The notes under the pieces were generated by a model. That model had not been told where the DNA came from and did no database searches. It saw only the letters and a program-made list of their open reading frames with translations. Position numbers and translations under genes: made by a program. From contig CACJRQ010000012.1 in NCBI GenBank assembly GCA_902595885.1, positions 1-33,641 of the forward strand: DNA of 33,641 bases, read 5' to 3'. The stretch comes from an uncultured Pelagibacteraceae bacterium (GTDB lineage Bacteria; Pseudomonadota; Alphaproteobacteria; Pelagibacterales; Pelagibacteraceae). This document shows, piece by piece, positions 1-33,641 of the stretch; the first letter of the stretch is position 1; every line of letters begins with the position of its first letter.

Positions 1-410
1 CTGAAGAAGATATAAAATTATATCAATCTCTAACTGAAAATGGGACAAAAATTCAACACATATGTTATGAACCAGAAGATTTAGATTTACTTTCCGATGT
101 ATTAAATAAAGGAAAAATATCTAAAGAAGGAACATGGTGTTTGTTTGTTATTGGTCACTACTCTGGAAAAATAAGTGATCCATATAAAATTCCATTATTT
201 TTAGATAAATTAAATAATAATAATTTAAATGCAGATTGGGCAGTTTGTGCTTTTGGTAAAGAAGAGATTGATTGTTTAAAAAAAGCTATAAGTTTAAATG
301 GAAAAATTAGGATTGGATTTGAAAATTCAATGCTAATGCCAAATGGCGAAATAGCTCCAAATAATCATACAAAAGTTAAGGCTGTTAAAGAGCTTTTAAA
401 TTTAAATTAA
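1..410 (+). CDS. Beta-keto acid cleavage enzyme (BKACE, DUF849), 3' part only
   Basis: The reading frame is open from position 3 and runs off the left edge, so only about 135 C-terminal residues are visible. The first in-frame TTG near 141 is internal, not a start. The C-terminal motif GFENSMLMPNGEIAPNN followed by a lysine/valine-rich helix matches the BKACE/DUF849 ending, usually of the type GLEDN...G.LApsNaelV. Known members are Zn-dependent TIM barrels that condense a beta-keto acid with acetyl-CoA and release acetoacetate plus a new CoA ester. The stop codon overlaps the convergent flavin monooxygenase gene by 9 nt. The catalytic N-terminal half is not in the window, so its substrate cannot be judged; its neighbours suggest a role in degrading an aromatic-derived keto acid. 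Family fairly sure, substrate unknown. Confidence 0.75.
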   Translation, partial: EEDIKLYQSLTENGTKIQHICYEPEDLDLLSDVLNKGKISKEGTWCLFVIGHYSGKISDPYKIPLFLDKLNNNNLNADWAVCAFGKEEIDCLKKAISLNGKIRIGFENSMLMPNGEIAPNNHTKVKAVKELLNLN

Positions 411-1859
411 TAATTTTAAATTTCTTTTTGTTATTAATTTAACATCTTTCAAGTTTTTAATTGATGCAAGAATAAATCTATCAGGTCTAACAATTAGACC
501 TTCACAATTTGCATTTTCTAAATATCTTGAAAGATTAGTATTACTTTTGTTTCTATAAAAGTTAATTTTATTTGATAATGATTGTTTGAATTTGTCTGAA
601 AGAACTAAAATTGGTTTTTTTGAAAATTTTATATCTAAATTTTTTCCATTATTTTTAAATTGTGGAAAAATGTTTCCTCTAAATTTATCGTTTGGCTTAC
701 CTAAACCACGTCCAAGCTTAGGTTTTATTGATTTCATACTTTTTCTACCTTTGCTATCTGCAGAAATATTATTAGTTATTGGAGATTTTCCTACTGCATT
801 TACAAATTCTCCCATACGCATCGTGGTTTCTATGTACTCTTTAACATTTGAAGATCTTTCAGATTGGTAAGTACTTAAAAGCTTATCATCATGTTTTTTT
901 CTTAAACAATGTGAAATCTTCCATGCAAGATTTGAAACATCTCTTATACCAGCACACATTCCTTGACCCATAAACGGTGGCATCAAGTGGGCCGCATCTC
1001 CAGCTAAAAAAATTCTCCCTTTTTTCCAACTTTTAGCTAGTGCTGATTGAAATGTGTATATTGTTTTTCTCTCCATTCGAGCTTCTTTTTTGTTAAGCCA
1101 AGGCTTTAAAAAATTCCAAATATATTTTTCAGAAAGAATAGTCTCTATTTTTTCAGTTTTTTTAATTGCAAACTCCCATCTTCTTCTTTTACCCACGTTT
1201 CTACAATAAGTAGCGGGTCTTGTAGGATTTGAATATTGAATAGTCCTGTCAGGTAAACTTTTCTTATTTTTATTTAATATTAAATCTATTACTGCCCATT
1301 TTTGAGTAAAACCAAGATTATTCATTTTTGTTTTCATTTGTGATCTTGTTATTGAATTAGCTCCATCACAACCAATTAAATATTTTGATTTTATTTCAAA
1401 TATTTTTTTTGAATTAATGTCTTCAAACCTGATATCTACATCATTTTTATTATTGATGATTTTTTTGACATTAGAACTTTGTTTAATCTCAACCTTTTTG
1501 TAAGATTTTAGTTTCTTTCTAAGTTCTCTTTCTAAATCAGGTTGGTTAAATCTATAACTAGGATACCATCCGTTCTCTGTAATTTCTCTTGGTCTTGGCC
1601 AATCTAAAATTACTCTATTTTTTTTATCAACAAACTTTGTTCCTTTATTAATTATTGTATGTTTTAAAAAAGTATTGGTTATACCAATTGTTTCAAACAC
1701 TCTCATAACCTCGTCATCAAAGTGTACTGCTCTTGGCAATGGATAAAAACTTTTTTCCTTTTCCAAAACTAAAATTGAAAAACCGTGTAGAGCTAATAAA
1801 TTTGCTAAAGTGCCTCCTGTTGGACCAAAACCTACAATTACAACATCATACTTTTTCAT
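402..1859 (-). CDS. FAD-dependent aromatic monooxygenase, MhpA/PheA type
   Basis: Group A flavoprotein hydroxylase of 485 residues, predicted cytosolic. It has an N-terminal FAD-binding Rossmann motif GFGPTGG (residues 10-16) and a following PRAVHFDDE stretch (42-50) typical of the MhpA branch. The DG motif is LIGCDGANS (161-169) and the GD motif RIFLAGDAAHLMPPFMGQG lies at 282-300. Enzymes of this family use NAD(P)H and O2 to ortho-hydroxylate a phenolic ring, giving a catechol. The protein is shorter than MhpA (about 550 residues), mainly in the C-terminal thioredoxin-like region, although the terminal IVRPDRFILAS element is kept. It lies 18 nt downstream of the extradiol dioxygenase gene on the same strand, which fits hydroxylation followed by ring cleavage. 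An AGGA ribosome-binding-like element sits upstream of the ATG. The exact phenolic substrate is inference. Confidence 0.85.
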   Translation of the reverse strand: MKKYDVVIVGFGPTGGTLANLLALHGFSILVLEKEKSFYPLPRAVHFDDEVMRVFETIGITNTFLKHTIINKGTKFVDKKNRVILDWPRPREITENGWYPSYRFNQPDLERELRKKLKSYKKVEIKQSSNVKKIINNKNDVDIRFEDINSKKIFEIKSKYLIGCDGANSITRSQMKTKMNNLGFTQKWAVIDLILNKNKKSLPDRTIQYSNPTRPATYCRNVGKRRRWEFAIKKTEKIETILSEKYIWNFLKPWLNKKEARMERKTIYTFQSALAKSWKKGRIFLAGDAAHLMPPFMGQGMCAGIRDVSNLAWKISHCLRKKHDDKLLSTYQSERSSNVKEYIETTMRMGEFVNAVGKSPITNNISADSKGRKSMKSIKPKLGRGLGKPNDKFRGNIFPQFKNNGKNLDIKFSKKPILVLSDKFKQSLSNKINFYRNKSNTNLSRYLENANCEGLIVRPDRFILASIKNLKDVKLITKRNLKLLI

Positions 1860-1877
1860 TACAAAATAATAATCCTG

Positions 1878-2852
1878 TTATTTTTTGTTTATAGTATTTG
1901 AATATAACCAAGGGCAATCAATAAAAAGTGGTGCTTGTTTTCCTTCTGAGGCGGTTTCTAATCTTTTGTTTCTAAATTTCATTCTCTCTTCATCTGGCAA
2001 ATATAATCTTTCATGACCCCAAAAACTTGGTCCCTCAAAAGTTTCTATAGGTTTCCATGTTTTTGGATCAATAATTCTTCCGCCCCATCCATTTTCAATA
2101 AAAAAGCCTGATGGTGTTATTGAATAAAATGAAGTCATATAATCATTCGTATGTCTTCCTAAAGTATAAGCTATTTTATTGTCTTCATATTGTAGCAAGT
2201 CATATCCTTGGCCAACATCATCAAGACTATTGTATTCTACCATAAAATGATGGAAGCCTGTTCTCCCTGATCCAAATAACGCTAAACTATGATGTCTGCC
2301 GTTAACATGAAAGAAACATAAAGAAATAGGTGTGTGACTGTAGTCACTAATTTTAAATCCTAAAACCTCTGTATAAAATGGGATCAAATCATCAATTTTT
2401 TTTACATGAACAACGGCATGACCCATACCTAATGCTCCAGTTTTAAATCCTGATATTGGACGACCTGGTTTAAATGGATCATTGTCATTCATCGGATTAT
2501 AAACTAATTCAATTCTATTTCCTTGTGGATCATTGAAGTAAATTAAATCTTCTACAAATCTCTTATCGGCAAATGAATTGTTTCCTTGGTTTACCTTAAT
2601 ATTATTTTGTTCTAGTTTTGAAGCAAAAAATTGTAAGTCTTTTTTATTTTCAACTTCCCAACCTAAAAATCCAAGATTGTCCCCTTTATCACCAGTTATA
2701 GTTAAACGTTGTTTTTGATCGTCCATTCGAAAAGATAAAATACCTTTTCCTCTATCCACTAGTTGCATTCCTAAATTTTTTTGACTGTAATAAGACCAGT
2801 CTTCAAATTTATCTGAATTTACTCCAATGTAGCTTAGAGCTTTTATAGCCAT
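1878..2852 (-). CDS. Type I extradiol (catechol meta-cleavage) dioxygenase, BphC-like
   Basis: Two-domain vicinal-oxygen-chelate protein of 324 residues, close to the BphC/2,3-dihydroxybiphenyl 1,2-dioxygenase length. The C-terminal domain carries the full 2-His-1-carboxylate site: His145 in GMGHAVVHV, His202 in GFHHFMVE and Glu253 in SGFFIENGWGG. Second-shell catalytic residues are also present: His187/188 in NGRHHSL, His234 in LGRHTND and Tyr243 in TSFYSITPSG. These enzymes use Fe(II) (sometimes Mn) and O2 to cleave a catechol next to its hydroxyl groups. The N-terminal domain is the usual non-catalytic copy. It sits directly upstream of the flavin monooxygenase gene, so both probably form one transcript. 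A perfect hairpin lies between it and the upstream dctP gene. A separate C-terminal tail of about 60 residues (WKPIETFEGPSFWGHERLYL and following) is longer than in many family members. Confidence 0.9.
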   Translation of the reverse strand: MAIKALSYIGVNSDKFEDWSYYSQKNLGMQLVDRGKGILSFRMDDQKQRLTITGDKGDNLGFLGWEVENKKDLQFFASKLEQNNIKVNQGNNSFADKRFVEDLIYFNDPQGNRIELVYNPMNDNDPFKPGRPISGFKTGALGMGHAVVHVKKIDDLIPFYTEVLGFKISDYSHTPISLCFFHVNGRHHSLALFGSGRTGFHHFMVEYNSLDDVGQGYDLLQYEDNKIAYTLGRHTNDYMTSFYSITPSGFFIENGWGGRIIDPKTWKPIETFEGPSFWGHERLYLPDEERMKFRNKRLETASEGKQAPLFIDCPWLYSNTINKK

Positions 2853-2870
2853 TAAAATTCCTTAAATTAA

Positions 2871-2897
2871 ATGAGCCCACATAAAATGTGGGCTCAT
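2871..2897 (-). terminator. Perfect 12-bp hairpin after dctP
   Basis: ATGAGCCCACAT, loop AAA, then ATGTGGGCTCAT form a perfect inverted repeat starting 18 nt after the dctP stop codon. On the minus strand it is followed by the T-rich TTTAATTTAA, so it could act as a weak intrinsic terminator or as a 3' stabilising stem for dctP mRNA. Some readthrough into the dioxygenase and monooxygenase genes is likely because the U tract is broken. Confidence 0.7.
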
Positions 2898-2914
2898 AAA
2901 TAGTGTGTGTTATT

Positions 2915-3925
2915 TTAGCCTTCTACAGCAGTGATGATTTCTCTTGCTCTATTTAGAACAGCATCACCGTCAAGACCTTTTCCGCTCATTTCTTTTAACC
3001 AATTAGACTCAATTGGTGCCAAGATTTTTTTGTATTCAGCAATAACATCATCTGAAGCAATTATAATTTCATGTCCATCTCTTTTTGAGATTTCATTTTT
3101 CATAATTGCATTTTGATTATCAATCAAACCTGACGCCCAGTCACCGAAAGCATGGCCGCTATATTTATTTATACAAGCCTGATCTCCTGCTGGTAAACTA
3201 TTGAATTTATCTTCATTCATAATTAAACCAAATGTAGCGTTAGTGATATTAACTTCAGTATGATACTTAGTTACATCAAACAATCTGAATGAACCTACAG
3301 CAGTGTATGGAAATGGGGTTCCATCTACAACACCTTTGCTTAAAGCTTCAGAAGTTCCTGGAGCAGGTACTTTCACTCCCGTTGCACCCAAAGTTTTTAA
3401 AATTGTTCCAGCAATTTTGCTTGGTACTCTCATCTTCTTACCTTTAAAATCTGCAGGTTTAACAACTTTAGTATCCTTCATATGAATTTGATATCCAGGA
3501 TTAGAGTGAAGACCAATTACTTTAATTCCAGCCATTTCTTTGTCTAAATATCCTTCGTTAAAAAGAGTATTTAAAGCTGTAGTTCCAGCTTTAGACGTTC
3601 TTGTAAGAAACGGTAATTCAATTACGGAACTTAAAGGAAATTGACCTCCAATATATCCTAAAACTGTCCATGAAATATCTGCAACACCTGATGTCACGAT
3701 ATCATATTGTTTAGGAGGACTTCCTAAAACTCCACCAGCATACATTTTTACATTTAATGTTCCCGAACATTGATTAACTTTTGTTGCCCAAGCTGCAAGA
3801 ATTTTACTTGCAATAAATGCTTTTGGTGGTTCAAAAGTTGCCAACTTAAGCTCAGTTGCAGAAGATGCATTAACTATACTGAAAGAAAAAATTCCAATAA
3901 TTAATCCAATTAATTTCTTTTTCAT
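2915..3925 (-). CDS. dctP: TRAP transporter periplasmic substrate-binding protein DctP
   Basis: Exported solute-binding protein of 336 residues. A Sec signal peptide occupies about residues 1-23 (MKKKLIGLIIGIFSFSIVNA, cleaving near SSA). The mature part has the DctP-family layout, including the conserved arginine in GKKMRVPSK (Arg166), which in characterised members salt-bridges the carboxylate of the ligand. The APGTSEALSKGVVDG segment precedes the family's usual alpha/beta core. It should deliver an organic acid to the DctQM membrane pair encoded divergently at 4901-6693. It lies 50 nt downstream of the FAH-family gene on the same strand, with a strong AAGGGGAT ribosome-binding site about 7 nt before the ATG, consistent with high expression of a binding protein. 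Two cysteines (Cys53 and one near residue 257) might form a disulfide. The ligand is unknown; the neighbouring ring-cleavage genes suggest an aromatic acid. Confidence 0.93.
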   Translation of the reverse strand: MKKKLIGLIIGIFSFSIVNASSATELKLATFEPPKAFIASKILAAWATKVNQCSGTLNVKMYAGGVLGSPPKQYDIVTSGVADISWTVLGYIGGQFPLSSVIELPFLTRTSKAGTTALNTLFNEGYLDKEMAGIKVIGLHSNPGYQIHMKDTKVVKPADFKGKKMRVPSKIAGTILKTLGATGVKVPAPGTSEALSKGVVDGTPFPYTAVGSFRLFDVTKYHTEVNITNATFGLIMNEDKFNSLPAGDQACINKYSGHAFGDWASGLIDNQNAIMKNEISKRDGHEIIIASDDVIAEYKKILAPIESNWLKEMSGKGLDGDAVLNRAREIITAVEG

Positions 3926-3975
3926 AAAATTATCCCCTTATTGTTTAAAATTATTCTAAAATAGTAACTTGAAAT

Positions 3976-4827
3976 TTAGATTATTTCATCTTTAATTGTG
4001 TTAGATAAAACACCAATTTGGGTCACTTCTACCTCAACTTTGTCGCCAGGTTTCATGAAAACTGGTGGGTTTCTCTTAAATCCAACACCTCCTGGTGTTC
4101 CAGTAACCAACACATCTCCAGCTCTCCAAGCCATTGCTTTTGAAACATAGGAAATCAATACTGGGATATCAAAAATTAATTGGCTTAATTTTGCATTTTG
4201 CATGACTTCACCATTTAATCTAGTTTCAAGAGTAAGCTCTTTATAATCTTTAATGTCTTCTGCAAGAACCATGTGTGGCCCAAAGCTTCCTGTCTTTTCA
4301 AAATTTTTTCCCATCCCAAATTGTCTAGTATGTCTCTGCCAATCTCTAATGGTACTTTCATTATAACAAGAATAACCAACTATATGTTTTAAAGCGTCTT
4401 CTGGCTTAATATGTTTGCCAGCTTCTCCCATTATTACAGCCATCTCACCTTCAAAATCTAAATTGTCAGAAGCAATTGGTCTTTGGATCGGTTGTAAGTG
4501 TGCTGTTTGACTTTCTGGAAAACGATGAAAAATTACAGGATTTTCCTCTACAGTTCTATTGGTTTCCTTAACATGTTCGCTATAATTCAATCCTACACAA
4601 ATAATTTTTCCAGGATTTGGTATTAGCGGTAAATATTTAATATCATCTACACTCAAATTACCAGGGTTTGCAGAAGCATATTTTTTTGCTTCCGAGATAC
4701 CTTTTTTTAAAATCAGATCTTTTAAAGAAGTTGCTCCTGATATTTTACCTGTAAGATCTGTTATAAGATTATTTTCTAAAATACCAAATTTATGTTCATC
4801 GTTATGCGAATAAGAAATAAACTTCAT
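3976..4827 (-). CDS. Fumarylacetoacetate hydrolase (FAH) family protein
   Basis: Cytosolic FAH-fold enzyme of 283 residues, in the branch that includes acylpyruvate hydrolases, 2-hydroxyhepta-2,4-diene-1,7-dioate isomerases and oxaloacetate decarboxylases. Visible motifs are KIICVGLNYSEHVKE (His85, probable base), the metal pair in DFEGEMAVI (Glu126, Glu128), VTGTPGGVGF and the C-terminal PGDKVEVEV. The third metal ligand, normally Asp in a ND.SxRD motif, is Glu157 here (YNESTIRDWQ), a conservative but notable change. It would process the dienoate or acylpyruvate formed after extradiol cleavage. It is the first gene of the minus-strand run FAH-dctP-dioxygenase-monooxygenase and is divergent from dctQM across a 73-nt gap. 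The exact reaction cannot be fixed from sequence. Confidence 0.88.
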   Translation of the reverse strand: MKFISYSHNDEHKFGILENNLITDLTGKISGATSLKDLILKKGISEAKKYASANPGNLSVDDIKYLPLIPNPGKIICVGLNYSEHVKETNRTVEENPVIFHRFPESQTAHLQPIQRPIASDNLDFEGEMAVIMGEAGKHIKPEDALKHIVGYSCYNESTIRDWQRHTRQFGMGKNFEKTGSFGPHMVLAEDIKDYKELTLETRLNGEVMQNAKLSQLIFDIPVLISYVSKAMAWRAGDVLVTGTPGGVGFKRNPPVFMKPGDKVEVEVTQIGVLSNTIKDEII

Positions 4828-4900
4828 AAATAATACTTTCTGTTTTAAACCAACCTTATATGCTAATGTTTCATATATTTGAAGATAGTTTTTAAAAAAT
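4828..4900. promoter_or_regulatory. Divergent promoter region between FAH gene and dctQ
   Basis: This 73-nt AT-rich gap must hold the promoters of both the minus-strand FAH-dctP unit and the plus-strand dctQM unit. It contains an inverted repeat, TATATG (4857-4862) and CATATA (4872-4877), separated by 9 nt, which could be an operator. I see no convincing -35/-10 pair and no regulator gene nearby. Assignment is by position. Confidence 0.4.
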
Positions 4901-5380
4901 ATGAATAAAATATTTGATTACTCAGCCATTGCCTCTGGTTTAATACTTTTACTATTATCAGTATTAACTTTCTGTGACGTATTTGGTCGAAGATTTTTAA
5001 ACTCTCCTGTTACAGGAACAATCGAATTAGTTGAAATTGGTATGGCTTTAGTTGCTTTCTTAGCAATGCCAAGAGCTTTTTTTCTAAACGCAAATGTATC
5101 TGCTGATTTTATTAATAATTTAAATTTAGGAATATTTAAAACTTGGCTCATAATTCTTAAATTTTTTTTAATGATAATCATTATGTCTTTAATGGCTTAT
5201 GCAACGACAAAAACATCTTTAAAATTTATGTCAAACGAAAGAGTTACGATTGATTTAGAACTATATTTTTATCCGTTTTATTTTATCTGTGCTTTTGGTA
5301 TGTGGTTGAGTGTATTAGCTATAGTTTTTTGGTTTATTAAGGAATTATCTCAAACAAACTCTATAAAGGAAGATATTTAA
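4901..5380 (+). CDS. dctQ: TRAP transporter small membrane subunit DctQ
   Basis: Integral membrane protein of 159 residues with four hydrophobic segments at about 8-28, 45-65, 85-107 and 125-150, the DctQ fold. The DVFGRRFLNSPVTGTIELVE segment (about residues 26-45) is the typical DctQ signature between helices 1 and 2. DctQ pairs with DctM to couple ligand import to a sodium or proton gradient. Its stop overlaps the dctM start by 1 nt (TAATG), implying translational coupling. It is divergent from the FAH-dctP operon, so the binding protein and the membrane subunits are on opposite strands. Confidence 0.92.
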   Translation: MNKIFDYSAIASGLILLLLSVLTFCDVFGRRFLNSPVTGTIELVEIGMALVAFLAMPRAFFLNANVSADFINNLNLGIFKTWLIILKFFLMIIIMSLMAYATTKTSLKFMSNERVTIDLELYFYPFYFICAFGMWLSVLAIVFWFIKELSQTNSIKEDI

Positions 5381-6693
5381 TGGAAATGGGCCCAATCATT
5401 AATGGAGGTATAGCTTTTGCAGCAGTCTTAATACTTATGGTCTTAAATATTCCAATAGGAATTGCAATGTTGCTTGTAGGATTTACTGGATTTGCATTAA
5501 TATCAGGTTTTGATCCTGCTATTTTTGTTTTAGGCACTGCACCATTTGATGCGGTATCAAAATATACTTTATCAGTACTTCCACTTTTTGTTTTAATGGG
5601 AAACCTTGCTAATAGTGCAAATTTATCTAGAAATTTATATGACGCTGCTTATGCAGTTGTTGGTCACTATAAAGGTGGATTAGCAATGTCAACTGTAGGA
5701 GCTTGTGCTGGTTTTGGAATGATTTGTGGATCTTCAATTGCAACTGCAGCAACGATGTCTCAAATGGCAGGACCAGAAATGAAAAGGCATGGATATAGTG
5801 ATGCTTTAATAAGCGGATCAATTGCATCTGGGGGAACTCTTGGAATTATAATTCCACCAAGTGTTATTTTGGTAATTTACGCATATTTAACAGAGCAATC
5901 AGTTCAAGAACTTTTCTTTGCAGCATTAATTCCCGGACTTATAGCTGTAATTTTATACATGATAGCAATTAGAGTTTATCTCATAGTCTATCCATCACAG
6001 GGAGGTTACGGAAAAAAGATGCCTCTTAAAGAGAGAATTTCTGCAATTTCAAAAGTATTTCCAATCTTTTTAATCTTTGTAATTATAATGGGTGGTCTTT
6101 ATTTGGGTTTCTTTACCGCTACGGAAAGTGCTGCTGTCGGAGTAATTTTGGTTTTAATATTTATTTTTGCTAGAGGGCAACTTACATTAAAATTGTTAAA
6201 AGAGGCATTATGGACAACAATTAAAACTGTTGGTTCATTATATTTAATTGTAATTGGTGCAAGTATATTCAACTACTTAATTACAGTAACACAACTTCCT
6301 TTTGCAGTTGTTGATTTTATAAATTATTTAGAACTAACACCATTAGGAATTATTTTAGTTATATGTGTAATCTATCTCGTACTTGGAACTGTAATGGACT
6401 CTTTAGCAATGTTATTTTTAACAATTCCAGTTTTTTTTCCAGTTATTGTTGATGCAGGTATAGATCCTGTTTGGTTTGGTATATTTGCTGTAATAGTGGT
6501 TGAATTTGGATTGGTTTCTCCCCCTGTAGGAATGAATTTGTTTGTAATTAAAGGAGTGATGCAAAATACACCTTTACAAACTATTTGGTTTGGAACAATT
6601 CCTTTTTTACTAACTGATGTGATTAGAGTTGCGCTTATTATTGCATTTCCAGCGATATGTTTGTATTTACCGAGTTTAATGGCATCCTCTTAA
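5380..6693 (+). CDS. dctM: TRAP transporter large permease subunit DctM
   Basis: Large TRAP permease of 437 residues with many hydrophobic helices and the family's normal length. Characteristic segments include PLFVLMGNLA, the glycine/serine-rich CAGFGMICGSSIATAATMSQM with MAGPEMKRHGY, the hairpin SGSIASGGTLGIIIPPSVI, and the late VVEFGLVSPPVGMNLFVI segment. It forms the elevator-type transport domain with DctQ and receives ligand from DctP. The start codon overlaps the dctQ stop. The gene ends exactly where the convergent sulfatase-like gene ends (6693/6694), leaving no space for a terminator. The import substrate is inferred only from neighbours. Confidence 0.94.
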   Translation: MEMGPIINGGIAFAAVLILMVLNIPIGIAMLLVGFTGFALISGFDPAIFVLGTAPFDAVSKYTLSVLPLFVLMGNLANSANLSRNLYDAAYAVVGHYKGGLAMSTVGACAGFGMICGSSIATAATMSQMAGPEMKRHGYSDALISGSIASGGTLGIIIPPSVILVIYAYLTEQSVQELFFAALIPGLIAVILYMIAIRVYLIVYPSQGGYGKKMPLKERISAISKVFPIFLIFVIIMGGLYLGFFTATESAAVGVILVLIFIFARGQLTLKLLKEALWTTIKTVGSLYLIVIGASIFNYLITVTQLPFAVVDFINYLELTPLGIILVICVIYLVLGTVMDSLAMLFLTIPVFFPVIVDAGIDPVWFGIFAVIVVEFGLVSPPVGMNLFVIKGVMQNTPLQTIWFGTIPFLLTDVIRVALIIAFPAICLYLPSLMASS

Positions 6694-8277
6694 TTACCAA
6701 ACACCAATCATGATACCATCATCTTTAGTGTAATCTCTTTCTTTAGTTACAAACTCATCAGTAGCCGCAACTCTATTTTTTCTATCTATAATCCTTTTTA
6801 AAAGTAATTCTTTCATTTCTTCTCTAATCTTTGAATGTTTTTCAGATTTACCCAAATCATTAAATTCGTCAGGATCATTTTTCAAATCAAATAGTTGCGG
6901 CTCAAATCCTTTGTAATAAATATACTTCCAGTCACTATTCCTTATCATAAAAGCTCTTGCATCTGATGCTCCTATGTTCAGAATTTTTCTTGCTTCATTA
7001 AAAGCATAGTCAATTTCACTAAAAACAAATTCTTTCCAATCTTTAGTGCTTTCGCCTTTCAATAATGGAATTAAAGAATTTCCCTCTAGTCTATGTTTAC
7101 TAACTGGACTTTCTACTGCATCCATAAAAGTTGGGAGCAAATCTATTGCTTCAATAAATCTTTTTTCTTTTGTTCCTCTAGTTTTATTTGCATATTCACT
7201 TGGATCATAAATAATCATTGGAACTCTAACTGACTGCTCGTGAAATAATTCTTTTTCTCCCAACCAATGATCACCTTGGTAATCTCCATGATCGGAGGTA
7301 AAAATGATCATAGTATCTTCCATATGACCTGATTCCTCTATAAATTTAAATAACCTTCCTAAGTTATCATCAATTTGCTTAATCAATCCCATATATCCTG
7401 AAAGCACTGTATTTCTTACTTCATCTTTTGAAAAAGTTTTGGAAATACTATTTTCCATAAATGCTTTGTAAACTGGGTGATCATTGTTTCGTTCTGCATT
7501 GTTTCTGTGAACAGGATAAAATTCATTAGCAGAATACATATTGTGATAAGGAGCTGGTGCCATATAGGGCCAATGAGGTTTAATATAAGATAAATGCAAA
7601 AACCATGGTTTATCTTTACTTTCTTCTATAAATTCCATTGCTCGATTAGTCATGAAAGCTGTTTCAGAATGCTCTTCTGGAATTCTAGCAGGCTTATTAG
7701 AATTTCTTAATCGCCAACCACTCAATATCTCACCATTTTCTCCCTCAGCAGAATTTGCCCAATCATTCCAAGGATTAGGTCCATCATATCCAAGTTTATT
7801 TAACCACTCATTATAGGATAAAGTTTTTTTTGAATTTTTAATTTGATTATTTGGATGAAGTCCATCATCTCTTTCATAAGGATCAAAACCTGGTTCACTG
7901 ACAATCAATCCTATTTCAGTATCTTTTGTAATACCAAGTCTATTCATACCATCTAAATCTGGTCTCATATGAGTTTTTCCAACAACGCCGGTTCTTATTC
8001 CTGATTGGCGCAGATAATCTCCAATAGTTAATTCTCCAATTGGAAGTGGAACCTGGTTCCAAGTTGATCCATGACTAAAAACTGTTCTACCGGTGTAGTA
8101 AGATGCTCTAGAAGGGCCACATACAGGTGATTGAACAAAAGCAGATTCAAATTGAACTCCTTTTTTCGCTAAACTATCAATGTGTGGAGTTTTCAAATGA
8201 GGATGACCATAACAAGATAGATAATCCCATCTCAATTGATCAGCCATTATAAAAAGAATATTTCGAATTTTATTCAT
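6694..8277 (-). CDS. Sulfatase / phosphonate monoester hydrolase family protein
   Basis: Alkaline-phosphatase-superfamily hydrolase of 527 residues. The nucleophile motif is CGPSR (Cys53 in PVCGPSRASYYTGR), a CxPSR motif whose cysteine must be oxidised to formylglycine. Metal ligands visible are Asp13-Gln14 (FIMADQLRWD) and Asp329-His330 (FTSDHGDYQGDHW); Lys101 and His103 lie in VGKTHM. The stretches ARIPEEHSETAFMTNRAMEF and KPHWPYMAPAPYHNMY resemble bacterial phosphonate monoester hydrolases more than arylsulfatases. It has no signal peptide, so it acts in the cytosol. It lies 19 nt downstream of the exported glycoside-hydrolase-like gene on the same strand, so it may be the last gene of that long operon rather than part of the convergent TRAP set. 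It may act on sulfate, phosphonate or phosphodiester substrates. No formylglycine-generating enzyme is in the window. Confidence 0.85.
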   Translation of the reverse strand: MNKIRNILFIMADQLRWDYLSCYGHPHLKTPHIDSLAKKGVQFESAFVQSPVCGPSRASYYTGRTVFSHGSTWNQVPLPIGELTIGDYLRQSGIRTGVVGKTHMRPDLDGMNRLGITKDTEIGLIVSEPGFDPYERDDGLHPNNQIKNSKKTLSYNEWLNKLGYDGPNPWNDWANSAEGENGEILSGWRLRNSNKPARIPEEHSETAFMTNRAMEFIEESKDKPWFLHLSYIKPHWPYMAPAPYHNMYSANEFYPVHRNNAERNNDHPVYKAFMENSISKTFSKDEVRNTVLSGYMGLIKQIDDNLGRLFKFIEESGHMEDTMIIFTSDHGDYQGDHWLGEKELFHEQSVRVPMIIYDPSEYANKTRGTKEKRFIEAIDLLPTFMDAVESPVSKHRLEGNSLIPLLKGESTKDWKEFVFSEIDYAFNEARKILNIGASDARAFMIRNSDWKYIYYKGFEPQLFDLKNDPDEFNDLGKSEKHSKIREEMKELLLKRIIDRKNRVAATDEFVTKERDYTKDDGIMIGVW

Positions 8278-8296
8278 AAGTTAAAAAATAACTTAT

Positions 8297-9310
8297 CTAA
8301 AATTCTAAAGTTTTTGAAGACCCATCTTTATAAGTGAACTCTACTTTTTTTTCTGAAATACTTTTAATTGATGTAAAACCATCATATTCGGCAATAAATT
8401 CGTTTAATTTTTTTCTACCTTTTTTACTCATTTTTGGACCTGGAGCATTTACACCAACATCAATGATTAATTCAGCACCATTTAAAAAAGCATTGACCCA
8501 AGCTTTTACCGGTGGACCACAAGTCATTGCTTCTGTTAACCAAATAGGTTTATTTATATCTACACTTTTTAGTAACGAAGCAAATTCATCTACCCAAAGT
8601 TCTTTATCACATTGTCCATCTGGACCACTTATGTGATGAATATTTGCTATATCAAAATGATCCTTAATTTTTGGTAAAACAGATTTCCAATACCTTTTAT
8701 TTTCTGGAAACATTCCTGCAGCTCCTGCCATAACAATTACCGCATCATTTTGTTTTTCTTTAATTACTTTTGATGAAAAATTAAAAATTTCAATAAAATC
8801 CTCTTTGCTCCCTTTAAAAAACATTTTAAATTCTGGTTCATTCATTACATCCCAATATTTTATCGGTTTAGTTAATCCAGGCATATCATTTGAACCATCA
8901 CCATCATAACGATCTACTAATTTTATAAGAAAATTTTTATAATCATCCATTGAACAAGGCTTGCTTAAATATTTTGTAAAACGTTTTCCAAATGGACTTT
9001 TGGCTTTTTTTCTTTTGCAAGATTTTTGCTCCCAATTTGCATGAGGCCAAATAGTAGCTAAAATTGTTTGATTATTTTCTTGAGCATAAACAACATATTT
9101 GTCAGTTTCTTCCCAATTAAATTTTCCCTTTTCTTTTTCAATGTGATTCCAAATAAAAGGCCCTGGATGTGGCCTAACCCATTGATCATTTTTTCCTCTC
9201 ATTTTCTCATCACGTATTTCAGTGAGCTCACCAAATCTTGAATCGGAAAATGAACTGCTTAAAATAGAAAAAATAATTAGAGAATTAATTAAAATAATTT
9301 TTTTAATCAC
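8297..9310 (-). CDS. Exported glycoside hydrolase-like TIM-barrel protein (clan GH-A type)
   Basis: 337 residues with an N-terminal Sec signal (MIKKIILINSLIIFSILSSS, cleavage near FSDS). The layout is that of a clan GH-A (beta/alpha)8 hydrolase: WNHIEKEKGKFNWEETDKYV resembles the first strand-helix units of GH39/GH5-like enzymes. A probable acid/base Glu158 lies in YWDVMNEPEF and a probable nucleophile Glu260 in KPIWLTEAMT. An IHHISGPDG element lies between them. No carbohydrate-binding module or anchor is visible. It lies 11 nt downstream of the methionine-rich protein gene and 19 nt upstream of the sulfatase-like gene, so it is part of the exported-protein operon. I cannot assign a GH family or a substrate; a pseudo-enzyme with only the fold is possible but both glutamates are present. 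Confidence 0.68.
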   Translation of the reverse strand: MIKKIILINSLIIFSILSSSFSDSRFGELTEIRDEKMRGKNDQWVRPHPGPFIWNHIEKEKGKFNWEETDKYVVYAQENNQTILATIWPHANWEQKSCKRKKAKSPFGKRFTKYLSKPCSMDDYKNFLIKLVDRYDGDGSNDMPGLTKPIKYWDVMNEPEFKMFFKGSKEDFIEIFNFSSKVIKEKQNDAVIVMAGAAGMFPENKRYWKSVLPKIKDHFDIANIHHISGPDGQCDKELWVDEFASLLKSVDINKPIWLTEAMTCGPPVKAWVNAFLNGAELIIDVGVNAPGPKMSKKGRKKLNEFIAEYDGFTSIKSISEKKVEFTYKDGSSKTLEF

Positions 9311-9321
9311 ATCATTAAAAA

Positions 9322-11748
9322 TTATTTTGGACCTGGGTCTCCACCACCTGGGCCTTCTGGACCTCCAGGACCCCCTGGGCCTTCTGGACCTCCAGGACCG
9401 CCTGGTCCACCTGGTCCACCTTCACCTCCCATTGCTCCTTCAACTGCTCCACCAATGTCACCCATTGGGCCTCCATCAGGTCCACCCATAGGTCCCATGT
9501 CACCCATTGGACCCATATCACCTGGACCTCCAGGGCCTCCGGCCATTGCACCTGCCATAGCTCCACCCATTGTTCCAGACATACCTTCTTGCATAGCGCC
9601 GCCCATGGCTTTACCCATGTCGCCTTCACCCATTCCACCAACTCCCATGGCAGCACCCATTGCATGTGAGCCCATAGCTGAAGCTGCAGCTCCTTGAGCA
9701 GACATAGCTGCTCCCATAGCTGCACCCGCTAAACCACTTCCTGCTTCTCCTGCTGCCATTGCAGCACCTGCTACTGAGCCCATAGCTTTTCCTGGATCAA
9801 CTCCAGTGCCCATTGCTGCAGATACTTGACTTAAATTCATTCCACCTTTCATTGCACCATCTAAACCTTCAGGACCTCCAGCCATTATATCTCCTAATTT
9901 GGCTCCTCCAGGCCCTCCTGCTATTCCCATGCTTGCTGCCATTTCAGGATTTATTTCAGCATTTAAATTCATATCTCCCATTCCAGTCATACCACCACTC
10001 ATTGCAGCTAAACCCATGTCGCCACCTTGCATTCCCATTGCTCCACTTAACTCTTTCATTCCTTCTGCGCCCATAGCTGCCATTGTTCCTTGGTTTACTA
10101 ATCCTATTTCCATCATATCACCCATCATTCCAGCAGACATATCTCCTGCTTTAGCCATGTTGGCTATTCCTTGTACAGCTTTACTTCCAAGTCCAGCAAC
10201 ATTTGTTGACATAACTGAAGTAATGTCCATACCAGCCATTCCTGCAGCACCCATACTCGCTACCATTCCAGGTGTTAATCCAGTCTGAGCAGCCATATCT
10301 GCCATTCCTAATTTATCCATTGCTCCTACATCCATTCCAGTCATACCTGCTATAGCTACTCCCATTTGAGCTTTGCCCATATCTTGCATTACAGCACCCA
10401 TCATCATTCCCTCTGCTGGCGCGTTGCCTGAAAGCATTGAACCCATTGCTTTCGCTGTCATTCCTTCTGGAGGAGCCATTGCTCCTGGTAAACCCCCAGC
10501 TAAAGAAGGTTTTGCCATAACCATGGCACCCATCATCATTCCTGACTCGCTTATATTCTCAGGCATTTCTATGGCTTGAGGTCCTTTTTCAGACATGCCA
10601 TTAGCAAATGAATCTTTTATCTCCGCACCTTTTTGTATTGCATTTTTTTCTTTAGGAGCTTTACCTGAAATTGCTTGGCTTATCATTCCAACTGTACCGG
10701 ACATAGCCGCAGTAATTCCGACTTCTGGGTTTGCAAAAGCAGTTGATAAAGATTTTGCAACATTTTCCATTCCCATATCTGCCATTGCCTTTCCAATTTC
10801 TTTCATTCCTCCAACTCCACTCATGTTTTGAGCCATATCTGCCATTCCCTGTATTCCAATATTACCTTCCATACTTTTCATCATGTCTGCACCCATCCCT
10901 TTTGAAGTCATAGTGGCAACAATTGCTCCTGTCATTGTTTGACCCATTTGACCCATTGCTTCAGGGTTAGCAGCAAGTGTTTCTAGTGCAGCTGTTGCTG
11001 CACCAACTGGAAGAGCTTCTAAAGCTCCAGCCATCATAGAAGGATTCATTCCCATTTCAGCTACATTCATGGAAGCAAAGTCTCCAGGATTAAAATTTGT
11101 CATATCAAAATTTGCTGAACCTGTTATTGATTTCATATCTACCATTCCAGCACCTGCAAGTCCTTCCATAGCAGCGCCCATTCCAATTCCTTGAGCATCA
11201 AGAGATCCCATCATTCCCTTGGCATCAAATCCTGCTGTATTGAGTGCATTCATCTGTCCAGCCATTTTTTGTAATGCAACAACTTTTCCAGCACCCATTT
11301 GGCCAGCAATGCTTGACAAAGCTGCCATTTCCTCTGGAGAAAAATCTTTTGAAAAATCAATACCAGACATATCTAATGCAGTTGGGTCTGGTATAGCTCC
11401 TAATGCCATATCAGTAACACCCTCAACTAAAGACATGGCTTGTACTGCAGATGTAATATCTCCTTTTGCTAAACTTTCTGTAGCAAACTTCATTGCATTT
11501 TCAGCTTGAGCAATAGATGCGTCTAATGCCTTACCTATGTCACTTTTGGCCTCTCCTAAAGCCTCAGTTGCACCAGCTATATTTTCTGCTACTTTACCAG
11601 CATCATTTGCTAGTTGATCAGCAGCAGCTTGTGCTGAACTACCCGCTGCATCTGAAATACCTGCCATTGATTCAATTTCATTTGCGTTTGAGGAAAAACT
11701 AAAAATTAAAATGAATATTAAAAAACTTTTTATAATTAATTTTTTCAT
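9322..11748 (-). CDS. Exported methionine/glycine/alanine-rich low-complexity protein with collagen-like tail
   Basis: 808 residues. A Sec signal peptide (MKKLIIKSFLIFILIFSFSS, cleavage near NANE) is followed by an Ala-rich, probably helical stretch (about 25-125). A very long region follows in which Met recurs every few residues, often as GM, AM, MMG or MGxxG. The last 80 or so residues are Gly-X-Y-like (GGPGGPEGP repeats, GPMGDMGPMGG), resembling collagen. I count about 109 Met by hand (about 13 percent), and no Arg, Cys, Trp or Tyr, with one His. I recognise no domain. The gene is much more GC-rich than its neighbours because of Gly/Ala codons, and it leaves long spurious frames open on both strands. 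Its start overlaps the upstream CxxC gene stop by 1 nt. A structural fibre, matrix, metal-binding or oxidant-scavenging role is possible; none is shown. Confidence 0.8.
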   Translation of the reverse strand: MKKLIIKSFLIFILIFSFSSNANEIESMAGISDAAGSSAQAAADQLANDAGKVAENIAGATEALGEAKSDIGKALDASIAQAENAMKFATESLAKGDITSAVQAMSLVEGVTDMALGAIPDPTALDMSGIDFSKDFSPEEMAALSSIAGQMGAGKVVALQKMAGQMNALNTAGFDAKGMMGSLDAQGIGMGAAMEGLAGAGMVDMKSITGSANFDMTNFNPGDFASMNVAEMGMNPSMMAGALEALPVGAATAALETLAANPEAMGQMGQTMTGAIVATMTSKGMGADMMKSMEGNIGIQGMADMAQNMSGVGGMKEIGKAMADMGMENVAKSLSTAFANPEVGITAAMSGTVGMISQAISGKAPKEKNAIQKGAEIKDSFANGMSEKGPQAIEMPENISESGMMMGAMVMAKPSLAGGLPGAMAPPEGMTAKAMGSMLSGNAPAEGMMMGAVMQDMGKAQMGVAIAGMTGMDVGAMDKLGMADMAAQTGLTPGMVASMGAAGMAGMDITSVMSTNVAGLGSKAVQGIANMAKAGDMSAGMMGDMMEIGLVNQGTMAAMGAEGMKELSGAMGMQGGDMGLAAMSGGMTGMGDMNLNAEINPEMAASMGIAGGPGGAKLGDIMAGGPEGLDGAMKGGMNLSQVSAAMGTGVDPGKAMGSVAGAAMAAGEAGSGLAGAAMGAAMSAQGAAASAMGSHAMGAAMGVGGMGEGDMGKAMGGAMQEGMSGTMGGAMAGAMAGGPGGPGDMGPMGDMGPMGGPDGGPMGDIGGAVEGAMGGEGGPGGPGGPGGPEGPGGPGGPEGPGGGDPGPK
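9347..9399 (-). repeat. 27-bp tandem repeat encoding GGPEGPGGP units
   Basis: The 26-nt sequence beginning CCTGGGCCTTCTGGACCTCC occurs at 9347-9372 and again at 9374-9399 with no mismatch, giving a period of 27 bp (nine codons). It encodes the repeated nonapeptide of the collagen-like tail. Related shorter Gly-Pro repeats continue to about 9540. Such repeats can expand or contract by slippage. Confidence 0.85.
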
Positions 11749-12419
11749 TACTGTTTTGTTTCTTCAATTTTTTCTTGTGCTTTAATTGTTGCTGCTCTTT
11801 GAGCATTTACTTTAGCAGTAGCAATTTGTTTTTTTAAATTTGCTAAAACGGCTGCTCTTTCGGTTACCTCAGGAGTTAACTGTTTATTTTTCTTTTTCTT
11901 TTTCTTTTTATTTTTTTTATGCGCCGCATAAAGCATTTTCCCGGTTGCCCAAAATTTCAAAACTGCCTCAGAGGACTTTGCTTTCGGAGAAATATTTAAA
12001 CTCATCCTCATTGCCTCTCTACCCTTTTTTAATCCTTCAAGAGTTTCAACTTTGGCTTTTTTATCATTAAGCATTTCATTAAATAATGCCTCGAAGTAGG
12101 CCATATCTCTTATCATATGGTGTTGATATTTGTTTAACGAACTTTTTCCTTTAACAAATCTCTGATAAACTTTTTTTCCTGCCTCGCCTTGTTTTTGTTT
12201 ACTTTTAATTAAACTTTCATGAAACATTCCCTCTGGGTAATCTATTTTTTCATAAATAAATGCTGAAGGTCTTTCACTTTCGGGCCAATCACCTAACTTT
12301 TCATACTTTTTACAGTAAATGCAGTCTTTTTCTTTTTTATCTTTTTTCTTTGCTGCCTCTAGATTTGAGATGGAAAAAATAATTATTAAAAATAAAATTA
12401 ATAATTTAAAAATTGTTAT
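11748..12419 (-). CDS. Exported CxxC, lysine-rich protein; start codon unclear
   Basis: The only in-frame ATG (12225-12227) would give 159 residues, but the frame stays open 5' of it and encodes an obvious signal peptide (TIFKLLILFLIIIFSISNLE, cleavage near AAKK). A CIYC motif and a WPESERPSAFIYE segment follow. This frame has no ATG, GTG or TTG between the upstream TAG (12447-12449) and the signal peptide. The end given here uses an ATA codon (12417-12419); an ATT at 12411-12413 is the alternative. Alternatively a one-base insertion separates it from an ATG at 12457-12459 (peptide MKGLARRIW in the other frame). The protein, about 221-223 residues, is highly basic with a poly-Lys run (KKNKKKKKKKNK) and a helical Ala/Lys-rich C terminus. 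Its stop overlaps the methionine-rich gene start. I recognise no family. Confidence 0.6.
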   Translation of the reverse strand: MTIFKLLILFLIIIFSISNLEAAKKKDKKEKDCIYCKKYEKLGDWPESERPSAFIYEKIDYPEGMFHESLIKSKQKQGEAGKKVYQRFVKGKSSLNKYQHHMIRDMAYFEALFNEMLNDKKAKVETLEGLKKGREAMRMSLNISPKAKSSEAVLKFWATGKMLYAAHKKNKKKKKKKNKQLTPEVTERAAVLANLKKQIATAKVNAQRAATIKAQEKIEETKQ

Positions 12420-12573
12420 GGTAGATTTACTACCAAATGCGCCTGGCTAAACCTTTCATAAATAAAGCGTACACCTAATTGTCGCACTAAAAAAGCTTTT
12501 ATAAATAAGTGAAAACAACTTTTATTAAAATTTTATTCAACTCTTAATTGTAAAGAATTATTTAATTTTTTTT
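12420..12573. other. Intergenic region upstream of the CxxC gene, with a 9-codon open frame
   Basis: This AT-rich gap between the lyase-like gene and the CxxC gene holds a minus-strand ATG at 12457-12459 that reads MKGLARRIW and stops at a TAG, in the frame one base off from the downstream signal peptide. A short stem GGTAG-TAAAT-CTACC sits just before the candidate ATA start. A 10-bp palindrome AAAAGCTTTT is present near 12489-12498. I see no convincing sigma-70 promoter here and no strong terminator after the lyase-like gene. Confidence 0.45.
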
Positions 12574-13413
12574 TTATTTATGATTTTTAAATTTCTCTTC
12601 TTTTTTTGGTTTTCTAAAAACTATACTATCTAAATAAACTCTTTGATCTGGCAAACTTTCCCAATCAGAATTCCAATATCCAATTGTACGATGTCTATAA
12701 ATTCCAAATTTCATATACCCGCCAGTGCAAGTATCAGCTAAAGTTTTTATATTTTTAAGATCTGCGATAACTTCATCATTTTTATAAATTTTAAATCTAC
12801 CTGTCTCATCCAATTTCCAAAGAACATGAAACTTAAGGTGTGTCCATTTTCCTTTTAAATCCTCAATTTTTCCAATAACAACAGGTTCAGATGAATAGGC
12901 TGCTTTGCTAGCCCAGCTATAATAATGTTCCCCTTTATATTTAAAATCTTGAGCCCAAAAATGACAACAACTATGACAACCTTTTGCTTTGTTGTCAGTA
13001 TGCATCTGTCCAATTATTACGACAGCACCTTTTTTTAAAGGTTCATAAGTTTCATCAAAATAAACAGCGTACTCAAAAATATGCTCCTTATTTTTAAGTT
13101 TCATATCACCCAAATTTAATTCTTGCCTACTTCTATTGCCCTTACCATCACATTGAATTTGAGTAGTTTGTGCTTTTCCTGTGCCGCAACCTGCATCTTC
13201 TCTATTTACTGTAACTTGAATACTTGTTTTTCCCTCATATACTGGAAATCCCTCTGATGCTTTTACTTCTATAATTCTATTTACTTTTTTTTTATGCATA
13301 GAAATAAATTGCTTTTTATAGCCCTTAATATCTTTGAATTTAACTTTGTGGCCATCTGAAAATGCTGTGCCAGAAAATAATATAAATGAAATGATTAATA
13401 TAATTTTGTTCAT
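12574..13413 (-). CDS. Exported polysaccharide lyase-like jelly-roll protein
   Basis: 279 residues with a Sec signal (MNKIILIISFILFSGTAFSD, cleavage near SDG). The features RSRQELNL, KWTHLKFHVLWKLDETGRF and GGYMKFGIYRHR in this order match the heparin-lyase-I/glucuronan-lyase-like beta jelly-roll family (Pfam Polysacc_lyase type). There, the W..h.kfhv.Ws...G and y.K.GiYR elements mark the concave sheet. Six cysteines, including a GCHSCCHF cluster, suggest disulfides in the periplasm or outside the cell. The start overlaps the stop of the upstream serine hydrolase gene by 4 nt (ATGA). The product is probably a secreted uronate-polymer binder or lyase; the substrate is unknown and catalytic residues are not proven. 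Confidence 0.68.
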   Translation of the reverse strand: MNKIILIISFILFSGTAFSDGHKVKFKDIKGYKKQFISMHKKKVNRIIEVKASEGFPVYEGKTSIQVTVNREDAGCGTGKAQTTQIQCDGKGNRSRQELNLGDMKLKNKEHIFEYAVYFDETYEPLKKGAVVIIGQMHTDNKAKGCHSCCHFWAQDFKYKGEHYYSWASKAAYSSEPVVIGKIEDLKGKWTHLKFHVLWKLDETGRFKIYKNDEVIADLKNIKTLADTCTGGYMKFGIYRHRTIGYWNSDWESLPDQRVYLDSIVFRKPKKEEKFKNHK

Positions 13414-14714
13414 TTACCTTTTTTAAATGGATCGTACAGTAGTTTTTTGTGATTATATTTATATTTTTTATTATTATAATGGAGTGAATTAACAACCAGT
13501 ATTCTTGAATTTTCTACATCAATTAAAATCATATTCCCACCATAGCCACCCATACCAAATATAATTTTGTCTTTTAATCCTGGAAAATCCATATGAAATT
13601 GACCCCCGTATGATTTTGTACGATTAAATAAGGGCTCTTCTTTTTCTTTGCTTCCTTTTGGTATTCTTCTTTCGTAAATCTCTTTTAAATATTTTCCAAC
13701 ACAAGTACCATTCTGATAATCGTCCATTATAGCTTTTGCAATTCTAAGATAGTCAAATCTCGTTGCCATTATGTTAGGATGTCCATTTCCCCAATTTTCA
13801 TTTAAACTAGTGTAGCCATAACGAATGCTATTTTTGATCTTTATTTTATCGTTGAAAACTTTGCTATAAAATTTGTCATAATCTTCACCAATTTTAAATT
13901 TCATATAGTTTAAAATTAACTGAGTGACAAATCCATTGTAATTGTATCTTTCCTTAGATTTTTTTGTATTTTCGTTGTTAAAGAAAGAGCGCATGGTTGT
14001 TGCAATATCTCTATCTTCATATGCACCTAATTTACTAGTACCATCTTCAAACTCATCGATATATTTTTGATCACCAGTATTCATGTTTAAAAAATTAATT
14101 AATTTTTGATCATGATAAAGTGAATCTTTTATTATAGGCCAGTCATTTACTCTAGCATCAACTCCTTCAATATAGCCCTCACATATGGCATGACCTACTA
14201 AATAAGAAGTTACTGACTTACCCATCGACATTGAATAAAATTTTGTTTCATTATTCAAAAACTCTCCCAGTCTTTCTTTTGGAGAAAATTCGTCAATTAA
14301 TACTTCACCATCTTGATAATATAAATAACTAAGGATACCTTTGGTTTTCATTTGCTTTTTTACAGTTTTCGTTTGCTTTTTTATAAATTCATCCTCAATT
14401 AAGTTGAATTTAAAATCGTAGGAACTATTTGTTGGTTTAAACTCTTTTAAATGTTGACTTCTATCTCTATATGAATATTTCCATAAATAATAAATCAGCG
14501 TATCTCTGTTTGGGTTTGAATGATAGGCAATATTAGTAGCTGAAAACGCTTTATTTTCTATTTTGATATTTAGATTGTGAGATCCTTGCTCATTTAAATA
14601 TTGATGATGTCCGTTTTCAGAAAGCCACTTACTAAAAAACCAATTTAATCTCTCAGCAAATGAATTGCTTGAAGTTAATAAACTTAAAGTAATGACTAGT
14701 AATATTTTTTTCAT
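13410..14714 (-). CDS. Exported serine hydrolase, beta-lactamase class C/penicillin-binding fold
   Basis: 434 residues with a Sec signal peptide (MKKILLVITLSLLTSSNSFA). The nucleophile motif SxxK is Ser163-Met-Gly-Lys166 in FYSMSMGKSVTSYL. A tyrosine in RYNYNGF lies where the second-motif Tyr of this family is expected, and the late GMGGYGGNMILIDV segment fits the third active-site strand. The family includes esterases, 6-aminohexanoate-dimer hydrolases and D-aminopeptidases as well as beta-lactamases, so antibiotic resistance should not be assumed. It overlaps the downstream lyase-like gene by 4 nt and follows the DUF1501 gene by 6 nt, so it belongs to the same transcript. It probably hydrolyses an ester or amide on an extracellular or periplasmic polymer; that role is inference. 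Confidence 0.8.
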   Translation of the reverse strand: MKKILLVITLSLLTSSNSFAERLNWFFSKWLSENGHHQYLNEQGSHNLNIKIENKAFSATNIAYHSNPNRDTLIYYLWKYSYRDRSQHLKEFKPTNSSYDFKFNLIEDEFIKKQTKTVKKQMKTKGILSYLYYQDGEVLIDEFSPKERLGEFLNNETKFYSMSMGKSVTSYLVGHAICEGYIEGVDARVNDWPIIKDSLYHDQKLINFLNMNTGDQKYIDEFEDGTSKLGAYEDRDIATTMRSFFNNENTKKSKERYNYNGFVTQLILNYMKFKIGEDYDKFYSKVFNDKIKIKNSIRYGYTSLNENWGNGHPNIMATRFDYLRIAKAIMDDYQNGTCVGKYLKEIYERRIPKGSKEKEEPLFNRTKSYGGQFHMDFPGLKDKIIFGMGGYGGNMILIDVENSRILVVNSLHYNNKKYKYNHKKLLYDPFKKGK

Positions 14715-14720
14715 AATAAA

Positions 14721-15869
14721 TTAAGCTTTAAAAAGCTTATCCGATAAATTTGGTAAATTCTCTCCCCAAAATACTTCTTTAGTAATTTTTTTAAAATCTA
14801 CGTCAAAGACTGCAGACATTGCAGAAGCATAAATTGCTCTAGAGTCTATTGTAGAATTTAAATCTCTTCCTTCAAATAATTCCTTTTTCTTTAATCCTGG
14901 CCAATCCGTGTAGACTTGTGCTTTTTTAACAAGTCCTCCTGCCATTAGAATGGCTGAACCGTAACCATGCTCTGTACCATTACTACTGTTCTGCTTAATT
15001 GTTCTTCCAAACTCTGTTAGGGTTAAAACTAAAGTATTCTTAAATGCCTCTTCAGACATTGATGATTTAAGAGACCTAATGATATTATCATAATCACTTA
15101 AGCAATCAGCATGAGCGCCATCAGTTGCTCCTTGCGCAGCATGCGTGTCGAAACCATCCACTTCAAATACTGCAACTTTAGGGCCATTTGGTTTTGATAA
15201 CTCGGTACCAGCACTTGAAGCTAAAATCCAAGCATCATCTCTTGATCTATTATTAAAATCTCTATTTAGGATTATTTCTAAATTATCACTTAACAGCTTT
15301 TCATCATGTTCTTTGTAAGCTTGTTTTATTAATTCTAGAGTGTCAGGATATGGAAGACTACGACCTACAGGAAAATAATTATTGTTCATTGGAACCCCTC
15401 TAATTAATAAAGGCATTGGTAGAGCTAAAGCTAATCCCTGTCCTGTTAATCCAGCTACTTTCATTCCTCTTCCGAGCCAACCTGTTTTTTCTTGGTAAGG
15501 TATTTTACCTCCAGACTCCATTAAATTTTGACCATCAAAGTGTGATCTTCCAGTATAAGGGATATTTGTTGCATGAACTGCAGCACTTAAATTTTGATCC
15601 CAAAGACCTTTGAATGTTTTTAATGCTGGGTGTAAATCAAAATCTGATGTTAATTTTAAAGTTCTTTCAAGATTAATTTTGCTTCTTAATTTTTCAAAAT
15701 TCTTATCACCTTTAATTGGAATTGCACACAAACCATCCATTCCTCCACGTAACATAATTATTACTAAATTTTTTTTTGTTTGCGAGGCATAAGCTGGTGC
15801 TCCAAAACCAGCAAAATATAATGACGTTAAAGCTGTAGTTTTTAAAAAATTTCTTCTTGATATTTTCAT
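14721..15869 (-). CDS. DUF1501 family protein, Tat-exported
   Basis: 382 residues beginning with a twin-arginine signal (SRRNFLK at residues 4-10, hydrophobic stretch, AYAS cleavage site near 29), so it is probably exported folded, perhaps with a bound metal. Family hallmarks are KNLVIIMLRGGMDGL near the N terminus, YTGRSHFDGQNLMESG, EVDGFDTHAAQG and LVLTLTEFGRTIKQNSSNGTEHG. DUF1501 has an alkaline-phosphatase/sulfatase-like fold and the Asp/His-rich motifs are consistent with metal ligands, but its reaction is unknown. It overlaps the DUF1800 gene by 4 nt; DUF1501-DUF1800 adjacency is a widespread conserved pairing in bacteria. Confidence 0.9.
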   Translation of the reverse strand: MKISRRNFLKTTALTSLYFAGFGAPAYASQTKKNLVIIMLRGGMDGLCAIPIKGDKNFEKLRSKINLERTLKLTSDFDLHPALKTFKGLWDQNLSAAVHATNIPYTGRSHFDGQNLMESGGKIPYQEKTGWLGRGMKVAGLTGQGLALALPMPLLIRGVPMNNNYFPVGRSLPYPDTLELIKQAYKEHDEKLLSDNLEIILNRDFNNRSRDDAWILASSAGTELSKPNGPKVAVFEVDGFDTHAAQGATDGAHADCLSDYDNIIRSLKSSMSEEAFKNTLVLTLTEFGRTIKQNSSNGTEHGYGSAILMAGGLVKKAQVYTDWPGLKKKELFEGRDLNSTIDSRAIYASAMSAVFDVDFKKITKEVFWGENLPNLSDKLFKA

Positions 15870-17302
15870 GCCTTTAAAAACTCCGGGTGATTAAAAAGCA
15901 AAGTATGTTTTTCAATAGACCTATTTTTTTGATTTATGTATTTCATTATTTTATTTGGATTGTCGAAATTTTTTTCAACCATTTCTTCATAATATGTAGT
16001 ATTTTTATTGTTTTCCATTTTAGCAAAATTATGACTTGCTTTTGCATATACAAGTCTTCTGATTAATAATTCTGGTGAAATCCAATCATCAGAATGGTCT
16101 GACCAACCATTTGGTTGTTTTGCTCTGTAAGGATGATGACCAATATTTCTCAAAAGTCGCTCTGGTTCTCGATGTGAACCAAACGGTTTTTGACCTAGCT
16201 CATATTTATCCATTAGATCTGGTGATGGCGGCCAATTAAGATCTGCAATTTTAGCAACTTGAATCAGCCAATTCTCAGGTGTCTGAAATTTTTTATATTT
16301 ATCATTATATTCAAAAGCTACTTTAATTGCAGCCTTATGTATTTCTGGCAAATGTCCGTCAGATTTTTTGAAAGCGTCAATAATCGGCTGCTTCATCTCT
16401 TTTGTAGGTTCATCTGTGATTAAAAATCTACATAGTCTTTCTGCAACAAAATCTCTACAGTTAGGATGATTTACTAAATCTTTAATAACAACAGCTAATG
16501 CTTTTTTACCTTTTTTATATTCTTTTCCCAAAACATTTTTTTTACCTCTTTGATGATATTCGGAATTAAACCAGACATTACCTGTTTCTAAATTTTTTTT
16601 ACTCCATCTATGTTGCCAGCCAGTCATAATATATGCTAATTGAATTACATCTTCCTGGGAATAACCAGCTTTTGGAGAAACTGTATGGAGTTCTAAAAGT
16701 TCTCTTGCATGATTTTCATTAATGGTTGCAGGTTCTTTTTTTCTTCTTCTCCACTCTTCACTTGCTGTAACACTTTTAGGTCCAGCACTCTCACTATTAT
16801 CTAGATGATGAATCATAGCCCAGGAAGTAGTCACATCATAAACCATTTTCTCAAATGTTTGATTTAAATTTGGTCGAATAATTTCTCTTTGGTAAGGACC
16901 AGTTGAGTAATTTGCTAAAAAATCTTTTTCACTTATTGCAAAAAAATTTCCCCAAAACATCCATAATTTTGCTAAAACTGGATGACTACTATTAATTCCT
17001 TCATTATGTCTAATCGAAATTTCTAGAGACTCCCAAAACTTTTGACCAGTTTTATGTCTCAGTATATCTTTGTGAGTTTTATATAGAGTTTTATTATCTT
17101 TATATTTTTTTCTTAAAACTTTTCTGTCTCCATAAACCCAATCTCTATAATGTTTTCTTAATTCTTTCTCTGAATGTATTTTTCCTTTCCAAGATAATTC
17201 TGGAACCTTATCCAACTGTATTAAAGCCCAATTTAGAGGATCTGTTGGAATTTTCTCGTTAGGTCCAATACCAAAGGCAACTTTTCTAAAATAATTCTTC
17301 AT
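15866..17302 (-). CDS. DUF1800 family protein
   Basis: About 478 residues from the ATG at 17300-17302. A longer frame from a GTG at 17353 would add 17 residues (MASLVVLTC...) but would begin only a few bases from the predicted transcription start, so the ATG giving MKNYFRKVAFGIGPNEK is preferred; an AAGGGA lies about 13 nt upstream of it. Family motifs are FGIGPNEKIP at the start, HPVLAKLWMFWGNFFA, NENHARELLELHTVSPKAGYSQEDV and HPNCRDFVAERLCRFLI. DUF1800 function is unknown; it nearly always sits next to DUF1501 as here (4-nt overlap). No clear signal peptide is seen, unlike most of the operon. It is the first gene after the promoter-like site at 17364-17391. Confidence 0.9.
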   Translation of the reverse strand: MKNYFRKVAFGIGPNEKIPTDPLNWALIQLDKVPELSWKGKIHSEKELRKHYRDWVYGDRKVLRKKYKDNKTLYKTHKDILRHKTGQKFWESLEISIRHNEGINSSHPVLAKLWMFWGNFFAISEKDFLANYSTGPYQREIIRPNLNQTFEKMVYDVTTSWAMIHHLDNSESAGPKSVTASEEWRRRKKEPATINENHARELLELHTVSPKAGYSQEDVIQLAYIMTGWQHRWSKKNLETGNVWFNSEYHQRGKKNVLGKEYKKGKKALAVVIKDLVNHPNCRDFVAERLCRFLITDEPTKEMKQPIIDAFKKSDGHLPEIHKAAIKVAFEYNDKYKKFQTPENWLIQVAKIADLNWPPSPDLMDKYELGQKPFGSHREPERLLRNIGHHPYRAKQPNGWSDHSDDWISPELLIRRLVYAKASHNFAKMENNKNTTYYEEMVEKNFDNPNKIMKYINQKNRSIEKHTLLFNHPEFLKA

Positions 17303-17363
17303 GTATATTATGTTGTCCCTTGATTTACAAGTCAGCACAACCAGACTTGCCACATGAAATAAA

Positions 17364-17391
17364 ATGATAATAAAAAAAAATTTTAAGTCAA
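17364..17391 (-). promoter_or_regulatory. Sigma-70-like promoter upstream of the DUF1800-DUF1501 operon
   Basis: On the minus strand TTGACT (17386-17391) and TATCAT (17364-17369) are separated by 16 bp. Both match the consensus at five of six positions. It lies in the 101-bp gap between the GT2 gene and DUF1800, placing a start site about 55 nt before the DUF1800 ATG. Not experimentally supported. Confidence 0.5.
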
Positions 17392-17403
17392 TAAAAAATA
17401 AAT

Positions 17404-18273
17404 TTATTTAATTTTATCAATTTCATGAATATTTGATAAAGAATTATTAAATTCATCAATATTTTCTCTTAAAGCTAAACTGGAAACTGAATAAATCATT
17501 ATAAGCAACAATACTAAAGGTATTGAGGTTATTACTGAAGCGTAGCTTTTGATAAGCAAAATATAAAAAACAATAAACAAAGCTGATCGTATAAGAACAG
17601 TTTTTCTAAAAACGCTAATGATTGCAAGAGAGTGTTTTAATAAATTAAAAAAACTCATTTGAGAAGGACCATGATATCTTTGTCCTCTAATCGATGGGAC
17701 ACTCAATAATTCGTTTTCAGTTTTTTTTAGTGAACCTGAGAAACTATTCCAAGTGGCCTTTTCATCAATCATTTTTTTAACTGTTGATTTTGGTAAACAG
17801 GTAAAATTTCCAAATTTAATAGATTGTCCTGTAAATGATAAAGTTAAAAATTTATGAAACTGATAACATGTTTTGAAAAATAAACTTTCTGATCTTTTTA
17901 CTCTTTCGCCTACTATAGATTTCTCACCAGATTGTTCAGAAAGTTGAATAAAGTTTTTAATCTCTTCCGGCCTATCCTCTCCATCACCATCCATGGGAAT
18001 TACATAATCAAATTCTTTATTTTCAAAGATAAATTTTAAGCCAGATGCAATACATCTGGCGTGTCCTCTATTTTCTTTCATGTTCACAATCTCTATTGAA
18101 CTAATATTTTCTATGTTTGGATAGGTATCAATTATCTGTTGTGATGATGCATCATTAATAACCACCAATGATATCTCGTGATTTAAATCTTTTATTTCAT
18201 AATTAATATTTTCAATCAATAATTTTAGAGACTCTCTTTCATTGTAAATAGGAATTAAAATTATGTATTTCAT
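17404..18273 (-). CDS. Family 2 glycosyltransferase, polyprenyl-phosphate sugar synthase-like
   Basis: 289 residues. The N-terminal GT-A domain starts YIILIPIYNERESL, has LVVINDASS (residues 36-44) and an acidic DGDGED metal/nucleotide motif (95-100). An RGHARCIASGLKF segment typical of DPM1/GtrB-like enzymes is also present. Two hydrophobic segments near the C terminus (about 228-264) would anchor it in the inner membrane. Such enzymes transfer a sugar from a nucleotide donor to polyprenyl phosphate on the cytoplasmic face. It abuts the upstream PMT_2-type glycosyltransferase gene with no gap (18273/18274), matching the usual donor-synthase plus transferase pairing. Sugar identity is unknown. 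Confidence 0.85.
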   Translation of the reverse strand: MKYIILIPIYNERESLKLLIENINYEIKDLNHEISLVVINDASSQQIIDTYPNIENISSIEIVNMKENRGHARCIASGLKFIFENKEFDYVIPMDGDGEDRPEEIKNFIQLSEQSGEKSIVGERVKRSESLFFKTCYQFHKFLTLSFTGQSIKFGNFTCLPKSTVKKMIDEKATWNSFSGSLKKTENELLSVPSIRGQRYHGPSQMSFFNLLKHSLAIISVFRKTVLIRSALFIVFYILLIKSYASVITSIPLVLLLIMIYSVSSLALRENIDEFNNSLSNIHEIDKIK

Positions 18274-19596
18274 CTACCTTGATCCTACACAAACATTATC
18301 AAGACACATATAATCTTTCAATTGATCAAGCTTTTCTCTATCAACAAAACCCTCCCAAACAGGTCGTGACTTTAAATGATAAGATAAATTTCCAGCATTC
18401 CATTCATTACCCAAAACTACATTTATTTTTGTATCAAATTGCTGATCCCAAGCATATTGAGTTTTTATTGCAATTTCTTTTCCCATATAATCGGTCCTTT
18501 TATTTTCATTTGAAATTGAAACATAAGCGTAAAGTCCTGGTGATAAAAAGAAAAAGAAAATAAATCCAAGCATGAAAGGTTTAAGTTTCTTAATATTTAT
18601 TTGTGCCTGAAACAAATAAACAATTAAAGTTCCAAAAAATAAATAGAATGGAGTCATCCACATTGTTCTAATTTTTGATCCAGTAATTAATGAAGTAAAA
18701 AACATTAAAATAATTGGCAAAATATTAATTGCTAATAAAAATAGTAATTTTTTATCCTGAAACTTTAAATTCAATTTAATTTTTTTAACCATTAACCAAG
18801 ATAATATTAAGAAGGGAATTAAGATCCCTATTTGTTTCAACAAAAAGATTAATGGAAATTTAATATGATCTATAAAGCTAGATTGTTCTAAACCAGTTCT
18901 GGCTAATCCATATGTAATTGTAATGAATTCATTATTATTTAACCAAATTAAATGTGGAACTAAAACTACTAAAAAAACTTCAACAGTAATTAAATATTTA
19001 AAATCAAATTTTCTCTCTTTTTTAAAAAAGATTAAATAAATAAATAAAAAATCAATAGAAACTAATAGGTAAATAAATAAATATTTTGACAAGAAGCCAA
19101 AAGCAGCAAACAGACCAACTAAAAAACAATCTAAAAACTTTATTTCTTTACCACTATATATTTTCCAAGAATAATAAACTGTTAAAGACCAAAAAGGTAA
19201 TTGACAAACATTTACATTAAATTCTGGTGTGGTGAAGTTATAAAAATAAATTGCTTCAATTAATAATACAGAAATTAAACTTAATAAATTGTTCTTCAAA
19301 ATTTCTTTTGAAAATTTAAAAACATAATAAAAAGAAATAATTACAAAAATTTGACTTAATAAATAATAAACCCAATCTTGAGGTCCAAAAATTTGATAAA
19401 AAATTTCTGGAAAAAAGGCACTCATTGGCGGATGTTTATTAAAACCCCAGTCTAAATTACTTCCCCAAGCTAAAGCTTCAATTGTATCCAGTGGTAAATT
19501 GTGATTTGTAATCGATGGAATCAGAGTCCAAAAAATTAGATGGGTTAAAACAAAAATATAAAAAACATTGTTAATATTTTTGTTGCTAATGGTCAT
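18274..19596 (-). CDS. ArnT/PMT_2-like membrane glycosyltransferase (GT39/GT83 type)
   Basis: 440 residues with about ten hydrophobic helices. The first periplasmic loop contains LDTIEALAWGSNLDWGFNKHPP, matching the acidic-residue plus HPP motif of lipid-linked-sugar transferases (PMT_2/ArnT family). A soluble C-terminal part follows (NEWNAGNLSYHLKSRPVWEG). Such enzymes move a sugar from polyprenyl phosphate to an acceptor on the periplasmic side: lipid A, protein or a glycan. It is directly followed by the GT2 gene that would make its donor. It is divergent from dksA. The acceptor is unknown; the exported proteins encoded downstream are obvious candidates, by position only. Confidence 0.82.
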   Translation of the reverse strand: MTISNKNINNVFYIFVLTHLIFWTLIPSITNHNLPLDTIEALAWGSNLDWGFNKHPPMSAFFPEIFYQIFGPQDWVYYLLSQIFVIISFYYVFKFSKEILKNNLLSLISVLLIEAIYFYNFTTPEFNVNVCQLPFWSLTVYYSWKIYSGKEIKFLDCFLVGLFAAFGFLSKYLFIYLLVSIDFLFIYLIFFKKERKFDFKYLITVEVFLVVLVPHLIWLNNNEFITITYGLARTGLEQSSFIDHIKFPLIFLLKQIGILIPFLILSWLMVKKIKLNLKFQDKKLLFLLAINILPIILMFFTSLITGSKIRTMWMTPFYLFFGTLIVYLFQAQINIKKLKPFMLGFIFFFFLSPGLYAYVSISNENKRTDYMGKEIAIKTQYAWDQQFDTKINVVLGNEWNAGNLSYHLKSRPVWEGFVDREKLDQLKDYMCLDNVCVGSR

Positions 19597-19625
19597 TTAT
19601 AAATATTTATATCAATTAAGCTTGC

Positions 19626-19653
19626 TTGACACCCCTAATTTGCTGAATATACT
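19626..19653 (+). promoter_or_regulatory. Sigma-70-like promoter of dksA
   Basis: TTGACA (19626-19631) and TATACT (19648-19653) are separated by 16 bp, an excellent consensus match. The transcript would start near 19660, some 15 nt before the dksA ATG. The same 78-bp gap must also hold the divergent promoter of the PMT_2 gene, for which no clear hexamers are seen. Confidence 0.75.
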
Positions 19654-19674
19654 CCGAGCGATTAAAATTAAGCT

Positions 19675-20190
19675 ATGCCAAAGACTGCTAAAGCAAGGAA
19701 AAAAGTATCAAAACCAAAAACTAAAGTTGTAAGTAAAGCAAAACCAACTACAGCTAAAGTTGCACCCAAAGGTCCTGTAAAAATTTCAAAAACTTATGTT
19801 CCAAAGGACACTGAAAAATATATGTGTGAAAAACACAAAGTATATTTCAGAATGAGACTAACTGAATGGAAAAAAGAATTAATCAAAGCTAATAATGAAG
19901 CTCTTTATAATGGTGGGATGGATGACAATAATATTTCTGCTGATATTGTTGACCAGGCCAACTCATATATTGATAGCAATGTAGAAATGAAAGCAATCAA
20001 TAGACAAATTAAATTAATTTCAGAAATTGATAAAGCTTTGAGAAGAATTAGAGAAGACACTTATGGTTTTTGTTTAGATACAGCAGAGCCAATTGGATTA
20101 AAAAGATTAATGGCAAGACCTGTTGCTAAATACACTATTGCAGCACAAGAAAAGCATGAAAAAGAAGAAAAAGTTCACGCAGATGATTAA
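19675..20190 (+). CDS. dksA: DksA-like RNA polymerase-binding transcription factor
   Basis: 171 residues. A Lys/Ala/Pro-rich N-terminal tail of about 40 residues is typical of alphaproteobacterial DksA. It is followed by a long coiled coil whose tip carries Asp93-Gln-Ala95 (the functional D-x-A tip). Next comes the zinc-finger region YGFCLDTAEPIGLKRLMARP. Only one of the four zinc-finger cysteines is kept (Cys133), as in other alphaproteobacterial DksA proteins with degenerate fingers. DksA acts with ppGpp on RNA polymerase in the secondary channel. It has a good promoter at 19626-19653. Two tiny membrane-peptide genes follow immediately (2-nt gap) and may share its transcript. Confidence 0.9.
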   Translation: MPKTAKARKKVSKPKTKVVSKAKPTTAKVAPKGPVKISKTYVPKDTEKYMCEKHKVYFRMRLTEWKKELIKANNEALYNGGMDDNNISADIVDQANSYIDSNVEMKAINRQIKLISEIDKALRRIREDTYGFCLDTAEPIGLKRLMARPVAKYTIAAQEKHEKEEKVHADD

Positions 20191-20192
20191 CA

Positions 20193-20309
20193 ATGAAAAA
20201 AAAATCATCTAAACAAAGTTCAATATCCTTTCTTTTTGCTAAGAAATATATTTATTTTTACTATCCTTTCTTCTGGATTGTATTGTTGTTATATTTATTT
20301 TTAAAATGA
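20193..20309 (+). CDS. Small putative membrane protein, 38 residues
   Basis: ATG at 20193 two bases after the dksA stop opens a 38-codon frame: a basic, serine-rich N terminus (MKKKSSKQSSISF) followed by an aromatic, strongly hydrophobic stretch (YYPFFWIVLLLYLFL). This looks like a single-span membrane peptide with the N terminus inside. Its TGA overlaps the ATG of the next tiny gene by 4 nt (ATGA), which supports both being real translated genes. I do not recognise a family. Confidence 0.55.
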   Translation: MKKKSSKQSSISFLFAKKYIYFYYPFFWIVLLLYLFLK

Positions 20310-20401
20310 ATAAAAAATTAATCTTAATTATAATTGTAATCGTTGCTATTGAATTTTCAGGTTATGGAATACTTAGTACTCTTTACAGACTTTTTGGATA
20401 A
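20306..20401 (+). CDS. Small putative membrane protein, 31 residues
   Basis: A 31-codon frame starting at an ATG that overlaps the previous small gene's stop. It encodes MNKKLILIIIVIVAIEFSGY followed by a short polar tail ending LYRLFG, i.e. one hydrophobic helix with a basic N terminus. It ends 3 nt before the end of the convergent GST gene. No family recognised; the ATGA coupling and the tight fit between neighbours are the evidence. Confidence 0.5.
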   Translation: MNKKLILIIIVIVAIEFSGYGILSTLYRLFG

Positions 20402-20404
20402 ATT

Positions 20405-21031
20405 TTAAAGTTTAGGAATTTTTGCATCTCTATCCATAAAACTATAACCTTTAACTACAGCTTCACGATTTGCTATTTCCAAATACCATCTTGCTAAATT
20501 TTTATAATTCTTCAATCCAATATCATGCCATTCGTGTCTTGCCATCCACGGCCAAGTTGCAATATCGGCAATCGTATAATCAGAACCAGCAAGAAACTGA
20601 GATTCCTTTAATCTCGCATCCAATTCTCCATAAATTCTTTTAGTAATTTTAAAATATCTTTCTTCACCAAATTCACTTTTTCCAGGATTATAATGATGAA
20701 ATTGATGATGTTGCCCTATCATAGGTCCAACAGTGCCCATTTGTGCCATCAACCATTGATTAATAACCAGTCTATCTTTTTCATTATAAAGTTTCCCACT
20801 TTTATCTGCTAAGTACATCAATATTGCACCTGACTCGAAAATACTTTTGTCGTTATCATGATCAATGATCACTGGAATTTTTCCAAAAGGACTTATTTTT
20901 AAATATTCTGGTTTAAATTGTTCTTGCTTACCTAAGTCAACAGGAGTAACTTTATATTCATACCCGATTTCTTCAAGCATAATGCTAATTTTCCATCCAT
21001 TAGGAGTATTTGCAGAAAAAAGTTCTATCAT
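20405..21031 (-). CDS. Glutathione S-transferase family protein (Nu class/YfcG-like)
   Basis: 208 residues. The N-terminal thioredoxin-like domain begins MIELFSANTPNGWKISIMLE; the Asn-Gly element there and the ISPFGKIPVI cis-Pro loop (about residues 46-55) followed by IFESGAILMYLADK match YfcG/YghU-type Nu-class GSTs, many of which act as disulfide-bond oxidoreductases. The C-terminal all-alpha domain includes FLAGSDYTIADIATWPW, the conserved N-capping motif. Its start overlaps the ferredoxin reductase stop by 4 nt, so it is the last gene of the ferredoxin-reductase/ferredoxin set and may act in redox homeostasis. Confidence 0.9.
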   Translation of the reverse strand: MIELFSANTPNGWKISIMLEEIGYEYKVTPVDLGKQEQFKPEYLKISPFGKIPVIIDHDNDKSIFESGAILMYLADKSGKLYNEKDRLVINQWLMAQMGTVGPMIGQHHQFHHYNPGKSEFGEERYFKITKRIYGELDARLKESQFLAGSDYTIADIATWPWMARHEWHDIGLKNYKNLARWYLEIANREAVVKGYSFMDRDAKIPKL

Positions 21032-22044
21032 TTTTTAACTCCAAGTCTTTCTTGTGCAGCCTTGGATGTTGTTGTGAATTCAAATCTTAATTTTTCATCT
21101 GGTTTAGCATACTTAAAACATCCTCTTGCAGCTAAAGCACCTTCATGAAAACCTGAAAGTATCAATTTTAATTTACCCGGATAAGAACAAATATCGCCTA
21201 TAGCAAATATTCCATTAATATTTGTTTCAAAGTTTTCAGTATTAACTTCAATAGTTTTCTTATTTATATTTAATCCCCAATCTAAAATAGGGCCAAGTTG
21301 CATAATTAAACCAAAAAAACCTAATACATAATCACATTTAATCTCTTTAATTTCTCCTTCATCATGCTTAATTTTTATACTTTCAATTTTTTTATCTCCA
21401 CTAACAGAATCTATCTGGTATTTTGTAAATAAATTTAACTTTCCTTTATCGTTTAGATCTTTTACTTTTTGAACACTAGACTCTGCACCACTAAAACCAT
21501 CTCTTCTGTGAATTAGATTTACTTTTGAAGTATTTGATAGCTCAATAGCCCAATCTAAAGCGGAGTCTCCTCCCCCAAAAATTGAAATGGTTTTATCTTT
21601 AAAAATAGATTTGTCTTTAATTGAGTAAAGTAACGAATTTTTCTCAAATTTTTCACACTCTTTAACTGAAAATTTTCTAGGTTCAAAAGAACCAACACCT
21701 CCAGCTATAACGATAGATGCAACATCAAATTCTTTTCCACCTGAAGTTTTTACATTCCATCGACTTTCAGTCTTTTTTAGTTGTTCCACTCTTTCGTTTA
21801 AATGAAATTTGACATTGAAAGGTTTAATCTGTTTTAAAAGATTATTGGTTAACTCTTCACCAGTACACTCAGGTATTGCAGGAATATCATAAATAGGTTT
21901 ATCAGGATAAAGTTCGATACATTGTCCCCCTGCTTTATCAAGATTATCTACTATCTCACAACTCAACCCTATAATTCCAAGTTGATGAGCACAAAATAAA
22001 CCTGTTGGTCCTGCTCCAATAATTAATACATCTGTTTTATTCAT
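21028..22044 (-). CDS. Ferredoxin--NADP+ reductase, thioredoxin-reductase-like type
   Basis: 338 residues with two dinucleotide-binding motifs: GAGPTG (residues 10-15, FAD) and GGGDS (157-161, NADPH), plus the late IFAIGDICSYPGKLKL flavin-contact motif. The CxxC redox motif of true thioredoxin reductase is absent from the NADPH domain, which together with the length and C-terminal extension points to the TrxR-like ferredoxin-NADP reductase group. It abuts the 2Fe-2S ferredoxin gene exactly (22044/22045), its likely redox partner, and overlaps the GST gene by 4 nt. Electrons would flow from NADPH through this enzyme and the ferredoxin to an acceptor, plausibly the upstream desaturase. Confidence 0.88.
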   Translation of the reverse strand: MNKTDVLIIGAGPTGLFCAHQLGIIGLSCEIVDNLDKAGGQCIELYPDKPIYDIPAIPECTGEELTNNLLKQIKPFNVKFHLNERVEQLKKTESRWNVKTSGGKEFDVASIVIAGGVGSFEPRKFSVKECEKFEKNSLLYSIKDKSIFKDKTISIFGGGDSALDWAIELSNTSKVNLIHRRDGFSGAESSVQKVKDLNDKGKLNLFTKYQIDSVSGDKKIESIKIKHDEGEIKEIKCDYVLGFFGLIMQLGPILDWGLNINKKTIEVNTENFETNINGIFAIGDICSYPGKLKLILSGFHEGALAARGCFKYAKPDEKLRFEFTTTSKAAQERLGVKK

Positions 22045-22365
22045 CTAGCCTTGCTTTGTCGGAATATTTACTTCCAATCCGTCCAACTCATCTGAAACAA
22101 TTAACTGACAACTCAACCTACTATTATTTTTTGGCTCAAATGCCATATCAAGCATGTCTTCTTCACCATCCTCTTTAGCTGGAAGCTTATCTAACCATTC
22201 TTCTTTGACATAAACATGGCAAGTAGCACAAGCCATTCCTCCCCCACAATCTGCATCAATTCCTGGAATATCGTTTTGTATTGCACCTTCCATCACAGTT
22301 AGTCCCTTTTGAACATCAATTGTATAAGTTTTATTATCGTGTGTGTGGTAAGTAATTTTTGCCAT
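22045..22365 (-). CDS. 2Fe-2S ferredoxin, adrenodoxin type
   Basis: 106 residues. Cluster ligands are Cys40, Cys46, Cys49 and Cys86 ([17 protein letters not shown] and SRLSCQLIV), the C-x5-C-x2-C-x36-C spacing of the vertebrate/bacterial adrenodoxin family. The surface acidic run [11 protein letters not shown] fits partner docking. It is translated immediately before the reductase gene. A TATATATAACGC sequence lies directly before its ATG, so a promoter very close to the start is possible, but the 61-nt gap to the desaturase gene would also allow readthrough from there. Confidence 0.93.
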
Positions 22366-22426
22366 GCGTTATATATAGTTTCTTATCTAAATTGGACAAG
22401 TAAGTAAAATCATACTTAGTATATTT

Positions 22427-23428
22427 TTATATGTTTTGAGCTTGAGGTAGCTCTTTTTTTATAAAATAGCTTTTATCATCTTTTTGCTTCATTAAAGCTG
22501 GAATAATTTCTTTATAAGCATCAATTAATCCATGATTTGGCCTTGGTAATTGATCTTTTATATAATGATGCAACTTATCAAGATTATATGAAGGAACGGT
22601 TGGGAACATATGATGAGTTAAATGATATTCCATTTTCCAATATAAAAAACTTAATATTGGATTTAAATACATTTCACGTGATGTAACCCTATGATCTTTT
22701 ATGTTTCTTGCCAAACCTGCGTGTTGAGTAAATGCAACAAGTTTATGTAAAGTTTTTCCATAAAATTGTGGTAACACAAAATATAATAAAGGCATCCAAG
22801 AAGAAACAAGTATAGACCATAGAATAATTAAAAACCAAATAGCAACATAAATCCTTGAAATAAAAATTGCTTTTGCTTGTGCATTTTCTGGGATGCTGTC
22901 TTGCATAACTTTAGTTTTAATTCCTAAAGCATGTTGAAAAATTTCAAATGAAATATGTTTTTTAAAGAAAACTAAATCTAAAAATGGAATTATATTTATA
23001 ATTAATCGCTTTGGTGTTTCTTTTAAATCATTTCCATATTCAATTTCATGATCAAATGGATTTTCTGTTGAGTAAGTATTTCCGTGGTGAACAAAGTGTG
23101 TGTATCTCCATCTTGTTGGTTCAAAATTGGCCATGTATGACGAAATATAATAAAAACATTCATTTAAGAATTTTGATTGAAAAGCAGTTTTGTGTCCAGT
23201 CTCATGCCATAAAGGATTAGAAAAGGAATAAATATTTCCATAAACTAAAAACCAAAATACCGACCACCATGTACCCCAGGTTTGATATGCAAAAATTCCA
23301 GTTATCAATAATAGTCCAAAAAATACTGAAATATGTTGAAGTCCTTTTAAATCAGATTTTTTTGAAAGTTCTTTTAGGACCTCTTTATCAACTTGGCATT
23401 TGTGCCATTTTTCTAATTTAACATCCAT
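22427..23428 (-). CDS. Membrane fatty acid desaturase-family diiron enzyme
   Basis: 333 residues with hydrophobic segments at about 32-65, 90-102, 188-222 and 250-265. All three histidine boxes are present: HETGH (75-79), HFVHH (111-115) and HLTHH (269-273), with an extra TQHAG (His236). These bind the diiron centre of desaturase/hydroxylase membrane enzymes. The enzyme needs ferredoxin electrons, and the ferredoxin and reductase genes follow on the same strand. Substrate could be a fatty acyl chain; a hydroxylase acting on another lipid cannot be excluded. It has its own promoter-like region between it and the proteorhodopsin terminator. Confidence 0.85.
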   Translation of the reverse strand: MDVKLEKWHKCQVDKEVLKELSKKSDLKGLQHISVFFGLLLITGIFAYQTWGTWWSVFWFLVYGNIYSFSNPLWHETGHKTAFQSKFLNECFYYISSYMANFEPTRWRYTHFVHHGNTYSTENPFDHEIEYGNDLKETPKRLIINIIPFLDLVFFKKHISFEIFQHALGIKTKVMQDSIPENAQAKAIFISRIYVAIWFLIILWSILVSSWMPLLYFVLPQFYGKTLHKLVAFTQHAGLARNIKDHRVTSREMYLNPILSFLYWKMEYHLTHHMFPTVPSYNLDKLHHYIKDQLPRPNHGLIDAYKEIIPALMKQKDDKSYFIKKELPQAQNI

Positions 23429-23436
23429 AAAAAAAA

Positions 23437-23457
23437 TATGTATAGTTATTATACATA
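23437..23457 (-). promoter_or_regulatory. Inverted repeat over the -10 region of the desaturase gene
   Basis: TATGTATA (23437-23444), spacer GTTAT, TATACATA (23450-23457) is a perfect 8-bp inverted repeat 8 nt upstream of the desaturase ATG. It contains a consensus TATAAT (minus strand, 23448-23453). The matching -35 is weak. The start site would fall within about 15 nt of the ATG. A dimeric repressor site overlapping the promoter is possible. Confidence 0.45.
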
Positions 23458-23471
23458 ATTTTACTGAAGGT

Positions 23472-23508
23472 AAAAAAAAAGGGCAAGTACAAAATTGTAC
23501 CTGCCCTT
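23472..23508 (-). terminator. Intrinsic terminator of proteorhodopsin
   Basis: On the minus strand AAGGGCA pairs with TGCCCTT and GTACA with TGTAC around a 4-nt loop, with one internal mismatch, followed by a run of nine T. It begins 19 nt after the proteorhodopsin stop. Stem G+C content and the T run make it the clearest terminator in the window. Confidence 0.92.
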
Positions 23509-23527
23509 AATTTAAATTTTAGTTAAA

Positions 23528-24301
23528 TTATTTAGCTCTTCTTCCGCTTGAACTAGTTGCAGCAGCCCAGATTACTAGACCAAATGCAATTTTGTTAATG
23601 AAGTCAGCTAAGTTGTAAACGACGTTAAGTGAGTCAGCGTCTACACCACCAGTTAAGTAACCAAATACATAACCTAATGGGTAAATTGCCCAACCTACTG
23701 TAACGATCATTCTCATTGCTCCGAATGCAGTTACAAGAGCTTTGTTACCACTCTTCGATGCAGCTTTACCAGCTTCACCTGAGAATACTTCATAAAGAAT
23801 GTATACCCAACCTGCCATTCCGATGATGAAACCTAGTGTAGCATTAATGTATCCTGCTTCACCTAAGTATCCACCGATTAGCATTACTAATGAACCAATT
23901 AACAATCTCCAGAACATTCCAGAGTTTGCTTTACCAATAGCTGCTAGAATTAAATAGAATTCTACCATCTGTAATGGCACAGTGATTAACCAGTCAATGT
24001 ATCTGTAAACAGTTGGCGAGTCTCCAGTAGATACCCATACTTCTCTCATGTACATGTAGTGTATGAATGCAATACCAGTTACTAGACCAGCAACAATAAC
24101 TGATGTTCTCCAGCCTGATGCGACATTGCCCGCTTCCATGAAAAAGAAAGCAGTAGCTGCTAACATCCCCATAGAGATAACCCAGAATGAAATTCCTACG
24201 AAGTCATCTTGGCTCAACATCGTTGCGTCTGCTGCAATAGCTATACCTGAAAAACCTATCAAGGCCATAGCTGCTAAAGCAAACAGTTTAAGTTTTTTCA
24301 T
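23528..24301 (-). CDS. Proteorhodopsin, blue-absorbing proton pump type
   Basis: 257 residues: a signal-like N terminus (to about AIAADA, residue 25) and seven transmembrane helices. Using the green proteorhodopsin numbering (offset 6), the retinal Schiff-base lysine is Lys237 (K231) in DFINKIAFG. The proton acceptor is Asp103 (D97) in RYIDWLITVP, the donor Glu114 (E108), with His81 (H75) and Arg100 (R94) also present. So all residues for outward proton pumping are there. The spectral tuning position is Gln111 (L/Q105), which gives blue absorption. A strong GAGGGAG ribosome-binding site (24308-24314) lies 6 nt before the ATG, and a terminator follows, so it is probably a highly expressed single-gene transcript. 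No retinal synthesis gene (blh, crt) is in the window. Confidence 0.98.
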   Translation of the reverse strand: MKKLKLFALAAMALIGFSGIAIAADATMLSQDDFVGISFWVISMGMLAATAFFFMEAGNVASGWRTSVIVAGLVTGIAFIHYMYMREVWVSTGDSPTVYRYIDWLITVPLQMVEFYLILAAIGKANSGMFWRLLIGSLVMLIGGYLGEAGYINATLGFIIGMAGWVYILYEVFSGEAGKAASKSGNKALVTAFGAMRMIVTVGWAIYPLGYVFGYLTGGVDADSLNVVYNLADFINKIAFGLVIWAAATSSSGRRAK

Positions 24302-24508
24302 AAAAAACTCCCTCTTCGTTAGTTTTTATTTAGTTTATATAAACTAGACTTAAGTTTCCCTAAGCCAATGTCGCGGTTAATAGCAAATTAAATTAGATAA
24401 ATGAAGACTTAATTGCGACTAATTCTCATTGATTTTACTTAATTTTTAAAATTAAATACAATTTATAAGTTAAAAATCAAAAAAAATAAGGAATTCGAAT
24501 CAAAATTT
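24302..24508. promoter_or_regulatory. Divergent regulatory region between proteorhodopsin and prpE
   Basis: 207 nt without a gene. On the proteorhodopsin side there is a perfect 16-bp palindrome TAGTTTATATAAACTA (24331-24346), about 30 nt before the ATG. It includes TATA-type -10 sequence, so it may be promoter, operator or both; no good -35 is seen. On the prpE side TTGATT (24429-24434), 17 bp, TTAAAT (24452-24457) is a weak promoter candidate. Imperfect direct repeats GCGGTTAAT (24373-24381) and GCGACTAAT (24415-24423) lie between. Confidence 0.5.
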
Positions 24509-26410
24509 ATGTCCTCAAAGTTTAATCAAATTTATGAAAATTCTATAAAAAATCCTGAAAAATTTTGGCAAGAAGCATCGGAAGATATCTTTTGGTTTAA
24601 AAAACCAACAAAAATTTTGAATAAATCAAACCCACCTTTCTATAAATGGTTCGAAGATGGGGTGACAAACACTTGCTATAATGCTTTAGACATTCATATT
24701 GATCAAGGAAGAGGTAAAAAAACAGCTTTAATATACGATAGCCCTATAACTGGTAAGAAAAGTAAGTTCAATTATGAAGAGCTTAGGTCAAAAGTTTCCA
24801 AATTTGCAGGCGCATTAAAAGCTCAAGGTGCAAATAAAGGTGATCGGGTAATCATTTACATGCCTATGATACCTGAAGCTGTAGTTGCCATGCTCGCTTG
24901 TGCTAGAATAGGTGCAATTCACTCCGTAGTTTTCGGAGGATTTGCATCAAATGAGCTTGCAAGCAGAATTGATGATAGTAAAGCAAAAATTTTAGTAACT
25001 GCTTCATGTGGTTTTGAGCCGGGAAGAACAGTCGAATATAAACCTCTTGTGGATGAGGCTATAAAAATAGCCAATCACAAAATTGAAAAGATGATTTTAT
25101 TCCAAAGACCTGGTCATGAGGTAAAGTTAAATGCTCCTAGTGAGGTCAGCTGGGAAGAAGTAGTCTCTTATGCTAAAGATGCAGACTGTATTGAGATGAA
25201 CTCAAATGAGTTTGCCTATATTTTATATACATCAGGGACAACTGGTACTCCAAAAGGGATAGTGAGAGATATTGGGGGTCATATTGTTGCTCTAAAGTGG
25301 ACTATGAAAAATATATACAACATAGATACAGATGATATTTGGTGGTCTGCAAGTGACATTGGTTGGATTGTTGGACACTCTTATATTGTTTACGCTCCAT
25401 TATTCAAAGGATGCACTACAGTTTTGTTTGAAGGTAAGCCTGTAGGAACACCTGATGCCGGTGCTTTCTGGAAAATCATTTCTGAATATAAAGTAAAATC
25501 TCTTTTTACAGCTCCCACAGCCTTTAGAGCTATTAAAAAAGAAGATCCTGAAGGTAAATTTTTCTCAAAATATGATTTAAGTAGTTTTGAAAGTTTATTT
25601 CTTGCAGGAGAGAGAGCTGATCCAGATACTATTAAGTGGGCCGAGAATTTACTTAAAGTTCCAGTCATTGATCATTGGTGGCAAACAGAGACTAGTTGGG
25701 CAATCAGCTCAAATTGTACTGGTATTGAAATGATGGAAACAAAGTATGGTTCAGCCTGTAAAGCTGTCCCAGGATACAATGTCAAAATCATTAAGCCAGA
25801 CCAATCTTTAGCTAAACCAAATGAAATGGGAGACATAGTGGTTAAACTTCCTTTGCCCCCAGGAACATTTCCAACATTATGGAACGCAGATCAAAGATAT
25901 AAAGAAAACTATATGTCCAATTATGATGGATATTACCAAACATATGATGCAGGTCACATCGATGATGATGGTTACATTTGGATAATGTCTAGAACTGATG
26001 ACATCATTAATGTAGCGGGCCACAGATTATCAACAGGTGCTATAGAAGAAGTTTTATCAGAACATCAATCTGTTGCAGAATGTGCAGTACTTGGAATTGC
26101 AGATAAATTAAAAGGTCAATTACCTATAGGTCTAGTAGTTTTGAAATCTGGTGTTGATAAAGATAATGACACTATATCTAAAGAATGTGTACAAATGGTA
26201 AGAGATAAAATTGGACCAGTTGCTGCATTTAAAGTTGTAATTGTTATTAAAAGATTGCCAAAAACAAGATCGGGTAAAATTTTAAGAGGAACAATAAGAA
26301 AAATTGCAGATAATGTAGATTATAAAGTGCCTCCTACAATTGATGATCCAGCAATATTAACAGAAATAAAAGAAGATTTAATACAACACAAAATTTTAAA
26401 CAATGGTTAA
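24509..26410 (+). CDS. prpE: Propionyl-CoA synthetase, PrpE-like (ANL superfamily)
   Basis: 633 residues, full length for the acetyl/propionyl-CoA synthetase family. The N-terminal NPEKFWQEASEDIFWFKKP segment is the ACAS_N region. ATP motif YTSGTTGTPKG lies at 240-250, WWSASDIGWIVGHSYIVY follows, and the C-terminal catalytic lysine motif is KTRSGKILRG. The stretch SCGFEPGRTVEYKPLVDEAI (167-186) is typical of the PrpE/ACSS3 branch rather than Acs. The enzyme activates propionate (or another short acid) to its CoA ester with ATP. It shares the intergenic region with proteorhodopsin and overlaps the SMR gene by 8 nt. Substrate preference is inferred from family resemblance. Confidence 0.88.
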   Translation: MSSKFNQIYENSIKNPEKFWQEASEDIFWFKKPTKILNKSNPPFYKWFEDGVTNTCYNALDIHIDQGRGKKTALIYDSPITGKKSKFNYEELRSKVSKFAGALKAQGANKGDRVIIYMPMIPEAVVAMLACARIGAIHSVVFGGFASNELASRIDDSKAKILVTASCGFEPGRTVEYKPLVDEAIKIANHKIEKMILFQRPGHEVKLNAPSEVSWEEVVSYAKDADCIEMNSNEFAYILYTSGTTGTPKGIVRDIGGHIVALKWTMKNIYNIDTDDIWWSASDIGWIVGHSYIVYAPLFKGCTTVLFEGKPVGTPDAGAFWKIISEYKVKSLFTAPTAFRAIKKEDPEGKFFSKYDLSSFESLFLAGERADPDTIKWAENLLKVPVIDHWWQTETSWAISSNCTGIEMMETKYGSACKAVPGYNVKIIKPDQSLAKPNEMGDIVVKLPLPPGTFPTLWNADQRYKENYMSNYDGYYQTYDAGHIDDDGYIWIMSRTDDIINVAGHRLSTGAIEEVLSEHQSVAECAVLGIADKLKGQLPIGLVVLKSGVDKDNDTISKECVQMVRDKIGPVAAFKVVIVIKRLPKTRSGKILRGTIRKIADNVDYKVPPTIDDPAILTEIKEDLIQHKILNNG

Positions 26411-26735
26411 AACATATTTATTTCTTGCAGGTGCAGTGTTTTTTGAAGTTGCTGGTACGATGTTATTACCTGTAACTCAAAATTTTACAAAACTAATTCC
26501 AACAGCTGCTCTTGCATTCTTTTATCTTTGTGCTTTCTATCTTTTAACTTTTGTAGCGGACAAGATTCCTATCGCTATTATGTATGCAACATGGAGCGGT
26601 CTTGGAATTTTTACTATAGCAATCCTTGGATATATATTTTTTAAACAAACTTTGGCTTGGCAAGCAATAATGGGACTATTCTTAATAGTGATAGGTATAA
26701 TTTTAGTAAATAGTTTTACTGGAAAACTTAGCTAA
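26403..26735 (+). CDS. Small multidrug resistance (SMR) family transporter
   Basis: 110 residues with four hydrophobic helices. The conserved membrane-embedded glutamate is Glu15 (FFEVAGTML), and the YATWSGLG motif of the SMR family is present. Such proteins form dual-topology dimers that exchange protons for cationic compounds, guanidinium or polyamines. The start overlaps the prpE stop, so it is probably co-transcribed; the end overlaps the convergent dihydroorotase gene by 8 nt. The substrate is unknown, and drug resistance should not be assumed. Confidence 0.88.
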   Translation: MVKTYLFLAGAVFFEVAGTMLLPVTQNFTKLIPTAALAFFYLCAFYLLTFVADKIPIAIMYATWSGLGIFTIAILGYIFFKQTLAWQAIMGLFLIVIGIILVNSFTGKLS

Positions 26736-28035
26736 ACTGTAAAGGTGTACCGTCAGGATCACCTAAAATTTTTCCATCCTGCATTTTAATTTTTCCTGCA
26801 ATAATCGTATGAGTAGGTGTTCCCTTGAATTTAAATCCATTAAATGGAGACCATTTGCATTTACTCTCAATATTTTCATTCTTAATTTCAATAGTTTTGT
26901 TCATATCTACAATTGTAAAGTCTGCATCATAACCTTTTTTGATAAATCCTTTGTTTTTAATTCCAAAAATCTTTACTGGATTTTCACAAACGAAGTTCAT
27001 CAATTGGTTAAGAGATAATTTTCCATCATTAATATGATTTAACATTACGGGCATTAAAGTTTGAACTCCTGGCATGCCTGAAGGAGTATTTGGATACACT
27101 TTATCTTTATTTTCTTTTAAATGAGGAGCATGATCTGACCCAATCGTATCATTGAAATTATTTCTAACCCCATACCATAATCGATCATAATGAGATTTAT
27201 CTCTTAATGGTGGATTCATCTGTGCATAAGTTCCAAGCTTGTCATAACAATCTGGAGCATAAAGAGTTAAATGCTGAGGAGTAATCTCAAATGTAATGTT
27301 TCCTTTGTGTTGTGATAGAAAATCAATTTCTTCTTTTGTTGTAATATGAAGTACATGAGCTTTTTTGTTGTGCTTTTCTGCAATTCGAACAATTCTTCTA
27401 GTAGATGCTATTGCACATTCTGCACTTCTCCATACTGGATGGGTATGAACATCACCCTCTTTTATTAATTTCTTGTTTACATTTAAAATTGCCTCATCTT
27501 CAGAATGAACTGCCACAACTTTAGAGGCGTTTTGAAAAACTTTATCAATATCATCTTCTTCGGCAACCAATAAATTACCAGTTGATGACCCTGCAAAAAG
27601 TTTAATTCCACAACAACCTTCTAAACCTTCTAGACTTGCTAAATCATCAGCATTATCTGCTGTTGCTCCAAAATAAAAAGCATAATTAGAATACATTCTG
27701 TTTTTAGCGAGATCTAGTTTTCTTTGAAACTCTTTCATGTTTGAAGTTGGTGGATTAGTATTGGGCATTTCAAATACACTTGTAATACCTCCTGCTATTG
27801 CCGCTCTACTACCTGAATGAAGATCCTCAGTATCTGTTGATCCTGGCTCTCTAAAATGTGTTTGGGTATCTATACAACCAGGTAATACTGTAAGACCCTC
27901 CGCATTAATTGTCTCTTTTGCCTCTTCTGAAATTTGTCCAATCTGTTGAATTTTTCCATCTTTAATAGCAACATCAATATCTTTTAACTCACCATCGATG
28001 TAACATTGTCCATTTTTAATTATAAGATCTAACAT
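26728..28035 (-). CDS. pyrC: Dihydroorotase, class I type
   Basis: 435-residue amidohydrolase. The barrel starts with LPGCIDTQTHFREPGSTDTE: the usual HxH metal motif of dihydroorotases reads Gln58-Thr-His60, so one Zn-ligand histidine is a glutamine. From memory, a DxQxHFREPG form occurs in a known clade annotated as dihydroorotase. Later elements are EMPNTNPPTS, GIKLFAGSSTGN (Lys145 region), VAVHSEDEA, HVLHITTKEE and GSDHAPH, all matching dihydroorotase. It should convert carbamoyl-aspartate to dihydroorotate in pyrimidine synthesis. The GSDHAPH aspartate (catalytic base) is kept. It is convergent with the SMR gene and divergent from ygfZ across a 43-nt gap. Confidence 0.85.
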   Translation of the reverse strand: MLDLIIKNGQCYIDGELKDIDVAIKDGKIQQIGQISEEAKETINAEGLTVLPGCIDTQTHFREPGSTDTEDLHSGSRAAIAGGITSVFEMPNTNPPTSNMKEFQRKLDLAKNRMYSNYAFYFGATADNADDLASLEGLEGCCGIKLFAGSSTGNLLVAEEDDIDKVFQNASKVVAVHSEDEAILNVNKKLIKEGDVHTHPVWRSAECAIASTRRIVRIAEKHNKKAHVLHITTKEEIDFLSQHKGNITFEITPQHLTLYAPDCYDKLGTYAQMNPPLRDKSHYDRLWYGVRNNFNDTIGSDHAPHLKENKDKVYPNTPSGMPGVQTLMPVMLNHINDGKLSLNQLMNFVCENPVKIFGIKNKGFIKKGYDADFTIVDMNKTIEIKNENIESKCKWSPFNGFKFKGTPTHTIIAGKIKMQDGKILGDPDGTPLQFS

Positions 28036-28078
28036 TTTGAGAAATTGTTATTATATTACATACTATAATTAATCAATT

Positions 28079-28966
28079 ATGAATATCAAAAACGTATACA
28101 TTTTAGATGACAGAGCAATTATTTATATTAACGGAGAAGATGCAAAAGAGTTTCTTCAAAATCTTATTAGTAACGATATAAACAAAGTAAGTGATGTAAA
28201 TAGTTGTTTTAGTTCATTACTTACACCCCAAGGTAAATTTTTATATGAATTTATAATTGTAAAACATAAGTCTGGATATCTTTTGGATTGTGAAAAACCT
28301 CAGGCAGAGGAGTTATTCAAACAATTATCCCTATATAAATTAAGATCAAAAGTTGAAATTCTAAATTTAAGTAATGAATTTGTTGTAGCAGCATTTTCTC
28401 ATAAAAAATTCTTAACTTTTGATGCTGCAAAAGATCAACCTGGATGCACAATTAAATATAGAGAAGATCCAATTTTTTTAGATCCAAGAAATAAGAATTT
28501 GGGTGCTAGAATAATTATTAATTTAGAAAAACTTTATTTATCTTTAAAAAAACTAAATCTACATGATGCAGACCTAAAAGAATATTATTCATTGAGTCAT
28601 AAACTTGGAATAGTTCCAAAAGATTTAAATAAGTTGCAAAATAAATTATTTGGTATTGAGTGTAATTTTGAGGAATTAAATGGAATTGATTTTAAAAAGG
28701 GTTGCTATGTTGGACAAGAGAATACTGCACGAATTAAATTAAAAAATAAACTTTCAAAAAGATTGTTTCCAATAAATATAATTAATGGAAAATTACATGA
28801 GGGTGAAAGTATTTATAGCAATGAAGTTGAAATAGGTAAGGTGTTAATTGACAACGAATATCCTTTTGCCTTAATCAAATATTTAGATAAAAATTTTGAT
28901 GAAAAAATTGATTTTAAAACAGAAGAAGCTTCAATAAATATCAAAAAACCAGAATGGATCGATTAA
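28079..28966 (+). CDS. ygfZ: YgfZ/GcvT-family folate-binding protein
   Basis: 295 residues. The signature KGCYVGQE, around residue 207, is the K-G-C-Y-x-G-Q-E motif that defines YgfZ, an iron-sulfur cluster maintenance factor that binds tetrahydrofolate. The N terminus with INGEDAKEFLQNLISNDI and TPQGKFLYEF is the GcvT-like domain. It supports repair or assembly of Fe-S enzymes; NadA, encoded just downstream, contains such a cluster. It is divergent from pyrC and is followed by a tRNA-Leu gene on the other strand. Confidence 0.92.
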   Translation: MNIKNVYILDDRAIIYINGEDAKEFLQNLISNDINKVSDVNSCFSSLLTPQGKFLYEFIIVKHKSGYLLDCEKPQAEELFKQLSLYKLRSKVEILNLSNEFVVAAFSHKKFLTFDAAKDQPGCTIKYREDPIFLDPRNKNLGARIIINLEKLYLSLKKLNLHDADLKEYYSLSHKLGIVPKDLNKLQNKLFGIECNFEELNGIDFKKGCYVGQENTARIKLKNKLSKRLFPINIINGKLHEGESIYSNEVEIGKVLIDNEYPFALIKYLDKNFDEKIDFKTEEASINIKKPEWID

Positions 28967-28977
28967 TACTTTAAATT

Positions 28978-29063
28978 TGGTGCGGTCGGAGAGACTCGAA
29001 CTCTCATGGACCAAGTCCACACGGCCCTCAACCGTGCCTGTCTACCAATTTCAGCACGACCGC
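28978..29063 (-). tRNA. tRNA-Leu (anticodon GAG)
   Basis: The minus strand folds as a class II tRNA: acceptor GCGGTCG/CGACCGC, D stem CTG/CAG, anticodon stem CACGG/CCGTG with loop TTGAGGG (anticodon GAG, reading CUC/CUU). A long variable arm TGGAC/GTCCA and the T arm GAGAG-TTCGAGT-CTCTC follow. The discriminator base is A and the 3' CCA is encoded. 86 nt including CCA. Confidence 0.98.
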
Positions 29064-29073
29064 GATATGTCCC

Positions 29074-29102
29074 ATAATAAATGAATGACAATCATGTTTC
29101 AA
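29074..29102 (-). promoter_or_regulatory. Sigma-70-like promoter of tRNA-Leu
   Basis: On the minus strand TTGAAA (29097-29102) and TATTAT (29074-29079) are separated by 17 bp. The -10 element ends 10 nt before the mature tRNA 5' end, leaving a very short leader. It lies in the gap shared with the nadA start on the other strand. Confidence 0.7.
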
Positions 29103-29118
29103 ATTGGTAAAAATCCTC

Positions 29119-30108
29119 ATGGAATTTACACAAGAAATTCGTAAAGCAACAGATCCTATTTATCAAAAAATTTCTAAGGTTATGCCTGAAATTGAATGGT
29201 CAGTGCACGCACCATATATCCATAAAATTAATAAATTAAAAAAAGAAAAAAATGCTGTAATTCTAGCCCATAATTATCAAACTCCAGAAATTTATCATGG
29301 TGTTGCAGATTTTTCTGCTGACTCTTTGGCACTGGCAATTGAAGCTTCAAAAACTTCTGCAAATATTATTTTAATGGCTGGAGTTCATTTCATGGCAGAA
29401 ACTGCAAAATTAATGAGCCCAGATAAAAAAGTTATTCTTCCAGATATGGAAGCTGGTTGTTCATTATCATCGTCTATTACGGGTAAAGATGTTAAATTAT
29501 TAAAAGAAAAATATCCTGGTGTCCCAGTGGTTTCTTATGTGAATACTTCGGCAGAAGTAAAAGCTGAAACAGATGTTTGCTGTACCTCTGCAAATGCTGT
29601 TAAAATAGTTAAATCACTTGGAGTAAAAAGAGTAATATTTTTACCTGACGACTATTTAGCTAAATACGTTGCTTCTCAAACTAATGTTGAAATTATTTCT
29701 TGGAAAGGAATTTGCATTGTTCATGATCAATTTAATAAAAAAGAAATTGATGACATTAGAAAAAATAATCCAGGAATAAAAATTATAGCACACCCAGAGT
29801 GTCCGCCAGATGTTATTAAGGCAAGTGATTTTGCAGGATCTACATCTGGAATGATTAAATATGTAAAAGATAATCAACCAAAAAAAGTTATGATGGTTAC
29901 TGAATGTTCAATGAGTGATAATATCCAGATAGAAAATCCAAATGTAGATTTTGTTAAACCATGTAATATGTGTCCTCACATGAAAAAAATTACACTTCCA
30001 AAAATATTAGATTGTTTAGAAAATGAGACTGGTGAAATTATCATGGACAAAGAAACAATTGAGAAGGCCAGAATATCTGTAGAAAGAATGGCAGCCATCG
30101 GCAGATAA
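29119..30108 (+). CDS. nadA: Quinolinate synthase
   Basis: 329 residues from ATG 29119; a TTG five codons upstream (29104) is possible but less likely. It condenses iminoaspartate with dihydroxyacetone phosphate to quinolinate, with a 4Fe-4S cluster. The three cluster cysteines lie in DMEAGCSLSS, AHPECPPDV and NMCPHM, and the triplicated NadA fold is evident from AHNYQTPEIYHGVADFSADS and VSYVNTSAEVKAETDVCCTS. It is followed 4 nt later by nadC, its next step in NAD synthesis. No nadB (aspartate oxidase) is in the window. Confidence 0.96.
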   Translation: MEFTQEIRKATDPIYQKISKVMPEIEWSVHAPYIHKINKLKKEKNAVILAHNYQTPEIYHGVADFSADSLALAIEASKTSANIILMAGVHFMAETAKLMSPDKKVILPDMEAGCSLSSSITGKDVKLLKEKYPGVPVVSYVNTSAEVKAETDVCCTSANAVKIVKSLGVKRVIFLPDDYLAKYVASQTNVEIISWKGICIVHDQFNKKEIDDIRKNNPGIKIIAHPECPPDVIKASDFAGSTSGMIKYVKDNQPKKVMMVTECSMSDNIQIENPNVDFVKPCNMCPHMKKITLPKILDCLENETGEIIMDKETIEKARISVERMAAIGR

Positions 30109-30112
30109 TTGA

Positions 30113-30946
30113 GTGTCAAAGATTAAATTAAGTAAAGAATTTATTAAAAGCAGTGTTAAGCTAGCACTTAATGAAGACCTTTATCCTTCAGGAGATATCA
30201 CTTCAAGTCTAATTAGTAACGATAAGGTAGTAAAATTTAAATTAATATCAAATCAATTTGCAATTGTTGGAGGATTATTATTCGCTAAAGAAGCTTTTTC
30301 ATTAATTGATAGTAGAATAAAATTCATTATTAAAAAAAAAGATGGTTCTAGAGTTAGAAAAGGTAATTTAGTAGCTTTAATTAAAGGAAAAGCAAAAAAT
30401 ATTCTGATCGCTGAAAGAGTAGCTTTAAATTTTTTGTCTCATATTTCTGGAATTGCAACTAAAACAAATCGGTTTGTTAAATTAGCTGGAAAAAAAACCA
30501 AAATTTGTTGCACAAGAAAAACAATACCCAATTTAAGAGTTATCCAAAAATATGCCGTTAAATTAGGAGGTGGTACAAATCATAGATTTAATTTAAGCGA
30601 TGAATATTTAGTTAAAGATAACCATATTGCGAGCTCAGATTTAAAGACTTTAGTTTCAAAAGCTATAAAAAATAAAAAAGGAAAAAAAATTACAGTTGAG
30701 GTCGATACAATCAAACAACTTAAATCAATTTTAGGTCTAAAATTTAATACAGTGCTGCTTGATAATATGAGTACTAGAAATTTAAGAAAAAGTGTAAAAA
30801 TTTCAAAAAAATATTATGAGACTGAAGCTTCTGGCAATGTTAATTTTAAAAATGTAAAGGCTATTGCATCTAGTGGGGTAAATAGAATTTCTATTGGCAG
30901 TATCACACACAGTGCTCCTGCGGTAGACTTTAAATTAGAAATTTAA
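30113..30946 (+). CDS. nadC: Nicotinate-nucleotide pyrophosphorylase (quinolinate phosphoribosyltransferase)
   Basis: 277 residues starting at GTG 30113, 4 nt after the nadA stop; no ATG lies near. It converts quinolinate and PRPP to nicotinate mononucleotide and CO2. Family elements are NEDLYPSGDITS at the N terminus, AERVALNFLSHISGIAT, CTRKTIPNLRVIQKYAVKLGG, NHRFNLSDEYLVKDNH, the VEVDT strand, and LLDNMS followed by EASGNVN. It probably forms a two-gene operon with nadA. Its last 4 bp overlap the convergent MazG-like gene. Confidence 0.96.
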   Translation: MSKIKLSKEFIKSSVKLALNEDLYPSGDITSSLISNDKVVKFKLISNQFAIVGGLLFAKEAFSLIDSRIKFIIKKKDGSRVRKGNLVALIKGKAKNILIAERVALNFLSHISGIATKTNRFVKLAGKKTKICCTRKTIPNLRVIQKYAVKLGGGTNHRFNLSDEYLVKDNHIASSDLKTLVSKAIKNKKGKKITVEVDTIKQLKSILGLKFNTVLLDNMSTRNLRKSVKISKKYYETEASGNVNFKNVKAIASSGVNRISIGSITHSAPAVDFKLEI

Positions 30947-31314
30947 TTCACAAATCTAGACAGGTCTGGTTTAAAATAGTTAGGGCCTTTCATGACTTTT
31001 CCAGACTCATTATAAATAGGTTTTCCATTTTCATCTAACTTGCTCATGTTGGAGTTTTGAACCTCTTCAAAACATTTATCTAAGTCAATTCCAAATGCAT
31101 GCCCTGCTCCATAAGTTACATACAATATATCTGTAAGCGCATCAGCTACTTCCAGTAAATCCTTATTATTCATAGCTTCTGTTAGTTCTTCTAATTCCTC
31201 TTTGATTAGGTCAATCCTTAATTTATTTATTTTATCACTACTAAATGAGGGTTTAGTTTTAACTTCCTGACCAAAGGTTTTCATGAAAGTGCCAACTTTA
31301 CTAAAATTCGACAT
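30943..31314 (-). CDS. MazG-like nucleotide pyrophosphohydrolase
   Basis: 123-residue all-alpha NTP pyrophosphohydrolase-like protein. The magnesium-binding pattern EExxE...ExxD is visible: Glu39, Glu40, Glu43 in IKEELEEL and Glu55, Asp58 in LLEVADALTDILY. A C-terminal tail (GPNYFKPDLSRFV) follows. Such proteins cleave (d)NTPs or phosphoribosyl-ATP-like substrates. It is divergent from fumC and convergent with nadC, so it is a single-gene unit. The substrate is unknown. Confidence 0.82.
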   Translation of the reverse strand: MSNFSKVGTFMKTFGQEVKTKPSFSSDKINKLRIDLIKEELEELTEAMNNKDLLEVADALTDILYVTYGAGHAFGIDLDKCFEEVQNSNMSKLDENGKPIYNESGKVMKGPNYFKPDLSRFVN

Positions 31315-31381
31315 AATGCTCCTATATGTTTTTATAAATTTATTGTATGTTAATAATTATTTATTACTTAGAAGTTAATCA

Positions 31382-32770
31382 ATGAAATTAAGAAAAGAAT
31401 TTGACAGTATTGGAAGCATAAATGTCCCTAATGACAAATATTGGGGTGCATCTACCCAAAGGTCTAATAAATTTTTTAATATAGGTAAAATTTTAGTAAA
31501 TATTTCAATTATAAAATCAATTGCAATCATAAAGAGAGCTGCAGCAATAGTCCATGCAAAAGATAAGTTGATTGATACCAGGATATCTAAAGCTATAATT
31601 AAAGCATCAGATGAAGTGGTTAAGGGTAAGCTCGATGAAAATTTCCCTTTAAAAGTCTGGCAAACTGGTTCTGGTACTCAAACAAACATGAATGTAAATG
31701 AAGTTATTGCTAACAGAGCTATTGAAATATTGGGTGGAAAAAAAGGAACTAAAAAACCTGTTCACCCAAATGATCATGTAAATAAATCTCAATCTACCAA
31801 CGATGTATTTCCTACTGCAATGCATATTTCAGTAGCTAAAGAGACTATTTCTAAAATGTTACCAAGCTTAAAAATTTTAGAAAAAGAATTAAAAAGAAAG
31901 TCCAATGAATTTAAAAATATAGTAAAAATTGGAAGAACTCATTTACAAGATGCTACTCCATTATCTCTTGGACAAGAGTTTTCTGGATATCATTTTCAAG
32001 TGAAAAAAAGTATTGAAAGAATAGAATATGCTTTGAAAGAAATACTATTTCTTGCTCAAGGTGGAACGGCTGTTGGTACTGGAATAAATTCAAAAAAAAA
32101 TTTTGATAAAAAAATTGTAAAAGAAATATCCAAATTTACAAAAATTAAATTCAAACCAGCTCCAAATAAATTTGCTGAACTTGCGGCTCATGATGCAATT
32201 GTAAACTTCTCTGGTGCTCTAAATACTTGTGCGGTTGCACTAATGAAAATATCTAATGACATACGTTTTCTAGGATCAGGTCCTAGAGCAGGTTATGGAG
32301 AGCTAATTTTACCTGAAAACGAACCAGGTTCATCAATTATGCCAGGAAAAGTAAATCCAACTCAATGTGAAGCTGTTACAATGGTTTGTGTAAAAGTAAT
32401 TGGAAACCATAATGGAATAACAATGGCAGGATCACATGGCCATTTTGAGCTAAATGTTTTTAAACCATTAATTGCACACAACATCTTACAATCAATTGAC
32501 TTGATAGCTGATAGTACTAAAAATTTTGCTCTTTATTGTGTTAAAGGAATAAAAGCTAATAAAAAAAAAATACAAGAGCATCTTGATAATTCGCTGATGT
32601 TGGTAACTGCTTTAGCTCCTCACATTGGATATGATAATGCAGCAAAAATTGCAAAAACAGCATTAAAAAATAATACTACATTAAAATATGAAACTTTAAA
32701 AACAGGATTAATAAACGAAAAAGATTACAATATTATAGTTGATCCTAAAAAAATGATTTATCCTGCATAA
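31382..32770 (+). CDS. fumC: Class II fumarate hydratase
   Basis: 462 residues, the usual FumC size. The superfamily signature [16 protein letters not shown] is present. Also visible are the substrate-site elements [18 protein letters not shown] and [14 protein letters not shown], the catalytic-base region [16 protein letters not shown] and the late [16 protein letters not shown]. It hydrates fumarate to malate in the TCA cycle without an iron-sulfur cluster. It sits 67 nt from the divergent MazG-like gene and overlaps the following minus-strand gene by 13 nt. Confidence 0.97.
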
Positions 32771-33641
32771 CTCTTAATCGCTTCATTTAATAATTTTTTA
32801 AAATAAATTTTGTTTTGAAGATTCTCTTTTTTTAAGATTATATTATTTAAAATCTTATTTACATTTTGATTAAATTTATTATCTATTTTAATATCTTTTA
32901 ACTCAGCTGTTTTTTTATCTAAATTATAAATAAAATTTAAATTAATCTGCTCAATTTTATTTCGGTAGTTTTTTGGCGTAAGAAGAAATTTATATAACTC
33001 ATTATAATCTTTAATATTAATTTTTAATTTTCCATCTAAAACTAATTCTCCATCTCTTACAAAAATTAGACTTTCTAGTAATTCAAAAGCTGCAAAATTT
33101 TTCCATTCAAATTTAGTATTATCTGTGTCAATTAAACCTTCTTGAATTTTTGATTTTAAATTTAAATTTATGAAATTTTTATTATTTTGAATTTTATCTG
33201 CATTTATATTTAATTTAAAATCTATATTTTTATTATTAAATATTTCTGTTTTTAAAAGTTCTGCAATAATAGCATTGGAGCCAAGTAGATAGTTTAAATT
33301 TATTTCATCTAAGTCACCATCAAAATTAGAGTAAAAGGGCTTCAAATTAAACATTCCTTTGTAAGTTTTATTTGGTTGATCAGCTTTATCAAATATATGA
33401 AATTTAAATGAATTTTTTTCAATTTGATACTGTGCATTTCTTTTCAATTTATTGAATGTAATAACAGATTTACCTATTTTCTTTTGATCTTCAAAACTCA
33501 ATTCATTTTCAATTTGAAGTTTCATTAAATTCAGATTTATGAGAGAAAATATTTTACTATTGTCTTGATCAAAAAATGATTCTATTGAAAATGGAATATT
33601 AAATATTTCGTTATCTGAATAAAAAATATTTTTGAATTCTT
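32758..33641 (-). CDS. AsmA-like protein, C-terminal part only
   Basis: The minus-strand frame is open from the right edge to 32758, so the true start is outside the window; the ATG at 33525 is only an internal methionine (the frame continues as [13 protein letters not shown]... upstream of it). About 294 residues are visible: beta-strand-rich with alternating Asn/Lys/Ile (for example [10 protein letters not shown] and [11 protein letters not shown]) and no catalytic motif. The pattern resembles the long beta-taco repeats of AsmA/TamB/DUF3971 envelope lipid-transfer-like proteins, but this is a low-resolution resemblance. It overlaps fumC by 13 nt at the 3' ends. Confidence 0.5.

What the first reader, a model, noticed from the sequence alone, without database searches (positions are those of the whole stretch)
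9322..11748. Exported protein with about 109 Met and no Arg, Cys, Trp or Tyr
Hand count of the 808-residue translation gives about 13 percent Met, spaced regularly as GM/AM/MMG, with a clean signal peptide. SAR11 cells generally cannot reduce sulfate and depend on external reduced sulfur, so exporting such a protein would be very costly, implying a strong selected function. Options: Cu(I)/Ag(I) binding through thioethers, an oxidant sink (Met sulfoxide cycling), a sulfur store, or a flexible hydrophobic fibre.
Basis: partly seen in the sequence, partly recalled or inferred. Interest (0 to 1): 0.8.

Follow-up and report, generated by a model that had tools for sequence, protein, structure and literature searches.

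The report
Methionine-rich exported SAR11 protein pair
Some SAR11 ocean bacteria encode an exported protein in which the usual greasy amino acids have largely been replaced by methionine, and kept that way, next to the gene of a small basic partner protein; what it does is unknown, but it is real and conserved.

Summary
In detail: minus strand 9322-11748, 808 aa, 109 Met (13.5%), no R/C/W/Y. It is no artefact: 44 Pelagibacteraceae records hold the gene, 40 Met-rich (11-16%) and 4 in an ordinary 'ILVN' form (3% Met, 26% Ile+Leu+Val). Met columns of the Met-rich form are mostly Leu/Ile/Val in the ILVN form, yet within the Met-rich form Met is 92% conserved while fourfold sites differ by 55%. Outgroup paralogues resemble the ILVN form, so Met-richness looks derived. 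Near-absence of R/C/W/Y is shared by both forms. A basic partner gene lies directly upstream in 40 of 40 testable loci; in relatives the two are fused (10 proteins). The window's protein matches no Pfam or NCBIfam family above cut-off. MsrPQ is in this genome; its link to the gene is unproven (9 of 17 carriers, 7 of 20 non-carriers). Best reading: a flexible exported assembly docked to the partner, with oxidation-tolerant Met faces; the mechanism is inferred. Unexpected: the partner's start looks like a programmed +1 frameshift in 18 of 41 frames seen.

The parts
9322..11748 (-). Met-rich exported protein B, 808 aa; signal peptide about residues 1-22 (by eye), conserved N-terminal domain about residues 37-190 (the part shared with the paralogues), Met/Gly/Ala-rich region about 190-730, Gly/Pro-rich tail about 730-808
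11748..12446 (-). Partner A: basic exported-type protein; signal-peptide frame open from 12446, ORF with an ATG 11748-12227; CxxC at about 12312-12323; its stop overlaps the B start codon by one base (TAATG)
   Evidence: AF2 mean pLDDT 83.7, mostly helical
12441..12459 (-). Conserved element ATGAAAGGTTTAGCCAGGC: candidate start codon (12459-12457), SD-like AAAGG, and candidate +1 frameshift site GCC AGG C (12447-12441) feeding the partner frame
   Evidence: present in 18 of 41 partner frames; only copy of TTTAGCCAGGY in the held genome, 84% complete
8297..9310 (-). GH10-like exported-type protein, next gene downstream; found in 26 of 44 named loci; a neighbour, probably not part of the unit
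   Evidence: (20.9 bits, just below the cut-off of 22.1)

Best explanation
Genes A and B form an exported two-protein unit of Pelagibacteraceae. A (about 200 aa, basic) and the conserved N-terminal domain of B (acidic protein) bind each other; the long C-terminal part of B is the variable, functional extension. In the window's lineage that extension is a flexible, mostly helical, Gly/Ala/Met polymer with a Gly/Pro tail, placed in the periplasm or on the cell surface as a structural or coating material. Its hydrophobic positions are built from Met instead of Ile/Leu/Val; Met was selected because thioether faces stay flexible and tolerate, or recover from, oxidation in sunlit surface water. Shown: exported-type N-terminus, constant gene pairing, fusions in relatives, Met-rich state derived and held. 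Inferred: A-B binding, polymer or coat, place in the cell, the oxidative reason for Met.
For: Partner directly upstream in 40 of 40 named loci whose contig reaches that far, including the 4 ILVN loci (4 of 44 contigs start inside B). Partner domain followed by the B N-terminal domain in one polypeptide in 10 proteins (B domain E 2.6e-24 to 1.1e-6; none of 11 control proteins hit). Opposite charges in the four sequences checked of each: A net +20 to +31, B net -45 to -68. Distant B relatives match only about residues 47-187 of B and such B proteins are 317-1648 aa long. Met columns 92% conserved, 63 of 105 invariant in 25 sequences; ATG to ATA 1.2% on average and all ATG losses 1-18% per sequence although fourfold sites differ by 55% (24 sequences). 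Strongly conserved Met columns are L 28, I 27, M 15, V 13% in the ILVN form. Outgroup composition of the shared domain matches ILVN. MsrP and MsrQ exist in this genome.
Against: No structure: AF2 of B has mean pLDDT 48, so helices and packing are weakly supported, and hydrophobic periodicity is mixed. No expression or localisation data. MsrP is missing from some well-covered carriers (G004 96%, G432 92%, G298 90% complete), so repair by MsrP is not required. Met is also well conserved in some neighbouring proteins (GH10-like 0.99, partner 0.97), less in others (PMT2 0.66), so high Met conservation alone is not unique. Monophyly of the Met-rich rows has weak support (50/99). Outgroup proteins have Met in 33 of 148 letters at the 12 N-terminal Met columns, and at two partner columns the outgroup has Met while the ILVN form does not, so not every Met difference is a gain in the Met-rich lineage.
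Confidence: 0.4

Rival explanations
1. Antioxidant as the main function: B is a sacrificial or MsrPQ-recycled sink that takes up photochemical oxidants at the envelope.
For: 109 Met in an exported-type protein with 0 C, W, Y and 1 H; MsrP and MsrQ in the same genome. Among carriers at least 90% complete MsrP is in 6 of 9, against 7 of 20 non-carriers, all at least 96% complete: a hint, not tested statistically.
Against: Over all carriers MsrP is in 9 of 17; the gene is on another contig; C/W/H scarcity is shared by the 3%-Met form; a sink needs Met content, not fixed positions, yet positions are fixed.
Confidence: 0.2
2. Broad hydrophobic binder: Met faces act like the Met bristles of SRP54 (recalled comparison), holding varied hydrophobic clients or ligands (chaperone or scavenger).
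For: Met weakly at helix-face spacing, Gly-rich background.
Against: B matched no SRP54 or chaperone family.
Confidence: 0.12
3. Cu(I)/Ag(I) binding through thioethers, as a periplasmic metal buffer.
For: Met-rich, exported-type; i+4 pairs enriched, i+3 at chance.
Against: MM and MxM depleted, one His, no Cys; no copper gene among the 8 neighbouring proteins scanned; Met columns are mostly Leu/Ile/Val in the ILVN form, i.e. behave as hydrophobic positions.
Confidence: 0.08
4. Resource or mutational effect: Gly/Ala/Met-richness reflects cheap residues or a local mutational bias rather than a function of Met.
For: C per residue is about 4.0 against 4.5, N 1.11 against 1.17-1.21. GC3 is a little higher in the Met form (0.20-0.29 against 0.16-0.20).
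Against: The Met form is mostly longer, so total C (3227 in the window against 3284-3448) and N (898 against 863-924) are about equal while S rises from 22-25 to 109; GC3 stays low although overall CDS GC is 0.41-0.49; Met is under purifying selection.
Confidence: 0.06

Closest known systems
MrpX with its Met sulfoxide reductase, Azospira suillum (recalled; papers mentioning mrpX seen as search listing only)
   Same: Exported Met-rich protein; MsrPQ exists in the same genome here
   Different: MrpX is recalled as small and encoded with its reductase; here 808 aa, constant basic partner, no reductase in the window, MsrP not found in several carriers
Methionine-rich low-complexity domains of eukaryotes (PMC8394241, PMC9312190; search listing only; examples ataxin-2/Pbp1 and TDP-43 recalled)
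   Same: Met-rich, low-complexity, possible redox-sensitive self-assembly
   Different: Those are intracellular and eukaryotic; here exported-type, with fixed Met columns
Met-using copper proteins of the periplasm (CusF, CueO; PMC9302797, passages)
   Same: Periplasmic or exported, thioethers
   Different: Defined metal sites in folded proteins; here 1 His, 0 Cys and MxM depleted
Bacterial collagen-like proteins (recalled)
   Same: Gly-x-y runs near the C-terminus (10 triplets in the window, 30 in L078)
   Different: Run is short or elsewhere in many orthologues; 3-4 triplets in the ILVN form
prfB +1 programmed frameshift (PMC12421855 and PMC3711429, passages)
   Same: For the partner gene: SD-like AAAGG upstream of a slip site, +1 direction, near the start of the gene
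   Different: Slip site is GCC AGG C with a rare sense codon, not CTT TGA C with a stop; frameshifting itself not tested

Membership tests
MrpX-type Met-rich antioxidant with its reductase | Exported and Met-rich | tested here: met
   109 Met of 808, signal-peptide-like N-terminus by eye
MrpX-type Met-rich antioxidant with its reductase | Encoded beside a Met sulfoxide reductase | tested here: not met
   MsrP and MsrQ of this genome lie on another contig (C14, window is C12)
MrpX-type Met-rich antioxidant with its reductase | Occurs together with the reductase across genomes | tested here: inconclusive
   MsrP in 9 of 17 carriers (6 of 9 at least 90% complete) against 7 of 20 non-carriers
MrpX-type Met-rich antioxidant with its reductase | Protects against oxidant | not testable with these tools
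   needs an assay
Periplasmic Cu(I) Mets-motif proteins | MxM / MxxM clusters, often with His or Cys | tested here: not met
   i+2 pairs 6 against 16 expected, i+3 18 against 16, 1 His, 0 Cys
Periplasmic Cu(I) Mets-motif proteins | Binds Cu(I) | not testable with these tools
   needs an assay
Collagen-like proteins | Long uninterrupted Gly-x-y region | tested here: inconclusive
   longest run 10 triplets in the window, 3-30 in the 25 Met-rich sequences, 3-4 in the 4 ILVN sequences
Known curated protein families | Match above curated cut-off | tested here: not met
   Window B: none over cut-off in Pfam, none in NCBIfam or PHROGs at E 0.1; window partner ORF none in Pfam at E 1, its L007 orthologue none over a cut-off in Pfam and NCBIfam and weak PHROG hits only, best E 0.031; PDB profile searches best E 0.066 (B) and 0.063 (A)
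Programmed +1 frameshift (partner gene) | Zero-frame start, conserved slip site, downstream frame lacking its own start | tested here: met
   18 of 18 frames of this arrangement, which were picked from 41 because they open with Pro-Gly after a stop, so part of the conservation is by choice
Programmed +1 frameshift (partner gene) | Ribosomes actually shift | not testable with these tools
   needs a reporter or peptide evidence

The most novel reading that the evidence does not exclude
A lineage of SAR11 converted the hydrophobic positions of a whole exported protein from Ile/Leu/Val to Met, creating an extracytoplasmic thioether material (oxidation-responsive fibre, coat or condensate) that docks on a dedicated basic partner, and part of that lineage put the partner's synthesis under a programmed +1 frameshift at GCC AGG C with an SD-like stimulator, a site different from the prfB site in the passages I read.
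Probability: 0.2. Interest if true: 0.9.

Novelty: new variant of a known kind. Interest (0 to 1): 0.7.

Why it matters
'Ca. Pelagibacter ubique' lacks assimilatory sulfate reduction and relies on reduced sulfur (start of the abstract of PMC5069961), yet relatives encode an exported-type protein with over 100 Met. The natural pair of orthologues, one Met-rich and one Ile/Leu/Val-rich with the same partner, makes the question 'why Met?' directly testable by swapping forms. The A-B family has no named member in the libraries searched and includes fused proteins, so it opens an envelope system of abundant ocean bacteria. If the frameshift is real it would add to the few kinds of bacterial recoding.

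Tried and rejected
Artefact frame: rejected by 44 homologous records (11 of them titled MAG; most bear AG-type isolate names, which I recall as single-cell genomes) and by purifying selection. Phage origin: the patterns used found no relative of B or A in viral contigs. Fold search for A: best Foldseek E 1.5, best VIA Z 5.4 over 41 residues, uninformative. Fold of B: pLDDT 48, not searched. Rfam: nothing at E 1 in 9000-13000. MsrA and MsrB are in 138 and 121 of 150 genomes, so uninformative; PF00174, which contains MsrP, in 25 of 150. A tree of the N-terminal domain puts the Met-rich rows on one side of a branch with weak support (50/99), ILVN rows 75/4; polarity therefore rests on outgroup composition. 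Coiled-coil paralogue L089 hits SMC and tape-measure models, the SMC models far below their cut-offs; taken as coiled-coil similarity only. Of 11 long partner ORFs one (L101) was dropped from the fusion test: its B is a separate gene. Papers: 'methionine-rich' with 'SAR11' gave one paper, on BONCAT, not opened; 'Pelagibacter' with 'large extracellular protein' gave none; some searches were used as listings only; led to the passages of PMC9302797.

The genomes behind G handles and the named records overlap (for example the L002 and L080 proteins look alike, 840 aa each), so the two sets are not independent and were not added together.

Full report
1. What is there. The reading frame is on the minus strand, 9322-11748, 808 aa. 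Counts: Met 109 (13.5%), Gly 162, Ala 142, His 1, and no Arg, Cys, Trp or Tyr. It starts with a signal-peptide-like stretch (by eye). The start codon overlaps the stop of the upstream gene by one base (TAATG), the basic partner A. Background Met in other ORFs of the fetched loci is about 2.6%. Met spacing is not regular; it is weakly helical, with other periods mixed in.

2. It is real and widespread in one family. Of 200 genomes searched first, 10 matched: the window's own, 7 with a Met-rich relative at 75-84% identity (2 cut by contig ends), G080 at 36%, and G054 with only distant N-terminal matches. The named-genome scan gave 44 distinct loci, all titled Pelagibacteraceae, 11 of them titled MAG; most bear AG-type isolate names, which I recall as single-cell genomes. 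Of these, 40 are Met-rich (Met 11-16%) and 4 (L083, L084, L085, L087) are an ordinary form: Met about 3%, Ile+Leu+Val about 26%, Asn 9-11%, 736-764 aa. Cys and Trp are 0 in all 44, Arg 0-3, Tyr 0-4, so the scarcity of these residues does not depend on the Met. The partner profile hits 39 of 397 family genomes (4 of 14 genera; one hit, G386, is marginal) and 23 of 297 order genomes, all in family f1. The scans of viral contigs found neither protein.

3. Met was gained and is now held. On an alignment of 25 Met-rich and 4 ILVN sequences (29 of the 45 available, chosen for spread), Met columns of the Met-rich form are 92% conserved with 63 of 105 invariant; Leu 92%, Gly 88%, Ala 86%, Val 84%, Ile 70%. 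In the ILVN form the strongly conserved Met columns are Leu 28%, Ile 27%, Met 15%, Val 13%. Against the window copy, fourfold sites differ by 55% on average over 24 sequences, while 1-18% of ATG codons are lost per sequence and on average 1.2% became ATA, though AT-rich genomes should favour that change (the expectation is inference). Outgroup paralogues (14) have Met 2.3%, Ile+Leu+Val 23%, Ala 6%, Gly 3% in residues 26-215, close to ILVN (2.5, 28, 9, 5) and unlike the Met form (8.0, 16, 21, 12.5). So the Met/Ala/Gly composition looks derived. Cautions: tree support for Met-rich monophyly is weak; the outgroup has Met in 33 of 148 letters at the 12 N-terminal Met columns; Met is also well conserved in some neighbouring proteins; two partner columns lost Met in the ILVN lineage instead. 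Carbon and nitrogen per protein are about equal in the two forms, so it is not a saving.

4. The partner and the family. A precedes B in 40 of 40 named loci where the contig extends that far; 4 of 44 start inside B; in 2 of the 40 (L073, L086) the partner frame is interrupted. Beyond the orthologues, A is followed by B proteins of 317-1648 aa that match the window's B only in the N-terminal domain. One search printed 11 long partner ORFs; 10 were tested and all 10 carry the partner domain followed by the B domain (B domain E 2.6e-24 to 1.1e-6), with no hit in 11 control proteins; the eleventh (L101) has a separate B gene. Such fusions usually mean that the unfused proteins touch (inference). 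In four sequences checked of each, A is net +20 to +31 and B net -45 to -68. A is predicted as a helical protein (pLDDT 83.7, pTM 0.67) with no informative structural match. Met-rich B occurs together with other family members in G073, G458, G477 and G496, so they are not simply alternatives. The GH10-like gene downstream is seen in 26 of 44 named loci (some contigs end before it) and in none of the 4 ILVN loci, one of which (L085) ends 578 bases after B, so I treat it as a neighbour.

5. Function. Cu binding is disfavoured by depletion of MM and MxM and lack of His and Cys. Antioxidant use is possible: this genome encodes MsrP (465 bits, cut-off 207) and MsrQ (170, cut-off 130). MsrP is in 9 of 17 Met-rich carriers (6 of 9 at least 90% complete), 0 of 1 ILVN carrier and 7 of 20 non-carriers (the non-carriers are the 20 genomes without a partner match that one search listed, all at least 96% complete). 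That is a hint at most and was not tested statistically; carriers G004, G432 and G298 (90-96% complete) lack it. A sulfur store does not explain fixed positions. The reading that fits most facts is a flexible exported polymer or coat docking on A, with Met faces chosen for flexibility and tolerance of oxidation. The first part rests on gene pairing, fusion and charge; the second is inference.

6. The start of A. One search read 41 partner frames (40 loci and the window). In 18 the frame opens with Pro-Gly directly after a TAG stop and has no ATG, GTG or TTG before codon index 28, that is, before the end of the signal peptide; in 19 others an ATG lies within the first 17 codons; 3 are cut by contig ends and 1 is broken. 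The 18 were picked by that opening, so CC-GG and the stop are partly conserved by choice. Beyond that, a block of 18 positions (-13 to +4) has its commonest base in 17.1 of 18 sequences on average, TTAGCCAGG in 18 of 18, against 11-12 in the flanks. In all 18 a zero-frame ATG (15 at the same place, 3 further upstream) runs without a stop into GCC AGG C, and a +1 shift there joins the signal-peptide frame. GCC and AGG are rare in the window's genes (3.8 and 2.5 per 1000 codons). AAAGG before it could act as an internal Shine-Dalgarno, as in prfB (PMC12421855, passages). A hairpin of -7 kcal/mol or stronger follows in 8 of 18, in the window with compensating changes. Sister clades such as L052 start with a plain ATG. 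Rivals: non-AUG initiation (no shared near-cognate codon seen), or a start at the downstream ATG (codon index 73 in the window), which would leave A without a signal peptide; against the latter, the upstream part (DC-x-YC and on) is conserved between clades with and without the block.

7. Verdict. A true, strange and selected protein of a family without a catalogued relative in the libraries searched. Mechanism is open; the Met-rich and ILVN pair makes it testable.

Noticed in passing
window 12441-12459 (minus strand) and 17 related loci: Candidate programmed +1 frameshift (ATG AAA GGT TTA GCC AGG C) at the start of the partner gene, in 18 of 41 partner frames read.
   Followed up: partly
L091, L092, L099, L102, L107, L108, L115, L124: These non-Met-rich B proteins end in a short Cys motif (such as CTDGTC, CGNGGRTC, CGEPSC); L095, L096, L105, L109, L114, L125 have CTGxC near the end; L089, L090, L100, L104 do not end so. 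The window's Met-rich B has no Cys.
   Followed up: no
window about 12312-12323 (minus strand), partner: Conserved C-x-Y-C near the mature N-terminus of A in the Met-rich and ILVN clades, absent from the three paralogue partners aligned.
   Followed up: no
window 6694-17353: Sulfatase, GH10-like and PF14099 polysaccharide-lyase-like genes with a DUF1501/DUF1800 pair, in a stretch whose content varies between loci; unusual for SAR11 as I recall it.
   Followed up: partly
L009 B protein (ILVN form): Carries repeated cassettes like S-L-I-T-S-N-A-x-A-E-T-L-G (by eye), not seen in the Met-rich form.
   Followed up: no
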